Origin: Chloroflexota bacterium
GTDB taxonomy: Bacteria; Chloroflexota; Anaerolineae; Anaerolineales; Villigracilaceae
Reading direction: 5' to 3'
Assembly (NCBI GenBank): GCA_013388855.1
Contig: JACAEM010000034.1
Span: 62,001-126,000 of the forward strand
Length of the DNA stretch: 64,000 nucleotides
How positions within the stretch are numbered: the first letter of the stretch is position 1; each line of letters starts with the position of its first letter. Positions 1 through 64,000 of this stretch are shown piece by piece. A program made the translations under genes and the position numbers. Under the pieces are notes generated by a model. That model did not search any database and was not told the origin of the DNA. It worked only from the letters and a program-made list of their open reading frames with translations.

Positions 1-220
1 TGGGGTCTGTGCAGATGGTTGGTGCGGCGGATATCGGGGTCAATGTCGGTACGGGTGTGAACGAATCCACGGGGAGCGGGATGGGAGTGGCTGTTTCGGT
101 GAAGGGGACGCCCAATGTAGGCACGGCCGGCCAGGTCGGAGTCGGGGAGGCGGCAGATGGCAGGGAACATCCTGAAAGTAACACCGCGATGAGCAAGGCG
201 GAGAGCAGAGTCCTTTTCAT
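1..220 (-). CDS. NBR1-Ig-type lipoprotein, N-terminal part (cut by window edge)
   Basis: Reading the minus strand from ATG at 220, the product starts with a signal peptide and lipobox (LLSGC, lipidated Cys18), followed by a linker rich in Thr and Pro. It runs off the window just after TICTDP, the kind of Cys-containing lead-in that precedes the Ig-like domain in the lipoproteins at 49019-54914. An AGAGGAG ribosome-binding site lies 8 bases before the ATG. Only about 73 codons are visible, so the NBR1-Ig assignment is an inference from the shared layout; the lipoprotein call is direct. Confidence 0.72.
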   Translation of the reverse strand, partial: MKRTLLSALLIAVLLSGCSLPSAASPTPTWPAVPTLGVPFTETATPIPLPVDSFTPVPTLTPISAAPTICTDP

Positions 221-273
221 GCGATCATCTCCTCTGGCTTCATTATATCCCCGCGGCATATGCAACGATGAAA

Positions 274-299
274 AAAGTGCGGGGATAATCCCGCACTTT
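274..299 (-). terminator. Rho-independent terminator of the FIST gene
   Basis: A perfect 10-bp inverted repeat (AAAGTGCGGG) surrounds a six-base loop. On the minus strand it is followed by a run of T. It sits immediately after the stop codon of the FIST gene. Confidence 0.85.
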
Positions 300-300
300 G

Positions 301-1455
301 CTATGCTTCGCCAAAGACGATCACCATGATGTGCTGGTTCAACATTTGCGGTGGTCGTGAGTCTTTGCCCTGAACGATCTGCCCGAGGGTGTATCCCCCG
401 GCGATGGGGAGGTTGCGACCGAGGATATCCTGTACGGCTTCGATCTCAGAACCGGGATGCGATTTGAGGAGCATTTCCCACGCCAGGTCCGCAAGTACAA
501 GGGCAAAGACCGGTCTGGCGCCTTCGAGTTTTTGCAACGCCTGCTGGGCGGCTTCGTGGGCGGCATTCTCACACGAAACGCGGCTGCCCACGAGCAGGTA
601 CGCGTCCACGCCATCGCGCACGGGCGCGTTCATGCGGAAACTGCCGTCCGCCTCCACGCGGATGGGGGCGCGGATGACAAGTTGCTCGCCCTGCTCCACC
701 CCAAGCGGGTACAGCCGCGCCAGGTGACTCAGCGGCGGGAACGCCCAATCACGGGCGGGATACCCGAAGAGCTGGGCATAGGTCTCGGAGGCGGGACGAC
801 CATCGAGCGTGCGCAGCCAGAAGCCGCGCGACCGCGTCACGCGGAACTGACTGCCGACCGGGTTCCAGCCGTGTGCGGCGCCCACGCCCACGCGCAGGTT
901 TCCGCGCACCAACGCGGCGGTGAGCGCGCCGGTGCCAGTCTGCGGACCGGCCAGCTGGTAGGAATGACCCGTGTGCAGGTCGCCGGAGGAGAGCGCCCCT
1001 GCCAGCGCGTACGATCCGCCGGAGAGGGAATTGCATAACTGGTCGGCGTCTCCGTTGAAGCCATCCGCAAAAAAGAACAGGGCGCGCATGTCCGGTGCAT
1101 CGGCGATATGCTTCGAAAGTTTCGAGCCGGTCTCGCGGGCGCTTTGGGCGTAGCCGGGCATCCAGTGCGTCTCGGCTTGCAGGTCGCCGCCGAGCAGACC
1201 GACGATGACGGAGTTGGGATGCAGTCCGTCCATGGTCAGTCCCGCCGGACTGCTGAAACCGATCATGGGTGTATCGCCCAACAGGCCGGAAACGCCGCTG
1301 ACAACTTCGCGGGCCTGATATTGGTGCGAAGCAATGACAAAGCCCAGGGCTGGCGAGGCGCTCCCAAGCCGGTTCAAAGCGTGGTGCGTTGCCTGCAGCC
1401 CTGCGTCGCGCCCGTTCAGGGCATGTGCCTGTCCGATGGATGCATTAATGGTCAT
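301..1455 (-). CDS. FIST N- and C-domain sensory protein
   Basis: The 384-residue soluble protein matches the FIST family: an N-terminal FIST domain (about residues 30-225, with GFSSPAGL and ADGFNGD) and a FIST_C domain (about 230-370) ending in the typical IAGGYTLGQI segment. FIST domains are thought to bind small ligands such as amino acids and feed that signal to kinases or cyclases. There is no signal peptide or membrane segment. The gene starts 3 bases after the stop of the large sensor kinase upstream (AAGGA sits at that stop), so the two are surely co-transcribed. I infer that the FIST protein is a stand-alone sensory partner of that kinase. The ligand cannot be read from the sequence. 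Confidence 0.88.
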   Translation of the reverse strand: MTINASIGQAHALNGRDAGLQATHHALNRLGSASPALGFVIASHQYQAREVVSGVSGLLGDTPMIGFSSPAGLTMDGLHPNSVIVGLLGGDLQAETHWMPGYAQSARETGSKLSKHIADAPDMRALFFFADGFNGDADQLCNSLSGGSYALAGALSSGDLHTGHSYQLAGPQTGTGALTAALVRGNLRVGVGAAHGWNPVGSQFRVTRSRGFWLRTLDGRPASETYAQLFGYPARDWAFPPLSHLARLYPLGVEQGEQLVIRAPIRVEADGSFRMNAPVRDGVDAYLLVGSRVSCENAAHEAAQQALQKLEGARPVFALVLADLAWEMLLKSHPGSEIEAVQDILGRNLPIAGGYTLGQIVQGKDSRPPQMLNQHIMVIVFGEA

Positions 1456-1458
1456 TTG

Positions 1459-4400
1459 TCATCCTTCCGCGATGGGAACAGTGAAGTGGAAGGTGGTGCC
1501 TTTTCTGAATTCGCTGTCGAACCAGATACGCCCGCCCTGCATTTCCACGAGACTCTTCGTAATATTCAAACCCAATCCGGTACCCGGCGCTTCGCGCGCC
1601 TTCGAGTCATCCGAACGGAAGAAGCGCTGGAAGATCTTTGCCTGGTCTTCGACGCTGATGCCAATGCCGTTATCCTTCACCCACAAATGCACGACCTGCT
1701 TTGCCCCGGCAGGATCCCACTGGTTGACGGTTGATTCGGCGCCCACCAGGATCTTTCCGCCTTCGGGAGAATATTTATGGGCATTACTGATCAGGTTGGT
1801 GAGCACCTGTCCTACGCGCAGGCGGTCCGCCCAAACCAGGGGCAGGTGTGATGGAATTTGCACTTCGACAGACTGGCGTTTATCCTCCACCTGACGCTTG
1901 GTGGAACGGATAACCTCATCCACCACCTCCGGGATATCCACCGGCTTGTATTCGAGGCGCAGCCGTCCCGCTTCGATCTTGGCGTTGTCGTTGAGGTCGG
2001 AAACCAGCGCGGACATACGTTCGACATTGGAGCGGATCGTATTCAGGAAGTTGGCTTGCATCTCGGTGATTTGTCCCACCGAACCTGCCGCCAGCAGTTC
2101 CGAATAGCCCTTGATGGATGTCATCGGATTCTTCAATTCGTGCGCCACAAAAGAGACGAATTCGCTCTTCGCCAGGTTGGCGCGCTGGATTGCGTCGTAG
2201 AGTTGCGCGTTCGAGATGGCGATGGCGGCGCTGTCGCTCAATTGGTTCAGGAACGCCAGGTTGGTCTGTGAGTCGCTGGTGCTTTCAAGCAGGAGCAGAC
2301 CAATCACCTGCGCCTCCCGGCGAATGGGAACGATGATCTGCGTATGGGCAGTGGGCAGAATACCCTTCGAATTAGCGCCGATAAGCGAGACCTGATTCGG
2401 CTGTCCGCTTTCGACGGCGGCGCGAAGCACGGGCAGTTCAAGGGGCATGCGGGCGTCCTCGCCTTCCGCCAGGATGCCCTCATATCCCTGTTGCGCCATG
2501 ATTCGCAGGTTCTCCTCCTCGACCATGCCGATCAACCCCGCTTCGGCGTTCGAACGGCGCATCGCCCAATCCAGCGTGATACGCATGGCGCGGTCGATTT
2601 CGAGGCTGGCATTCAGTTCACGGACGATACGCCCCATGATCTGCAGTTCCTCCACCTTTTCGGAGAGTTCCTGGTCGGTGAGGGCGAGCAGACGGGCGTT
2701 CTCGATGGCAACTGCCGCCTGCCCGGCAAAGGCAGTCAGCAGGTTTTGGTCATCCTCCACGAAGGGCAGACCATCGCGGCGGTTGATGACCTCGATGACG
2801 CCGAGGATGCGGTCCTTGAATTGCATGGGGACGGCGAGAATGGCGCGGGTGAGGAATCCGGTCTGTTTATCGGGACCCGAATTTCGTGAGGAAGAGCGTT
2901 GAACATCGTTCTCGATGACGGGGGCGCGCGTCTGCACGGCGCGTCCCACGATTCCTGATCCGGCGGGGAGGCGCTGACCGAGCAGGTTGCCTGCCACCGG
3001 TCCCGCGGTGACGCGGAAGATGAGATCGCCGGTTTGTTCATCCATCAGGAACAATGTTCCGGCTTCGCAGTTCAGAATGTTAACGGAGTTCTCGAGGATG
3101 TATTGGAGTAGCGGTTCCTGCTCCAACGTGGAGGTCAACTGGCGGGTGATGTCGTTCAGTGTGGTGAGCTGGTGCGCGCGTTGCTGGGTCTCCTGCAGGA
3201 GACGGGCTTTTACGATGGCGCCTACGGTCTGGTCGGCAATTGCCTGCAGCAGGTCAAGTTGTGCGCGGGTGTAGGTGACGGTCGCGTCGCGGCTTCCGAC
3301 ACTGAGCGCGCCGATGGTCTCGGCGCCGGCGTTGAGCGGCACGCCCATCCACGCGTAGACTCCCTGGGAGGACGGCGTGATGTTGCGGGTCTGGCACTCC
3401 CGAGCGTAATCCTGCGTCAGGATTGGGCGCCCTTTGCGGATGACCTCCTGCCCCAATCCGAGGCTGGGCGGGAGCGGCTGATTCTCGCGCGCGTTGATGC
3501 GTTCCCCCTCTTCCACACAGAAACCGTAATATAGGTAGTTGGCGGCTTTGTTATATAGTGTGATGTGAAAGAGGGATGATGGGATGATTTGCGTCGCTTG
3601 GGCAAAGATCAATTCCAGCACGTCGTCGAAGGTGAGTGTGACGTTCACACCCTGCGACACGCGCGTCAGGGCGTTCATTTCCTGGACGCGGCGTTCCAGG
3701 TCGACAACAGTTTGGACGCGCGAGATCGCAACAGATGCCTGGTCTGAAATGCTGTCCAAAAAATCGAGGTCTCTGGGGGTGTACGCGCCGCCTGACAGTG
3801 GAGTGCCCAACGCAATCCAACCGACAGGGCGTTCCTCGCCGCGCAGGGCAATGAACAAGCGGGCTCCCAGCAATGCCAGCCGGGATTCGTCTCCTTTCAG
3901 GGCCGCCGGTGGGTTGAAAGAATCAAGGTACAGCGGGATTTTTTCATTCTTGAAGTATTGGACGATGGAACTGTTGGCGGAGAAACGGATGTCACTGGTG
4001 GGCCTGCCATCCTCCCCCGGGAGCGCCGCGTATTGATCGTTCAGTGAGTCATAAATATAAATATGAAGACGGTCGGGCACGAGGCTGCTCGAGATCTGTT
4101 GACGCAGAACTTTCCCGATGGAGTTCAGGTCGAGGGCGCTGGTCAACTCGTGGCTGAAGATACGCAGGCGATCCTCGTAGGCGCGGCGTCCGCGGAAGAA
4201 GGCGCTATCCACCAACACCTGCAAACGTGTGCGCAATGGGTCAAGGGAGACCGCAATCAGGAACACCAGTCCACCGATCAGGTATGGGTTATCCGACGGC
4301 ATGGCGATGGAAAAGATCGAGGCGATCCCACTGACCAACAGGGCATACCCGGCAACGGTGAGGATTGTCAGCAGGGCATACACCATTCCCTGACGCACCC

Positions 4401-5472
4401 AGGTATCGGTGCGCAGGAGGCGGAAGCGCTGGATCACGTATCCGTTGGCAAGGGGGAAAGCAATCAGTGGAACAAAGAGATAGGGGTTGAACGGAGGCGT
4501 TTCCGTCGATGGGTCAATCAGCCTTCTGACCGAAGAGTACAACAACCAGACAACAGCCGGACCAAATGCGACCAAAGCCCCGATCAGGATGGTACGTGCC
4601 TGACTTTTCACCACCGGCGAATAGGAGAAGGCGGCGCGATAGCCCAAAACCCCGAAGTAGAAAAGTCCCGCGATACCCATAAAAATATAGATAATACGCC
4701 ATGCCAAGAAATACGCGGTGGGGTTTTGAAAGTCATATAAGGTGCGATAGGCATTCAACGTCAGGGCAAGTCCGATCCCATATCCCAACCAGCGGATGTA
4801 AGGTCTTCCGATCACCACCCGCGCCTCCTGTGGGAATCCCAGTGCAAGGTCGATCAATGCGCCGCCGATCAAACCGATGGATAATGTCCACAGCATTGTG
4901 AAGCGGTGTGTTGTGTACAGGTCGAAAAGAGAACCGATACCGATTGCCAGGGAGGCGGTTAACATCGAGAAGGCGCGCCCCGCCGGTTCAGTCCGGCGCA
5001 ATCCGAAGATCCATAAACTGACAACCAGGAACACCAGGCTCAGGAAAGCCGGCATCCCGAAATATGCCACCCGATTGGCGGAGGAAAATTCCTGAAGCGT
5101 AATCTCGACGCTTTTGACCTCACCCGTCCCCGTACGCATCTCCACCGGCACAGGCTGCCCCACCGACAAACTGCCCAACACATCGCTCAAATCGTCCGCG
5201 CCGGAAATCGGAATGCCCTTGACTGAAACCAACTGATCTCCCAGTTTGAATCCCTGCTCGTACAACGCCCACGGAGAGGCGACATCCCGTGTGCCCGACC
5301 CATTCAACACCATGGTCTGCTCAAAGAAGCCACCGATAAAGGGATTCCTCAACCACTCGTATGCCAGGAACAACGTTGTAATGACAGCAACAGCCGCGAC
5401 GCCCTGATACACCAGCACAATGGCCTGCATGATTTTGTTTCGCATCGTGGGAAATTGACCGGACTGATACAT
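1459..5472 (-). CDS. Membrane sensor histidine kinase with PDZ domain, multiple TM helices and four GAF domains
   Basis: This 1337-residue protein is a very large sensor kinase. In order: one TM helix (about 15-36); a PDZ-like domain (about 62-130, with LGDQLVSVKGIPISG); a block of about seven hydrophobic helices (about 135-400); four GAF-like domains (about 425-1090); a HisKA dimerisation domain with phospho-acceptor His near 1111 (VAHELKNPMTSIKGY); and a HATPase_c domain (N box NLISNAHKYSP near 1225, then DNGIGIS and GTGLGLNITKS). The PDZ module should lie outside the membrane and the GAF and kinase parts inside (inference). It is the first gene of a two-gene operon with the FIST gene; no response regulator is adjacent. 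The ATG at 5472 lacks a convincing ribosome-binding site, and ATG at codon 10 is an alternative start. Confidence 0.9.
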   Translation of the reverse strand: MYQSGQFPTMRNKIMQAIVLVYQGVAAVAVITTLFLAYEWLRNPFIGGFFEQTMVLNGSGTRDVASPWALYEQGFKLGDQLVSVKGIPISGADDLSDVLGSLSVGQPVPVEMRTGTGEVKSVEITLQEFSSANRVAYFGMPAFLSLVFLVVSLWIFGLRRTEPAGRAFSMLTASLAIGIGSLFDLYTTHRFTMLWTLSIGLIGGALIDLALGFPQEARVVIGRPYIRWLGYGIGLALTLNAYRTLYDFQNPTAYFLAWRIIYIFMGIAGLFYFGVLGYRAAFSYSPVVKSQARTILIGALVAFGPAVVWLLYSSVRRLIDPSTETPPFNPYLFVPLIAFPLANGYVIQRFRLLRTDTWVRQGMVYALLTILTVAGYALLVSGIASIFSIAMPSDNPYLIGGLVFLIAVSLDPLRTRLQVLVDSAFFRGRRAYEDRLRIFSHELTSALDLNSIGKVLRQQISSSLVPDRLHIYIYDSLNDQYAALPGEDGRPTSDIRFSANSSIVQYFKNEKIPLYLDSFNPPAALKGDESRLALLGARLFIALRGEERPVGWIALGTPLSGGAYTPRDLDFLDSISDQASVAISRVQTVVDLERRVQEMNALTRVSQGVNVTLTFDDVLELIFAQATQIIPSSLFHITLYNKAANYLYYGFCVEEGERINARENQPLPPSLGLGQEVIRKGRPILTQDYARECQTRNITPSSQGVYAWMGVPLNAGAETIGALSVGSRDATVTYTRAQLDLLQAIADQTVGAIVKARLLQETQQRAHQLTTLNDITRQLTSTLEQEPLLQYILENSVNILNCEAGTLFLMDEQTGDLIFRVTAGPVAGNLLGQRLPAGSGIVGRAVQTRAPVIENDVQRSSSRNSGPDKQTGFLTRAILAVPMQFKDRILGVIEVINRRDGLPFVEDDQNLLTAFAGQAAVAIENARLLALTDQELSEKVEELQIMGRIVRELNASLEIDRAMRITLDWAMRRSNAEAGLIGMVEEENLRIMAQQGYEGILAEGEDARMPLELPVLRAAVESGQPNQVSLIGANSKGILPTAHTQIIVPIRREAQVIGLLLLESTSDSQTNLAFLNQLSDSAAIAISNAQLYDAIQRANLAKSEFVSFVAHELKNPMTSIKGYSELLAAGSVGQITEMQANFLNTIRSNVERMSALVSDLNDNAKIEAGRLRLEYKPVDIPEVVDEVIRSTKRQVEDKRQSVEVQIPSHLPLVWADRLRVGQVLTNLISNAHKYSPEGGKILVGAESTVNQWDPAGAKQVVHLWVKDNGIGISVEDQAKIFQRFFRSDDSKAREAPGTGLGLNITKSLVEMQGGRIWFDSEFRKGTTFHFTVPIAEG

Positions 5473-5541
5473 CGTTTGGTGGGGGAAATTTTACTCCACA
5501 TCTCCCCCGCCGAACTATGGTACTTTCATAACAAAGCAGAA

Positions 5542-5570
5542 AGGCGGAGCATCTTTTCGATGCCCCGCCT
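5542..5570 (-). terminator. Terminator downstream of gyrB
   Basis: A 12-bp inverted repeat with one mismatch (AGGCGGAGCATC paired with GATGCCCCGCCT, loop of 5) lies 11 bases after the gyrB stop codon. On the minus strand it is followed by TTTCTGCTTTG, so the T tract is weak. Confidence 0.65.
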
Positions 5571-5580
5571 CCGTCTAACC

Positions 5581-8566
<2,986 letters not shown>

Positions 8567-8597
8567 AAGCAATTGATTCTACCATACCGACCATGAC

Positions 8598-8627
8598 TTG
8601 GCATGTTCCGGTGAAGGCAGGTACAAT
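8598..8627 (+). promoter_or_regulatory. Sigma-70-type promoter of a leaderless gene
   Basis: TTGGCA (8598-8603) and TACAAT (8622-8627) are separated by 18 bases. The -10 box ends 6 bases before the ATG at 8634, so transcription should begin at or next to the start codon. Confidence 0.65.
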
Positions 8628-8633
8628 GAAAGT

Positions 8634-9446
8634 ATGAATGAGCAGAAATACCTGCCCGATTCCAACCGCGTCGGATTATTGACCTCGACGGTTCTGCTGG
8701 CTTTTGCGATTGCACGCATCATTCAGGCGCCTGAATTCAACCTCGAAGTGCAGTTACCCGGCTTTTTGCTCACTCTTCCTTTAAACATATCCACCGCCAT
8801 GAGTTTGCTCACAGCAGGGCTTGCCGCCAGCGGCATGGATTGGCTCCTGCGCGGACATCCCTCCCTGCAAGGCAGGAATACCTTTCAGTGGTGGATCCTG
8901 CCCACCCTCACGACTTTTGTCATCAGTGTATCGCTGACGGTCCTCCCCAATGGCACGGCGTGGTGGGTCGGATTTGCCATCACGGGCACCTTTCTCTTTT
9001 TCGTTTTTCTCGCCGAATACATCGTGGTTGATCCGGATGCGCCATTCTACTCAACCTCCATGGCGGGGTTAACCGCCATTTCCTATACGCTGTTCTTCAT
9101 CTTGGCAGTAGCATTGCGCTATAGCGATGCGCGGCTCTTTCTTATCGTACCGGGTCTGTTCATCGCCGCCGCATTCGCCAGCCTGCGAATCATGCACCTG
9201 CGTCTGAGCGGGAGATGGGAATTTGCCTGGGCGCTTGGCATTGCATTCGTCTGCGTCCAAATCGCGTCCGGCCTGCATTACTGGCCCATTTCACCGATCC
9301 AATTCGGGTTGATGCTGGTCGGTCCGCTGTACGCATTGACCAGCCTTGCCATTAATTTGAGCGAGGACATCCCTGTGCGCCGCGCCGCGCTCGAACCAGC
9401 GGTAATCACAGCGCTTTGTTGGGGAATGGCGGTTTTCATTCGATGA
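8634..9446 (+). CDS. Multi-spanning membrane protein of unknown function
   Basis: This 270-residue protein has about eight predicted membrane helices (roughly 15-30, 40-65, 85-105, 110-130, 145-165, 170-190, 200-220 and 225-245). It has no recognisable active-site motif. It resembles DUF5656-like proteins of Chloroflexota and cyanobacteria, but that assignment is uncertain. ATG 8634 was chosen over the in-frame TTG at 8598 because that TTG is part of the -35 box and the -10 box ends 6 bases before the ATG. The JAMM protease gene follows after a single base, so the two are probably translated from one message. Confidence 0.78.
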   Translation: MNEQKYLPDSNRVGLLTSTVLLAFAIARIIQAPEFNLEVQLPGFLLTLPLNISTAMSLLTAGLAASGMDWLLRGHPSLQGRNTFQWWILPTLTTFVISVSLTVLPNGTAWWVGFAITGTFLFFVFLAEYIVVDPDAPFYSTSMAGLTAISYTLFFILAVALRYSDARLFLIVPGLFIAAAFASLRIMHLRLSGRWEFAWALGIAFVCVQIASGLHYWPISPIQFGLMLVGPLYALTSLAINLSEDIPVRRAALEPAVITALCWGMAVFIR

Positions 9447-9447
9447 T

Positions 9448-9855
9448 ATGATCAGGCGACTATCCATTGGCAAAGAACACCGCAATGCGGTGCTTCGACA
9501 TGCGGAAAGTCAGTTGCCGCTGGAGGCTTGTGGCTTGCTGGCAGGGAGGGATGGCAGGGTGGAGAAGGTGATTCCTGTGCGGAATCAAGCCCAAAGTCCG
9601 GTGCGATTCGTGATGGATCCCTATGAACAACTCGCAGCATTCGACTGGATCGATTCGCTCGGACTCGACCTCCTGGGGATCTTCCATTCGCATCCCGCGG
9701 GACCGGAAACTGCCTCCGTGACCGACATCGCAGAAGCCGCTTACGAAGTGGTCCACGTCATCTGTTCAAGAGTGGGAATGCAATGGACCCTGCGCGGCTT
9801 TTGGATCGAAAACGGACAGGCAACCGAGATTCCGCTGTTATCAGCGGATTCGTGA
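9448..9855 (+). CDS. JAMM/MPN-family metalloprotease (Mov34/PAD-1 type)
   Basis: The 135-residue protein is a minimal JAB/MPN domain. It carries the zinc-binding signature H-x-H-x7-S-x2-D as HSHPAGPETASVTD (about residues 76-89) and an upstream acidic residue in PLEACGLLAG (about 24-33), which supplies the catalytic Glu in this family. Bacterial members cleave isopeptide or peptide bonds, for example during ThiS/MoaD/CysO-type sulfur transfer or ubiquitin-like protein processing. No ubiquitin-like or E1-like gene is next to it here, so the substrate is unknown. The ATG is one base past the stop of the membrane protein gene and lacks its own ribosome-binding site, which suggests translational coupling. 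Confidence 0.88.
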   Translation: MIRRLSIGKEHRNAVLRHAESQLPLEACGLLAGRDGRVEKVIPVRNQAQSPVRFVMDPYEQLAAFDWIDSLGLDLLGIFHSHPAGPETASVTDIAEAAYEVVHVICSRVGMQWTLRGFWIENGQATEIPLLSADS

Positions 9856-9862
9856 AACCATC

Positions 9863-9892
9863 TTGCCTTTCCCGTGTTTCCAGTAATACAAT
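9863..9892 (+). promoter_or_regulatory. Promoter of plsY
   Basis: TTGCCT (9863-9868) and TACAAT (9887-9892) are separated by 18 bases, just after the JAMM gene. AGGAG at 9901-9905 is then the ribosome-binding site for ATG 9914. Confidence 0.6.
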
Positions 9893-9913
9893 CGCTCTGG
9901 AGGAGAGATGTTT

Positions 9914-10603
9914 ATGCAAACTCTGATCGGTATTGGGGCTGTGCTTATCGGGTATATCCTGGGCTCCATTCCATTTGGGTTGTTGATCGTAAAATTAAAG
10001 ACGGGCAAGGATATTCGCGAGATTGAAAGCGGTCGCACCGGCGGGACGAATGCCATGCGTGCCGCCGGTTTTTGGGCGGGGTTGCTCACCGCCATCATGG
10101 ATATTCTGAAGGGTGCAGTCTCGGTCTGGGTGGCTCAGTGGATTGCCCCCGAAGCGCACCTGGCGCATCTCTTTGCGCCGGTTGGCGCGATCCTCGGGCA
10201 CAATTATTCGGTTTTCCTGATCAGCCGCGACGAAGATGGAAAACTGCGGTTTCACGGCGGCGCGGGGGGCGCCCCCGCGCTGGGCGGCGCGGTGGGTTTT
10301 TGGGGGTGGTCCCTGCCGATTGTTTTTGCGCTGGGCGCGCTGGTCTTTTTCTCGCTGGGGATTGCATCAGTCACCACAATGGCGGTTGCCTTCTTTGTGA
10401 CTGTTATATTCGCCATACGCGCCTCGATGGGATTGATGCCGTGGATCGATGTGCTATACGGCGTGTTCGCCGCGGTTTTGTTGGTTTGGGCATTGCGCCC
10501 CAACATCAAGAGATTACTTTCGGGCAACGAACGCGTGGTTAAATACAGTTTGCATGGCTGGCTGAAGGCGCGCAGGGAGGCAAAAGCTACGGCCCGCAAA
10601 TAG
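9914..10603 (+). CDS. plsY: Glycerol-3-phosphate acyltransferase PlsY
   Basis: This 229-residue integral membrane protein fits the PlsY family, which transfers an acyl group from acyl phosphate to glycerol 3-phosphate in the first step of phospholipid synthesis. Visible landmarks are GYILGSIPFGLLIVK at the N-terminus, SGRTGGTNAMRAAG (family form SGNIGATNxxR) and PVGAILGHNYSVFL followed by GGAGGAPALGG. The last segment is GGKGVAT in classical PlsY, so the normally conserved Lys is replaced here. About five to six membrane helices are predicted. I chose ATG 9914 because AGGAG sits 8 bases upstream; ATG 9908 would be too close. A strong hairpin follows the stop codon. Confidence 0.87.
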   Translation: MQTLIGIGAVLIGYILGSIPFGLLIVKLKTGKDIREIESGRTGGTNAMRAAGFWAGLLTAIMDILKGAVSVWVAQWIAPEAHLAHLFAPVGAILGHNYSVFLISRDEDGKLRFHGGAGGAPALGGAVGFWGWSLPIVFALGALVFFSLGIASVTTMAVAFFVTVIFAIRASMGLMPWIDVLYGVFAAVLLVWALRPNIKRLLSGNERVVKYSLHGWLKARREAKATARK

Positions 10604-10607
10604 AACA

Positions 10608-10635
10608 GAAAGTCCCCACCGATGTGGGGACGTTT
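10608..10635. terminator. Bidirectional terminator between convergent genes
   Basis: GTCCCCAC (10612-10619) and GTGGGGAC (10624-10631) form a perfect stem with a four-base loop, flanked by GAAA and GTTTC. It separates plsY from the convergent hydrolase gene. Confidence 0.75.
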
Positions 10636-10650
10636 CATTCCACATCATAA

Positions 10651-11478
10651 TCATTTGCTCATTTGCTGGAGCAAAGCCCGCAGGTTTCGTTGATGCAACC
10701 CCTGTGCCAGACCGCCAAGATACACGCGGCTCTTTCCACATTCCTCGATTGTGATTGCATCCAAAAGTTCGAGCGCATTCTTGCGCCGTGCAATTGCCTT
10801 GACCGATTTCTTGATCGCCGTAAGGTAGTTCAAATTCTCTTTCACCGCCGCATCGATCTCACCGCGCAGGATCACGTCGCCGTGTCCCTGCACAATATTC
10901 TCCAGGCCCATGCGCCCGATATGCTTGATCGAAGCCATGATGTCATCGATGTCGCCGTCCACAATGTAGGGAAGCGGCATGAACGAATCCCCCGCGAACA
11001 GGATGCGATCCTCCTCGACCAGCACGGCGATCCCGTCATGGCTGTGACCGACCGCCGTGGAAATGATCAGGTTCTTCTTGCCTACCCGCAGGGTCACATC
11101 CCCATCGACAAAGGTCATTTGCGGCAGGACGATCTTCACCTGCCGCAGCGCCGGATTCTGCTTTTGTGCGGCTTCCAGCGATGGGATGCCGCGTTCCTCT
11201 AACAGATCACGGCAACGCTCGTGCGCAATCACGGTCGCGCCGGGGAAAAAACAATTTCCCCAGGAATGATCGGCATGATAATGGGTATTAATGACATACC
11301 GCACCGGTACGTTCAATTCATGTTCGATGAATTCACGGATACTAAGCGTTTCATCTGGCAGCGCCAGCGTATCAATCACCACCGCCCATTGCGGCCCCGC
11401 CACCACGCCCGCAGTCACCTGGGCATACACTTCGCTTTGAAACCAATAGACATTTTCAGAGACACGTTCACGATGCAT
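10651..11478 (-). CDS. Metallo-beta-lactamase-fold hydrolase
   Basis: The 275-residue cytoplasmic protein has the complete metal-binding set of the MBL superfamily: THYHADHSWG (HxHxDH, about residues 65-74), GHSHDG (about 145), AGDS (about 163) and GHGD near 198. A C-terminal helical extension (about 205-275) is rich in Lys and Arg. Members include glyoxalase-II-like thioesterases, lactonases and other hydrolases; the substrate cannot be told here. The ATG at 11478 is preceded by ACGAGGG and by a good promoter. The gene is divergent from the receiver/transposase fusion gene (181 bp between the two starts), so the two could share regulation (inference). Confidence 0.88.
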   Translation of the reverse strand: MHRERVSENVYWFQSEVYAQVTAGVVAGPQWAVVIDTLALPDETLSIREFIEHELNVPVRYVINTHYHADHSWGNCFFPGATVIAHERCRDLLEERGIPSLEAAQKQNPALRQVKIVLPQMTFVDGDVTLRVGKKNLIISTAVGHSHDGIAVLVEEDRILFAGDSFMPLPYIVDGDIDDIMASIKHIGRMGLENIVQGHGDVILRGEIDAAVKENLNYLTAIKKSVKAIARRKNALELLDAITIEECGKSRVYLGGLAQGLHQRNLRALLQQMSK

Positions 11479-11507
11479 TCAAGACCCTCGTCCAGCTTTT
11501 TTTCTCA

Positions 11508-11536
11508 TTGATAGCACAAACAAGGGCGAAAATCAA
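11508..11536 (-). promoter_or_regulatory. Promoter of the MBL-fold hydrolase gene
   Basis: On the minus strand TTGATT (11536-11531) and TATCAA (11513-11508) are separated by 17 bases, placing the transcription start about 25 bases before the ATG. Confidence 0.6.
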
Positions 11537-11588
11537 GTTGACCAGACAACTTCTTCGCATTTTAGTAAGGATGCATGAATTACCATGC

Positions 11589-11617
11589 TTGCTTACGTGT
11601 TTCTACCGTGATACACT
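11589..11617 (+). promoter_or_regulatory. Promoter of the receiver/transposase fusion gene
   Basis: TTGCTT (11589-11594) and TACACT (11612-11617) are separated by 17 bases. The predicted leader is about 36 bases and has no clear Shine-Dalgarno sequence. Confidence 0.5.
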
Positions 11618-11659
11618 TTGAAAAGTCAGAGTGTAGTCCGGTTAACACGTTAGTGACAC

Positions 11660-13291
11660 ATGAACAAAAACCTTCTGCTCGTCAGCGCAGATACGTATTT
11701 TACAAAAGTACTGCTTCAGAGTCTGGAACGGGAAGGGTACCGCGTTCATACAGCCAAGGGAAAAGGCGAAGCGGTGGTCCGTGCAGATGAGCAGAACTGC
11801 TCGCTTGCCTTCCTTGATATGGACCTTGGATACAAGGCGGTTTCTGAATATGGACGTGCGCTTCGCTCGCTCAACCCGAACATCAGGCTGGTCCTGTTTT
11901 CTGACGAGGATGTGCCCCCCGTACTGGATGAGATCCGTCCGTGGATCTTGTTACGCAAGCCCTATTATTTACCGGATGTATTGACTATGCTAAATGAAAA
12001 TCCCGCCTCCACACCCAAGCCCGCCAAGACACCCACTCCATCCCATCCCGTGCAAACGACCAGTACGGAACCGGTATGGTTGCGTGATGTAAGCAAGGCG
12101 GCGCAACATCTCACGCGTCTTACGCTGGAGTCTTCCGCACAGGCGGCATTGATCACGCGCGGCGAACATCTCTGGGCATACGCCGGGGGCCTTTCACAGA
12201 ACGCGGCAAAGGAACTGGCAGTCACGGTCACTCGTCACTGGGACGGGCAAAAGGGCAGCGACCTTCTGCGCTTCGTCCGGCTGGAGGCGACCAAGGCGGA
12301 GCACATGCTCTACGCCACGCGCATCGCCGACGATGTGGTGCTGGCGCTCGTCTTCGACGCAGAGACTCCGTTCAGCACGATCCGCACGCAGGCAGGTCAG
12401 TTGGCGCATTCCCTCTCCATCACCCCCATTGAAGAGGCGCAACCGCCCGTAGTGCAGAAACAGCCCAAGGCTTCGCACGATGCGCCCACGCAATACGCCG
12501 AAGACGAGCCTGCAGAAGAACTCGATATTCCATCCATCTCCGATATTCTGTCCGATGTTCCGCCTCCCACCCCCGAACCGGGAGCAACGTCATCCCCCTC
12601 CATACAAGAACAGGAAGAGTGGGCGTCGAATCCCATTCCTTCCCGCCCGAATCATTACAGCCGCGAGAGTTCCCCCGCGGTGCGCGTGAATGACCTGCTG
12701 GTTTCCAATCAACAAAATGAGGAGACCGTGGAACGCACGGTGCAGGATTTCGACGCGACCATGCCGTCGAAGTCGCGCCCGCGCCCCGAGACGCCTGTCC
12801 GTAGACCGATGCCCGGCGAATTGGACGAGACCCGCCCGCATTCGATCACCGAAGTGGCGAGTCGCGTCATGCTTGACCCGATCTCGCCCGGACTGTACAA
12901 CCTGACCTACGCCTGTTTATTAGTGCCGCGTTTCAGTTCCCATTATCTGACCGGCGATATTTCAGACCGCTTGTCGGAATGGCTGCCGAACATTTGCATT
13001 GCTTTTGGCTGGCGGTTGGAGTATCTTGCTGTGCGACCGGAATATGTGCAATGGGTGGTGAACGTCCCGCCTGCCACGTCGCCTGGGTATCTCATGCGCA
13101 TTATGCGCCAGCAAACATCGGAGAAGATCTTTGCCGAGTTTCCGCGCATGAAAAAGGAAAATCCGTCGGGCGACTTTTGGGCGCCGGGGTACCTCATCAT
13201 GGGGGGCACGCAGCCGCATCCGCCGCAACTGGTAAAGGATTACATTAAGCAAACCCGCTCAAGGCAGGGGTATTCGCAGCCGAGAAGGTAA
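11660..13291 (+). CDS. Receiver / roadblock-like / IS200-type (Y1) transposase-domain fusion protein
   Basis: This 543-residue protein joins parts that are rarely found together. Residues 1-112 form a receiver-like domain with Asp53 as candidate phospho-acceptor (FLDMDL), Ser81 and Lys100 (RKP), but with SAD instead of an acidic pair. Residues about 140-250 look like a roadblock/LC7-type alpha-beta domain. A disordered Pro/Glu/Ser-rich linker runs to about 405. Residues about 411-535 align from end to end with IS200/IS605 TnpA (YNLTYACLLVPR; GDFWAPGYLI; VKDYIKQT). Tyr528 matches the catalytic Tyr, but the metal-binding HUH motif is changed to Tyr462-Val-Gln464, so nuclease activity should be lost. 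No transposon ends are visible. I infer a domesticated DNA- or RNA-binding output domain. Its function is unknown. Confidence 0.85.
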   Translation: MNKNLLLVSADTYFTKVLLQSLEREGYRVHTAKGKGEAVVRADEQNCSLAFLDMDLGYKAVSEYGRALRSLNPNIRLVLFSDEDVPPVLDEIRPWILLRKPYYLPDVLTMLNENPASTPKPAKTPTPSHPVQTTSTEPVWLRDVSKAAQHLTRLTLESSAQAALITRGEHLWAYAGGLSQNAAKELAVTVTRHWDGQKGSDLLRFVRLEATKAEHMLYATRIADDVVLALVFDAETPFSTIRTQAGQLAHSLSITPIEEAQPPVVQKQPKASHDAPTQYAEDEPAEELDIPSISDILSDVPPPTPEPGATSSPSIQEQEEWASNPIPSRPNHYSRESSPAVRVNDLLVSNQQNEETVERTVQDFDATMPSKSRPRPETPVRRPMPGELDETRPHSITEVASRVMLDPISPGLYNLTYACLLVPRFSSHYLTGDISDRLSEWLPNICIAFGWRLEYLAVRPEYVQWVVNVPPATSPGYLMRIMRQQTSEKIFAEFPRMKKENPSGDFWAPGYLIMGGTQPHPPQLVKDYIKQTRSRQGYSQPRR

Positions 13292-13320
13292 AACTGGAAA
13301 TTGTGTTCTAAAAATCCTGA

Positions 13321-13353
13321 CCGCAGAGTATAATCACTCTGCGGTTTGTTTTT
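13321..13353 (+). terminator. Terminator hairpin with a TATAAT box in its loop (polA promoter)
   Basis: CCGCAGAG (13321-13328) and CTCTGCGG (13337-13344) form a perfect 8-bp stem followed by TTTGTTTTT, a clear terminator for the fusion gene. The eight-base loop is TATAATCA, and this TATAAT (13329-13334) is also the best -10 box for polA. The -35 region is weak (TTGTGT at 13301 is too far, TTCTAA at 13306). Confidence 0.75.
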
Positions 13354-13390
13354 GATCCAGGTTTCAATCTCCAATTACGATTTTACGAAC

Positions 13391-16192
13391 ATGCCTCCCA
13401 CCCTCTACCTCATTGATGGACATGCCCTCGCTTACCGCATGTACTTTGCCCTGACTGCTGTCGGCGGCAGTCAGCGCTGGCAAACCTCCAAAGGCGAACC
13501 CACCGCGGGAGTTTATGGCTTTGCACGCGAACTGCTGCGCATCCTTGAACAGGAAAAGCCCGAATACATCGCCGTCGCCTTCGACGTGGGCAAGACCTTC
13601 CGCGATGAGATCTTTCCCGAATACAAGGGGACGCGCGAAAAGATGCCCGATGACCTGCGTCCGCAGATCAAGCGTATTCGAGAAATGGTGGATGCGTTCA
13701 ACATTCCACGGCTGGAAATGGAAGGCTATGAAGCGGATGACGTTCTCGGCTCCGTGGCGCGGATTGCCGCCGGGCAGGGATTGGGCGTCAAAATCGTCAC
13801 CGGTGACCGGGATTTGTTGCAGCTGGTGGACAAACGTACGGTCGTCTACCTTGCGGGCGATGACCAGAATTACATCAAAGATGAAGATGTCGTCAAGAAA
13901 CTCGGCGTGCTTCCCAAACAGGTTGTGGATTACAAAGCGCTTGTCGGCGACAAATCCGATAACATCCCCGGCGTGGCGGGCGTCGGTGAAAAGACCGCCA
14001 TCGCGTTGATCGAGAAATACAAGACTCTCGATGGCATCTATGAACACATCGATGAAATCGAGAATCGCTGGAAGACCAAACTCGAAGCCAACAAAGTCAA
14101 CGCCTATCTCAGCCGTGACCTGGCGCAGATTAGAACAGATTTAAATATCAAACTCGATCTGGAACATGCCAAGTCGCACGAGCTGAATATCCCAGCTATC
14201 GAGGCTTTCTTCAAGGAGATGGAATTCCGTTCCCTGCTCAAGACGCTGGAAAAAGTGACAGGAAAATCCATTTCCCCTGAAACGCCCGCTCCGATCACCG
14301 CGCCCAAAGCAGGGCAACAGATGTCCATGTTTGTGAATGAGCCGCAGGTCATTGTTGCTCCAAAGACAGAATCACATCTCAAAGTCAATATCGTTGATAC
14401 TGTCGAAAAACTGGCAGATTTGGTCAAAGCCTTGAACAAGGCAAAAGTCATTTCCTTCGATACGGAGACAACATCCACCGAAGAAATGAAGGCGGATATC
14501 GTCGGCATTTCCCTCGCGGTCAAGGAAGGTGAGGGATATTACATCCCGGTCGGACACAACGCCGGAACCAATCTGCCGCTGAAAAAGGTTATCGAGGCGC
14601 TGACGGAGCCGATGACGAGCCCGAAGATCGGCAAGATCGCGCACAATGCCAAATACGATTACATTGTACTGGCGAAGTTCGGGCTGGTCGTTTCGCCATT
14701 GACCTTCGATACGATGCTGGCAGAATTCATCATCGACCCATCGTCGCGTCATCTTGGGTTGAAGAATCTCGCTGCGGTCAAACTCGGCGAAGAGATGACT
14801 CACATTGAAGAATTGATTGGCAAAGGCAGGAAACAGCTCAGCATGGCAGAAGTGGCGGTCGAGTCCGTTGCGCCGTACGCAGTGGCGGATGCGGAGACCA
14901 CCTTGCGTCTCATGCCGCTTCAAATGCAGGAACTTAAACGCGTGAACGGCGAGAAATTGCTCGAAGAGATTGACTTGCCACTGACACCCGTCCTTGCAGA
15001 GATGGAAATGGAAGGCATTCTGCTTGACCTGCCATTCTTTGAGAAAATATCGAAGGAGTTGACCAAACGGTTGAACGAGATTGAAAAGCAGGTTTATGAA
15101 TTGGTTGGAAAACCGTTCAACATCAATTCCACCCAGCAGCTTTCGGACGTGCTGTTCAAAACCCTCGGGCTGGAGCCGCCCGATAAGAGCAACAAAACCA
15201 CCAGTGGGCACTACTCCACGGCGGCGGGCGTGCTTGAATTGTTGAGCGGCAAACATCCCGTCGTGGATCTTGTGTTGGAACATCGTGAACTTTCGAAAAT
15301 CAAATCCACCTACGTGGACGCGCTCCCGCCCGCGGTCGATGCGAATGGACGCGTACATACCTCCTACAGCCAGATCGGCGCGGTGACGGGGCGTCTCTCC
15401 TCGAATAACCCGAATCTACAGAACATCCCGATCCGCACAGAGACCGGGCGGCGCGTCCGCAATGGATTCATCGCGGGCGAAGGTAATCTACTTCTCTCCG
15501 TGGATTACTCGCAGATCGAACTGCGCATCGTCGCGCACATGGCTCAGGACGAGGGGATGTTGGCGGCGTTCCGCGCCGGGGAGGATATCCATGCTACAAC
15601 AGCGGGAGCTATCTACGGCGTCAGTCCCGAAGCGGTGACGAAGGAGATGCGGCGTCATGCCAAGGCAATCAACTTCGGTCTCATCTACGGCATGTCGGCA
15701 TTCGGTCTGACGCGTTCCACTGATCTGACTCTCGCCGAGGCAGAACGGTTTGTCAAAACCTATTTTGAAAAATTCCCCGGAATCAAAAAATATCTCGATG
15801 GCATTAAAAGACAAGCTGCCCAACAGGGGTACGTGGAAACACTGCTGGGGCGGCGGCGATATTTCCCTGCCCTGCAAAACAAGCAAAATGTGCAGATCAA
15901 GAACCGTGAAGAACGCGAAGCTATCAACGCGCCCATTCAGGGCACCGCGGCAGACATCATGAAGATTGCCATGATCAAAATCCCGCCGGCGCTTGAAGCG
16001 GCCGGCTTGCAGGCGAAAATGCTTTTGCAGGTACACGACGAACTCGTTCTGGAATGTCCGCAGGAGGAACTGGAGAAAACCGCACGCGTGGTGCAGGAGA
16101 CGATGGCAAACGCCTACCCATTGAGCATCCCGCTTTCCACCGAGGCGAAGTATGGGAAGAATTGGGGAGAGATGAAGAATATCGCTGGTTGA
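13391..16192 (+). CDS. polA: DNA polymerase I
   Basis: This 933-residue enzyme has three domains. The N-terminal 5'-3' exonuclease (about 1-290) starts MPPTLYLIDGHALAYRMYFA. The 3'-5' proofreading domain (about 345-535) keeps its metal ligands (SFDTETTS, HNAKYDYI, APYAVADAETT). The polymerase domain (about 540-933) has motif A (DYSQIELRI), motif B (RHAKAINFGLIYGMSAFG) and motif C (VHDELVLE). It fills gaps during repair and removes Okazaki primers. Unlike the Thermus enzyme, the proofreading site looks intact. ATG 13391 was chosen because the family begins here; the extra upstream codons in frame lie in the terminator/promoter region. The leader is about 50 bases and no strong Shine-Dalgarno is visible. 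Confidence 0.96.
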   Translation: MPPTLYLIDGHALAYRMYFALTAVGGSQRWQTSKGEPTAGVYGFARELLRILEQEKPEYIAVAFDVGKTFRDEIFPEYKGTREKMPDDLRPQIKRIREMVDAFNIPRLEMEGYEADDVLGSVARIAAGQGLGVKIVTGDRDLLQLVDKRTVVYLAGDDQNYIKDEDVVKKLGVLPKQVVDYKALVGDKSDNIPGVAGVGEKTAIALIEKYKTLDGIYEHIDEIENRWKTKLEANKVNAYLSRDLAQIRTDLNIKLDLEHAKSHELNIPAIEAFFKEMEFRSLLKTLEKVTGKSISPETPAPITAPKAGQQMSMFVNEPQVIVAPKTESHLKVNIVDTVEKLADLVKALNKAKVISFDTETTSTEEMKADIVGISLAVKEGEGYYIPVGHNAGTNLPLKKVIEALTEPMTSPKIGKIAHNAKYDYIVLAKFGLVVSPLTFDTMLAEFIIDPSSRHLGLKNLAAVKLGEEMTHIEELIGKGRKQLSMAEVAVESVAPYAVADAETTLRLMPLQMQELKRVNGEKLLEEIDLPLTPVLAEMEMEGILLDLPFFEKISKELTKRLNEIEKQVYELVGKPFNINSTQQLSDVLFKTLGLEPPDKSNKTTSGHYSTAAGVLELLSGKHPVVDLVLEHRELSKIKSTYVDALPPAVDANGRVHTSYSQIGAVTGRLSSNNPNLQNIPIRTETGRRVRNGFIAGEGNLLLSVDYSQIELRIVAHMAQDEGMLAAFRAGEDIHATTAGAIYGVSPEAVTKEMRRHAKAINFGLIYGMSAFGLTRSTDLTLAEAERFVKTYFEKFPGIKKYLDGIKRQAAQQGYVETLLGRRRYFPALQNKQNVQIKNREEREAINAPIQGTAADIMKIAMIKIPPALEAAGLQAKMLLQVHDELVLECPQEELEKTARVVQETMANAYPLSIPLSTEAKYGKNWGEMKNIAG

Positions 16193-16227
16193 CGGAGAGC
16201 GAAATTGCCAGGAGGGCAACTGAACCA

Positions 16228-16257
16228 TTATGCTCTTGATAAAAAAAACAATAGAAT
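16228..16257 (+). promoter_or_regulatory. Possible promoter after polA
   Basis: TTATGC (16228-16233) and TAGAAT (16252-16257) are separated by 18 bases. The -10 box ends 6 bases before an ATG at 16264 that opens only an eight-codon frame (MKAAVIYV), and 25 bases before ATG 16283. It may be the original promoter of the damaged gene downstream. Confidence 0.35.
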
Positions 16258-16331
16258 GAGTTCATGAAGGCTGCGGTTATTTATGTCTGATAAATCACCA
16301 ACTCCAATGCGCCAGGGTAGAAGAACTTTAT

Positions 16332-16799
16332 ATGAACGGCATTCCGCAAGGCGGAACGGGAAATAATTGCGGCGATCGCGGACCTGGCGGTTCCATTACA
16401 GCGTGGAACTGGCCCCAGCCCTGGCTCGACCTCCAGGAAAACACCCCTCTCACCTTCTACGCCCTCGGCGGGCATCAGGACGTCACCAACCTGGATGCGC
16501 CCGATCTGGAACCGCTGAAATCTTCCTTCTCTGCCTTCCTCCTCTTTGTGGATTACCAGCAAGTCGAAATCGTCCCCAACCAAACCGTCCTCTACGCCAA
16601 AATGGACAGCGACACGGCTTATGCCCGCCTCCCCATTACGATCAACCCTCTCCCGCCGGGCAGGCATCACATCCTCGTCCTGCGCATTGACACACCCGGC
16701 GTGCCCATGTGCATCCTGCGCGGCGACACCCGCAGCCGCATCCTGCCCAACAGCGTTTATGGCAAATTGGTAGGGGTCAACGTGCTGCCTGAAAAATAG
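16332..16799 (+). CDS. Hypothetical protein, possibly 5'-damaged remnant
   Basis: The frame encodes 155 residues with no signal peptide, starting at an ATG with no ribosome-binding site. Its sequence (MNGIPQGGTGNNCGDRGPGG onwards, later PLPPGRHHILVLRIDTPG) reads like an internal part of a protein. The same frame is open back to 16260 without a normal start codon. A second frame from ATG 16283 (MSDKSPTPMRQGRRTLY) ends its similarity-like stretch exactly where this frame picks up, so one frameshift near 16327-16332 could join them. I do not recognise the family. It may be a real small gene or a degraded one; the strongest sign of coding is consistent codon use through to 16799. Confidence 0.45.
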   Translation: MNGIPQGGTGNNCGDRGPGGSITAWNWPQPWLDLQENTPLTFYALGGHQDVTNLDAPDLEPLKSSFSAFLLFVDYQQVEIVPNQTVLYAKMDSDTAYARLPITINPLPPGRHHILVLRIDTPGVPMCILRGDTRSRILPNSVYGKLVGVNVLPEK

Positions 16800-16860
16800 A
16801 TTATCGCTCCTGTGCGAAGAACAAGACAATGGTACGGGCATCGTAATCCCCTCCCTACGG

Positions 16861-16866
16861 TATAAT
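16861..16866 (+). promoter_or_regulatory. -10 box of the TPR gene (leaderless)
   Basis: A consensus TATAAT ends 7 bases before the ATG at 16874, so the mRNA should begin at the start codon. No clear -35 box is visible. Confidence 0.6.
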
Positions 16867-16873
16867 ACCCCTC

Positions 16874-19192
16874 ATGCCCGGACGAGAAGACATTTTCCAA
16901 AAAGCCATGAACGAAGGTCACTCCGCCGCCTGGGACCAGGAATGGAACAAGGCAGCGACGGCGTATCGCGCCGCCCTGCAGGAACTGCCCGACCATCCCA
17001 AGGCGCTCAACAGCCTCGGCTTGGCCCTATTCCAGATGGGGAATTACGATGAAGCCATGCAAATCTACAAACGCGTGGCGCATGTTTCCCCGCAGGACCC
17101 GGCGCCCATGGAAAAACTCGCACAACTCCTCGAACGCACCGGGCACCTCAGGGAAGCCATCGAAGCCGCGATGAAGGCCGCAGAACTGTACCTCAATCAG
17201 CGCGATGTGGATAAAGCCATCGAGAACTGGGTGCGCGTGACGAGCCTCGACCCTGAGAATATCATCGCCCATTCACGTCTTGCCCTCGCTCACGAACGTC
17301 TCGACCACAAGGCGCAGGCTGTTACCGAATACCTGGCCGTCGCCAGCCTGATTCAGCGCACCGGCAACGCCGAAAAGACCGCCGAACTCGTCAACAAGGC
17401 TCTTAAGATCCTGCCCGAAAGCGCGGAAGCACAACAGGCGCTCACCCTCCTCCGCTCTGGGCAACTGCTCCCTAAGCCATTGCGCCCCAAAGGCGGAACG
17501 GGACCCATCGCCATGGCGCAGGTCAAGCAACTGGAACAACCGAAAAAGCAAGCCGATTCCGGGCTGGACCCGGTGGCGGAAGCGCGCCAAAAAGCGCTCA
17601 CCCGGCTGGCAGAGATCCTCTTCGAGTACTCCACCGACGACGGCGCCTCCCCACAAGCCCGCCGTGGACTGCAAGCCCTGATGCGCGGCACCGGTCAACT
17701 TTCCATGCAAGCCTCCGAGCAGACGAAGGTCGTCCTGCACCTCGGTCAAGCCATCGACGCGCAAAGCAAAGGCAACGAAGCACAAGCCGCAGACGAACTC
17801 GAGCACGCCCTGGAGGCGGGTTTCAACCATCCTGCCTTGTACTTCAACCTGGGACTCATCCGCTCGAAAAGCGACCGTCTCGAAACGGCGGTCCGCCATC
17901 TGCAACATTCCGTCAAGCACAACGATTTCGCTCTCGCGGCGCGTCTGCTGTTGGGGCAGATCAACCAAAAGTTGGGCAGACTCGGTCCTGCCTCCATCGA
18001 ATATCTCGAAGCATTGAAGATCGCCGATTCGCAGGTCGTGCCTGCCGAACAGTCCGATGAGATTCGTCAGATGTATGAGCCGCTCATCGAAGCGCAGGCA
18101 AGCCAGACCGATGAAGCCGCGCTCAGGCGTCTGTGCGACAACATCAACGAAATGCTCATGCGTAAGAACTGGCGAGACCACCTGCACAAATCCCGCGAGC
18201 AGATGCCCAAATCACAGGATGGCGACCTGCCAATGCCCATTGCAGAGGTGATTCTTCAGGCGCAATCCAGCCAAGTGCTCGAGTCCATCAACCACGTTCA
18301 CCAACTGGCGCGCGCCGGAAAACTGCGCTCTGCCATGGATGAAGCCTTCCAGGCGCTGACCTACGCTCCCAACTACCTGCCGCTTCATACCCTGATGGGC
18401 GACCTGCTCGTGCGCGAGGAACACATCCCCGAAGCCATTGCAAAGTTCTCCACGGTGGCGCAGGCGTACAGCGTGCGCGGAGAAGCCGCGCAAGCCGCAA
18501 AGATGCTCAAACGCGTCGTCCAACTTGCCCCCATGGACATGGGCGCCCGCACCAAGCTCATCGACCAGCTCGTCGCGCGCGGACAGGTGGATGAAGCCAT
18601 CCGCGAATACATCGAACTCGCCGACATCTACTACCGCCTCGCCGAACTTGACATGGCGCGCAAGACCTACACCACAGCGCTGCGCGTCGTCCAACAAGCC
18701 AACGCCGACCGGCAATGGAACGTCCACATCCTCCAACGCATGGCGGATATTGACATGCAGAGGCTCGACTGGAAGCAAGCCATCCGCGTCTACGAACAGA
18801 TCCGCACTCTGCGCCCGGATGACGAGGCTGTCCGAAAGAACATCATCGAATTAAGCCTGCGGCTGGGACAGCCCGCCCAGGCAAACGCAGAACTCGAAAG
18901 TTATCTTACCTACCTCCAGACCAACAACCACCGCGAACAGGGAGTCAAGTTCATTGAAAGCCTCCTGGAGGAACGCCCCGACGATGTAATCCTGCGCCGC
19001 GCGCTGGCGCAACAGTATCAGCAGACCGGGCGCGTCGAGGAAGCGGTTGCCCAGCTTGATTCGCTCGCCGAGTCGATGCTTGATCTCGGCAAAAAGGAGG
19101 AGGCGATGGTGCTCATCAACCAGATTCTCCTGATGAACCCACCCAACGCCGAACAATATCGACAACTGTTGGTACAACTTCAATCCAAATAG
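16874..19192 (+). CDS. Large cytoplasmic tetratricopeptide-repeat protein
   Basis: The 772-residue protein consists almost entirely of TPR-like helix pairs, for example PKALNSLGLALFQMGNYDEAM (about 37-57), YFNLGLIRSKSDRLETAVRHL, LHTLMGDLLVREEHIPEAIAKF and LRRALAQQYQQTGRVEEAVAQL near the C-terminus. A Lys/Pro-rich break lies at about 205-235. There is no signal peptide or TM helix, so it is cytoplasmic and most likely a protein-interaction scaffold; partners are unknown. The start is fixed by a TATAAT box 7 bases upstream. A strong terminator follows the gene, which makes it monocistronic. Confidence 0.85.
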   Translation: MPGREDIFQKAMNEGHSAAWDQEWNKAATAYRAALQELPDHPKALNSLGLALFQMGNYDEAMQIYKRVAHVSPQDPAPMEKLAQLLERTGHLREAIEAAMKAAELYLNQRDVDKAIENWVRVTSLDPENIIAHSRLALAHERLDHKAQAVTEYLAVASLIQRTGNAEKTAELVNKALKILPESAEAQQALTLLRSGQLLPKPLRPKGGTGPIAMAQVKQLEQPKKQADSGLDPVAEARQKALTRLAEILFEYSTDDGASPQARRGLQALMRGTGQLSMQASEQTKVVLHLGQAIDAQSKGNEAQAADELEHALEAGFNHPALYFNLGLIRSKSDRLETAVRHLQHSVKHNDFALAARLLLGQINQKLGRLGPASIEYLEALKIADSQVVPAEQSDEIRQMYEPLIEAQASQTDEAALRRLCDNINEMLMRKNWRDHLHKSREQMPKSQDGDLPMPIAEVILQAQSSQVLESINHVHQLARAGKLRSAMDEAFQALTYAPNYLPLHTLMGDLLVREEHIPEAIAKFSTVAQAYSVRGEAAQAAKMLKRVVQLAPMDMGARTKLIDQLVARGQVDEAIREYIELADIYYRLAELDMARKTYTTALRVVQQANADRQWNVHILQRMADIDMQRLDWKQAIRVYEQIRTLRPDDEAVRKNIIELSLRLGQPAQANAELESYLTYLQTNNHREQGVKFIESLLEERPDDVILRRALAQQYQQTGRVEEAVAQLDSLAESMLDLGKKEEAMVLINQILLMNPPNAEQYRQLLVQLQSK

Positions 19193-19199
19193 CATTGTC

Positions 19200-19228
19200 T
19201 CCCGTCGCCCAAAGCGGCGGGATTTTTT
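19200..19228 (+). terminator. Rho-independent terminator of the TPR gene
   Basis: TCCCGTCG (19200-19207) pairs with CGGCGGGA (19215-19222), including one G-T pair, and is followed by TTTTTT. Confidence 0.85.
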
Positions 19229-19325
19229 ATCGTCTCATTCCCAGCCGAAACCGGTCTCCACTTAATCAGCCTCTCATCCCCTCACGTTACAATCCCACCC
19301 GACTTCATCTTCGGAGAAATTGAAT

Positions 19326-20348
19326 ATGCCTCAAACAAAGAACCGCGCCGTGATGAACTGGCTCTTCACCTTCGCCTTCATTGTGGCATTTCTCGTCGTT
19401 TTTGGCGGATTTGTCCGCCTCACGCGTTCCGGTCTTTCCATCACCGAATGGAATCCCATCAGTGGCGCCATCCCACCCATGGGTGAACAAGCCTGGCAGG
19501 AGGAATTTGCCAAATACCAGCGGACTCCCGAATTCATCCAGATCAACTTCAACATGACCCTGGAGGAATACAAGTACATCTTTTACATCGAATGGCTCCA
19601 CCGTTTCATCGCCCGGTTTGCCGGATTGGTATATGCCATCCCTGTTTTCTATTTCCTCTTCAAAAAGGCAATTCCCTGGAGGGAATTCGGCATCTACTTC
19701 GCCATGGGAATGTTGTTCATCTCTCAGGCTTTCGCCGGTTGGATCATGGTCGCCAGCGGACTGAACGACCGCCCTTCCGTCAGCCACTTTAATTTGACCA
19801 TCCATTTACTGTTGGCGCTCATCCTTTTCGGACTCGCCCTCTGGACCGCGTTCGGTCACAAATTCGGCTTTCCAGAGGGAGGTACAAAATGGTCTTTGCC
19901 GTCCAAACTTTCCCTGGCATCGTTTGTCATTCTCGTTATTCAAATTACCTACGGCGGTTTCACAGCAGGACTCAAAGCCGGTCATGTTTCTGATACCTGG
20001 CCCCTCATGTTCGGGAAACTGGTTCCACCCAACCTCTTCAACTCATTCAACAACATCTTCACATCCCCACAGACCATTGTTTTCATCCATCGCTGGTTTG
20101 CCTGGCTGGGGGTCATTGCCGTACCAATCGTGTTCTGGATCGTGAAAAAACAGAACTACCCTGCTGATATTCAAACCGGCCTCAAATGGCTGGTCGGTAT
20201 CGTCGCCTTGCAGATTGCGCTCGGCGTGCTGACGATCCAGTCGTTCGTGAATATCGTCGTCGCCTTGCTCCATCAGGCAAACGCGATCGTGTTGTTTGGG
20301 TTGGCGGTCTATTTTATTCACAGATTCAGGGCATTGGATCAACAGTGA
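19326..20348 (+). CDS. ctaA: Heme A synthase (CtaA/COX15 family)
   Basis: The 340-residue membrane protein has about eight TM helices and the signatures of COX15/CtaA: VVFGGFVRLTRSGLSITEW near residue 25, EWLHRFIARFAGL near 90, SHFNLTIHL near 155, and HRWFAWLGV and LLHQANA in the second half, which supply the four heme-ligand histidines. The enzyme oxidises the C8 methyl of heme O to make heme A for aa3-type cytochrome oxidases. The loop between helices 1 and 2 is longer than in Bacillus CtaA and resembles the COX15 type. ATG 19326 has GGAG 9 bases upstream. No oxidase or ctaB gene is nearby, so it stands alone. Convergent with the ABC operon. Confidence 0.93.
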   Translation: MPQTKNRAVMNWLFTFAFIVAFLVVFGGFVRLTRSGLSITEWNPISGAIPPMGEQAWQEEFAKYQRTPEFIQINFNMTLEEYKYIFYIEWLHRFIARFAGLVYAIPVFYFLFKKAIPWREFGIYFAMGMLFISQAFAGWIMVASGLNDRPSVSHFNLTIHLLLALILFGLALWTAFGHKFGFPEGGTKWSLPSKLSLASFVILVIQITYGGFTAGLKAGHVSDTWPLMFGKLVPPNLFNSFNNIFTSPQTIVFIHRWFAWLGVIAVPIVFWIVKKQNYPADIQTGLKWLVGIVALQIALGVLTIQSFVNIVVALLHQANAIVLFGLAVYFIHRFRALDQQ

Positions 20349-20351
20349 ATA

Positions 20352-20383
20352 ACAATAGGGTGTTCTCACGGCATCGCTATTGT
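20352..20383. terminator. Weak hairpin between convergent genes
   Basis: ACAATAG (20352-20358) and CTATTGT (20377-20383) form a 7-bp stem with an 18-base loop between the stops of ctaA and the small membrane protein gene. It is the only terminator candidate here. Confidence 0.35.
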
Positions 20384-20389
20384 AATTCC

Positions 20390-20584
20390 TCATTTTTCCG
20401 CCCGCGCATACATTGCAAACCCAATCGTCCCGAATGACAGTCCCGCCACGGAGGCGCTCCACGAAAAGAAATTAAGAAAGAATGTGGACTCCAATACTTT
20501 GATGACCATCAAAAAGGGCAGGAGAATTCCCAGCAGCATCAGGAACACGCCAAGGCTCAGCAGGAAGCGGGGATTGTTCATCAT
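20390..20584 (-). CDS. Small two-helix membrane protein at the end of the ABC operon
   Basis: This 64-residue protein (MMNNPRFLLSLGVFLMLLG...) has two predicted membrane helices, about 7-27 and 35-57, and nothing else. Its ATG overlaps the stop codon of the upstream ATPase gene in an ATGA arrangement (20584-20581), so it is translated by coupling and belongs to the operon. Function unknown. It could be a subunit that modulates the transporter or only a hitchhiking gene. Confidence 0.75.
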   Translation of the reverse strand: MMNNPRFLLSLGVFLMLLGILLPFLMVIKVLESTFFLNFFSWSASVAGLSFGTIGFAMYARAEK

Positions 20585-21609
20585 GACCGATACAACCAGC
20601 AGGCGACGAAATGGTCAGACTCCGGCTCGAACTCCACCGGTTCTTTTTCGTCGCATAACCCGGCAATGGCTTTGGCGCAACGCGGATGGAAACGGCATCC
20701 CTTCGGCGGGTTGACAAGACTCGGCGGCTCGCCGGGCGGCACTTCCTTGAAGGTATCGGCATTGCGTGCATCGGGGTCGGAGGTAGCAGCGAGCAACGCC
20801 GTCGTATACGGGTGAAGCGGATTTTCCAGCACGCGGCGCGTTTCAGCCTTCTCGATGAGCGTGCCCGCGTACATCACGAATATGCGTCTGGAAAAATATT
20901 TCACAGTCGAAAGGTCGTGCGTAATATAGATAACCGAAAGCCCATGCGCCTCTTGCAGGGCGCGCATCAGCTTGAGGATCTCCACACGCACCGACGCATC
21001 GAGCATCGAGACCGGTTCATCGGCGACGATCAGCTTGGGCTCGCGCAGCATGGCGCGCGCAATCACGACGCGCTGCTGCTGTCCACCGCTCAACATGTGT
21101 GGGAACTTCGGCAGGAAATCCTCCGCCGGGTGCATCTTCACCTCACCCATTACCTTGTGAATGCGTGCCATTCGCTGTTCCTTATCCTTCACGCCGCTGA
21201 TGATGAGCGGCTCCTCCAGGATCTTTTGCACGGTCATGAACGGCGGCAGGGCGCCATACGGGTCCTGCTGAACATATCCGATCTTGAAGCGATAATTCCG
21301 CAAACCGTCACCCTTCAGTCCCGACAGGGAATCGCCGTCGAAGAGGACATCCCCGCTGGTCGGAATGTTCAACCCGAGGATCGTTTTCATCAGGCTGGAT
21401 TTACCGCATCCCGACTCACCGACAACTGCCACTGTTTCTCCCTCCGCCAGTTCAAAGCTGACGCCGTCCACAGCCTTGACATACCCCGCATGACCAAACC
21501 CGAACCGGCGCAATTCATACCAGACATGCAGGCCCTGAATGGTCAACAGCGCCTCAGGTTCATTGACTTTTACCTGATCCATAAATGCCTCTCGTGTTTC
21601 GGTGATCAT
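20581..21609 (-). CDS. Oligopeptide/dipeptide-type ABC transporter ATP-binding protein (OppF/DppF-like)
   Basis: The 342-residue protein has Walker A (GESGCGKSSL, about residues 65-74), the ABC signature LSGGQQQR, Walker B LIVADEPVSMLD and the switch His (ITHD). The C-terminal oligo_HPY region with RFHPRC and further cysteines is typical of OppD/OppF proteins. It powers import with the OppD-like protein encoded just upstream (stop at 21619, 9 bases away, with AGGAG 6 bases before this ATG). The N-terminal 20 residues are longer than usual; ATG at codon 10 (MDQVKVNEPEA) is an alternative. Confidence 0.92.
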   Translation of the reverse strand: MITETREAFMDQVKVNEPEALLTIQGLHVWYELRRFGFGHAGYVKAVDGVSFELAEGETVAVVGESGCGKSSLMKTILGLNIPTSGDVLFDGDSLSGLKGDGLRNYRFKIGYVQQDPYGALPPFMTVQKILEEPLIISGVKDKEQRMARIHKVMGEVKMHPAEDFLPKFPHMLSGGQQQRVVIARAMLREPKLIVADEPVSMLDASVRVEILKLMRALQEAHGLSVIYITHDLSTVKYFSRRIFVMYAGTLIEKAETRRVLENPLHPYTTALLAATSDPDARNADTFKEVPPGEPPSLVNPPKGCRFHPRCAKAIAGLCDEKEPVEFEPESDHFVACWLYRS

Positions 21610-21618
21610 GTCATACTC

Positions 21619-22581
21619 CTACTCATATAACCAGCATTTCACTTTCCGTCCATTCTTGCCCAGCATGGGTGGCTCTTCGTTGCATTTCTCGAAGCGGAAT
21701 GGACAACGCGCCGCAAAACGGCATCCTTCTGGCAAGTCGATGAGACTGGGCGGTTGCCCGGTAATGAACATCGGGTCAGATTCGCTGCGCAGACGCGGGA
21801 CACTTGCCATCAGCATCTGGGCGTACGGGTGCAGCGGCGCAGGGAAGAAATCCTTTGCATGCCCCACCTCCACGATCTGACCGGCATACATGACGGCGAC
21901 TTCATCCGCCAGTTCGCTGGAGGTGGCAATGTCGTGTGTGATGAGGATGAAGGACGTGCCCAGTTCGTGTTTGATACGCTTGAGCACGTTCATGATGTTG
22001 GCTTGCGTGAGCAGGTCGAGGGCGGAGGTCGGTTCGTCAAGGAGAATCAGGCTTGGACTGGTGACGAGCGCCATCGCCAGCGCCACGCGCTGGCGCATCC
22101 CGCCGCTCAATTCGAAGGGATAGCGGCTGATAAAATCCTCCGGCACGCCCACATGCTGGAACATGCGCCGCACGAGGGTCATCGCCTCCGTTTTCCTGAT
22201 CCCAAGATGAACCATGGCAGGTTCTGCCACCTGGTCGCCTACGCGGATGACCGGGTTGAGCGAGTTCATGGCGGCCTGCGGCACAAGCGACATACCCACC
22301 CAGCGCACATTCCGGCGAAATTCATCTTCATCGTACATCATTACATCTTCGCCGTTCAAATATACACTTCCACCGTATTTATCCACGTTACGCGGCAGAA
22401 GGCGCAACATGGCTTTGGCGAGGGAGGATTTTCCACAGCCCGATTCGCCGAGGATGACCACTGCACGGTTGGTATCCAACTCGAAGTTCACACTGTCCAC
22501 AGCTTGGACGACACCGTGCGATGTCTTGAAGTGCAACACAAGCTTTTCGATCTGAAGCAGTTTTCGTGGCGGCATATTCAT
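21619..22581 (-). CDS. Oligopeptide/dipeptide-type ABC transporter ATP-binding protein (OppD/DppD-like)
   Basis: The 320-residue ATPase carries Walker A (GESGCGKSSLAK), signature LSGGMRQRVALAMAL, Walker B LILLDEPTSALD, ITHD and a C-terminal oligo_HPY segment with CRFAARCPF. It forms the cytoplasmic heterodimer with the OppF-like protein. Its ATG overlaps the stop codon of the upstream permease gene (ATGA at 22581-22578), which indicates translational coupling within the operon. Confidence 0.92.
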   Translation of the reverse strand: MNMPPRKLLQIEKLVLHFKTSHGVVQAVDSVNFELDTNRAVVILGESGCGKSSLAKAMLRLLPRNVDKYGGSVYLNGEDVMMYDEDEFRRNVRWVGMSLVPQAAMNSLNPVIRVGDQVAEPAMVHLGIRKTEAMTLVRRMFQHVGVPEDFISRYPFELSGGMRQRVALAMALVTSPSLILLDEPTSALDLLTQANIMNVLKRIKHELGTSFILITHDIATSSELADEVAVMYAGQIVEVGHAKDFFPAPLHPYAQMLMASVPRLRSESDPMFITGQPPSLIDLPEGCRFAARCPFRFEKCNEEPPMLGKNGRKVKCWLYE

Positions 22582-23915
22582 GCATCCCTCAACTTGGGAT
22601 TAAAGATACGGTCGAGCGCAAAGCCAAGCATGGCAAAACCCAAACCGGTGATCATTAACAAAACGGCCGGCTCCAAGATCCAGTAGTAGTAGCCGCGATA
22701 TAGAGCGCCGTTGGAATTGGCATCTTCGATGATCTTGCCCCATGTCGGCAGGACGGGATCGCCCAGTCCTAGCACGGCGAGGGATGCTTCGAGGAACACA
22801 AATGTTGGAACCGCGGAGACCAGCCCTGGGATCAGCAATGGGATCATGCGCGGGATGAGATAAACAAAAACAATACGGTTGCTCGAGGCGCCATACGCCC
22901 GCGCTGCTTCGATGTACATCGACTCTTTCACCTGCATGAACACAGCCCGATAGGCTTTGATCGAACCGGTGAAGATACTCAACAAGATCGTCGCACCAAG
23001 GATGACCCAGATACTGCGTGAGAAAAACGTGCCGATCATGATCAGGATGGATAGGAACGGCAGGACCAGGTTAACCTCCGTGATGCGCTGAATCAGCTCA
23101 TCCACCCAGCCGCCGTACCACGTTCCGACTGCGGCGATCACCATGGTGAGGACAGATGTGCCCAGGGAGGCGATCAATCCAAATGCCAGCGCCACCGGCG
23201 CGCCCCACAGCAATGGAACAATCAGATCACGCCGCGACTGGTCGGTTCCGGCAATGCCATATACCTGTCCGTGAAAGACGAATTCGACATCAATATCGGA
23301 ACCAGGTTCGAACATCGCACCGGTGATCAGGAGTTGATATTGTCCCTTTAGCAATTCACCCGTTTCCGGGTCCGAGAAGAGAGCCGGGATCACATCTTCT
23401 GACTTGAGGCGGGTTTTCAATTTTTCATCCTGAGACAGGCGATAGGTCTGTTTTGGGGCGATCGCCAGGTTCGCGATTCTAATCTTGCGCCCATCGGGTG
23501 TCAGCCATTCCATGGAGATGAACGGCTGCTTCTCTGAAAATTTCGCAGTGAAATACAGGATCATCTCCTGAGGGTAGACATCGTAGAAGAAATCGAACGT
23601 GTAGGATGCAGACATCGTGGAGGTGCCCTCTTCGCCGGGAGTAACCTCTTTGAGGATGCTGCCATCCGTTGTCCGAACGGAAAATGATTCGGAATATTTT
23701 TTGCTGGTGAACAGGTTGATCCATGCAGGCGGGGCGAACTTCGGGTTCTGATACCAGACCTCCTCGCCGCCGCGCCATAAACGGATCGCTTCATCATATG
23801 GAATGGTCACCATGGCATAGACCGCCACAACGACCAGGGTCAACGCCACTACTATTCCCATTACTGCGGACGGATATACAAAGAGTCGTTTCAACGAATT
23901 CTTCATGGCGTTCAT
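22578..23915 (-). CDS. OppC/DppC-type ABC permease with a large inserted extracellular domain
   Basis: The 445-residue permease has one N-terminal TM helix (about 17-38), then about 170 residues without membrane character, then the OppC permease core with five helices and an EAA-like loop (EAARAYGASSNRIVFVYLIPRM, about 330-350). Ordinary OppC proteins are about 300 residues, so the insert (about 45-215, with WLTPDGRKIRIANLAI and LLITGAMFEPGSD) is unusual. It should face outward and looks beta-rich; it may dock the odd binding protein of this operon (inference). ATG 23915 lies one base after the stop of the upstream permease gene. Confidence 0.88.
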   Translation of the reverse strand: MNAMKNSLKRLFVYPSAVMGIVVALTLVVVAVYAMVTIPYDEAIRLWRGGEEVWYQNPKFAPPAWINLFTSKKYSESFSVRTTDGSILKEVTPGEEGTSTMSASYTFDFFYDVYPQEMILYFTAKFSEKQPFISMEWLTPDGRKIRIANLAIAPKQTYRLSQDEKLKTRLKSEDVIPALFSDPETGELLKGQYQLLITGAMFEPGSDIDVEFVFHGQVYGIAGTDQSRRDLIVPLLWGAPVALAFGLIASLGTSVLTMVIAAVGTWYGGWVDELIQRITEVNLVLPFLSILIMIGTFFSRSIWVILGATILLSIFTGSIKAYRAVFMQVKESMYIEAARAYGASSNRIVFVYLIPRMIPLLIPGLVSAVPTFVFLEASLAVLGLGDPVLPTWGKIIEDANSNGALYRGYYYWILEPAVLLMITGLGFAMLGFALDRIFNPKLRDA

Positions 23916-23916
23916 G

Positions 23917-25041
23917 TCAGTTACCACCTACTTTGACCCGTGGATCAACCAGGGCATAGATGAAATCGAGCAGGAAAACCGTCATTGCCAGAAGATAGGC
24001 ATTGATGATCGTGGAACCGACAATGACCGGAATGTCATACAAACCGATGGCATGATACAACGTCCGTCCAAGACCGGGCCAGAGAAAGACCGTTTCGGTG
24101 ATGGTTGCGCCGGTCCATAAACCGATGAGCAGGAAGGCAAAGTTCGTAATGATGGTGGGCAGGGTGGGGCGCAGGATGTAGTTGCGTTCCACATCTCCTG
24201 GGGGCAATCCTTTGGCTTTCGCCATTTCCACATAATCCTCACTGGAATAGATGAGGAAGAAGGTGCGATAGTTATAAATACTGAGAAAGAATGAACTCAA
24301 TACCAAGGAGAATGCAGGAAGGAGCATGTGTTTGAGAACATTCAAAGCGTAATCGACTGGATTGGAAGGCGGAGGTGAATCGACCATGCCTCCGAATGGA
24401 AGTATCTTGAAGATGCCTGCAAAGATCAGGATCATGAAAATGCCATAGAACCAGGGCGGCACGGCGGAGGTCGGTGACAGCGCCACGACCGCCTTATCCC
24501 AAAAATTTCCATAGTGGCGCGACAGGTTAAGCGCCAGAAAGACGCTTGAGAAGAACAGGAATAGTTGCGAGACTCCCATCAATAAAAGGGTGGCAGGCAG
24601 GCGTTCCAGGAGAATGAGGCGCACCTGCTTGGAACCGGCGTCGCTTGTCATGTTGATGGCGCGCCCAAGCCGCAGGGTTAGCGCGTTCGAGAGATAGCGA
24701 AAGCTTCGGATCGCGAGCGGTGTGTCGAGTCCCAGACGTTTTTCCTCCGCGGCAATCCTTTCCTGGATCAGCGTTCTCCGAACCTCCGGGGCCATTTGTT
24801 GCATGGCAGGATTTGCCGCAATGGACTGTGTAATCCGATCCGCAATTTCATTTCGCATGATGGTATCCACATGCCCGCCCATATTCGCGATCATAATCGT
24901 CAGATATACACCAACAACAACAGTCACGCCCAAGACCAGCAGGCGTCTGGTCACATAACGGGAAACGCGCAGCAGGGTGCTGTTGCTTCGGGGCTTTTTT
25001 ACTTCCACATTTCCAGATGGTGTATGAGTGATAACGGCCAT
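23917..25041 (-). CDS. OppB/DppB-type ABC permease
   Basis: The 374-residue protein has a TM helix near 30-50, a roughly 90-residue polar segment, and then the permease core with the EAA loop VEMAKAKGLPPGDVERNYILRP (about 275-297) and GLWTGATITETVFLWPGLG typical of OppB. With the OppC-like protein it forms the membrane pore of the importer. A perfect 14-bp inverted repeat lies 20 bases before the ATG, between it and the binding-protein gene. Confidence 0.9.
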   Translation of the reverse strand: MAVITHTPSGNVEVKKPRSNSTLLRVSRYVTRRLLVLGVTVVVGVYLTIMIANMGGHVDTIMRNEIADRITQSIAANPAMQQMAPEVRRTLIQERIAAEEKRLGLDTPLAIRSFRYLSNALTLRLGRAINMTSDAGSKQVRLILLERLPATLLLMGVSQLFLFFSSVFLALNLSRHYGNFWDKAVVALSPTSAVPPWFYGIFMILIFAGIFKILPFGGMVDSPPPSNPVDYALNVLKHMLLPAFSLVLSSFFLSIYNYRTFFLIYSSEDYVEMAKAKGLPPGDVERNYILRPTLPTIITNFAFLLIGLWTGATITETVFLWPGLGRTLYHAIGLYDIPVIVGSTIINAYLLAMTVFLLDFIYALVDPRVKVGGN

Positions 25042-25060
25042 GGCTCCTCACAATCGGGTG

Positions 25061-25094
25061 ATGGCAGGGATGAGGAAACTCTCATCCCTGCCAT
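25061..25094 (-). terminator. Intercistronic hairpin between binding protein and permease genes
   Basis: A perfect 14-bp inverted repeat (ATGGCAGGGATGAG, 25061-25074, and its complement 25081-25094) with a six-base loop lies after the binding-protein stop. There is no T tract on the minus strand. It probably works as a partial terminator or an mRNA 3'-end stabiliser that raises binding-protein expression over the permeases (inference from common operon practice). Confidence 0.6.
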
Positions 25095-25112
25095 GGTCAA
25101 ACGAAAGCTGTC

Positions 25113-27704
25113 TTACGGGGTGACGACGAAGTCAAGCGATGTGAAAGCAGGGACAGCCACCGGGATGGGTACAACAGCGACTTCCAATCGCGCTGAGCCT
25201 GTCGGCAATTTGGATGTCGTATCGGCGCTGAGGGTCACTTGGTACTGACCTTCACTGGCAAAGCTAGCGTCGCCAACCTCAACAACTGCACCGGTTGCAT
25301 CGTATAGAATGTATTTCACCCGCTGGATATCGGACTGTGCATACGGCTCGTCCTTGAAACTCACCGACGCATCGAAGACCGCTTCCTCCCCAGCCTTCAG
25401 TTGTCCCGGTCCATCCAGCAGGACGGTGGCAAGTTTGGGCTCGCTGAAACGAGACCAGCGGTCGGCCAGATCGACAAACTCGGTGTTGTTCTTCAGAACA
25501 AGCGATTTCTCTGTCGTAAAGACTTTATCCAGGTAGTAGGGTCCGGTTCCAACCCAGAAATGACCGTGTTCGGCATACCATTTCTTGAAATTACTGTAAC
25601 GCAGATCGGCTTCTTCCTTCGTAATGTACTGCCCAAGCGTAGGCTCATATGGAATGTAGGACTCTGAGGCAGCCTGGTCAAGATACTTCGCAAGGATCTC
25701 AAGGCTTGGTCCACCAACCCAGCTGGTCTGCTCCACCTGGAGCGTATCCGCCTTATTGGAGGTGTATGCAATTTCCTTGTTCGCTTCCGCCAGGTTCGAG
25801 ATGGCAAAGATCTGCCAGCTGTTCTCACCGGAAAGACCGAACGGAGAGAGGGGCCACAACGGCAGGATGTTCAATTCCGCGTCCGCGTTGTAGGCGTCGT
25901 TGTAGGCTTCGATGGTCAGCGGGTCGGTGGAGACGATGCGATACCCCTTGAAGGACGCGAGCGTCGCTTCGAGACTTGGCACCAGCGATTCGTCGTAGAT
26001 GGCGCTTTCGGGTTTTGCCGAGTCGAAGCCCATAATCATGTTCATCACAAAGTCGCCCACCGAGATGGGACTTCCATCATGCCACTTGACAGTATCGAAC
26101 AGGTCAGCCGGATAGACGACCACACTCTTGATATTGGCAGTGGTGCCTTCGGGGAATTTTTCCGCGGCAGTGATGAATCTCTGCTCTGCGGCATCCCAAT
26201 CCACCCAGGCATCCTCAGGCACGGGAATCTCCTCCGCGGCTTCGATGGAGTACCAGTCGAGATTCTGTCTGATCGGCAGACCCTGCTTATAGATCAGGGA
26301 TGCGCTTTCAATGCGCTGGGGCCATGTCAGACCGGTGTAGGGGTCTCCCATCAAACCGGCGGTTCCAACAATGTTGCCCGTACCCATTTCGGTCGCTCGC
26401 ATGATGTTCGAATCCCAGACCCAGTTGCTCCCCGAAACGGTGTTCCAGGGTTCGGTGAAGAGATCGGTGGTGCCAACCTTCATTGCGCCACCTTCCTTGT
26501 CGACAAAGCGCAGGTTGTACGGACCGACATACGCCCCTTCCACACCGGAGGCGAGGTCATAGGTCAGTTGGACATTCTGATTGTAGGGGGAATACTGCAC
26601 CTGCTCGATCGTCCACACCTGCAGGGAATCCTGGAGGGAAAGCTCAAGCGCTTTTTCCATCATCGCCTTGCGTTCCTCAGGGGTCGAGAAGTTTCCCTGG
26701 GCAAGGTCATCGCCCAATTTCTGGAGTTCGGGATCGGAAATGTTCGAAATGAACGGGTCAACTCCCTGGACGCTCGTGTTCAAATACATCTGCTGGATCA
26801 GCGAACGCTCGTCACGCGTCAAACCCGATGGCAGGTACCCCGCAGTGTAGATATGCCACTGCCCAAGCTTCGCCTGGCTGCCGCGCCAAATGGGAGCAGC
26901 TTCGGATGATTTCTTGTACTGGCGGTCGACCGTAAAGCCGATACTTTCCAATTGATTCGCCACATAATCGCCCATCGGCTTGCGCGTGCCATCGCCATCC
27001 GGACGAATCAGGAAGATCAACGTGACCGGCGCGCCGTTGTACTGCCACTTGCCGTCCGCGCCAAGTTCCGCGCCCATGGCAACCATTTCCGCATCGATGA
27101 CTTCCTTGGCTTTATCAAAGTCATACGCATATTTGCTTTCCAAGGCGCGGACTGTGTCGATCAGATCGGTGTATTCCACCAGTTGTGTGGTAATCGCAAA
27201 GAACTTCGGCAACGAACCACCGGCATAGATCTCCTGGTTGATATAGTTACGGTCAATCAGCCAGTTCATCGCTTCGCGGATCTTGCGGTTGGAAAACGGA
27301 TTTAATCGGGCAGTGTCTTCAAATACCGCCGGATTGAACATAATCGAATAACTCCCGCCATAGGATTGGGAATATTTCAATCCGGCTTCCTTAATGGCGG
27401 GATATACATCCGATGCAAGGCCATACGAATACAGGTCGATTGCGCCAGCCTGAAGCTGCGAAATCGCCGACTCACCCGCGATGGCAGAAACATCGATCTC
27501 GTCCAGCCAGCCGCCATGACGTTCCGTTTTGGGCGCGGCGGGTTCCTCGGTCATGGCAGGTTCTTCGGTGGGCGCCTCGGTTGCAACGGGTTCTTCGGTC
27601 ATAACGGGCGATTCCGTGGAGGGAGCCGCCGGTGCGCACGCCGCGAGGATCATGCTGAACACCATCAGCAAACTGAGGGCGTAATACAGGTTTTTCACTT
27701 TCAT
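25113..27704 (-). CDS. ABC transporter substrate-binding lipoprotein, family 5, apparently circularly permuted
   Basis: The 863-residue protein starts with a lipoprotein signal (LAACAP, Cys23) and a Thr/Glu/Pro linker. Its SBP_bac_5 landmarks are in the wrong order. Residues about 65-405 carry what is normally the second half: QLQAGAIDLYSYG, then FNP, then PFSNRKIREAMNWLIDR (about 136-152). Residues about 408-765 carry what is normally the first half: MKVGTTDLF (like a mature N-terminus), VKWHDGSPISVGDF (about 535-548) and VGTGPYYLDKV near 720. A beta-sandwich-like tail (about 770-863) ends the protein. Length is far above the usual 500-600. ATG 27704 has AAGGAG upstream; further in-frame codons upstream are leader sequence. 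The substrate could be peptide, glycan or another solute. Confidence 0.85.
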   Translation of the reverse strand: MKVKNLYYALSLLMVFSMILAACAPAAPSTESPVMTEEPVATEAPTEEPAMTEEPAAPKTERHGGWLDEIDVSAIAGESAISQLQAGAIDLYSYGLASDVYPAIKEAGLKYSQSYGGSYSIMFNPAVFEDTARLNPFSNRKIREAMNWLIDRNYINQEIYAGGSLPKFFAITTQLVEYTDLIDTVRALESKYAYDFDKAKEVIDAEMVAMGAELGADGKWQYNGAPVTLIFLIRPDGDGTRKPMGDYVANQLESIGFTVDRQYKKSSEAAPIWRGSQAKLGQWHIYTAGYLPSGLTRDERSLIQQMYLNTSVQGVDPFISNISDPELQKLGDDLAQGNFSTPEERKAMMEKALELSLQDSLQVWTIEQVQYSPYNQNVQLTYDLASGVEGAYVGPYNLRFVDKEGGAMKVGTTDLFTEPWNTVSGSNWVWDSNIMRATEMGTGNIVGTAGLMGDPYTGLTWPQRIESASLIYKQGLPIRQNLDWYSIEAAEEIPVPEDAWVDWDAAEQRFITAAEKFPEGTTANIKSVVVYPADLFDTVKWHDGSPISVGDFVMNMIMGFDSAKPESAIYDESLVPSLEATLASFKGYRIVSTDPLTIEAYNDAYNADAELNILPLWPLSPFGLSGENSWQIFAISNLAEANKEIAYTSNKADTLQVEQTSWVGGPSLEILAKYLDQAASESYIPYEPTLGQYITKEEADLRYSNFKKWYAEHGHFWVGTGPYYLDKVFTTEKSLVLKNNTEFVDLADRWSRFSEPKLATVLLDGPGQLKAGEEAVFDASVSFKDEPYAQSDIQRVKYILYDATGAVVEVGDASFASEGQYQVTLSADTTSKLPTGSARLEVAVVPIPVAVPAFTSLDFVVTP

Positions 27705-27794
27705 ACTCTTCTTCTCCTTGTCAATGAATTTGATTTTGAAGGCATCAATGAACACGTATCAATACCGTGCACCTCCTTCGCTGAGAACGGCGGG

Positions 27795-27831
27795 AGGCGG
27801 AGATCAGGCTGCGTAGACCTGAGCACCGCCT
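27795..27831 (-). promoter_or_regulatory. Hairpin in the leader region of the binding-protein gene
   Basis: AGGCGGAGATCAGG (27795-27808) and CCTGAGCACCGCCT (27818-27831) pair in 12 of 14 positions around a nine-base loop. It lies about 90 bases before the binding-protein start codon on the minus strand. No T tract follows. Confidence 0.4.
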
Positions 27832-27867
27832 CACCTTCCTTTGAGTTGCTTTCTGTGAGGAGAAATT

Positions 27868-27975
27868 GTGAAAGCAAGCAGATTAGTCATCATCACGCTA
27901 ATCCTGCCTTCATCATACGTTCCCCTGTCAAATCGAGCATCCGCCTGCAAAGGCATTTCCCACCCCACAAAGTGA
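27868..27975 (+). CDS. Possible small protein (35 residues)
   Basis: GAGGAGA lies 5 bases before a GTG that opens 35 codons. The N-terminus (MKASRLVIITLILPSSYV) looks like a short hydrophobic segment. There is no homology evidence and it could be chance; it is recorded because of the good ribosome-binding site. Confidence 0.2.
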   Translation: MKASRLVIITLILPSSYVPLSNRASACKGISHPTK

Positions 27976-28040
27976 CGGATTACCCTCCCCCTCAAGGCAC
28001 AAGGCAAATCCCCACATCCTTCGCAAACAGGCGCACAAAA

Positions 28041-28058
28041 ACCCCTCCAAGGAGGGGT
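28041..28058 (-). terminator. Perfect hairpin followed by T tract on the minus strand
   Basis: ACCCCTCC and GGAGGGGT form an 8-bp stem with a two-base loop. On the minus strand it is followed by TTTTTG. No minus-strand gene is known to its right, so it might end an antisense or leader transcript that starts inside or before the kinase gene. Confidence 0.4.
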
Positions 28059-28102
28059 ATCGAATCACTTTGTCCGATGAATAAAATGAACACGTTATGT
28101 AC

Positions 28103-28108
28103 TATACT
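28103..28108 (+). promoter_or_regulatory. -10 box of the propeller kinase gene (leaderless)
   Basis: TATACT ends 6 bases before the ATG at 28115. No good -35 box is visible. Confidence 0.5.
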
Positions 28109-28114
28109 TAAGAC

Positions 28115-31100
28115 ATGGATGGCTGGATGAAACGGATCGGCTTCCGGTTTTTGGCATTACTGCTTGCCCTGGCGCTTGCGTCCTGTGGAGGCGGAACCAC
28201 GCCTCTCGCCGCGCCTGAGGTTGATTCCACGCCGACCAGCCTTCCCTCCGCCCCGAGCCGTGTGCCGGTACGTTCCATCCCCGACGTCTGCAATTGCGTC
28301 CTGCGCTTCGATCACATCAGCATCGAGCAGGGACTGTCCCAAAGTTCCGTGCGGGTCATCTTTCAGGACAGCCGCGGGTTCCTGTGGTTCGGCACCGAGG
28401 ATGGGCTCAACCGTTACGACGGCTACGTTTTCAAAACCTTCAAGCCCGACCCCGATACACCCAACAGCCTCAGCGACCGCTGGATCACATCCATCGTCGA
28501 AGACCCGGACGGGTACTTGTGGATTGGGACGCGGCAGGGCGGCTTGAACCGTTATGACCCGCACACCGAATCGTTCATCCACTTCCGCCACAACCCCGAC
28601 GATCCCACCAGCCTGGTCGATAATCACATCAACGTGCTGTACCTGGACAGAAACAATGATCTCTGGGTGGGCACTCCAAACGGGCTTGACCTCTTTGACC
28701 AGACCAGCGGCACGTTCACGCATTTTTCCTATAACCCCACCGAACCGGAGAGCATCACCGGAAAAAATATCACCGTCATCTATCAGGACAACCGGGGGCG
28801 GTATTGGGTCGGCACCACTGCCGGAGGGCTTAACCGGTTCAACCCACAAACCAAAACCTTCTTTCCCTATCAGTACAACCCGGAAAACGAGAATTCCATC
28901 AGCAACGACCATGTCACCGCAATCGTGGAGGCCAAGAATTCCACCCTATGGATCGGAACCAAAGGCGGCTTGAACCGCTTCGAACCGGATACCGGTCATT
29001 TCGAACGATATGTCCACTCGGACATCGACAAGCAAAGTATAACGAGCAATATGATCACCGCGTTGCACATCGACAGCACAGGCAATCTGTGGGTCGGAAC
29101 AAGTGAAGGACTGGATCGCTGGGTACCAATCGGCAGCCGGTTCATCCATTATTACAACGACCCAACGTTCTCCAAAAGCCTGAGCAACAATTACATCTTG
29201 TCCATCCATGAAGATCGCGGCGGCGTCCTCTGGTTCGGAATGTATGGCGGGGGCGTGAATAAATATGACCGTCAGCGGGACAGGTTTGCCTATTACCGGC
29301 ACATCCCCGATAACCCAAACACGCTCAGTGGAAACTTCATCTTTTCCATCTTTGTGGATTCCGAAGGCTATGCCTGGATTGGCACCTTCGGCAAAGGACT
29401 GAATCGTTTTACCTGGACCACCAAGCAGGTGATCCGCTATCAGCACGACGAAAACAAAACGAACAGCCTGATTTCCGACATCGTGTATTCCATGTACGAG
29501 GACCAGGATGGCTATCTATGGATCGGAACGTGGAACGGGCTGGATCGTTTCGACCTCCAGACCACCCGCTTCACGCACTACCAGCGGGACTCGTCGAAAC
29601 CGGAAAGCCTGAGCGCAAATACCGTTTATGAAGTGTATGTGGACAGCAAGAACAATGTCTGGGTGGGGACAGCCGCAGGGTTGGATCTCTTTGACCGCGA
29701 GACAGGGACGTTTAAACATTACCAACCTCAGGTGGGAAACTCGAATAGTCTGAGTGGTTCTGCTGTGGATGTCATCCGGGAGGATAGCGAAGGCAACTTG
29801 TGGATCGGCACTTCCGACAGCGGCTTGAACAAGTTCGACCCGGAGACCGAAACGTTCACACAGTATCGCTTTGATCCAGAAAACAAACAATCCCTGAGTA
29901 ATGATGCGATCTTGTCGATCCACCAGGATCGGAACGGTCGATTGTGGATCGGCACGTTTGGAGGCGGACTCAACCTGTACCATCCCGAAACCGATTCATT
30001 TACGTATTACCTTGAAAAGGACGGGCTTCCTAATGGCGTCGTTTACGGAATCCTTGAGGACAATCAAGGGAACTTGTGGCTAAGCACGAACTATGGACTC
30101 TCACGCTTCGACCCGGACAACGGCACTTTTCGCAATTTCGACGCGAACGACGGGTTGCAGAGCAACGAATTTAATGCAGGCGCTTTCGCCAAGGGCAGGA
30201 ATGGCGAATTCTATTTCGGCGGCATCGAAGGATTGACGGTATTCCACCCTGCAAACATTCGTGAGATACCCTATCCGCCACAGGTCGCATTGATCTCACT
30301 CACTCAGGATGACCAGCCTGTCGTAACCAACTCCAGCATCGAAACCGTTCAGGATGTGGTGCTGGAATGGCCGCAGAACTCCTTCGAATTCGAGTTCGCG
30401 GCATTGAGTTATAACCAGCCCAACAAGAACGAATATGCCTATATTCTCGATGGGTTTGACCCGGACTGGCACTATATTGGGACAAAACGGGATGGGCGTT
30501 ACACCAACCTGCCCGGCGGCAAATACACACTGTTGCTGAAAGCCGCCAACAGCGACGGCGTATGGAACGATACCCCAGTCCGCATCAATGTAACGGTCAT
30601 CCCCCCCTTCTGGCAGACGATATGGTTCCAGGTGGTGCTTGGGGTTACACTGGTTCTGACCGTCATGGGCGGCATCCGTCTGCGTACCCGCGCGATCCAG
30701 GATCGTAACCGTGAACTCGAGCGTGTTGTACGTGAACGCACCAGTGCGCTCGAAAAACGCAGTCAGGAGATACAGGCGCTCTATGAAGCAGATGAGCGCA
30801 TCCTGCGGAACGTCAGTTTGAACCAGGTCTTCCAGACATTGGTGGATGTGGCAGTGGAAACACTCCATGCCGACCGCAGTGTGGTCTTTGCTTGGGATGA
30901 AACCCAATCCAAGGTGTTGCCGCGCGTCAGCCATGGTTTCTCACCGGAAACGCTCAAGGTTTTCCACTTTGCAAAAGGGGAGGGCATCGTGGGCGAAGTC
31001 TTTTCGACCGGTAAGCCCGCCATCTTCCGGTACCTGGAACCGAATAGTTTCCGCCCGGAGGTGCGTGAGGCGATCCTGGCAGAGGGCATCCGCTCCTTTG

Positions 31101-31873
31101 TGCACCTGCCCGTCATCGTGGACAACAAAGTGGTGGGCGTGTTCAATGTCGGTTTCACAACACCCAACCTCATCGGTGATGACACGATGCGTCTGTTCTC
31201 CGCGCTGACACACCGCGCCTCGATCTCCATTGCCAATATGGAATTGTTCGAGCAAACAAAAGATCTGGCAGTGATGGAGGAACGCAACCGCCTCGCGCGA
31301 GACCTGCACGACTCCGCCAAACAAAAGGCATTCGCGGCGCTGGCGCAACTCGGCACTGCACGCGGCATTCTGAATGGGAATGGGAATGCCGCCACCCTGC
31401 ATTTGAGCGAAGCGGAGAATCTGGTGAGCGACGTAATCCAGGAATTGACCTTCCTGGTTCAGGAGATCTACCCGATCGCCCTCCAGGAAAAAGGGCTGGC
31501 AACCGCGTTACGTGAGTATATCTACGAATGGGAAACCCGCAACGATACAAAAGCCCAGCTTGCCACACGCAACGAACGACGGCTATCCATTGATGTGGAG
31601 CAGGCAATCTACCGTGTGACCCAGGAGACTCTGGCAAATGTGGCGCGTCACAGCCATGCCAATCGTGTGGATATTTCACTGGTGTACAATGACGATTCAG
31701 TACAACTCTCCGTATCCGACGATGGATGTGGATTTGACATGAATCAAAAATCACATGGGATGGGGCTGCGTTCGATCCGCGAACGCGTGAGCAGCATCCG
31801 GGGAACGGTTCAGGTGCAGAGCGCGCCCGGGCAGGGCACCAGGGTGCTTGTTCAAGTACCAATCAAAAGCTAA
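28115..31873 (+). CDS. Beta-propeller (Reg_prop/Y_Y_Y) sensor histidine kinase with lipoprotein-type N-terminus
   Basis: The 1252-residue kinase begins with a signal peptide and lipobox (LASC, Cys24). Residues about 65-700 are two-component-regulator propeller repeats, each with a WIGT/WVGT-G-LNR core (FLWFGTEDGLNRYDG, YLWIGTRQGGLNRYDP and many more). A Y_Y_Y domain (about 720-825) precedes a TM helix (about 833-853). Inside the cell follow a short coiled coil, a GAF domain (about 890-1045), a HisKA_3 domain with His1065 (RDLHDSAKQ) and HATPase_c (DDGCGFDM; GMGLRSIRERV). The propeller senses an extracellular ligand, often a glycan in related systems. The response regulator gene follows 12 bases later. 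A lipid anchor together with a TM helix in one kinase is unusual; the Cys might not be modified. Confidence 0.92.
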   Translation: MDGWMKRIGFRFLALLLALALASCGGGTTPLAAPEVDSTPTSLPSAPSRVPVRSIPDVCNCVLRFDHISIEQGLSQSSVRVIFQDSRGFLWFGTEDGLNRYDGYVFKTFKPDPDTPNSLSDRWITSIVEDPDGYLWIGTRQGGLNRYDPHTESFIHFRHNPDDPTSLVDNHINVLYLDRNNDLWVGTPNGLDLFDQTSGTFTHFSYNPTEPESITGKNITVIYQDNRGRYWVGTTAGGLNRFNPQTKTFFPYQYNPENENSISNDHVTAIVEAKNSTLWIGTKGGLNRFEPDTGHFERYVHSDIDKQSITSNMITALHIDSTGNLWVGTSEGLDRWVPIGSRFIHYYNDPTFSKSLSNNYILSIHEDRGGVLWFGMYGGGVNKYDRQRDRFAYYRHIPDNPNTLSGNFIFSIFVDSEGYAWIGTFGKGLNRFTWTTKQVIRYQHDENKTNSLISDIVYSMYEDQDGYLWIGTWNGLDRFDLQTTRFTHYQRDSSKPESLSANTVYEVYVDSKNNVWVGTAAGLDLFDRETGTFKHYQPQVGNSNSLSGSAVDVIREDSEGNLWIGTSDSGLNKFDPETETFTQYRFDPENKQSLSNDAILSIHQDRNGRLWIGTFGGGLNLYHPETDSFTYYLEKDGLPNGVVYGILEDNQGNLWLSTNYGLSRFDPDNGTFRNFDANDGLQSNEFNAGAFAKGRNGEFYFGGIEGLTVFHPANIREIPYPPQVALISLTQDDQPVVTNSSIETVQDVVLEWPQNSFEFEFAALSYNQPNKNEYAYILDGFDPDWHYIGTKRDGRYTNLPGGKYTLLLKAANSDGVWNDTPVRINVTVIPPFWQTIWFQVVLGVTLVLTVMGGIRLRTRAIQDRNRELERVVRERTSALEKRSQEIQALYEADERILRNVSLNQVFQTLVDVAVETLHADRSVVFAWDETQSKVLPRVSHGFSPETLKVFHFAKGEGIVGEVFSTGKPAIFRYLEPNSFRPEVREAILAEGIRSFVHLPVIVDNKVVGVFNVGFTTPNLIGDDTMRLFSALTHRASISIANMELFEQTKDLAVMEERNRLARDLHDSAKQKAFAALAQLGTARGILNGNGNAATLHLSEAENLVSDVIQELTFLVQEIYPIALQEKGLATALREYIYEWETRNDTKAQLATRNERRLSIDVEQAIYRVTQETLANVARHSHANRVDISLVYNDDSVQLSVSDDGCGFDMNQKSHGMGLRSIRERVSSIRGTVQVQSAPGQGTRVLVQVPIKS

Positions 31874-31885
31874 AAAGAGGCGAAA

Positions 31886-32560
31886 ATGGCGAGTAACAAT
31901 CGAGTAAGTATCCTCATCGTGGATGATCATGAGGTGGTGCGGAAAGGCATCCGGTCTTATATTGAGACGGTGAAGGATTTCCAGGTGATTGGGGAGGCGG
32001 CTTCGGGCGAAGACGCGGTCAAACTGGTGTCGGAACACATCCCCGATATTGTCCTGCTGGATCTAATCATGCCGGGCATGGACGGCGTGGAAACGACGCG
32101 GCGCATCAAGCATATCAGTCCGCGCACGCAGGTGGTGGTGCTGACATCGTATCATGAGGACGTGCACATCTTTCCGGCGTTGAAGGCGGGCGCCATCTCG
32201 TATATTTTGAAAGACATGAAGATGGAAAAGCTGGTGGAAGCGCTGCGCCGCGCCGCGCAAAAGGAAGTAACCCTGCACCCGCTGGTGGCAGCGCGCGTCC
32301 TGCAAAACATCCGCAGTGACAATGCAGATGAACAGCCGTTATTCACTGAATTGACCGAGCGCGAACTGGATGTATTACGTCTGATTGCAAATGGCATGAC
32401 CAACAGCCAGATTGCGGAGAAACTCGTCATCAGTGAATACACAGTGAAGGGACACGTCAGCAATATTCTGAGCAAACTGCATCTTGCCGACCGCACCCAG
32501 GTGGCAGTCTATGCCTGGCAGAGAGGGCTTGTCAGTCGGGAACAAATGAGCAAGAAATAG
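31886..32560 (+). CDS. NarL/FixJ-family response regulator
   Basis: The 224-residue protein has a receiver domain (acidic pair Asp13-Asp14, phospho-acceptor Asp59 in VLLDLIMPGMDG, conserved LTSYHED and ILKD) and a C-terminal LuxR-type helix-turn-helix (about 155-215: LTERELDVLRLIANGMTNSQ, then TVKGHVSNILSKL). It should bind DNA when phosphorylated by the propeller kinase encoded directly upstream; GAGG is its ribosome-binding site in the 12-base gap. Targets are unknown, but the divergent ABC importer operon is an obvious candidate (inference). Confidence 0.94.
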   Translation: MASNNRVSILIVDDHEVVRKGIRSYIETVKDFQVIGEAASGEDAVKLVSEHIPDIVLLDLIMPGMDGVETTRRIKHISPRTQVVVLTSYHEDVHIFPALKAGAISYILKDMKMEKLVEALRRAAQKEVTLHPLVAARVLQNIRSDNADEQPLFTELTERELDVLRLIANGMTNSQIAEKLVISEYTVKGHVSNILSKLHLADRTQVAVYAWQRGLVSREQMSKK

Positions 32561-32568
32561 AAATTTGT

Positions 32569-32605
32569 GTCATTGCGAGCACGCCAAGACACCGCTTGCA
32601 GTGAC
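32569..32605. repeat. Imperfect inverted repeat of the GTCATTGCGAGC type
   Basis: GTCATTGCGAGC (32569-32580) and GCTTGCAGTGAC (32594-32605) pair in most positions. The sequence resembles the widespread GTCATTGCGAGC intergenic repeat of many bacteria and lies between convergent genes, where it could also help terminate transcription. Confidence 0.5.
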
Positions 32606-32608
32606 ATG

Positions 32609-33163
32609 TCATACCCTCCAATACTCCCCCCCACCACCTTCGCGTTGCATCAATCCAAAGCCAACGAGTTCGCGGCGCAACGTAGCAGTGTCTTCATGAT
32701 AGCCTTTTAGGATCTCATTAACTCGCTTTTCGCTGTAGCGTTTTCCTTTTTCGAATCCCTCCACCACATAACGTAAAACCGCTTCGAGTTTTTTCTTCTG
32801 TGCAGGGATGGTCTTCAAACTGCCATCCCTGCGCGTATAATCGGCAACCACCTTCTGATCATAGGCGGAGAGATCAACATCGGCAATGGATGTGCCCAAG
32901 TCGACGTCGGTGAAGATACGACGTGCCTTTTCATCCAATGTCTCCTTATTCAACTGGTAGACGTTGTAATAACTATCCGTGCGCGCATAAACCAATCCCA
33001 CCTCCGCCAGTTTGGCAAGGTGATGCGAGACTGTGGAGGGCTTCAACCCTATCAGCGCGGCAAGTTCTTCCACGCTGTAGGGTTGTCGCGCCAGTAATCC
33101 GACAATCTTGAGGCGACTGGGATCGGCGAGGGCTTTGAAGAAGGCGACAAGTTCTTCGCTCAT
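32609..33163 (-). CDS. ArsR-family regulator with C-terminal DUF2087 domain
   Basis: The 184-residue protein has an ArsR winged helix (about 1-80: ALADPSRLKIVGLLARQPYS, then LKPSTVSHHLAKLAEVGL) and a DUF2087 domain (about 100-184: KTIPAQKKKLEAVLRYVVEG, then KRVNEILKGYHEDTATLRRE and a terminal EYWRV). No metal-binding Cys pair is seen, so it is unlikely to be a classical metal sensor. Its ATG overlaps the stop of the paralogous upstream gene (ATGA, 33163-33160). The pair probably forms a hetero- or homodimeric repressor (inference). Confidence 0.88.
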   Translation of the reverse strand: MSEELVAFFKALADPSRLKIVGLLARQPYSVEELAALIGLKPSTVSHHLAKLAEVGLVYARTDSYYNVYQLNKETLDEKARRIFTDVDLGTSIADVDLSAYDQKVVADYTRRDGSLKTIPAQKKKLEAVLRYVVEGFEKGKRYSEKRVNEILKGYHEDTATLRRELVGFGLMQREGGGGEYWRV

Positions 33164-33720
33164 ACCACATCCGCTTTCACTCGCCAGTATTTTGTCCCGT
33201 CAGCTTCACGCGCCATCAATTTGTGATCGACCAGATAGCGGCGCAAAGCGGCGGTGTCAACATGAAATCGGCGCAGGATGGTATTGACTTCCTTCTCGGT
33301 GTAATCAGTATCGAAAGCAAAAGCGTCTACGATGAAGTTAAGGATGATGAGCAGTTTGTTTCCTATGGGCGGGATTTGCTTCAAGGTTCCGTCGGCATTG
33401 AGAAAATTTTTCAACACCTTGCGAACATCCTCCTGCTTTTCCTGTTTCGACACGAAGGCGGGGCGCGTACCTTCGAACTGCCTCCGCGCCAACGCCTCGA
33501 CGGCTTTTTCGTTCAGGTCGTAGACGCCATCCATTTCCGTGACCGCGTTTACATGCACAAGAAAAGAGAGATGATTGAACACATCTCGCACGGGGAGGTG
33601 CAGTTGCTCAGCAATCTGCGCCTGGGTTGCCCGTCCACGCGCCAGCACGCCGACGATACGCAGCCGTTCGGCTGACGACATGGCTTTGACAAAGGCGAGT
33701 ATTTCAGGGTTTGTTTCCAT
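33160..33720 (-). CDS. ArsR-like regulator with DUF2087 domain (paralogue)
   Basis: This 186-residue protein has the same layout as the gene that follows it: a winged-helix domain (about 1-75: MSSAERLRIVGVLARGRATQ, then LHLPVRDVFNHLSFL) and a DUF2087 domain (about 100-180: LKQIPPIGNKLLIILNFIVD, then EKEVNTILRRFHVDTAALRR, ending TKYWRVKAD). The recognition helix differs from the paralogue, so the two may read different half-sites. A 32-bp perfect palindrome lies 14-45 bases before the ATG and overlaps the promoter, which indicates autoregulation. Confidence 0.85.
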   Translation of the reverse strand: METNPEILAFVKAMSSAERLRIVGVLARGRATQAQIAEQLHLPVRDVFNHLSFLVHVNAVTEMDGVYDLNEKAVEALARRQFEGTRPAFVSKQEKQEDVRKVLKNFLNADGTLKQIPPIGNKLLIILNFIVDAFAFDTDYTEKEVNTILRRFHVDTAALRRYLVDHKLMAREADGTKYWRVKADVV

Positions 33721-33733
33721 ATTTTACATCCGT

Positions 33734-33765
33734 AAATCTAATTTGATATATATCAAATTAGATTT
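33734..33765. promoter_or_regulatory. 32-bp perfect palindrome, probable ArsR/DUF2087 operator
   Basis: The palindrome reads AAATCTAATTTGATAT on each strand with no interruption. It covers the predicted transcription start of the ArsR/DUF2087 pair, directly downstream of the -10 box, where a bound repressor would block RNA polymerase. Confidence 0.8.
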
Positions 33766-33789
33766 TAACACTCTTTCACAGGGAGTCAA
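33762..33789 (-). promoter_or_regulatory. Promoter of the ArsR/DUF2087 pair
   Basis: On the minus strand TTGACT (33789-33784) and TAAAAT (33767-33762) are separated by 16 bases. The -10 box overlaps the edge of the palindrome. Confidence 0.7.
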
Positions 33790-33844
33790 GGGCGATTCAT
33801 GACGAGATCAACTTCCAGCCGGGAGGGATGCGGAACGAATCAGG

Positions 33845-33850
33845 TATAAT
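33845..33850 (+). promoter_or_regulatory. -10 box of ilvE
   Basis: TATAAT lies 43 bases before the GTG start of ilvE, giving a leader of about 37 bases. The -35 region is not clear. Confidence 0.5.
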
Positions 33851-33893
33851 GCGCACGTAAGTCGATCCAATCTCATTTATTGGAGGTGTCCTG

Positions 33894-34811
33894 GTGGATC
33901 TCTCGAAGCACGCGTTTTTTGAGGGAAAGATCGTCCCGCTTGCGGATGCAAAAATCAACATTGCCACTCACGGCTTTTTATACGGAACCGCCGTATTCGG
34001 CGGCATGAGAGGGTACTGGAACGAAGAGAAAAAACGTCTCTTCGTTTTTCGTCCCTATGATCATTTTCGCAGGCTGCTCCACTCGGCGCGCATGTTGGCG
34101 ATGCAAACCGGCTATGATGAAGAGAGCCTCATCCAACTGACGCTTGATCTGCTCCGTACCGATAACTGGCAGCAGGATATTTACATGCGGCCGTCCTTTT
34201 ACAAGGCGGACCTGGGCATCGGCGTGCGGCTGCACGACCTCAAGGATGAGTTTTGCATGTTCGTGATTGCGTATGAACCATACGTCAAGAATGACACGAA
34301 CGCGCATGTGACTTTCTCTTCGTGGCGGCGTATCGATGACAACGTCATCCCGGCGCGCGGCAAGGTGTCGGGGGCATATGCCAATTCGGCGCTCATCAAA
34401 ACGGACGCGAACCGCGCCGGTTTTGACGAGGCGCTGGTGCTGGACAACAACGGTCATGTCTCAGAAGGCTCAGCGATGAACATCTTCATGCTGCGGGATG
34501 GTGTGCTGGTCACGCCGCCGGTGACCGACAATATCCTCGAAGGAATCACGCGTAAATCGGTCATTGAACTGGCACGCAACGAACTTGGACTCACTGTCGT
34601 GGAACGCTCCATTGACCGCACAGAAGTGTTCATCAGCGAGGAAATGTTCATGACCGGCACCGCCGCGCAGATTACCGCCGTGACAAAGGTGGATCATCGC
34701 CCCATCGGCGCGGGGGTGATGGGACCCGTCACGACCAAATTGCGCACGATGTATGAAGATATTTTGCGAGGAAAGAACAAAAAATACGAACACTGGAATG
34801 TGGCAGTGTAG
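33894..34811 (+). CDS. ilvE: Branched-chain amino acid aminotransferase
   Basis: The 305-residue class IV PLP aminotransferase starts MDLSKHAFFEGKIVPLADAK and has THGFLYGTAVFGGMRGY, the PLP-lysine segment GAYANSALIKTDANRAGFDE (Lys near 164), EGSAMNIFMLRDG and ITRKSVIELA. It interconverts Leu, Ile and Val with their 2-oxo acids using 2-oxoglutarate. GTG 33894 was chosen because GGAGGTG lies 5-6 bases upstream and it aligns with the family N-terminus. The D-amino-acid aminotransferase and aminodeoxychorismate lyase branches of the fold are alternatives, but the YGTAVFGGMRGY form favours IlvE. No other ilv or leu gene is adjacent. Confidence 0.9.
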   Translation: MDLSKHAFFEGKIVPLADAKINIATHGFLYGTAVFGGMRGYWNEEKKRLFVFRPYDHFRRLLHSARMLAMQTGYDEESLIQLTLDLLRTDNWQQDIYMRPSFYKADLGIGVRLHDLKDEFCMFVIAYEPYVKNDTNAHVTFSSWRRIDDNVIPARGKVSGAYANSALIKTDANRAGFDEALVLDNNGHVSEGSAMNIFMLRDGVLVTPPVTDNILEGITRKSVIELARNELGLTVVERSIDRTEVFISEEMFMTGTAAQITAVTKVDHRPIGAGVMGPVTTKLRTMYEDILRGKNKKYEHWNVAV

Positions 34812-34850
34812 AAAAAGAGACGGTCTCTGCTGAAGTGACCGTCTCTTTTT
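34812..34850. terminator. Bidirectional terminator between ilvE and the convergent surface-protein gene
   Basis: A perfect 14-bp inverted repeat (AAAAAGAGACGGTC and its complement) with an 11-base loop has A and T runs at its outer ends, so it can work on both strands. Confidence 0.9.
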
Positions 34851-34865
34851 CTACAAGGGCTTTTC

Positions 34866-35609
34866 CTATCGATTCTTCTTAAACCGTACCAGCACCAGGT
34901 TCTTGTCACAATCGGCAGAGGTGGTGACGAAGATCTTGTCTGAGAGCGGGATATTTTGCAGGTCAACGAGTTGAACATACAGCGTTTTGCTCGATGCCAC
35001 GGGGGCATTACCAAGCACGAACTCGAAACCGGACGGACCATATTCCTTGTTGATACCCGTGACAATCTGCTGCTCGATCGAATTCCCATTCAGCGAGCCG
35101 CGCAGGACAACCACCATACCGATGACAGGGCTGTTGTTGGCATCCACAACCGTGCCGCCAATCCCTGCCCAATTACATGCCAGTTCGGGATGGATAAGCG
35201 TGCTTTCGACGTTGGAGACCGAGATTGCGCTGAATGGCGCCTTGGGGGTTGGGGTCGGTGTGGGCGGTCTCGGCGTGCGGGTAGGCGGGATGAGCGAGAA
35301 AGGCGTGTTCGTCGGCAGAGGCGTAAAGGTAGGACGCAGCGTGGAGGTGGGGGTCAACTCCAGCGTGGGGCTGGCGGTCCAGGTGGGTTCAAGTTGAATG
35401 GGGCCGGAGGTGGCAGTCGGCGTGACACTACGCCCGCCGGGGGGAAACAGGTTGAAAGTTGAGTTGGGGGAAATAAAGACAGCCAGAAAATATACGCCAA
35501 TGCACACTGTGAGAAGCAGCACCAATATGGAAAGGATATCCCATACCTCCATGGAACCGCCGGAGGCGCGTCGGGATGGTTTTCCGTCAAAATTAAATTC
35601 ATCGCTCAT
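34866..35609 (-). CDS. Membrane-anchored protein with Pro/Thr-rich linker and C-terminal beta domain
   Basis: The 247-residue protein has a cytoplasmic N-terminus (MSDEFNFDGKPSRRASGGSM), one TM helix (about 22-46) and a linker of about 60 residues rich in Thr and Pro (about 60-130). It ends in a domain of about 110 residues with a Ser-Thr-Leu-Ile-His-Pro segment, CNWAGIGGTVVDANNSPVIG and a final VLVRFKKNR. The CNWAGIGG-V-D-xxx-PV pattern resembles carboxypeptidase-regulatory-like beta-sandwich domains. Function unknown. ATG 35609 has GGAG 9 bases upstream; the frame extends further but overlaps the upstream gene. It follows the foldase gene by 44 bases and is probably co-transcribed with it. 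Confidence 0.8.
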   Translation of the reverse strand: MSDEFNFDGKPSRRASGGSMEVWDILSILVLLLTVCIGVYFLAVFISPNSTFNLFPPGGRSVTPTATSGPIQLEPTWTASPTLELTPTSTLRPTFTPLPTNTPFSLIPPTRTPRPPTPTPTPKAPFSAISVSNVESTLIHPELACNWAGIGGTVVDANNSPVIGMVVVLRGSLNGNSIEQQIVTGINKEYGPSGFEFVLGNAPVASSKTLYVQLVDLQNIPLSDKIFVTTSADCDKNLVLVRFKKNR

Positions 35610-35653
35610 TGATGTTGCTCCATTATTCAAGACCCATTCTGGGTATGAAATTA

Positions 35654-36550
35654 CTACGGTGCAAGGACCACACTTGCCGATTGTCTTTGTTCCTCGACCC
35701 ATTTCTTCAACGCCAGTTCCTGCAACGCCAGCAATGCATCGGGCGAAAGCGGTCGGGCAAGGTCCCGTTCGAGCACTCGCAGGATATGAAATCCCACATT
35801 CGAGGCGATCACGTCGCTATGCCCGCCCACCTGCAAGGTAAACGCGACTTCCTCGATCTTCGCGTCCAGCAAGTACCCACGCGGCACCCAGCCCAGATCG
35901 CCGCGTGTCAATGGGTCGGCTTTGAATGCCAATTCATCGAAATCGGCTCCGCCATTCAATTGGGTGAGAAAATTCTGAGCCGTCTCTTGATTATAGAGCA
36001 GAATTTGCTGGACGTGTACCTGTTCGGCAGTACTGGGAACGCCCGAAATGATTTTGTCACGCATCCAGGCGGATTCAGCCGCCCGCTTCAACGCGGACCG
36101 GAAGGTCTGGTCGGTGTACCCGTGACTCTGCTGCCACATCGACAATGCATCCACCCCGCCAATCTGCGCTGTAAGCGAATCGATGCGCGCTTGTAAGGAG
36201 GCATCGTCGAGCGAGAATCCGTTGGCGCGTGCAGCCTGGGCAAGGAGCATCTGTGCGACCAGGTCCTCAATCACAGTGCTGGTGGCGGTGGGCGAGTCAA
36301 CGGTGTTACCCAGAGCCGTTTGAGCGGCGATGTAGCGCGCCACTTCCGCGTCGAATTCGGCGTAGGTAATCCCCTCCCCGTTCACGGTCAACGCCATGGG
36401 CTCAGGCGTGGCGGTGGGAGGTTCGGGGGTGGACGTCGCGGTGGGTGTGGAAACAGGTGTGGGGGTGGGAAGAGAAGCGCACGCGGCGGGTATGAGTGCG
36501 GTCAGAAAGATGAAGAGGATCCAAATAATTTTTTTGCTGTGTAGAAACAT
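35654..36550 (-). CDS. PpiC/SurA-type peptidyl-prolyl isomerase lipoprotein
   Basis: The 298-residue lipoprotein (PAACAS lipobox, Cys24) has a Thr/Pro linker (about 28-50), a SurA_N-like helical chaperone part (about 52-165, with LTVNGEGITYAEFDAEVARY) and a PpiC rotamase domain (about 170-265: VHVQQILLYNQETAQNFLTQ, DLGWVPRG, GFHILRVLER). It would fold proteins that leave the cell membrane. A TATAAT box ends 7 bases before the ATG, so the mRNA is likely leaderless. Confidence 0.88.
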   Translation of the reverse strand: MFLHSKKIIWILFIFLTALIPAACASLPTPTPVSTPTATSTPEPPTATPEPMALTVNGEGITYAEFDAEVARYIAAQTALGNTVDSPTATSTVIEDLVAQMLLAQAARANGFSLDDASLQARIDSLTAQIGGVDALSMWQQSHGYTDQTFRSALKRAAESAWMRDKIISGVPSTAEQVHVQQILLYNQETAQNFLTQLNGGADFDELAFKADPLTRGDLGWVPRGYLLDAKIEEVAFTLQVGGHSDVIASNVGFHILRVLERDLARPLSPDALLALQELALKKWVEEQRQSASVVLAP

Positions 36551-36557
36551 CGCCCCG

Positions 36558-36563
36558 ATTATA
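36558..36563 (-). promoter_or_regulatory. -10 box of the PpiC foldase gene (leaderless)
   Basis: On the minus strand TATAAT (36563-36558) ends 7 bases before the ATG at 36550. It lies right behind the T tract of the groEL terminator. Confidence 0.6.
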
Positions 36564-36573
36564 CGTTAAAAAA

Positions 36574-36603
36574 TGCAGGGGCATGACGGGTCACGCCCCT
36601 GCA
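36574..36603 (-). terminator. Terminator of the groESL operon
   Basis: TGCAGGGGCATGA (36574-36586) and TCACGCCCCTGCA (36591-36603) form a 13-bp stem with one G-T pair, followed on the minus strand by TTTTTT. Confidence 0.88.
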
Positions 36604-36620
36604 AAGGCTTTGAATTGGGA

Positions 36621-38273
36621 TTAATAATCCATTCCACCGGGCGGCATGGCGGGAGCAGGTTTTTCCTTCTCGGGCATGTCGGTGATGAGCACATCGGTGG
36701 TGAGGATCATCGAGGCGATGGATGCGGCATTTTCGAGCGCGCCGCGCACCACTTTGACCGGGTCGATGACGCCGGCTTCGATCATGTCCACGTATTTGCC
36801 GGTCAGCACGTTGTAGCCGATGTTCTTGTTCTTCTTCTCGGCGGCAGTGCGGCGGACGGTGTCAATGATGACGGAACCATCCTGGCCAGCGTTGGCGGCG
36901 AGTTTGCGGATCGGGGCTTCGAGCGCCTTCTTGACGATATTGATGCCGACGCGAATCTCTTCGTTTTCTTCGCCGTTTTCTTTGGCAAGTTTGTCGAGCT
37001 TGGCGGAGGCGTTGATGAGGGAAATTTCGCCACCGGGGACGATGCCTTCCTCGACCGCGGCACGCGCAGCGGAGAGGGCGTCTTCGACGCGGTGCTTCTT
37101 TTCCTTCATCTCGGTCTCGGTCGCGGCACCCACACGGATGATGGCTACGCCGCCGCTCAATTTGGCGAGGCGTTCCTGGAGTTTTTCCTTGTCGTAATCG
37201 CTGGTGCTCTTTTCGATTTCGGCGCGGATTTCCTTGATGCGGCCCTCGATATCAGATTTCTTGCCTTTGCCGCCGACGATGGTGGTGTTCTCCTTGTCTG
37301 AGACAACCTTCTCGGCTTTTCCGAGGTCCTGAATGGTAGCGGTTTCGAGCTTGCGACCGGTCTCTTCGGAGATCACGGTGCCGCCAGTCAGGATGGCAAT
37401 GTCCTGCAACATGGCCTTGCGGCGGTCCCCAAAACCGGGGGCTTTGACAGCCAGCACGTTCAGCATGCCGCGCAGTTTGTTGAGGACGAGGGTGGCGAGG
37501 GCCTCACCATCAATATCCTCGGCGATGATGACCAGGTCGCGCTTGCCGATCTGGACGAGTTTTTCGAGGATGGGGACGATGTCTGCCGCGGCGGAGATTT
37601 TCTTCTCATTGATAAGAATGTACGGCTCGTTGATAACAGCTTCCATCTTGTCGGTGCTGGTGATGAAATAGGGAGAGAGGTAACCGCGGTCGAACTGCAT
37701 ACCTTCCACGTATTCGGTCTCGAACTGCAGGGACTTGGATTCTTCCACGGTGATAACGCCGTCTTTACCGACCTTGTCCATCACATCGGCAATCAGGTTG
37801 CCGATGGCTTCATCAGCAGCCGAGTTGGTGGCGACGGAGCCAATCTCTTCCTTGGTGTCGATCTTGACCGACATCTTGCGGAGTTCTTCCACCACGGTCT
37901 CAGTGGCAAGGGAGATCCCGTTCTTGAGAAGCATCGGGTTGAAACCGGCTTCGAGGGCCTTCAACCCTTCATTGACGATGGCGTGCGCCAGCACTGTCGA
38001 GGTGGTGGTGCCGTCGCCGGCAATGTCGTTGGTCTTTGAGGCGGCTTCTTTGAGCAGTTGCGCACCCATGTTTTCAAACGGATCTTCGAGTTCGATCTCT
38101 TTGGCGACGGAAACGCCGTCGTGCGTGATGGTGGGAGAGCCGAATTTGCGGTCCACCGCCACGTTGCGTCCTTTGGGACCAAGGGTCGCGCTCACCGCGT
38201 TGGCAACGATATTCATGCCGTTCTTGAGTTTGCGGCGGGCGTCTTCTGAAAAGACAAGTTGTTTAGCAGCCAT
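36621..38273 (-). CDS. groEL: 60-kDa chaperonin GroEL
   Basis: The 550-residue protein is a full-length GroEL with [14 protein letters not shown], the ATP-binding [46 protein letters not shown] and [20 protein letters not shown], and a short C-terminal Gly/Met tail (MPPGGMDY). It forms the folding chamber with GroES. The ATG has GGAGGT upstream and lies 18 bases after the groES stop. The operon is controlled by the CIRCE element in front of groES. Confidence 0.98.
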
Positions 38274-38291
38274 TGTTCAATACCTCCAGAA

Positions 38292-38594
38292 TTAGCCTTC
38301 TACGATGGCGAGAATGTCGCTCTCGCGCAGGATAAGCAGTTTCTTGCCATCCACTTTCACTTCAGTGCCGGAGTACTTGGCGTACAAGACACGGTCACCC
38401 ACTTTCACGTCCAAGGCAATGCGTTTGCCTTCATCATCACGGTCACCGGGACCAGCCGCCAGAATCTTGCCTTCCTGCGGTTTCTCTTTGGCGGTCTCGG
38501 GAAGGATGATACCACCGGCAGTCATTTCTTCCTGCTCGATTGGTTCCACGATCACGCGTCCGCCAAGGGGTTTCAGCTTTAATTTACTTGCCAT
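38292..38594 (-). CDS. groES: 10-kDa co-chaperonin GroES
   Basis: The 100-residue protein shows the GroES fold signatures: [54 protein letters not shown] and the C-terminal [12 protein letters not shown]. It caps GroEL. The ATG is preceded by AGGAGGTC. First gene of the two-gene operon. Confidence 0.98.
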
Positions 38595-38641
38595 TGTTCG
38601 ACCTCCTGATAGGATTTTTTGATTTTGGAATAATCACGAAA

Positions 38642-38668
38642 TTAGCACTCAAGCCGTCTGAGTGCTAA
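38642..38668. promoter_or_regulatory. CIRCE operator (HrcA-binding site)
   Basis: TTAGCACTC, a 9-base spacer, then GAGTGCTAA: an exact match to the CIRCE consensus. It lies between the promoter and groES, so heat-shock control by an HrcA repressor encoded elsewhere is expected. Confidence 0.97.
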
Positions 38669-38672
38669 TCGT

Positions 38673-38701
38673 ATGATACCGAAACAGGAGACCAAAGTCA
38701 A
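38673..38701 (-). promoter_or_regulatory. Promoter of groESL
   Basis: On the minus strand TTGACT (38701-38696) and TATCAT (38678-38673) are separated by 17 bases, directly upstream of CIRCE. Confidence 0.85.
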
Positions 38702-38725
38702 GGGAATTGTTGAAATTCTTACAAA

Positions 38726-38749
38726 GCTCTGATACGCCGCCCACAGAGC
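38726..38749 (-). terminator. Terminator of the membrane TPR operon
   Basis: GCTCTG and CAGAGC form a 6-bp stem with a 12-base loop, followed on the minus strand by TTTGT. It lies between the TPR gene and the groESL promoter. Confidence 0.5.
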
Positions 38750-38758
38750 GCTTCAGGC

Positions 38759-40234
38759 TTACGGAGCCAGCGTCGGGGTGGCGGCGGCGTCCACCATCGC
38801 GTCCCCCGCTCCGGCTGGGAGTGTGGAAGCGGGCGCTCCTCCCTCCGCCAGCGATTGGCAGATAAACTCGCTCGGCTGGACAATATCGAACAGGATGATA
38901 TCACGCGATTCGGCATATTCTTCCGGGTTGGCATTGACCTCCGCCTTCACCTCGTTCAACACTTTCATTGCCAATCCACACTTATTGTCCGCCGGGCGGC
39001 TCAAAGCGGCGAGAACAGACCCATAGGTGTAATAGTAAACGATGGTGTTCGGGGAGATCGCCTGTCCCGGAACATCCACTGGGTTTTCGCCCAAGTCTGG
39101 GAAGCATTTTTCCAGCCCGCGCCCGAGGCACGAATCCTCCCCAGAACATCCGTAGGTGGCGCATTGCAGGGAAAAGATCGAGCCTTCGTAGTTACGCGAG
39201 CGAAAGTAGACCAACCCCAATTGCCCGTAAATGGTGGAGTTGGTCGGCTGATATTCCAGCGCCGTTTTTACATTTTCCGCCGCGATGAAGAACTCGCCTA
39301 ATTGGGTGTAGGTATTTGCGATGGAAAGATGTGGACCGGGATCTTTGATCCCCAATTGCCGGTTGATCTTCACAGCCCGGTCGAAATACTCCAGCGACTT
39401 TTCATAGACCGGTCGCGCCGCATTCGGGTCGGGGATGGCAAAGGCCAGGGCGCGGTAATTCACTCCTGCGCTGAGATACAGGAACGTAAAGTTGGGTTCG
39501 ATGGCGATGGCTTTGTCGTATTCCGTGATTGCCAGGTTGTATTGGGATTTGGTCTCCAGCACAACGGCATATACACGGTGAACGTCCATCAACGAGTCGT
39601 CCAGTTCGAGCGCCTGCTTGATGATGAGTTCCGCCTGATCCCATTTTTGCTGGTCGTTCAGGATCTCGGCGTAATATGCCAGTGCGAGGGCATTGGAACT
39701 GTCCAATTGCTGGGCTTGCAAGGCTTGTGTCTCCGCCTCGATTAAGAAATCTTGCACCTCCTCGGCAGTGTAAAAGTTGCGGTTGGCGCTCCAGTCCAAC
39801 GCAAACGCAAGGACAGCGCGCGCGGTGCTGTCATCTGGCGCCAGTTCCACAGCCTTTCGGGCGGATTCGACCGCCTCCTGCAAGCGGGCTTTCTTTTCCT
39901 CGTTCGTGATTTTGAAGGCGGAGGAATATGTCTGGATGCGCGCCAATTTCCACCAGATCTCTGGGTTGTTCGGATTCACCTTCAGTGCGTTTTGATAGGC
40001 AAGAATCGCCGCATCCACCCTGCCCGCGCTGAAGTTGGCATCGCCTTCCAGGGCGTAGGATTCGACAGAACGCGTCGGGATGGCGGTTGGCTGGAACAAG
40101 GGTTTGATCTCACCCTTATTAATCTGCTGGATCATCCATATCCCGCCGAGGAGCATCACTACCAGAACAAACATCCGGTAGATATTCGTCTGCGGTCTGC
40201 GGTTGAAAATGGGGCGACGGGGATTGACGTTCAT
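38759..40234 (-). CDS. Membrane-anchored TPR protein
   Basis: The 491-residue protein has a basic N-terminus, one TM helix (about 20-38) and then TPR repeats (AYQNALKVNPNNPEIWWKLA; AEILNDQQKWDQAELIIKQA; AITEYDKAIAIEPNFTFLY; NVKTALEYQPTNSTIYGQLG). A Cys-rich loop (CATYGCSGEDSCLGRGLEKC, about 360-380) interrupts the repeats and may form disulfides if outside the cell. It starts 3 bases after the stop of a paralogous TPR gene. Function unknown; probably an assembly scaffold at the membrane. Confidence 0.82.
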   Translation of the reverse strand: MNVNPRRPIFNRRPQTNIYRMFVLVVMLLGGIWMIQQINKGEIKPLFQPTAIPTRSVESYALEGDANFSAGRVDAAILAYQNALKVNPNNPEIWWKLARIQTYSSAFKITNEEKKARLQEAVESARKAVELAPDDSTARAVLAFALDWSANRNFYTAEEVQDFLIEAETQALQAQQLDSSNALALAYYAEILNDQQKWDQAELIIKQALELDDSLMDVHRVYAVVLETKSQYNLAITEYDKAIAIEPNFTFLYLSAGVNYRALAFAIPDPNAARPVYEKSLEYFDRAVKINRQLGIKDPGPHLSIANTYTQLGEFFIAAENVKTALEYQPTNSTIYGQLGLVYFRSRNYEGSIFSLQCATYGCSGEDSCLGRGLEKCFPDLGENPVDVPGQAISPNTIVYYYTYGSVLAALSRPADNKCGLAMKVLNEVKAEVNANPEEYAESRDIILFDIVQPSEFICQSLAEGGAPASTLPAGAGDAMVDAAATPTLAP

Positions 40235-40237
40235 TCT

Positions 40238-41524
40238 TTAGTCGGGCAGCGACGTGGAGGTGACTCCCCCGCTTGGGCCGCCGGTGGGAGTCGGCGTCGG
40301 TGTATCCACAGCCGGATTATTGAGATTCTCCTCGCAGATCTCGATGGTCCGTTCGGCTGCCGCCACTGCATTTTCATTCGCCGGGAGCCTGGACTGCAAG
40401 GTTTGAGCCAGTTGCAGCGCTTCGCCGCACTGGTTCGTACGCGCCAGCGCCAAAGCATACGTGTAATAGTATTCGGCGATGCGCAATTCATTGGTCAAGG
40501 GTAATCCCTGAACTTCCTGGTTGTCCGCCGTCAGACCGCCATTGAGCGCCAGCCGGAGTTCCTCCACCGCCTCCGGCCAGGACAGGTTGTGATACAACAT
40601 GACACCATAATTGCCGTGCAACCTTGCGTCGGTCGGGTCATCCTTCACAGCCTGTTCCGCATACTGCACCGCCTTGGCATAATCACCGACGGTGGCATAG
40701 GTGCGCGAAATCCACTGTTCGGGTTCGGGGCTGCTCGGGTCGAGAGTGTTGGCAAGGGTGAATTCCCTGACCGCGTCTTCATAGACTTGCGCAAAGCGCA
40801 GGTTCCTTCCAAGTTCCATGTGCAAAATGGGAATGTATGGATTGATCTCGATCGCTGATTTATAAAACTGGATCGCATTCTCATAATCACCGACCGCTTC
40901 AAAGATATATCCGCGCGCCCGGCGCGTTTCCAACGCGTTGGGATCGAGCGCAATCGCGGTCCGTGACACTTCAATCGCCTTTTCGACATTTTCGAAGGAA
41001 CCGGAATTAATCAGAATCTCCACCCGGTAGGCATGAGCAATGGCGTTATTCGGATCAAGCTCAAGCGCCCTGTCAATCGCCTCCAGCGCTTCGCTATTTC
41101 TCCCATCCTGAAAATCCAACGCCCAGGCGCGCACAGCATGAGCCATCGAATTATTCGGGCTCAGCAACAATGCATTCTCGGCGTTCGACTGTGCCTCTTC
41201 ATAATCTCCCGCCCACACCTGCACACGGGCAATGGCGATATACAACGAGGCATCCTGCGGCGAGGAACGGATCGCCTCCCGATACGCCTCAATGGACTGG
41301 GTCAACTTCCCCTCCTGGAAGAGCGCCTCCGCCTCAGACACGAAGGATTCCGGCGAACGCGTTGCAGTGGGCGTCGGCTCGAACGGGTTCGGCTGACTGG
41401 GCAGGTAAATCTGATTAAAATAATATCCAAAGAGCAGGACCAGCCCCAACACCACCCATGCAAAATAATTCGGGCGGCGTCGGCGGCGTGTCATACTCCA
41501 TCGACTGCTTCGCGGTAAATACAT
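40238..41524 (-). CDS. Membrane-anchored TPR protein (paralogue)
   Basis: The 428-residue protein has an Arg-rich N-terminus, one TM helix (about 20-38), a short Pro/Thr segment and about eight TPR units ([60 protein letters not shown] and so on). It ends in a Thr/Pro tail. ATG 41524 was chosen because TAATAT ends 6 bases before it and TTGACG sits 18 bases further upstream; the alternative ATG at codon 11 (MTRRRRRPN) has GGAG too close. First gene of the TPR pair; divergent from trmD. Confidence 0.82.
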
Positions 41525-41530
41525 AAAATC

Positions 41531-41560
41531 ATATTACCATTTGCGGCGAATCAACGTCAA
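41531..41560 (-). promoter_or_regulatory. Promoter of the membrane TPR operon (leaderless)
   Basis: On the minus strand TTGACG (41560-41555) and TAATAT (41536-41531) are separated by 18 bases. The -10 box ends 6 bases before the ATG at 41524. Confidence 0.75.
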
Positions 41561-41594
41561 GCAAGGCTGCGCTACTCTAACCCGCCTCTTATGC

Positions 41595-41600
41595 TACAAT
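41595..41600 (+). promoter_or_regulatory. -10 box of trmD (leaderless)
   Basis: TACAAT ends 6 bases before the trmD ATG at 41607. The -35 region is weak. Confidence 0.55.
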
Positions 41601-41606
41601 CTGCCT

Positions 41607-42371
41607 ATGCAGTTCGAGGTCTTCACCCTCCTGCCCGAAGTATTCCCGCCTTACCTTGAATCCAGCATTCTTCAACGCGCCCGTCAGCGAGGGCTGATTG
41701 ACGTGCGCGTACACAACATTCGTGATTACGCGCACGACAAACATCACACCACTGATGATACCCCCTACGGAGGCGGAGGCGGGATGGTGATGAAACCGGA
41801 GCCGGTTTTCGAAGCGGTCGAAACTGTTTTGGGATTGGCTGCGACTCACCCTCAGCCGACCGCGATTCCCGTCATCTTATTAACCCCTCAGGGACGCGTT
41901 TTCACCCAACGCGTGGCAGAGGAATTATCCCGACATAAACGCATCGCCCTGCTCTGCGGGCGCTACGAAGGCGTGGATGAACGCATCCGCGAACACCTTG
42001 TCACCGACGAAATCTCCGTTGGCGACTACGTCCTCACCGGCGGCGAACTCCCCGCGCTGACCATCATTGACGCGGTCTCGCGGCTCATCCCCGGGGTGCT
42101 GGGCGATCCCACCGGCGCGGAGGATGACTCACATTCGATGGGTCTGCTCGAATATCCGCACTACACGAAACCGCCCGATTTCCGCGGCTGGAAGATTCCC
42201 GATGTGCTCGCCAGCGGCAACCATGCCAGGATCGATGAATGGCGCAGGGAACAGGCACTCATCCGCACCTTCCGTAAACGCCCGGATATGCTCGAAAAGG
42301 CGGAACTAACTGAAAAGGATAAAAAATTCATTGAACGGTTGAGGTCAGAAGGTGAAGGTCAAGAAGACTGA
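41607..42371 (+). CDS. trmD: tRNA (guanine-N1-)-methyltransferase TrmD
   Basis: The 254-residue enzyme has the knotted SPOUT core of Trm[21 protein letters not shown] at the start, the [11 protein letters not shown] knot segment (about 110-120), [14 protein letters not shown], and [14 protein letters not shown] followed by the C-terminal helical domain ([18 protein letters not shown]). It methylates G37 of tRNAs with S-adenosylmethionine. The family start coincides with ATG 41607. It is outside its usual rimM-rplS cluster. Confidence 0.97.
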
Positions 42372-42427
42372 CCTGTACCCCTAAACTTTGGAACTGCAAC
42401 CTTCACACCCAACACCTGGAGGAAACC

Positions 42428-43705
42428 ATGTCATCACGGCTCAACTACGGCAAGACCTTCCTGCTCGGTTTCGGTTTTTTCGGTGTCAGCGTTATTTGGG
42501 GCGTCTATAACGCCTTTGTCCCCATCTTTCTATCGGAAAAATTCAACATCGCACCAGCGTTGATCGGCGCTTTCATGACCCTCGATAATGTCGCGGCGTT
42601 GTTTATCCAGCCGCCTGTCGGTGCCTGGTCAGATCGGGTCCGCACACCACTGGGACGCCGCATTCCCTTCATCCTCGTCGGTGCGCCGATTTCGGCGTTG
42701 GCTTTCGGGTTGATTCCTGTTGCGGCAGTGCTGCCGCTGTTCGTTGCATGTACCAGCACTCTGTTACTGAGCGCAGCATTATGGCGTACACCGGTGGTGG
42801 CTTTGATGCCCGATATCACGCCCTCCGCGTTCCGCTCTCAGGCAAACGGCATCATCAATTTCATGGGCGGCGTCGGCACAATCATCGCCTTGCAGACCGG
42901 CGGTATGTTGTACAAAATGAGCCCCAATTTCCCGTTCTGGCTGGGGTCGGGACTCGTACTGCTTGCCGCATTAATTGTTTATCTCTTCATTGAAGAGCCC
43001 AAGGAATACGAACAGACCCAGGAACAACCCGGCATAATCGCAAGCCTGCAGGAAGTTTTCAACGATGAAGATAAAAGCGGATTACGTATCCTGCTTGCCA
43101 TCTTCTTCTGGTTCATCGGGTTCTCAGCCGTGGAAACGTTCTTTACCCTCTATGCAAAGAATCATCTTGGGTTGAGCGCAGGGGACGGCGCGACTTTGCT
43201 TTCCGTATTGCCCCTCTTTTTTGTGATATTTGCCATCCCCTCCGGTTTTATCGCGGGCAAGATCGGGCGGCGGACGACGATTTCCGTTGGGCTGATCACG
43301 CTGATCATCATGATGATTCTGCTTTACATTACACCGGCAGATGCATTACTGACCGGCATTGCCCCCCTGCCGCTGGTCGGCATTCCACTTGTGGAGGGTG
43401 GCGCGCGCATGTTAACTCTGGCGGGTGTTTTGCTCATCATCGGCGGAATCGCCTGGTCGTTTATCAATATCAATTCCCTGCCCATGATCGTGGATCTGAC
43501 CAGCGCGGCGAGAATTGGCACCTTTACCGGGTTGTACTACCTGTTCTCCACGCTTTCTGCCATCGTAGGACCGAACCTGAACGGCTGGGCGATCCAGCTT
43601 ACCAACAACAATTACAACATCATCATGGCGCTTGCGCCGCTCTTCTTTTTCGTCGCGTTTTTGCTGATCTCCGGCGTTAAACGCGGGGAGGCGCAGCCGG
43701 GGTAA
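42428..43705 (+). CDS. Major-facilitator transporter, sugar/SLC45-like
   Basis: The 425-residue protein has 12 predicted TM helices, the MFS loop motif GAWSDRVRTPLGRRIPFILVG after helix 2, and IAGKIGRRTTISVGL in the second half. Helix 1 and the RTPLGRRIPFIL loop resemble SLC45/sucrose-type and GPH-type proton-coupled sugar carriers. Substrate unassigned. GGAGG precedes the ATG. It follows trmD by 57 bases and may be read from the same promoter. Confidence 0.85.
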   Translation: MSSRLNYGKTFLLGFGFFGVSVIWGVYNAFVPIFLSEKFNIAPALIGAFMTLDNVAALFIQPPVGAWSDRVRTPLGRRIPFILVGAPISALAFGLIPVAAVLPLFVACTSTLLLSAALWRTPVVALMPDITPSAFRSQANGIINFMGGVGTIIALQTGGMLYKMSPNFPFWLGSGLVLLAALIVYLFIEEPKEYEQTQEQPGIIASLQEVFNDEDKSGLRILLAIFFWFIGFSAVETFFTLYAKNHLGLSAGDGATLLSVLPLFFVIFAIPSGFIAGKIGRRTTISVGLITLIIMMILLYITPADALLTGIAPLPLVGIPLVEGGARMLTLAGVLLIIGGIAWSFININSLPMIVDLTSAARIGTFTGLYYLFSTLSAIVGPNLNGWAIQLTNNNYNIIMALAPLFFFVAFLLISGVKRGEAQPG

Positions 43706-43764
43706 CGGGATCAGGCCCCGGTTCAGGCGTGAACGGACATTTGTCACATCTTTTTACAGGCGGC

Positions 43765-43793
43765 TTGTCGAATGGTTGAACTGATTGTATACT
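43765..43793 (+). promoter_or_regulatory. Promoter of the BMP transporter genes
   Basis: TTGTCG (43765-43770) and TATACT (43788-43793) are separated by 17 bases, giving a leader of about 55 bases before the lipoprotein gene. Confidence 0.65.
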
Positions 43794-43854
43794 TGTGATG
43801 AAAAAAGGGTTTGTAGTAACCCTGTTATTCAAAATTCAACGAGGAGAAGAAAAT

Positions 43855-44892
43855 ATGAAGAAGCTGTACGTTTTGCTCGTGGCGCTTTTGGTCGCCGGCA
43901 TGATCCTGCCCGCCTGTGCACCTGCGGCTCCGGATTGTGCAGATGAAGAGACCTTCTGCGTGGGTCTGGTCACGGACGTTGGCAAGATCAATGACAAGTC
44001 CTTCAACCAGTCCGCGTGGGAGGGCGTCCAGCGCGCCGAGAAGGAATTGGGCGCGATCGTGAACTACATCGAAACAGCCGACTCGAAGGACTACGCCAAA
44101 AATATCGCCACCTTTGCCGATGAGAATTACGATGTGATTGTGACCGTCGGTTTCGGCATGGGTGAAGCGACCATTGCAGCGGCCGGCACATATCCGAACG
44201 TCAAGTTTATCGGTGTAGACCAGTTCCAGTCTGCCGAAACTCCCGGCGTCGTCGGTTTGAACTTCCCCGAAGATAATGCTGGCTTCCTCGTCGGCGCTCT
44301 TGCGGCCATGATGAGCAAGAGCCACAAGATTGGCGCGGTCTGTGGTACCGATGCAGTCCCGCCCGTCTGGCGCTTTGGTGAAGGCTACAAGGCTGGCGCC
44401 GCTTATGCCGACGGCATGAAGGGCACCACCACCGAAGTCTTCGTTGTCTATCACAGCGATGTCGGCTTCGACAAGACTTTCACCGACCCCGAGTGGGGCG
44501 CCGCGACCGCCAAGTCCATGATGGATCAGGGTGCGGATGCGATCTTCGGTTGTGGTGGTATCACCGGTAACGGTGCGATCACCGCCGCCGCCCAGGCTGG
44601 CGCCTACGCCATCGGCGTGGATACCGACCAGTACCTGACCCTGCCCGAAGCGGCTCCTCGCATGCTCTCCAGCGCGATGAAGCTCATCACTCCGGGCGTT
44701 TTCGACCTGATCAAGATGGCGAAGGATGGCAATTTCCCGGTCGGCAACTTCTATGGTGCCGCGGGCTATGCTCCGTTCCACGATCTGGACAGCGAAGTGC
44801 CTGCTGACGTGAAAGCCGAAATGGAAAAGATCAATGCCGGTCTGCTCGACGGCTCGATCAAGACCAACGTACCCCCCGTCAAGCCCCAGTAA
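43855..44892 (+). CDS. BMP-family (PnrA/Med-like) substrate-binding lipoprotein
   Basis: The 345-residue lipoprotein (LPACAP, Cys21) belongs to the BMP family: FCVGLVTDVGKINDKSFNQSAW, then YDVIVTVGFGMGEATIAAA, NFPEDNAGFLVGALAAMMS and GVDTDQYLTLPEAAPRMLSS. Relatives bind purine nucleosides or similar ligands and deliver them to the YufOPQ-type ABC importer encoded next. ATG 43855 has AGGAGA upstream; the frame extends further upstream but without a signal peptide. A strong terminator-like hairpin separates it from the permease genes. Confidence 0.94.
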   Translation: MKKLYVLLVALLVAGMILPACAPAAPDCADEETFCVGLVTDVGKINDKSFNQSAWEGVQRAEKELGAIVNYIETADSKDYAKNIATFADENYDVIVTVGFGMGEATIAAAGTYPNVKFIGVDQFQSAETPGVVGLNFPEDNAGFLVGALAAMMSKSHKIGAVCGTDAVPPVWRFGEGYKAGAAYADGMKGTTTEVFVVYHSDVGFDKTFTDPEWGAATAKSMMDQGADAIFGCGGITGNGAITAAAQAGAYAIGVDTDQYLTLPEAAPRMLSSAMKLITPGVFDLIKMAKDGNFPVGNFYGAAGYAPFHDLDSEVPADVKAEMEKINAGLLDGSIKTNVPPVKPQ

Positions 44893-44910
44893 CAAGTTGC
44901 AATAAGCAGT

Positions 44911-44946
44911 AAAAAAGGGAAGAGGTGAATGCCTCTTCCCTTTTTT
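44911..44946 (+). terminator. Terminator/attenuator between BMP and permease genes
   Basis: AAAAAAGGGAAGAGG (44911-44925) pairs with CCTCTTCCCTTTTTT (44932-44946) around a six-base loop; the T-rich arm serves as the termination tract. It would favour high binding-protein expression. Confidence 0.85.
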
Positions 44947-44970
44947 GTTCCGCATCATTAGGGCGGTAAT

Positions 44971-45001
44971 TTGTCTGATAAATATGTTCAAGTGATATAA
45001 T
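44971..45001 (+). promoter_or_regulatory. Possible internal promoter before the permease genes
   Basis: TATAAT at 44996-45001, with TTGTCT at 44971-44976 and a long 19-base spacer. It would restart transcription after the terminator. Confidence 0.45.
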
Positions 45002-45036
45002 TCGAGAAATTCATCACAGTTCAAATCGGAGACATC

Positions 45037-46164
45037 ATGCAATCCGAGAAAAAATCAGGCTTATCCCTCAAAACCCTGTTTCGTTCGGCTTTGGATGCCA
45101 TGCTCATTCCCTTCTTGGCGATCCTGACGGCTGTCGTTCTAGGCGGGATCATCATTGCCATCGTGAGAGGAAATCCATTTCTGGCTTATTATGGGCTGAT
45201 AGACGGCTCCTTTGGTTCGGCAAAAGCATTAAGTGAAACAGCAGTTTGGGCAACGCCATATATCTTTGGCGGACTGGCAGTGGCGCTTGCCTTCAAGGGC
45301 GGGCTGTTCAACATTGGGGCGGAGGGTCAGCTTGCGCTGGGAGCGACCGTCTCCGCGCTGATCGGCTATGCCCTTCCCGGCTGGCTTGGCGTCGAAATCC
45401 CAACCATCATTCACCTCCCATTGGCGATTATCGTGGGTATGGCTGCGGGTGCAATCTGGGCGGCAATCGTCGGCTTTCTCAAAGCATACACCGGAGGGCA
45501 CGAGGTCATCAATACCATCATGATGAACTATATCGCCCTGAACACCATTTCATTCCTGCTGAATGGTCCGATGAAGGACCCGGATCCCAATAACGTGATC
45601 GCCCGTACTCCGTTGATCGCGGATGGAGCCCGCATCCCGACGATCTTTGAAGGTCTGCGCGTGCACTGGGGTTTCATCTTCGCCCTGCTTGTGGCATATC
45701 TGGTGTGGTGGGTGCTCAACAAAACCACTCTCGGCTTCGAGATTCGCACCGTTGGCATGAACCCCGATGCGGCAAAGTATGCCGGAATCAACGTGAAGCG
45801 TACGATTATCCTGACCATGGCGCTCTCCGGCATGTTGGCGGGGCTGGCAGGGACAATCGAGGTCACCGGCTTGAACTACCGCCATGAACTTGGTTTCTCG
45901 ATCGGATACGGTTTCGACGCCATCGCCATCGCATTGCTGGGCAAGTCGCACCCGCTGGGGGTGGTGCTCGCCGCAATCCTGTTCGCCGCGATGCGCAACG
46001 GTGCGACCCGGATGCAATTCCTCACCCAAATGCCCGTTGACCTCATCTCCATGCTTCAGGCGCTCATCCTGCTGTTCGTGGCGGCTGACGCCATCATCCG
46101 ATACATCTACCGGATCAAGGCACAGGGCGAACGCGTTGTGCTCACTCGCGGCTGGGGAGGCTAG
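45037..46164 (+). CDS. ABC transporter permease, YufP-like (BPD_transp_2)
   Basis: The 375-residue permease has about nine to ten TM helices with GGLAVALAFKGGLFNIGAEGQLALGA (about 70-95), EVINTIMMNYIALNTISFLL and GMNPDAAKYAGINVKR typical of nucleoside/simple-sugar permeases of the BMP system. GGAG lies 7 bases before the ATG. The partner permease follows 8 bases after its stop. Confidence 0.93.
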   Translation: MQSEKKSGLSLKTLFRSALDAMLIPFLAILTAVVLGGIIIAIVRGNPFLAYYGLIDGSFGSAKALSETAVWATPYIFGGLAVALAFKGGLFNIGAEGQLALGATVSALIGYALPGWLGVEIPTIIHLPLAIIVGMAAGAIWAAIVGFLKAYTGGHEVINTIMMNYIALNTISFLLNGPMKDPDPNNVIARTPLIADGARIPTIFEGLRVHWGFIFALLVAYLVWWVLNKTTLGFEIRTVGMNPDAAKYAGINVKRTIILTMALSGMLAGLAGTIEVTGLNYRHELGFSIGYGFDAIAIALLGKSHPLGVVLAAILFAAMRNGATRMQFLTQMPVDLISMLQALILLFVAADAIIRYIYRIKAQGERVVLTRGWGG

Positions 46165-46172
46165 GAGACATC

Positions 46173-47285
46173 ATGGATTGGAAACGTTTTGGCTTCATCC
46201 TCCTGATCATCGTCGTCCTGTTTGGGATCGTCGTACTGATTGGGCGCACAGAGTCGACTCCCATCATCATTATCACCAGTATGATGGCGACAACCATTGC
46301 AGTTGCAACCCCGCTCACGCTCGGTGCATTATCGGGCGTATTTTGTGAACGCTCCGGCGTGGTCAACATCGGCATCGAAGGCATGATGCTTTCCTCCGCC
46401 TTCTTTGGGTGGTTGACCGCCATTTACATGTATCATGTATTTGGATTTGGACAGGGCATCAGCATCTTCGTCGGTCTCCTTGGGGCAATCGTCACCGGCA
46501 TGTTGATGGCGCTCCTGCTTGCCGTGTTATCCGTCACCTATAAAGTGGACCAGATCATCGGCGGCACGGTGATCAACATTCTCGCTGTCGGGTTGACGGG
46601 CTTTCTGAACCGGCAAATGTTCTTTGGGCAGGGCAGCGTCTTCGGCGGAGAAATTCCCAATTCCCCGGGCACACTGCTGAACGTTCATGTCCCGCTCTCT
46701 GAAGTGCTCAATCCAATTTGCGGCGCTTCTGCCGATTGTGTTGAAATCGTCCGAGCGCTGAACACGGTTCTCGACCAGAGACCCATCGCGATCAGCGCCA
46801 TCGTACTCGTGTTCGTTGCTCATTACATTCTCTTCAATACACGCTGGGGACTGCGCACCCGCGCAGTGGGTGAACATCCAAAAGCCGCGGACACGGTCGG
46901 TATCAATGTGGTCAAGATGCGCTACGCAAATGTCATCATTGGCGGCGCGCTGGCAGGACTGGCAGGCGCCTATTTCACCATCGAGTCGGTGCCGTCATTC
47001 GAGCCGTTATTGACCAACGGACGCGGGTTCATTTCGCTTGCCGCCATGATTTTTGGCAACTGGACTCCCATCGGCGCGTGGACTGCCGCGTTGGTCTTCG
47101 GCGCATCTCAGGCGCTGAACATCAAATTGCAGTTGTTCCGCGAGGTCATCCCGCCCCAATGGGCATTCCTGCAACAATCCTACGTGGTCGGGCTGATTCC
47201 CTATATCCTGACCATGATCATTCTGACCGGCATCATTGGTCGCACCACGCCTCCCGCGGCCGACGGTCAGCCTTACGAGAAATAA
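46173..47285 (+). CDS. ABC transporter permease, YufQ-like (BPD_transp_2)
   Basis: The 370-residue protein has about eight to nine TM helices and the family landmarks TPLTLGALSGVFCERSGVVNIG (about 45-66), QIIGGTVINILAVGLTGFLN and VGEHPKAADTVGINVVKMRY. With the YufP-like subunit it forms the importer channel. AGGAG precedes the ATG. Confidence 0.93.
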   Translation: MDWKRFGFILLIIVVLFGIVVLIGRTESTPIIIITSMMATTIAVATPLTLGALSGVFCERSGVVNIGIEGMMLSSAFFGWLTAIYMYHVFGFGQGISIFVGLLGAIVTGMLMALLLAVLSVTYKVDQIIGGTVINILAVGLTGFLNRQMFFGQGSVFGGEIPNSPGTLLNVHVPLSEVLNPICGASADCVEIVRALNTVLDQRPIAISAIVLVFVAHYILFNTRWGLRTRAVGEHPKAADTVGINVVKMRYANVIIGGALAGLAGAYFTIESVPSFEPLLTNGRGFISLAAMIFGNWTPIGAWTAALVFGASQALNIKLQLFREVIPPQWAFLQQSYVVGLIPYILTMIILTGIIGRTTPPAADGQPYEK

Positions 47286-47286
47286 C

Positions 47287-48843
47287 ATGGCAAAAAACGA
47301 AACCGCCCCCATTGTCCTCGAAGCGAAGGGAATCACCAAAAAATTCCCTGGCGTTCTTGCGAACGACAACGTGAACTTCGACCTGCGGAAGGGTGAGATC
47401 CACGCCCTGCTCGGTGAGAACGGCGCGGGCAAATCCACATTGATGAACATTCTCTATGGTCTGTACCATCCCGAATCGGGCGAGGTGGTCGTCGATGGAA
47501 ACAGGATGCAGCTCAATTCGTCGCGTGACGCGATCAAGCATGGCATTGGCATGGTGCATCAGCATTTCATGCTCATCCCGGTCTTCACGGTGACGGAGAA
47601 TATTATGCTCGGCGAAGAGACATCCCACCGCGCCGCGCCGAATGAGAATCCGCTCGTCAGGCTGGATCGCAAGGAGGTGGCGCAAAGGGTACGGGACCTC
47701 TCGCATCAATACGGGCTGGAGGTGGATCCCGAGGCGATTGTCGGCGACCTGCCTGTGGGACTCCAGCAGCGCGTTGAGATCGTCAAAGCACTCTACCGCA
47801 AGGCAAATATTCTCATCCTCGATGAGCCCACCGCTGTGTTGACGCCGCAGGAGGCGGAGGACCTTTTCCGCATCATGCACGATCTGACCGCCAAGGGTGT
47901 GTCAATCATCTTCATTACCCACAAATTGAAGGAAGTGCTGGCTGTGGCAGACCGCATCACGGTCATGCGCGCAGGACGTGTCGTCGGCACGACCGTGCCC
48001 AAGGAGACCAATGAGCAAAAACTCGCCGCGATGATGGTGGGACGCGAGGTCATTCTGACCGTGCAAAAGGGCCCCGCCAAGCCCGCGGAGGAAGTTTTGA
48101 GAGTGGAAAACCTGCACGTGAAGGATGTCCGCGGACTCGAGGCGGTGCGTGGCGTGTCGTTCAGCGTGCAGGCGGGCGAGGTGCTTGGCATCGCAGGGGT
48201 GCAGGGCAATGGGCAGACCGAATTGGCGGAGGCATTGACAGGACTGCGACATATCGAGAGCGGGCGTTTCATGTTGTCGGGCAAAGACCTGACCAACAAG
48301 CCGCCGCGTGTAATTACGGAAACGGGACTGGCGCATATCCCCGAAGACCGCCAGCGGCATGGACTCGTGCTCTCTTATTCAGTGGCAGACAATATGGTTT
48401 TGTGCGATTACTACCAGCCGCGTTTCTCGAAAGGTATCGTCATCCAGCAAAATCAGGTGGATGAGAACGCCCAAAAGTTGATCAAAGAATTCGATGTCCG
48501 CACACCGTCCGCTTTCGTCAACGCCGGGAAGCTCTCTGGCGGGAATCAGCAAAAGGTGATCGTGGCACGCGAATTAAGCCGCCCTGTCAAACTGGTGATT
48601 GCCTCGCAGCCTACCCGCGGTCTGGATGTCGGCTCGATCGAATATATCCACAAGGAGATCATTGCCATGCGCGACCGCGGCGTGGCTGTTCTGCTTGTCT
48701 CCGCGGAGTTGGATGAGATCATGTCGCTCTCCGACCGGATCGCGGTGATGTACCGCGGGCAGATCGTCGAAACGGTGGATCACAAGGACGCGACGCGCGA
48801 ACAGTTGGGGTTATTGATGGCGGGGGTCCACGCGGCAGCCTGA
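47287..48843 (+). CDS. ABC transporter ATP-binding protein with two ABC domains (YufO-like)
   Basis: The 518-residue protein has two ATPase domains. The first has GENGAGKSTLMNILYG, LPVGLQQRVEIVKAL and LILDEPTAVLTP; the second has GIAGVQGNGQTELAEALTG, LSGGNQQKVIVARE and SQPTRGLDVGS. The degenerate Walker A of the second domain is usual for sugar/nucleoside transporters of this class. ATG 47287 is one base after the permease stop; the codons upstream in frame overlap that gene and are not used. A terminator follows. Confidence 0.94.
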   Translation: MAKNETAPIVLEAKGITKKFPGVLANDNVNFDLRKGEIHALLGENGAGKSTLMNILYGLYHPESGEVVVDGNRMQLNSSRDAIKHGIGMVHQHFMLIPVFTVTENIMLGEETSHRAAPNENPLVRLDRKEVAQRVRDLSHQYGLEVDPEAIVGDLPVGLQQRVEIVKALYRKANILILDEPTAVLTPQEAEDLFRIMHDLTAKGVSIIFITHKLKEVLAVADRITVMRAGRVVGTTVPKETNEQKLAAMMVGREVILTVQKGPAKPAEEVLRVENLHVKDVRGLEAVRGVSFSVQAGEVLGIAGVQGNGQTELAEALTGLRHIESGRFMLSGKDLTNKPPRVITETGLAHIPEDRQRHGLVLSYSVADNMVLCDYYQPRFSKGIVIQQNQVDENAQKLIKEFDVRTPSAFVNAGKLSGGNQQKVIVARELSRPVKLVIASQPTRGLDVGSIEYIHKEIIAMRDRGVAVLLVSAELDEIMSLSDRIAVMYRGQIVETVDHKDATREQLGLLMAGVHAAA

Positions 48844-48875
48844 GGCGTGGAAGGACGCGAAGAATATTCACACAG

Positions 48876-48902
48876 CCCTCTTCCATCCGGGAGGGGGTTT
48901 TT
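48876..48902 (+). terminator. Terminator of the BMP transporter operon
   Basis: CCCTCTTCC (48876-48884) pairs with GGGAGGGGG (48889-48897), including two G-T pairs, and is followed by TTTTT. Confidence 0.8.
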
Positions 48903-49018
48903 GTTTAGGAACAAAGGGAAGTTTCAGTCCGTCTACAATCGTGTACTTCGCACGTCACATGCTATGATTAAAAAGCGTGCGGGGTGTAAAATGGCGTCAT
49001 CATAAAGAGGAGAAAAGA

Positions 49019-50137
49019 ATGTCCAAGATTGTACGATTTATTTCCGTTTTATTTATCGTTGTGTTCGCCCTTTCCGCGTGCAACCTGCCATCAAGGGCGC
49101 CTGCCACCGAGGAGCCGAACGCAATATTCACCGCGGCGGCGCTGACCGTGCAGGCGCAATTGACCCAGTCGGTCCCGTTCAATACACCCACCCTTCCGCC
49201 GCCCCCGGCGACCAACACGCCGGTGATCGCGACCACTGCCGCTCCGCCGACCAATACGCCCGTTGTTTCTCCCACCGCGGCTTGTGACGCGGCGTTATTC
49301 GTCAAGGATGTGACGATCCCGGACGGCACGCAGATCGAGCCGGGGGCATCGTTCACAAAAACCTGGCGGTTGAGGAATATTGGCACCTGCACCTGGTCGG
49401 GATATTCGCTGGTGTTCGACAGCGGCGAATCCATGAACGGTTCGCCCAACGCGATTGGCACCGTAGGACCCGGCCAGGAGGTGGATGTTTCGGTTTCCTT
49501 CACCGTGCCTGTGAGCTTCAGCGGAACGGTCCGCAGTTACTGGCGGCTCCGCAATGCTTCGGGCGTGCTCCTGCCCGTGCAGAATGGATACCAGGGAAAA
49601 TCGTTCTTCGTGGAGATCAAGGTCGCCTCGACCAGTTCCGGGTTCGACCTGCACACTCGCGCTCCCGATGCCACCTGGGTCAGCGGCGCGGGTAACCTGA
49701 CCTTTGGCGGACCCGACACGAATGCGGACGGTTTCGTCATGTACCGCAATAATCAAAAATTGGAGGATGGTTCGAGCGCCGCAAAAGTCCTTGAAATGTA
49801 CCCGCAATGGGTGAATGACGGCGTCATTACAGGCCGCTTTCCTGCCTACACGATTAGAGCCGGGGAACATTTCAAGGCAAAGATTGGTTTCCTCGCTCTT
49901 GGAGACGGCACCTGTGGGTCGGGAAATGTAAAATTCCAACTCAATTATCGGGAGGCAGGTACGCTCAAGTCGCTGGGTGAGTGGACGGAGACCTGCAACG
50001 GTACGCTCAACAGCATCGATGTGGACCTGTCCAGCCTGGCTGGGAAGAACATCGAACTCGTGCTGGCGGTGCTGGCAAATGGCCCCGCCACCCAGGACAT
50101 GGCAGTGTGGGTCAGCCCGCAGGTGATCGTCCCGTAG
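49019..50137 (+). CDS. NBR1-Ig-domain lipoprotein 1
   Basis: This 372-residue lipoprotein (LSACN, Cys21) has a Thr/Pro-rich linker (about 50-85), an NBR1-type Ig domain (about 87-200; TKTWRLRNIGTCTWSGYSLV, SYWRLRNASG) and a second domain (about 210-372) that recurs in lipoprotein 3 (GFVMYRNNQKLEDG, SIDVDLSSLAGKNIELVLAV, final WVSPQVIVP). Cys89 and Cys124 are placed to form a disulfide. The second domain looks like an all-beta binding module. AAGAGGAG precedes ATG 49019. Function unknown; probably cell-surface adhesion or glycan binding (inference). Confidence 0.85.
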   Translation: MSKIVRFISVLFIVVFALSACNLPSRAPATEEPNAIFTAAALTVQAQLTQSVPFNTPTLPPPPATNTPVIATTAAPPTNTPVVSPTAACDAALFVKDVTIPDGTQIEPGASFTKTWRLRNIGTCTWSGYSLVFDSGESMNGSPNAIGTVGPGQEVDVSVSFTVPVSFSGTVRSYWRLRNASGVLLPVQNGYQGKSFFVEIKVASTSSGFDLHTRAPDATWVSGAGNLTFGGPDTNADGFVMYRNNQKLEDGSSAAKVLEMYPQWVNDGVITGRFPAYTIRAGEHFKAKIGFLALGDGTCGSGNVKFQLNYREAGTLKSLGEWTETCNGTLNSIDVDLSSLAGKNIELVLAVLANGPATQDMAVWVSPQVIVP

Positions 50138-50154
50138 AAAGAGATTCGGAGAGC

Positions 50155-50184
50155 AGCGCCCGGCACATCAACCGGGCGCTTTTT
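50155..50184 (+). terminator. Terminator of lipoprotein 1
   Basis: GCGCCCGG (50155-50162) and CCGGGCGC (50171-50178) form a perfect stem with an eight-base loop followed by TTTTTT. Confidence 0.9.
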
Positions 50185-50288
50185 TGACCATATTTCGCCC
50201 ATTCCAAAAGGGAAAAACCTATATGAGCCGAGTCTTAGAAAAATCCATGCAGTCGGTTATCGTTCAGAAGAGGGGAAACCAAGCAGGT

Positions 50289-50294
50289 ATAATG
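50289..50294 (+). promoter_or_regulatory. -10 box of lipoprotein 2
   Basis: TATAAT lies 34 bases before the ATG at 50329. The -35 region is unclear. Confidence 0.5.
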
Positions 50295-50328
50295 AATACC
50301 GGTTTTCAGCATAAAGAAAGGATGATGA

Positions 50329-51273
50329 ATGGTTCAGACACGAAAACAAAAAATCCTTCTTGTGATGACAGCGTTTGTTCTTCTTCTCAACGCCTGTGGA
50401 GGGGCATCGCAAAATCAATCCGAGATCGCGACCGCTGTCGCCCAGACGGTTCAGGCACAAAATTCCTTGACCGAGGCGGCGCAGGTACCAACCTTCACTG
50501 CAATTCCACCCACCCTCGCCTCCGATGCAACAACTACCCCCGCCACAGACGTTATCCTGCCGACTAGTACAGCGACCCTGGCGCCCAATCTGGGGTGTAC
50601 CCTGTCCGCCAACCTGATTCAGGAAGACCCGCCGGACGGTACGATCTATAAGCCAGGCGAGACCTTTTACAAGAGATGGTGGCTTCAAAATACCGGTACC
50701 TGCACTTGGGACAAGACCTACAAACTCGTCTTCTGGGATGGAGACCTGATGGGCGGTTCGGCATCCTATTCCCTGCCTGAAGTGGTCGCTCCGGGAGAGA
50801 CCAAGGAAATCCCCATTCTGTTGCAAGCGCCCACTACGTTGGGCGAGACCACCGGCTATTGGAGGCTTCGCTCTCCGTGGGGCTTTGACTTTGGCGTGGG
50901 CCCGACCAGCCAGTCGTTCTACGTGCAGATCATCGTTTCAGACAGCACCGAGGTCGAATACGGCGTTACAAGCGTGACCTACAGCCTGGAGCGCGATCCA
51001 CTGGCAGGTTGCCCGACAAACGTCCGGTACAAGGCGACAGCCGTCATCACCACCAACGGACCGGCAAAGGTCCAATACTACTGGCGGTACAGCGATGGTG
51101 GAAAGACATCCAAGGAGACTCTCAATTTCAACGAAGCTGGATCCAAAACAGTCACCGCAACGTACACACTGCTCGCCAAAGCCAACTCGGGAGAGCGCTG
51201 GATGAGGATCGTTATCCTGTCGCCTGTCTATCGGGAGTGGGAACCGGTAACTTTCATCCACAACTGCCAATAA
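50329..51273 (+). CDS. NBR1-Ig-domain lipoprotein 2
   Basis: The 314-residue lipoprotein (LNACG, Cys23) has a linker to about 88, an NBR1-type Ig domain (about 88-205; KRWWLQNTGTCTWDKTYKLV, GYWRLRSPWG; Cys90 and Cys125) and a different C-terminal Ig-like domain (about 210-314; VTSVTYSLERDPLAGCPTNV, AKVQYYWRYSDGGKT, final VTFIHNCQ) with its own Cys pair. It has its own promoter and terminator. AAAGGA lies 7 bases before the ATG. Confidence 0.84.
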   Translation: MVQTRKQKILLVMTAFVLLLNACGGASQNQSEIATAVAQTVQAQNSLTEAAQVPTFTAIPPTLASDATTTPATDVILPTSTATLAPNLGCTLSANLIQEDPPDGTIYKPGETFYKRWWLQNTGTCTWDKTYKLVFWDGDLMGGSASYSLPEVVAPGETKEIPILLQAPTTLGETTGYWRLRSPWGFDFGVGPTSQSFYVQIIVSDSTEVEYGVTSVTYSLERDPLAGCPTNVRYKATAVITTNGPAKVQYYWRYSDGGKTSKETLNFNEAGSKTVTATYTLLAKANSGERWMRIVILSPVYREWEPVTFIHNCQ

Positions 51274-51288
51274 AAAATGCCCTGAGAT

Positions 51289-51316
51289 GCCGGCGCATTC
51301 CCAGCGCCGGCGTTTT
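51289..51316 (+). terminator. Terminator of lipoprotein 2
   Basis: GCCGGCGC (51289-51296) and GCGCCGGC (51304-51311) form a perfect stem followed by GTTTTT. Confidence 0.9.
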
Positions 51317-51379
51317 TATGGGAACCGGACACCTCCTTGAAACGTCTAATAGACTGCCCTACTTATAACGGAGGCATTT

Positions 51380-52636
51380 ATGCGTATCGATCGTTTCAAG
51401 AAATTCTTGCTCCTATTCCTGGCGCTGGCATCCATTCTGGCGTGCGGGCCTTTCACGTCGGCCACCCCCCAGCCTGCTGCGACCCTGAATGCCCTTTATA
51501 CAGCCGCCGCCCAAACCCTGGAAGGTATGTCTACACAGGCAGCGAATACCCTTATTGCCCAGCCTACAGCCACCGCCACCCTTTCCATACCCACCGCAAG
51601 CCCGACCGCTTTCAACACATTCACGAGCGTCCCGCCAATTGTAACGGTCGCCGCCAGATGCGACTCAGCTTCATTCGAAGGGGATGTCACCTACCCGGAC
51701 GGTTCCATCGTCGGGCGTTCCACACCCTTCAAAAAGACCTGGCGCATCAAGAATACCGGTACCTGCACCTGGACGACATCCTATTCGATCGTATATGTCA
51801 GCGGTGAAAAATTCGGCGCAAAGAACGCCTATCCAATGCCGGAATCGGTCAGCCCGGGCGAGACCGTGACGATCTCCATCGACCTTATTGCCCCCGATTC
51901 CAACGGCGATTATCGAGGCGACTGGAAACTTCGCAACGCGTCCGGTGTGATTTTCGGGCTTGGTTCGGGAAATTCCAGCTTTTACGTGGATGTCACCGTT
52001 AAGGGCTATACCGTCACCGGATATGATTTTGCCGCCAACTACTGCGACGCTGCCTGGGAAAACAACACCCGGTCCCTGCCCTGCCCCGGCGCGGACGGTG
52101 AAAATAGAGGTTTCGTGATGTTCCTCAATTCAGTCAAATTGGAGGATGGCAAGGCAAGGGATAATGTGCTGTTGACCCACCCAAAACGCTCGGACGATGG
52201 ACTGATCCGGGGTGTATATCCCGCCATCAACATCAAAACAGGCGACTCCTTCCAGGCGTTGATCGGCTGCCAGCACAAAGCGAATGACTGCGATGTGTAT
52301 TTCCGCCTCGAGTATCAGATTGGGAACGGCACGATTCGGACGCTTGGTCAGTGGCGTGAGGTATATGAAGGGCAGTACTACCCTGTCAATATCGACCTCA
52401 GCTCGTTGAGCGGAGAAAAAGTGAAGTTCATCTTCACAGTCTTTGCGAACGGTTCCGGGCATGAGGATTACGCCCTCTGGGTCGCCCCCCGGATCATGCG
52501 GCAGAGTTCTCAGGCTCCCACAGCGACAATCACCTCGACTCCCTCCCCGACGGCAACTGCCACAGCCACCTTTACCGCTACAGTCACCGCCACTGCCACA
52601 GAAACGCCCACCGAAACAGCCACCGCCACCCCTTAA
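51380..52636 (+). CDS. NBR1-Ig-domain lipoprotein 3
   Basis: The 418-residue lipoprotein (LACGP, Cys22) has a linker (about 45-90), an NBR1-type Ig domain (about 92-215; KKTWRIKNTGTCTWTTSYSI, GDWKLRNASG), a second domain shared with lipoprotein 1 (about 220-375; GFVMFLNSVKLEDG, NIDLSSLSGEKVKFIFTV, ALWVAPRIM) and a Ser/Thr/Pro-rich tail (about 378-418) that ends the protein without a sorting motif. GGAGG precedes the ATG. Confidence 0.84.
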   Translation: MRIDRFKKFLLLFLALASILACGPFTSATPQPAATLNALYTAAAQTLEGMSTQAANTLIAQPTATATLSIPTASPTAFNTFTSVPPIVTVAARCDSASFEGDVTYPDGSIVGRSTPFKKTWRIKNTGTCTWTTSYSIVYVSGEKFGAKNAYPMPESVSPGETVTISIDLIAPDSNGDYRGDWKLRNASGVIFGLGSGNSSFYVDVTVKGYTVTGYDFAANYCDAAWENNTRSLPCPGADGENRGFVMFLNSVKLEDGKARDNVLLTHPKRSDDGLIRGVYPAINIKTGDSFQALIGCQHKANDCDVYFRLEYQIGNGTIRTLGQWREVYEGQYYPVNIDLSSLSGEKVKFIFTVFANGSGHEDYALWVAPRIMRQSSQAPTATITSTPSPTATATATFTATVTATATETPTETATATP

Positions 52637-52658
52637 TTTGCATTTCCCCAATTGGCAG

Positions 52659-52699
52659 TATAATGACTGGAAGTACTTGCGCCCTAAGTACTTCCAGTC
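52659..52699 (+). promoter_or_regulatory. Promoter with adjoining perfect inverted repeat before lipoprotein 4
   Basis: TATAAT (52659-52664) abuts a perfect 14-bp inverted repeat, GACTGGAAGTACTT (52665-52678) and its complement (52686-52699). No T tract follows, so it is not a standard terminator. Its position just after the -10 box fits an operator or a 5'-leader hairpin. TTTGCA 16 bases upstream of TATAAT may be the -35 box. Confidence 0.6.
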
Positions 52700-52734
52700 C
52701 ACTTCTAGCAAGAATTCTCATGGAGGTCAATCTT

Positions 52735-53460
52735 ATGTTCGTTCGAAAACTCAAGCGGCAAATGTTCGCGCTCTTTACCATCGCCGCTTTGATGCTTTCA
52801 GGCTGTAACGTCGGCGCCACACCTGCCCCCACCCTGGACGTGAACGCCATCAACACCGCCCTTGTCGGGACAACTGTTGCCCAACTCTCAGCGCAACTTA
52901 CACAGACCGCCCTCGCCGTACCCACAAACACACCGGCACCCACCGACACGGCCGTCTCTTTGCCCACTTTTGCCCTGCCCACCGCAGGAGGACTTCCCAC
53001 CACATCGGGGGCGCTTCCCACTGTCTCGTTCAACACCACACCGATACCGGGATTCACACAACTGGCCTCACCGATTGCCCCCACCCAGTCCGGCGGTTCC
53101 AACACGGCAGTAGGCTGCAACGATGGATTGTTCATCGGCGAAACCCTGCCGGATGGCTCCAAGGTTGGTGCCGGGAAAAAATTCGAAAAAGCCTGGGAAA
53201 TCAAAAATACCGGCACCTGCGCCTGGGATGAAGGTTATGTCTTCGCCTTTATCCCTGAAAGATCCAGCAGTGAAATCGAGGGCTACGACATTGTCATTAA
53301 TGACAAGGATGAATTTGTTCAACCCAATGAATCCCAATCCTTTGTCGTTAAACTGACCGCCCCCACCGAACCCGGGGAATACAAGGCATATTGGCAACTG
53401 ATGAGCGATGAAAACGTGTTCTTTGGTCCGCTTGTTTATCTTGATATCATCGTGAAATAA
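52735..53460 (+). CDS. NBR1-Ig-domain lipoprotein 4
   Basis: The 241-residue lipoprotein (LSGCN, Cys24) has a long Thr/Pro linker (about 60-125) and one NBR1-type Ig domain (about 130-241; EKAWEIKNTGTCAWDEGYVF, AYWQLMSDENVFFG). Its first 120 residues are nearly the same as those of lipoprotein 5, while the Ig domains have diverged. GGAGG lies 8 bases before ATG 52735. The frame extends upstream into the inverted repeat but without a signal peptide. Confidence 0.85.
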   Translation: MFVRKLKRQMFALFTIAALMLSGCNVGATPAPTLDVNAINTALVGTTVAQLSAQLTQTALAVPTNTPAPTDTAVSLPTFALPTAGGLPTTSGALPTVSFNTTPIPGFTQLASPIAPTQSGGSNTAVGCNDGLFIGETLPDGSKVGAGKKFEKAWEIKNTGTCAWDEGYVFAFIPERSSSEIEGYDIVINDKDEFVQPNESQSFVVKLTAPTEPGEYKAYWQLMSDENVFFGPLVYLDIIVK

Positions 53461-53534
53461 GTATTGGAAAAGGTCATGGAAACAAAGCCAAGGGTTCCCC
53501 TTATGAAAACCGCACTCACTCTGGAGGTAACTAT

Positions 53535-54260
53535 ATGCTCATACAAAAAATGAACCGGCAGATCATTTTCGGTCTGGTGACGGTTGCATTGCTTCTCACA
53601 TCGTGCAACGTCGGCGCCACGCCCGCCCCCACCCTGGACGTGAACGCCATCAACACAGCCATTGTCGGGACGACCATTGCCCAGCTTTCGGTGCAGTTCA
53701 CACAGACCGCCCTTGCCGCGCCCACGAACACACCGGCGCCCACCAACACAGCCGTATCCCTGCCCACCTTTGCCCTGCCCACCACGGAAGGACTTCCCAC
53801 CACATCGGGAGCGCTTCCCACCGTCTCGTTCAATACCACGCCGTTGCCGGGATTCACACAAGTTGCCTCGACTGTCGTCCCGGGCGCGACCGTTGCGCTG
53901 GGTGATGAATGCAATAACAACGCCTTCGAAGGCGACGTCACCATCCCAGATGGGACAGTCATGCTGCCGGGAGAGGATTTCACAAAGACTTGGGCGATCA
54001 GGAACACCGGCACCTGCACCTGGGATGACGGGTATTCCCTGGTCTTCGTCGCCGGCGACAGGGCGCTCGATCCATACAATTACAAGATCAAAAACAAAAA
54101 AGACTTTATTGCCCCCGGTGAAGCGGTGAATATCTCCATTGACCTCACCGCTCCCCTCGAAGTGGGCAAATATGAGGCTCATTTCCGCATGATGAATGAC
54201 AAAGGCTACTACTTTGGCACACTGCTCTCCGTCTATATCGAGGTAAAGAAGAAGAAATAA
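53535..54260 (+). CDS. NBR1-Ig-domain lipoprotein 5
   Basis: The 241-residue lipoprotein (LTSCN, Cys24) is the closest relative of lipoprotein 4 and the same length. It has the NVGATPAPTLDVNAIN segment, the same linker, and an NBR1-type Ig domain (about 132-241; TKTWAIRNTGTCTWDDGYSL, AHFRMMNDKGYYFG). It ends in a Lys-rich tail. GGAGG precedes the ATG. It lies 74 bases after lipoprotein 4. Confidence 0.85.
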   Translation: MLIQKMNRQIIFGLVTVALLLTSCNVGATPAPTLDVNAINTAIVGTTIAQLSVQFTQTALAAPTNTPAPTNTAVSLPTFALPTTEGLPTTSGALPTVSFNTTPLPGFTQVASTVVPGATVALGDECNNNAFEGDVTIPDGTVMLPGEDFTKTWAIRNTGTCTWDDGYSLVFVAGDRALDPYNYKIKNKKDFIAPGEAVNISIDLTAPLEVGKYEAHFRMMNDKGYYFGTLLSVYIEVKKKK

Positions 54261-54275
54261 TCATCAACAGGATGG

Positions 54276-54914
54276 ATGACCATGAAACCAAAAGTGATCA
54301 TTACCGCTTCTATCGTTGCCCTATTGATTGTCGCATGCGGATCGCCTGCCGCGACACAGCCTCCCGAGCCCACCCCCGATGTCGCCGCGGTGCGGACCTC
54401 CGCAGCCAGCACGGTTGTCTCACAGTTCACCCTGACCGCCGCGGCGTTCACCCCCACACAGCCCCCGCCGCCGACCAATACGGCGCCACCTGAGCCCACT
54501 GCCACGGCTACACAGCCTCCCGTTGCAGTTGTAACCAACGCGGAAGGGACGAACATCCCGCTTCGTGATAAATATTCATGGGACGTCGCCACGGTCGATG
54601 TCACTGTGCCCGATAATACGATCATGTCGCCGGGACAGGAGTTCGTCAAGACATGGAAGATCAAAAACATCGGCATCGGCACCTGGGGCGAAGGGTACAA
54701 AATGATTTTCAGCTATGGCGACAAAATGGACGGCGTTGCACAGCCCCTCACCGCCGCCGTCGCTCCAGGGGAGGAAGTGGAAGTGTCGGTCGCATTCAAA
54801 GCGCCCAGCCTACCGGGAACCTATCAAAGCTTTTGGACGCTTCAAAACCCCAACGGCGTCGCCTTCCAGGGCAACGACGGCAAAGTGCTGTACGTTCTCA
54901 TCATCGTGCAATAG
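54276..54914 (+). CDS. NBR1-Ig-domain lipoprotein 6 (without the Cys pair)
   Basis: The 212-residue lipoprotein (IVACG, Cys21) has a Pro/Thr linker (about 28-90) and an NBR1-type Ig domain (about 98-212; VKTWKIKNIGIGTWGEGYKM, SFWTLQNPNGVAF). The two cysteines seen in the other members are both absent (SWDVATVDV and NIGIGTW). It starts 15 bases after lipoprotein 5 and is probably co-transcribed with it. ATG 54282 (codon 3) is an equally good start. Confidence 0.84.
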   Translation: MTMKPKVIITASIVALLIVACGSPAATQPPEPTPDVAAVRTSAASTVVSQFTLTAAAFTPTQPPPPTNTAPPEPTATATQPPVAVVTNAEGTNIPLRDKYSWDVATVDVTVPDNTIMSPGQEFVKTWKIKNIGIGTWGEGYKMIFSYGDKMDGVAQPLTAAVAPGEEVEVSVAFKAPSLPGTYQSFWTLQNPNGVAFQGNDGKVLYVLIIVQ

Positions 54915-54936
54915 GTGATGCAATTGGTGGGTTCAT

Positions 54937-54970
54937 CGTCCCGCGGGTTTCTCGAAAAACCTGCGGGACG
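54937..54970 (+). terminator. Hairpin after lipoprotein 6
   Basis: CGTCCCGCGGGTTT (54937-54950) and AAACCTGCGGGACG (54957-54970) form a 14-bp stem with one G-T pair. Only TTCTGT follows, so termination may be partial. Confidence 0.6.
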
Positions 54971-54975
54971 TTCTG

Positions 54976-54981
54976 TATAAG
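54976..54981 (+). promoter_or_regulatory. -10 box of queG (leaderless)
   Basis: TATAAG ends 7 bases before the GTG start at 54989, directly after the hairpin. Confidence 0.4.
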
Positions 54982-54988
54982 GCGAGCC

Positions 54989-56053
54989 GTGAATCAAGAC
55001 CTGAAGCAAACCATCAAAGACAAGGCGCGCCAGCTGGGATTCACCCTGACGGGCGTGACCCTTCCCGACCCGCCCCCACACTACTCCACATTCGAAGCCT
55101 GGCTTGCGCAAGGTCATCACGGTACGATGGACTACCTCGCCAGCGAACGCTCCCGCCTCCGCCGCGCCGACCCCAGACAGGTCCTCCCTGAATGTAAATC
55201 CATTTTGGTGCTCGCGACACCATACCCTTCTGCCGCCAGGAAAGGGGACAGGGTTGAGGGAGTCCCCCCCTCCCTCAACATCGCCGCCTATGCCCGCGGA
55301 CTCGACTACCACGATGTCCTCCCCGCCCGGATGAAGGAACTCGTCCACTTTATCGAGGAGCAGGCTGGGCATCCGGTGAAGAACCGCTGGTACACCGACA
55401 CCGGTCCCATCCTCGAGCGCGACCTCGCCCAACGCGCGGGCATCGGCTGGATCGGCAGGAACACCTGTCTCATCCATCCAAAACAGGGGTCGTATTTTTT
55501 GCTCTCCGAAATTTTTCTCGACCTCGCGCTCGAACCCGATTCCCCATTCGCCACTGACCATTGCGGCACATGCACACGCTGCATCCAGGCTTGCCCCACA
55601 GACTGCATCCTGCCGAACCGTACCCTCGACGCTCGACGCTGCATCTCCTATCTGACCATCGAACTCAAGGACGACATCCCGCCCGAACTGCGCGGCAAAC
55701 TGGGGGATTGGGTTTTCGGGTGCGACATCTGCCAGCAGGTCTGCCCGTGGAATCGATTCGCGCCTGCAGGTGACCCCGCCTTCGACGCGAAAACCCCGCC
55801 TCCTTCTCCCGAAGACCTGTCTCTCACCCCCCAAGCCTTTAACAGACGCTTCAACGGGACGCCGGTTAAACGCGCGAAACGACGCGGCTACCTGCGCAAC
55901 CTTGCTGTCGCCCTGGGCAATACAGGCGACCTGCACATACTCCCCGTCCTGCAAAACGCGCTAACCGATGACGAGCCCATGGTAAGGGAACACACAAGGT
56001 GGGCAATTGAACAAATCAATAAAAAGGCAAACAAACAAGCATCCAATTTCTAA
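54989..56053 (+). CDS. queG: Epoxyqueuosine reductase
   Basis: The 354-residue protein matches QueG: an N-terminal cobalamin-binding DUF1730-type domain (about 1-180; LDYHDVLPARMKELVHFIEE, WYTDTGPILERDLAQRAGIG), two 4Fe-4S motifs (CGTCTRCIQACPTDCI and CDICQQVCPWN, about 192-250) and a C-terminal HEAT-like segment. It reduces epoxyqueuosine to queuosine in tRNA. GTG 54989 fits the family N-terminus (MNQDLKQTIKDKARQLGFTL) and follows a -10-like box. Codons upstream overlap lipoprotein 6. Confidence 0.94.
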   Translation: MNQDLKQTIKDKARQLGFTLTGVTLPDPPPHYSTFEAWLAQGHHGTMDYLASERSRLRRADPRQVLPECKSILVLATPYPSAARKGDRVEGVPPSLNIAAYARGLDYHDVLPARMKELVHFIEEQAGHPVKNRWYTDTGPILERDLAQRAGIGWIGRNTCLIHPKQGSYFLLSEIFLDLALEPDSPFATDHCGTCTRCIQACPTDCILPNRTLDARRCISYLTIELKDDIPPELRGKLGDWVFGCDICQQVCPWNRFAPAGDPAFDAKTPPPSPEDLSLTPQAFNRRFNGTPVKRAKRRGYLRNLAVALGNTGDLHILPVLQNALTDDEPMVREHTRWAIEQINKKANKQASNF

Positions 56054-56102
56054 TTCTTCTTCTCTAATCTCCATTTACCAATTATTATTCATACACCTCA
56101 CC

Positions 56103-56708
56103 ATGAAATCCCTCCTCATCGCCACCAACAATCAAGGTAAGATCAAAGAATTGCACGAATTGCTCGACGACTTGGGCATTGAACTCGTCACTCCATCCCA
56201 GATCGGGCTTAATCTCGATGTGCCCGAAGACGGCGTCACCTACGCCGAGAATGCCGTAAAGAAAGCTGTCGCGTTCGCCCGCGCCAGCGGACTCATCTCT
56301 CTCGCCGATGACTCCGGTCTGGAGGTGGATGCGCTCGACGGCGCGCCGGGACTTTACTCTGCGCGCTACGGCTCGACAAATGGAGGTAAATTGTCGGATG
56401 CAGAGAGGCGCAAATATCTTCTAAGCAAACTACAGGGCAAACCCCGCCCATGGACCGCGCGCTTCCATGCCACGATCGCTATCGCAACCCCCGATAGCCA
56501 ATTACAAATTACCGATGGTTTTTGTCCCGGCGAGATCATCCCTGAGGAACGCGGAACGGGCGGATTCGGCTATGATCCCATCTTTCTCCTGCCCGAGGTG
56601 GGGAAAACCATGGCAGAACTTGACATGGACGAAAAAAACCGCCTCAGCCATCGGGCGCGGGCGGTAATGAACGCAAGAGGGATTTTGAAAGAATTGTTCG
56701 CTGGTTAA
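56103..56708 (+). CDS. rdgB: XTP/dITP diphosphatase (Ham1/RdgB family)
   Basis: The 201-residue enzyme starts MKSLLIATNNQGKIKELHEL and has the Ham1 motifs YAENAVKKA, LADDSGLEVDALDGAPGLYS and GTGGFGYDPIF with SHRARA near the end. It hydrolyses non-canonical purine triphosphates such as dITP and XTP. ATG 56103 was chosen by family alignment; the frame extends upstream into queG. The 49 bases between the genes are AT-rich and without clear signals. Confidence 0.95.
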   Translation: MKSLLIATNNQGKIKELHELLDDLGIELVTPSQIGLNLDVPEDGVTYAENAVKKAVAFARASGLISLADDSGLEVDALDGAPGLYSARYGSTNGGKLSDAERRKYLLSKLQGKPRPWTARFHATIAIATPDSQLQITDGFCPGEIIPEERGTGGFGYDPIFLLPEVGKTMAELDMDEKNRLSHRARAVMNARGILKELFAG

Positions 56709-56732
56709 TATAAGGCGTATTTAAATCAAAGA

Positions 56733-58493
56733 TTACCTCTTTGCATGATGTAACCGATCTGCCGCCTCCTCGGTGAGCGGAATATAAACTTGGATTCTCG
56801 TCCCCTTGCCGGGTGCGGAGTCAATATTCAACAAGCCGTTGACCAGTTCGGTGCGTTCACGCAGATTGATCATGCCCAGGCTGCCGCGTTTGTCGTAGGA
56901 TCGGTTCACGGCTTCCACATCGAAGCCCATGCCATCGTCCTCGATCTCCAGCAGGGCAATGTTCGTCTCGAACGGGCGCAGGCGCACCCAGATATGCAGA
57001 GCATTGGCGTGTTTTCGGGCATTGTTGGTCGCCTCTTCGATGATGTAGAAGATGACGCCCTGCTTGCCCATCTCCAAGTCTTCGATCACCGACTCGTCCA
57101 CGTTGATGATGACGTTCTGTCCGAACGTCTCGCGCATCTTTTCCGCCATGGCTTGCAGGGCGGCATTCAACCCCTGCGACTCGAGGATGAGCGGGCGCAG
57201 AGTGAACAGCATGTGACGGATCTCCTTGGTGGTACGGTGCGCCAGTTCCTCGATCTTCACCAGTTCATCCACCGCGCCGGGGGTATCCTTTGCCAGCATG
57301 CGGCGCGCCAGATTGATGCGCATTGCCATCGCCGCCACCGACTGGGTCGGACCATCGTGCAGGTCGCGCGCCAGCTTCTTGCGCGCCTCCTCCTGCACCT
57401 CGATCATGCGCTCCTTCTCCTCGACCAGGTCTTGATATAAACGCGCGTTCTGCACTGCAATGACCGCCTGCCGCCCAATGATGTCGAGCAGTCCGCGGCG
57501 TTCCTGCGTGAAATAGTTCGGGTCGGGATGGGCGAAAAGCATCGCGCCATAGACGTTGAATCCGCTTCTTAAAGGGAAGCAATACGCGGCGGTGCAGGAA
57601 CGCAGGGCGACGATGCGTCCGAGTTCGGGATCGTAGCCCACGTCCTGCGTCAGCACCGACTCCCCTTCATCCAGCACCTTTTTGAGAATGCCTTCCTTGC
57701 CCAGCAGGGTGGCGCGCATGTCGGCGTTGGTGAAGCGCCGCGCCGAACCGATGCGCAATTCATCCCCCTTGAACAACAGCACCGCGCTGACCAGCCGCTC
57801 GTCGGTCACAGGTTCGTCGGGATCGGCAGCGGGGTTGAGGGCGTTGTAGCCAAGGTCGAGGGCAGAATCGAGCACGCGCTTGTAACTGAGGGTCGCCGTC
57901 AATGTGGAAGTGAGTTCGTAGATGGCGCGCAGGCGTTCGCTTTCCATGCGGCGCAGGCGCTCCTCCTTATCGAGGCGGAATTGCCGCGCGGTGCGCAGAC
58001 GCCGCATCGTGAAACGCCCCGCCAGCCCAGCCGCCAGCCCGATGAGCAACGTCGGCACGATGCGGCTAATGGCGGGAATCGAAAAACCCTCCGCAAATAT
58101 GTCACGGGAAAGGATGAACTGCAACAAGGCAAAAGCGGCCGCCGCGCCAAACGCTCCCAGCATCTCGAAATAGATTGCGCCGGTAAGGATGGGGAGCGCT
58201 CCCACCCAGGCCACGGGGCTGGTCAGCCCGCCCTGCGACCAGTAGAACAATGCCGTAAATAAAAAATCCATGCCCAGCACTACCCGGCGATGAAAGCGGC
58301 GCAGGCGAATGCTCATCCCCGCCAGAATGCTCAGAACGATATTCCACAGGATGAGGAGCGCCAGAGTCCAGGCGGAAAGATGGACCAGTTGGTCGTTCAG
58401 CGCCAGGGACGCGAGCAGTCCCACCAGCACGATCCAGCGCATCGAGGCGGCGAACCAATCGGCAACATACGGAGTTTCGAACGCGCGAAACAT
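56733..58493 (-). CDS. Membrane GAF-domain sensor histidine kinase (HisKA_3 type)
   Basis: The 586-residue kinase has about six TM helices (about 15-165), a short coiled coil, a GAF domain (about 200-355), a HisKA_3 domain with His379 (RDLHDGPTQSVAAMAMRI) and a HATPase_c domain (EEATNNARKHANA; EDDGMGFD; GSLGMINLRERTELV; GKGTRIQVYIPL). It should signal to a NarL-family regulator, but none is adjacent, so it is an orphan. ATG 58493 was preferred over the upstream TTG because TATCAT ends 6 bases before it. Confidence 0.91.
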   Translation of the reverse strand: MFRAFETPYVADWFAASMRWIVLVGLLASLALNDQLVHLSAWTLALLILWNIVLSILAGMSIRLRRFHRRVVLGMDFLFTALFYWSQGGLTSPVAWVGALPILTGAIYFEMLGAFGAAAAFALLQFILSRDIFAEGFSIPAISRIVPTLLIGLAAGLAGRFTMRRLRTARQFRLDKEERLRRMESERLRAIYELTSTLTATLSYKRVLDSALDLGYNALNPAADPDEPVTDERLVSAVLLFKGDELRIGSARRFTNADMRATLLGKEGILKKVLDEGESVLTQDVGYDPELGRIVALRSCTAAYCFPLRSGFNVYGAMLFAHPDPNYFTQERRGLLDIIGRQAVIAVQNARLYQDLVEEKERMIEVQEEARKKLARDLHDGPTQSVAAMAMRINLARRMLAKDTPGAVDELVKIEELAHRTTKEIRHMLFTLRPLILESQGLNAALQAMAEKMRETFGQNVIINVDESVIEDLEMGKQGVIFYIIEEATNNARKHANALHIWVRLRPFETNIALLEIEDDGMGFDVEAVNRSYDKRGSLGMINLRERTELVNGLLNIDSAPGKGTRIQVYIPLTEEAADRLHHAKR

Positions 58494-58499
58494 AATGCA

Positions 58500-58505
58500 A
58501 TGATA
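58500..58505 (-). promoter_or_regulatory. -10 box of the orphan kinase gene (leaderless)
   Basis: On the minus strand TATCAT (58505-58500) ends 6 bases before the ATG at 58493. No consensus -35 box is seen at the right distance. Confidence 0.5.
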
Positions 58506-58556
58506 CCCGAAAATGATGTGCAATTTCCCCGCGCCGACGTTACAGATGGATTACGG

Positions 58557-59285
58557 CTACTCTTCGTACCCCATGCGCGGCAAATATGGACCCAGTTTTT
58601 CCTTCAGCATTGCCTGCTCCTGAGCGGAATAGGACTCGCGGAAGCGCCCGATCTTGCCCTTGTAGAAATGCAGACCCTGCTGCCCCTCCGCAGCGCCTGG
58701 ACGATAAGAAGCGGTCACTTTCTGGACCTCGGGGCTGTCCCCGTTTAAGTCAAGGAATCCAACCAGACGGTTGACCTCGTGATCGTAATTCATCAGCAGG
58801 TCTTCGTAGCGGGCAGTGAGCACATCCTTCTCGCCCATCCACCTATCCCAGATGCGGACATAATCCATGATGAAGGCGAGGCTTTTGTCGAAATCAGTCA
58901 GGTGCGAGAAGGCGTTGGGGCGTCCCTTTTGCAGGGCGCGCTGTCCATATTCGAAGGCGGAGAGCATGGCATCGCGCGGGTCGCGGTAGATGTACGTAAT
59001 GCGGAGCATGCCCAGGCGTTGCAGGAGGCGGGAGGTGGAGGTCGGTCCCGCGTGGGCTTTGATGACGAAGGTGTTGCCCATCAGCGCGGGAATCATTACC
59101 ATCCCCAGCCGCCGCGCCGAAAGTACGCCGATGTTGAAATTCACCTCGGTCAAAATACTTTGCAAGCGGTATTTCTCACGGATGTCGCGCGCGTCGGCAC
59201 AGCCGGTGGTCGCCATGAGGTCGTGGATGAGGTTGTAATGCCAGCCCGAACCGGCGCGCGGCATGCCAATGGAAAGAACGATCAT
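58557..59285 (-). CDS. Sulfotransferase domain protein
   Basis: The 242-residue protein begins MIVLSIGMPRAGSGWHYNLI, where PRAGSGW matches the PAPS-binding 5'-phosphosulfate loop, and has IYRDPRDAMLSAFEYGQRAL, the 3'-phosphate-binding segment. It would transfer sulfate from PAPS to a hydroxyl, here probably on a glycan. Its ATG overlaps the O-antigen-ligase stop codon (ATGA, 59285-59282). Last gene of the polysaccharide operon. Confidence 0.86.
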   Translation of the reverse strand: MIVLSIGMPRAGSGWHYNLIHDLMATTGCADARDIREKYRLQSILTEVNFNIGVLSARRLGMVMIPALMGNTFVIKAHAGPTSTSRLLQRLGMLRITYIYRDPRDAMLSAFEYGQRALQKGRPNAFSHLTDFDKSLAFIMDYVRIWDRWMGEKDVLTARYEDLLMNYDHEVNRLVGFLDLNGDSPEVQKVTASYRPGAAEGQQGLHFYKGKIGRFRESYSAQEQAMLKEKLGPYLPRMGYEE

Positions 59286-60802
59286 GAATGTTCCTGCCTT
59301 TGCCCCTCTCCCTCCGGGAACTCCACGGGAGTGCTTTGCGAAGAGGGCGGGGTGAGGGAATAACTTTTTGATTCTAACGCAAACGCGGTCACTCCGACGA
59401 GGATGCCGAAGTTGATCCAAATATTCGGGATGGCGAACGAATCCTGCGTCATATTGTAGGATGCAATCGCGATCCACGAAAACAGGCTTGCGATACCCAA
59501 ATATCGTGACAGGGATGATTTTCCCTGCAACGCGCCGAGCGCATCTCCCAGCACGGAAAACAGGAACACGAGGAACAGGGCAAACCCGATCAAGCCGGTC
59601 TCCGCCAGCAGGCGGACGTACATGTTCTTGGGGTTCGGGAACAGACGGTTGGCGGGGCTGAGCTGGCGCGCAATCTCCGGCACGGTGGTCAACGCCCACT
59701 CCGGCAAATGGTCATAGATGTAAAACCCGCTGGCGCCCAATCCCACACCGAACAACGGACTCTCCTCGAACGCGCCCAGCGCGCCAAAAGTGTAGGCGGC
59801 GCGCGCGCCCGCGGAATTCTCGATGATGAATTCTTCCACGCTATCCGCCTTCGTTTCGAACAGGCGTGAGATATACCCCTTCTGGCTCAGGAACCAGCCC
59901 GCGCCGGTCAACGCGCCAACGGCAAGCGCGATCACGCCGAGCCGCAGGATCGCCCCGCTTATCTGACCAAATCCACCGACAAACCACCTCCACGCGGCGC
60001 GTATTTCCGCACGACCGGCAAAGAGAAAAGTGAAGACCACCGCCAGTCCAGTCGTGAGCAAGCCGCCGCGCGAATAGGTGGCAAGCAGCAATAACACGGC
60101 AAATCCCAGCAAAACGATCTCCAGCCATTTGAAGCGCGTCAGGCGGACGCGTGTGAGCAACGCGGCAAACAACCACGGCAGGTACACGGTTGCGATCTGC
60201 CCTGCCAGCCATGCCGGTTCATATGCCAAACCTGAAATGCGGTTCGCCTTCACCAGTTCGCGCATCGAAAAGGCGCGCTGCCAGTGGGTCACGGTCGCTT
60301 TCTTGAGCAGGGGCGTATAAAACGCCAGCGCCTGCACACCACTCCACAACACATCCATCACGAAGCCGGCCAGCAGCCATTTGACCGAGAACTTCAGGTC
60401 GTCTTCGTCTCGATTCATCCACACAGCGGAGACGAAGAACGCCAGCCCAATGAAGATCGTCGCCCAGGCGCGCAGGACGCGACCGACATATTCCTGTCCG
60501 CGCATGGGAAGCGGGTCGAGCCACGCCCCCAAACTGCTCGCCGTTAGAGCGAACAACACGAACGCTGCAAGCGGGATCCACGCCCCGGCGCGCGGCAGAG
60601 GCGACTTTCCGCGCAGGAATTGAATCAGCAACACAGGCAGAAGCAACGCGATGGGATACAACGCCAGCGGACGGACGAAGGTACTATCCCCCAGGAATGG
60701 ATAATAACGGAAACTGGTGACAGGCAATGTAAACAATGCCGCGCCCCACAGGAAGCGGGCAATCTTCTCCAACGGAAACCTGTCCAGAAGAGAAGTCTTC
60801 AT
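59282..60802 (-). CDS. O-antigen ligase/polymerase family membrane protein
   Basis: The 506-residue protein has about 11 TM helices and the Wzy_C/O-antigen-ligase layout: a large extracytoplasmic loop (about 320-410) with PLFGVGLGASGFYIYDHLP and NPKNMYVRLLAETGLIGFAL. It would polymerise or ligate an exported glycan. The C-terminal 30 residues (from about 477: SLTPPSSQSTPVEFPEGEGQ) are encoded by a dispersed palindromic repeat and are probably not part of the fold. Its ATG overlaps the stop of the chain-length-like gene (60802-60799). Confidence 0.86.
   Translation of the reverse strand: MKTSLLDRFPLEKIARFLWGAALFTLPVTSFRYYPFLGDSTFVRPLALYPIALLLPVLLIQFLRGKSPLPRAGAWIPLAAFVLFALTASSLGAWLDPLPMRGQEYVGRVLRAWATIFIGLAFFVSAVWMNRDEDDLKFSVKWLLAGFVMDVLWSGVQALAFYTPLLKKATVTHWQRAFSMRELVKANRISGLAYEPAWLAGQIATVYLPWLFAALLTRVRLTRFKWLEIVLLGFAVLLLLATYSRGGLLTTGLAVVFTFLFAGRAEIRAAWRWFVGGFGQISGAILRLGVIALAVGALTGAGWFLSQKGYISRLFETKADSVEEFIIENSAGARAAYTFGALGAFEESPLFGVGLGASGFYIYDHLPEWALTTVPEIARQLSPANRLFPNPKNMYVRLLAETGLIGFALFLVFLFSVLGDALGALQGKSSLSRYLGIASLFSWIAIASYNMTQDSFAIPNIWINFGILVGVTAFALESKSYSLTPPSSQSTPVEFPEGEGQRQEHS
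59303..59358. repeat. Palindromic repeat element inside the 3' end of the ligase gene
   Basis: CCCCTCTCCCTCCGGG and AGAGGGCGGGGTGAGGG flank a smaller inverted repeat (ACTCC and GGAGT). It is a longer version of the element at 7534-7570 and is translated as the ligase C-terminus. Confidence 0.55.
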
Positions 60803-61434
60803 TGTTTCAGGACGGATCTCTGACCGAAATCAAAGAACAATACGAGAATGGACGCCAGCGCCAGGAATCCGATTACGCCGGTGAACAGGTATGCGCTCAA
60901 GGATATACTTCTTTCCACCGGCAGGCTCGCGGCTTGAGTCACGGTCACTTCGATGAATGAGTTCAATCCCTCCGCAGATGCCAGCCGGGCAGTGACCTGT
61001 GTCGAAAAAGCGCGCGCCCATGTCGAAGCCAGCGCCGCGGCGCGCTGGGGATCGGCATCCTCCGCGTAGAAATGCCAGCCTCCCTCCGCAGGCTGACCGA
61101 GGGACAGTTTCCCGTCTCGCAGTTCCGAAACGGTATTCTGCCTGTCGTTCTCCATGATCATTTCCATCACCATATCAGAGAAGGCGATCTCCTCCAATTT
61201 GCGTGTCTCACGTTCGAGATAGTAGAACATTTCGCGGTCGGTGTTCTGGGGCCAGGCTTGCTCGAGGTTGAAATCCACGAGTACGGTGGCATGGGCGCGG
61301 TACGGCGGCGGGGCAATGAAATAGACCGCCGCGCCGATCAACATGCCGATCAGTACGCCGACAGACCAGTACCGCCATGCCTTGAACAGGCGGGCGAGGT
61401 CATCGATGGATGGAGGGGAGAATAAAAATTTCAT
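60799..61434 (-). CDS. Wzz-like chain-length/polymer co-export protein without kinase domain
   Basis: The 211-residue protein has two TM helices (about 25-43 and 180-203) around an extracytoplasmic domain, the layout of Wzz/BY-kinase-modulator proteins; YRAHATVLVDFNLEQAWPQN follows helix 1 where Wzz proteins have their conserved Pro/Thr/Val stretch. It would set glycan chain length with the ligase/polymerase downstream. No BY-kinase domain is fused. The assignment rests on topology and context. Confidence 0.68.
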   Translation of the reverse strand: MKFLFSPPSIDDLARLFKAWRYWSVGVLIGMLIGAAVYFIAPPPYRAHATVLVDFNLEQAWPQNTDREMFYYLERETRKLEEIAFSDMVMEMIMENDRQNTVSELRDGKLSLGQPAEGGWHFYAEDADPQRAAALASTWARAFSTQVTARLASAEGLNSFIEVTVTQAASLPVERSISLSAYLFTGVIGFLALASILVLFFDFGQRSVLKQ

Positions 61435-61473
61435 GATTTTCTATTTCAAGGGTGAGGCAAAGCATGTCTGCCG

Positions 61474-62253
61474 CTACAAATTGAACATTTTTCTTCGACG
61501 CCAGTTCCACAACGGTGCGACCAATTTACGGATGTAATATTTTGCCACAATCACCGAAAAGAACGAACCGCCATCTCGGTAATGAACTCGCACCATCTCG
61601 GGCCAGCAACGATCATCGGCGGCGATGGTCTTGCCTGTGGTGTGCAAGCGGAAGTTTGCCCAGGTCTGACCGGGCAGGTATTTCAGTTGTGAACGCGCCG
61701 CGATGCGGGTCCACAAGTCGTAGTCCATGGCGAAATAGAACGACGGGTCGAGCGGACCAACCTGCCTCCATAAGTCGGCGCGGAGGAACATCGTCTGCTG
61801 CGGGATATGGACGTATCCCCGGCGGAGTAAGCGATAATCCGTCTGCGCGGAGCCGAATTTTCCAATCACGCGTCCGTCTTCATTGATGAAATTACAATCT
61901 GCATACACCATGCCCACTTCAGGATGTCCCTGCAAATATTGTACCGCAGCGGCGACCGCGCCCGGCTCATACGTGTCATCCGAGTTGATCCATGCCAGAA
62001 TTTCACCGGTGGCGCGCGCAAAGCCCTTGTTGATGGCGTCGGTCTGACCCTTATCCTTTTCGCTCACCCACCACGCCAGCCTGCTTTCGTATCTTTTGAT
62101 GATGTCCACCGTTCCGTCGGTCGAGCCGCCATCCACGATGATGTATTCTATGCGCGGGTACTCCTGACCCAGCACGGACTGGATCGTCGCTTCGATGTAA
62201 CGCACCTGATTGAACGACGGTGTCACAATGGAAACAAGCGGCAAATCAGCCAT
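61474..62253 (-). CDS. Family 2 glycosyltransferase
   Basis: The 259-residue enzyme is a GT-A-fold transferase: PLVSIVTPSFNQVRYIEATI at the start, IIVDGGSTDGTVDIIKRY (nucleotide binding), AWINSDDTYEPGAV (metal-binding DxD equivalent) and FAMDYDLWTRIA near the acceptor site. It adds a sugar from a nucleotide donor to a growing glycan. The ATG shares one base with the stop of the upstream sulfotransferase gene (TAATG) and has GGGGAG before it. Confidence 0.93.
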   Translation of the reverse strand: MADLPLVSIVTPSFNQVRYIEATIQSVLGQEYPRIEYIIVDGGSTDGTVDIIKRYESRLAWWVSEKDKGQTDAINKGFARATGEILAWINSDDTYEPGAVAAAVQYLQGHPEVGMVYADCNFINEDGRVIGKFGSAQTDYRLLRRGYVHIPQQTMFLRADLWRQVGPLDPSFYFAMDYDLWTRIAARSQLKYLPGQTWANFRLHTTGKTIAADDRCWPEMVRVHYRDGGSFFSVIVAKYYIRKLVAPLWNWRRRKMFNL

Positions 62254-63179
62254 TACCACTCCCCATCGGAATAGAACAGGTTCGAAGCATCTGCCGTCAT
62301 TTCGCGGACGCGGTTGATTTCCGCTTCGGTCAGGCGTTTCTTCCAGTTTTCCATGTTGGCGCGGCTGTCGAGTTTCACCGAGTGTGTTTTACTGCGTGAC
62401 AATTCCCTCGGGTTCTCTGAACTGCTGGAGGTTTGGATGGTCGCTTCCACTTTGCGGGTGAAATCCAGCCCAAGTTTCGCGTACAGGTCGCGGTAGCCGT
62501 TGATGGGGTCACGTGAAAGGTCCTCGTGGCGAACGACAAGGAAGTCGGGATTCGCCTCACGGGTAGAATGAACCGTGCGGTAGATTGCCTTCCAAAGCAG
62601 TGCGGCCTGTCCGATCACGTCATCCGGTTCAATGGACGTCATCGCCTCGCGGTAACTTTCCAGGTGATCGCGCATCAGCAAAGGCTGATCCAGCAGGTCT
62701 TTGAAATCGAACTTCCAATTCAAGCGCTTGAGACTGCTGGCAAACGCCGCCGGGTGCCGCACTGTGACGACCACTCTGCAATTCAACTTCTTCGCAAACC
62801 ATGACGCCGAGAACACTGCGAAGGGGTCTTTGATCAACGCGCGCTGCCCACGCAGGGAACCGTTGTAGAAGATGAGAAAATCACGCCCCATGCGCAGGAA
62901 ATCCCGGCGCGAGCGAATGGAGCGAATCTCGTCCCAAAGGTGATAATCGAAATCGAGCAATTCCTCGAAGGCAGGTAGGTAGTCCTTTTCGTTGTCATCG
63001 CAGATGTATTGATACCAGCGCGCGACTTTTGCACGGAATACGCCGGGGCGGTGCAACACATTCAGCGGCTCGCTGATGTAGGCTGTGTCCGCGTCGGCGG
63101 CGAGCATCCTGCCGACCCAGGTGGTGCCGCTGCGATGCGCGCCGGTCACAAGGATGGGATGGGAAACATCGGTCATCAT
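62253..63179 (-). CDS. Sulfotransferase family protein
   Basis: The 308-residue protein starts MMTDVSHPILVTGAHRSGTT; GAHRSGTTW is a textbook PAPS-binding loop and VVVTVRHPAAFASSLKRLNW the 3'-phosphate-binding part. It is a second, unrelated-looking sulfotransferase in the operon, longer than the one at 58557. ATG 63179 overlaps the stop of the upstream gene (ATGA); ATG 63176 is an alternative. Much of the same frame upstream is open but overlaps the previous gene. Confidence 0.88.
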   Translation of the reverse strand: MMTDVSHPILVTGAHRSGTTWVGRMLAADADTAYISEPLNVLHRPGVFRAKVARWYQYICDDNEKDYLPAFEELLDFDYHLWDEIRSIRSRRDFLRMGRDFLIFYNGSLRGQRALIKDPFAVFSASWFAKKLNCRVVVTVRHPAAFASSLKRLNWKFDFKDLLDQPLLMRDHLESYREAMTSIEPDDVIGQAALLWKAIYRTVHSTREANPDFLVVRHEDLSRDPINGYRDLYAKLGLDFTRKVEATIQTSSSSENPRELSRSKTHSVKLDSRANMENWKKRLTEAEINRVREMTADASNLFYSDGEW

Positions 63180-64000
63180 GGTGTCCGCAGGCTGTAAATG
63201 ATATAACCGTCGCCCGCCGCATACACCGGGTAGGCAGACAATTTTTCCTTCAGCTCCGGCTGGAGCTTCAGCTCGTCGAAATCGGTCACGAGAAAATACT
63301 CCTTCCGTCTGATCGCCTTGTCGAACAGCTCGACAAACGAATATTGACCGCCGCGAATATCGCTGTAATACAGGTCGCCCGAAGTGGGCCAGATGTCGGC
63401 AGTGGTCCAACCCCAGTATTCCAGCCGTGAACCGTAATCCTGGGTCAATGCAACGGCATTCTTCTGGTGATCGAGTTTCCCGCCGATCTCTGCCCACAAC
63501 GCGGCTTGCGGACGATAATCCACGGCTTTCATCTCATTGCGGACATCCCACACGACCGCGAACAGCCCATAGAGCAGGACGACGATTACTGCGCTTCGCA
63601 TCCAACCGGCGGAGGTTGATTCCGCCAAACGGGCAAAGAACCAATCCCCCAGCGGACTCAGCGAAACGGACACAATGGGAATGAACGGCAAATGATAATA
63701 ATCGTGCGTTGCGACATGGTAATCGAAGAAAAGTCCATACACCAGATATGCACCCCACAACCCGAACAGGAGAGCGCGCAGGCGCTTTTCCTTCGCGAGG
63801 AAAAATCCCAGCAACCCCAACGCAATGAAAACACCGCCCACGGCATGACTGACCATGGTCTGCCACGCAAGATAGTTTAACGGATTCAACAGCAGGGATG
63901 GGATGAACCGCCCGCTGAACTGTCCGCCGAGATACCCGGCGATGAAAATTCCATATACGAGATACGCCGCGGCAGGCAGGGCGCCCAACACAGCCATCGC
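63176..64000 (-). CDS. Multi-spanning glycosyltransferase-like membrane protein, C-terminal part (cut by window edge)
   Basis: About 273 residues are visible. They show about six TM helices (to about residue 150) followed by a soluble C-terminal domain (LTQDYGSRLEYWGWTTADIW, YFLVTDFDELK). This is the arrangement of GT39/ArnT-like (dolichyl-phosphate-mannose-type) membrane glycosyltransferases, whose catalytic Asp would be in the missing N-terminal half. The first visible ATG at 63997 is probably internal. The stop overlaps the next gene, so this gene belongs to the polysaccharide operon. Confidence 0.68.
   Translation of the reverse strand, partial: AMAVLGALPAAAYLVYGIFIAGYLGGQFSGRFIPSLLLNPLNYLAWQTMVSHAVGGVFIALGLLGFFLAKEKRLRALLFGLWGAYLVYGLFFDYHVATHDYYHLPFIPIVSVSLSPLGDWFFARLAESTSAGWMRSAVIVVLLYGLFAVVWDVRNEMKAVDYRPQAALWAEIGGKLDHQKNAVALTQDYGSRLEYWGWTTADIWPTSGDLYYSDIRGGQYSFVELFDKAIRRKEYFLVTDFDELKLQPELKEKLSAYPVYAAGDGYIIYSLRTP

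Follow-up and report, generated by a model that had tools for sequence, protein, structure and literature searches.

The window that we analysed, a stretch of 64,000 nucleotides from a Chloroflexota bacterium, encodes a protein in which receiver-like and roadblock-like domains are connected by a linker to a Y1 transposase domain that no longer has its HUH motif. Sequence comparisons strongly support the domestication of this Y1 domain, and the best explanation for the fusion is an ancient, vertically inherited, domesticated TnpA of the IS200/IS605 type. With regard to function, we propose, with a probability of about 0.4, that a cleavage-dead domesticated TnpA would act as the output of a signalling protein, reading a hairpin linked to polA and placing polA expression under the control of a signal. 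Hairpin reading is only slightly more likely than a role purely as a scaffold. The features on which the analysis draws are collected in Table 1.

Table 1. Features of the fusion gene and its surroundings (positions in the window)
Feature	Position	Strand	Basis or remark
HUH-less Y1 fusion gene	11660..13291	+	543 aa, ATG to TAA; receiver-like, roadblock-like, linker and Y1 parts
Receiver-like domain, residues 1-117	11660..12010	+	Retains Asp53 and Lys100 but not the acidic pair
Roadblock/LC7 (MglB-like) domain, residues 136-258	12065..12433	+	AlphaFold2 model, Foldseek
Linker	12434..12895	+	Mostly low model confidence; some short conserved motifs
Y1_Tnp domain, residues 413-531	12896..13252	+	Pfam, NCBIfam, solved TnpA chains
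Former HUH site, now Tyr462-Val463-Gln464	13043..13051	+	Alignments
Tyr528 at the catalytic Tyr position	13241..13243	+	Tyr or Phe across the wider family
Promoter-like element CTTGCT...TGATACACT, 5' of the fusion gene	11588..11617	+	45/54 upstream regions
Hairpin CCGCAGAGTATAATCACTCTGCGG with T-run, intrinsic terminator of the fusion gene, upstream of polA	13319..13354	+	Conserved
TATAAT inside the terminator loop	13329-13334	+	
polA (DNA polymerase I), conserved downstream neighbour	13391..16192	+	Named from its sequence
TPR-like repeat protein, conserved gene after polA	16874..19192	+	Named from its sequence

The Y1 domain and its former HUH site

The original prediction held that the C-terminal region aligns along its whole length with TnpA of IS200. 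In agreement with this, the profile search that it had proposed gave a Pfam Y1_Tnp match covering positions 3-120 of the 121 in the model (E 1.5e-14, above the curated cut-off), the NCBIfam profile for IS200/IS605 transposases (NF033573) scored above its own cut-off (E 1.1e-16), and the solved TnpA chains 2ec2, 2fyx and 2f4f matched the domain with E values of 1.7e-11 to 1.6e-9. Apart from these profile and structure-derived matches, the fusion protein shares with IS200/IS605 TnpA (PF01797, NF033573) the conserved Trp and Tyr near beta4 and the alignment of the Tyr position. In contrast to such transposases, it has no HUH, varies between Tyr and Phe at the catalytic position, is less basic and is fused to receiver and roadblock domains, and its gene is the only Y1 gene of the genome and has a fixed place by polA.

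When aligned with the solved chains, the HUH motif falls on PEYVQW in the fusion protein, and neither of its ligands is retained, so the reading of this site as Tyr-Val-Gln was right for the window protein. All of the 66 close full-length sequences (alignment A2) have Tyr at position 462 and Gln at 464. In a wider family alignment, from which a copy of the window (L070) was left out, HUH was absent from 69 of 73 rows. The four rows that have it (L061, L062, L064 and L065) are IS200-type genes, and the loss expected across orthologues was thus found; one of the 69 HUH-less rows, L063, is IS-like and truncated. A class-wide Y1_Tnp search returned 28 domains from 29 loci, 27 of them with HUH, and the sole HUH-less domain lay at the same locus as a fusion. 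More distant members carry single-His forms at the site (DHMQW, DHLQW, DYLHW). In a FastTree tree built without L063, L244, L218, L241 and L060, the HUH-less tips formed a single clade (67/67) with weak support (0.655), a topology that fits a single loss event.

The expectation that Tyr528 is kept held for the window protein and for 65 of its 66 close relatives in A2, but not for the wider family, where the 69 HUH-less rows have Tyr in 35 cases and Phe in 32, polA-linked members with Phe among them. Given this frequency of Phe, catalysis looks lost, and with it the cutting activity of the fusion Y1 domain. It is highly improbable that the domain is still an active single-strand nuclease that employs other metal ligands (Tyr/Gln or residues nearby) together with Tyr528. 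Such an enzyme would be in line with the near-constant Tyr528 and the invariant Tyr462 and Gln464 of the close relatives, but it is opposed by the Phe substitutions, also in polA-linked members, and by the loss of both HUH ligands from the window protein.

Receiver, roadblock and linker parts

Asp53, Ser81 and Lys100 stand where the original prediction had placed them. Asp53 is invariant (66/66 rows of A2 and 18/18 of alignment A1), Lys100 is present in 65/66 and 17/18 rows, respectively, and Ser81 is variable, with Cys in 39 of the 66 rows of A2. The Pfam Response_reg profile matched the whole window protein below its cut-off (E 9.4e-4); it matched 14 of 18 family members, with a best E of 2.1e-8. 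Comparison of the receiver model with KdpE gave a VIA Z of 17.3 (rmsd 2.1, 115 aligned). When the whole model was compared, nearly all of the 50 listed rows spanned the receiver only (residues 1-119), so that this comparison bears on the receiver fold.

The acidic pair that follows beta1 in receivers and binds Mg is gone: neither Asp nor Glu occupies position 9 or 10 in any row of A2 (66/66) or A1 (18/18). Asp is found at position 11 in 7 of the 66 rows of A2, and the relatives L157, L162 and L163 have Asp at the first place of the pair. Because there is no acid at positions 9 and 10, gating via ordinary receiver phosphorylation appears doubtful, to which the invariance of Asp53 is a counterpoint. 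The doubt is shared by eight members of the genus whose matches begin after the receiver and by relatives that have no Y1 part. Of the proposal that receiver and roadblock-like parts gate the Y1 domain, the presence of both parts was supported, fold matches having been found for each, but gating by an ordinary phosphorylation switch is the doubtful half.

Folded alone with AlphaFold2, the roadblock domain reached a pLDDT of 85.7, and the best Foldseek matches of this model were the Myxococcus MglB structures 6hjm and 6h5b (E 2.3e-6 to 4.1e-6, TM ~0.7). At the profile level, NCBIfam MglB matched 6 of 18 members weakly (best E 0.014), and the Pfam roadblock profile had no match in the window protein or the 18 members. 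The middle domain of the fusion is thus predicted to fold like MglB; roadblock domains are protein-interaction modules. MglA/MglB systems have been linked to response regulators (PMC4316618), and no Y1 transposase fusion is described in the part of that source available to us.

The linker had a pLDDT mostly below 50, and near-invariant positions lie in it between residues 293 and 305 (A2). Threonine motifs recur in the linkers of L153 and L154 (for example QTRxLDD and KTRIF(E/D)D) and may resemble kinase/FHA sites.

Distribution, selection and linkage to polA

Orthologues sharing both the three-part layout and the loss of HUH were found in the window's class, as had been anticipated. Of 61 relatives, 54 gave a match in a protein search, with partial, receiver-only and IS-type matches counted in. 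From a scan of genome contigs the best 80 of 168 relatives were kept for counts; their titles are Anaerolineae, Anaerolineales, Chloroflexi and the like, with one labelled Herpetosiphon. Matches were obtained for 394 of the 396 genomes of a class-wide sample, mostly by the receiver part alone, and only long matches count in that sample. Among the 151 genomes of a phylum sample, the roadblock-domain profile matched 14, all of them from the window's class or closer. Class members L151-L155, L158 and L159 encode proteins of ~650-1200 aa with a receiver, a long linker, a roadblock domain and a HUH-less Y1 tail, and L067-L069, L156, L157, L162 and L163 have the receiver and roadblock domains without Y1.

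Two other groups of relatives depart from this layout. Eight members from the same genus (L009-L011, L013-L016 and L018) match only from residue ~93-110 onward; in these the receiver has apparently been lost, with roadblock and Y1 kept. Standalone Y1 proteins, in frames of ~170-250 aa, are encoded at L051-L056 and L165-L170, none of these 12 loci having a full HUH. Six of them group beside the fusion Y1 domain in the tree, and for this reason the standalone HUH-less proteins look like duplicates of it. No polA was found within the stretch examined at the six loci L051-L056.

The 4.03 Mb genome yielded no Y1_Tnp gene other than the fusion gene. Among the 80 relatives examined (the best 80 of 168), polA was on the same strand in all 73 that had it in reach, and the TPR-like gene followed polA on the same strand in 59 of 59 cases. 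Such conserved synteny would be unexpected of a mobile copy. Among the 20 loci L031-L050 the linkage is seen in 16, with 2.7-2.9 kb between the genes in two of them, and it extends to 4 of 7 large class-level forms. Several of the more distant fusion gene-polA gaps measure only -2 to 9 bases, lengths that were computed on the 543-residue protein, so that negative values in Y1-less relatives are not distances. As relatives without a Y1 domain (L067-L069, L162 and L163) are also linked to polA, the linkage may not depend on Y1.

The Y1 domain is kept under purifying selection and is not debris. Its dN/dS ranged from 0 to 0.07 and was the lowest of the domains in all but a few gene pairs. In a first series against the window dS was saturated; four unsaturated pairs gave 0.021, 0.012, 0 and 0.041 for Y1 and 0.119-0.245 for the linker, and in two of these four the roadblock domain was as low as Y1 or lower. 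That the protein is a decaying, passing IS copy fused to a regulator gene by chance has next to no probability. The domain is clearly of IS200/IS605 origin, as such a copy would be, but the idea is excluded by polA synteny, purifying selection and the single genomic Y1_Tnp gene, and refuted by the orthologues and their family-wide conservation. Both the claim of domestication and the claim that this is not a passing IS copy were upheld by the same observations.

The gene had also been credited with its own promoter. No promoter came up 5' of the fusion gene in a generic scan, but a conserved CTTG...TGATACACT element is present. TGATA(C/A)ACT occurs in 45 of 54 upstream regions (L071-L150), preceded in 45 of 45 by CTTG within at most 30 bases, and 4 of the 9 regions without the element belong to receiver-less members. 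The start codon follows the element by 6-14 bases in 44 regions and by 42 bases in the window; given the short distance, most transcripts of the fusion gene are probably leaderless. The upstream region of the window (11520-11659) folds well (z -4.8), and its leader is longer than those of relatives.

Neither of two assemblies from the same genus, G009 and G017, has the fusion gene, a complete polA or the TPR-like gene. Both contain in place of polA only a 291-320 aa exonuclease-like match, and G017 alone has a partial match to the TPR-like gene (36%). We rejected this pair as a natural experiment, since loss of the block and an assembly gap are indistinguishable.

The hairpin upstream of polA and its possible reader

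A hairpin with a sequence-conserved stem, GCGCAGAG...CTCTGCGC, lies in the gap between the fusion gene and polA in the window's taxonomic family; its loop usually contains TATAAT, and a T-run accompanies it. This conserved hairpin is a new observation. When at most 2 mismatches per arm were allowed and at least 7 of 8 pairs required, it was present in 65 of the 74 loci where polA could be reached, versus 49 of 1573 random control windows of the same length. The 65 leave out L140, which has no polA and a chance-like match, and retain partial stems of the L145 type if 7 of 8 pairs were formed. Exact CGCAGAG-N3-12-CTCTGCG copies lay in the gene-polA gap in 45 of 45 cases (1.37 Mb of flanks, 80 loci). 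In the window the hairpin (13319-13354) folds as RNA with a z of -7.2, and the terminator that the gene was said to possess is confirmed at 13319-13346.

TATAAT starts the loop in 50 of the 65 hairpins and a T-run comes next; no conserved or consensus -35 was found near this TATAAT. The simplest reading is of a terminator plus a putative polA -10 box. Within the stem, pair 1 is G-C in 33 hairpins, A-T in 15, G-T in 14 and C-G in 3, and pair 5 is A-T in 62 and G-C in 3, so that the two sides of these pairs vary together. The same stem is also found with other loops (L078-L080, L092, L093 and L101), and such conservation of its sequence suggests an additional reader of the hairpin. The exact stem CGCAGAGT recurs in 25 of 56 terminators of the fusion gene, compared to 5 of 30 for the commonest stem of the TPR gene. 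The 8-base terminator arms had a mean pairwise identity of 0.42 for the fusion gene versus 0.27-0.36 in eight neighbouring gene groups, a comparison made out of register, so that the recurrence of exact stems carries more of the contrast.

There is close to an even chance that the hairpin has nothing to do with Y1 and is the terminator of the fusion gene fused to the polA -10 box, with a stem conserved for promoter function or for another regulator. The position of TATAAT at the opening of most loops with the T-run after it, the lack of a consensus -35 and the retention of Y1 in relatives whose gap has no hairpin (9 of the 74 in the window's family) agree with this explanation. The persistence of the same stem with other loops and the lower likeness among terminator stems of neighbouring genes speak against it.

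Three wider roles for the hairpin were considered and rejected. The first was a REP-like family, as the window's genome (4.03 Mb) has only two exact-arm copies, with a TATAAT-type loop once; across 61 genomes, the 13 listed copies with a TATAAT loop all stand beside the fusion gene, and the others have unrelated loops. The second was a universal Y1 ligand, as a relaxed pattern (loops 3-13) gave no hits in the more distant loci: there was none in L031-L069 or L151-L170, where five loci belong to the window's family. With loops up to 25, none was found upstream of polA in eight loci, among them L203, which has the fusion gene. The third was a known RNA family, for which no match was obtained around the fusion gene at E up to 1. 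The other exact-arm CGCAGAG/CTCTGCG copy (L173:1501-1524, equivalent to G000:C46:109523-109546) has a different loop and lies just 3' of an ORF resembling a LivF-type ABC transporter ATPase.

In the mechanism that we propose, the fusion would consist of a degenerate receiver, an MglB-like roadblock module, a flexible linker and the HUH-less Y1 output at the C-terminus. The roadblock and Y1 modules would dimerise, as relatives of both do, and the Y1 dimer would retain the hairpin-reading surface of TnpA without cleavage. In the window's family, Y1 might then read the hairpin that ends its own gene together with the polA -10 region, in the form of RNA, extruded single-stranded DNA or a duplex palindrome, and this would couple polA expression to a signal entering via the roadblock and receiver parts, possibly from a protein partner such as a Ras-like GTPase. 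A narrower version, in which the cleavage-dead TnpA would bind the stem that is at once its own terminator and the frame of the polA -10 and so tie polA supply to the roadblock/receiver signal, we regard as unlikely.

Evidence on the surface of the Y1 domain points in two directions. Hairpin reading is favoured by the conserved hairpin adjoining the gene and by P423-R424 and N501-Y511, two stretches rich in invariant residues in A2. These correspond to the regions through which TnpA-REP contacts the REP foot, situated at beta1 and around beta4 in the E. coli protein according to the available part of PMC8266576. Against hairpin reading, positive charge has been lost: mean net charge is -0.3 for the 69 HUH-less Y1 domains versus +3.4 for 31 domains with HUH (range -2 to +11), and the class-level Y1 domains are strongly acidic (-7 to -11 in 7 of 9 rows). 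In addition, HUH-less Y1 domains occur class-wide, but outside the window's family the hairpin was not found, and it is also plainly a terminator with a -10-like box. Binding of the Y1 domain to nucleic acid is plausible, although unproven.

The acidic class-level domains and the near-zero charge in the window's family, together with the degeneration of both catalytic elements, would also suit a Y1 part that is purely a dimerisation or protein-interaction module, having lost binding along with catalysis. The protein would then be a signalling scaffold, for which a Ras-like GTPase or a replication protein may be the partner, in keeping with a roadblock fold and the general knowledge that such domains interact with proteins. 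This tentative explanation is compatible with a hairpin unrelated to Y1, but is countered by the hairpin adjoining the fusion gene in 65 of 74 loci, by a charge that is mostly 0 to +5 within the window's family, and by the high conservation of the stretches matching the DNA-contact regions of TnpA.

Among known systems, the fusion resembles TnpA-REP/RAYT, in which a domesticated Y1 protein likewise has a conserved palindrome next to its gene. The fusion differs in that its palindrome with a TATAAT loop is present once in the window's genome, no GTAG being seen beside the hairpin. TldR, a nuclease-dead TnpB acting as an RNA-guided regulator, offers a second parallel. In the portions of the sources available, TnpA-REP keeps HuH and Tyr (PMC6006769, PMC8266576), unlike the HUH-less fusion, and TldR is likewise an IS605-related protein turned regulator (PMC13418256). 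TldR derives from TnpB, whereas the fusion Y1 domain derives from TnpA and no known RNA family was matched around its gene. A classification of TnpA-Y1 proteins sets aside members without HuH and Y as probably non-functional, and the available part of this survey names no receiver or roadblock fusion (PMC6006769). Searches of an open-access library brought up no description of a Y1_Tnp output of a receiver/roadblock protein or of the polA-gap hairpin.

In the fusion, strong selection thus maintains a Y1 domain without HUH within a signalling protein, in contrast to TnpA-REP, which retains its cutting site. With polA as a fixed neighbour and a candidate ligand in one family, the question of what an uncutting transposase fold is good for becomes directly testable. 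If the proposed role is true, this family would stand to TnpA as the TnpB-derived regulators stand to TnpB.
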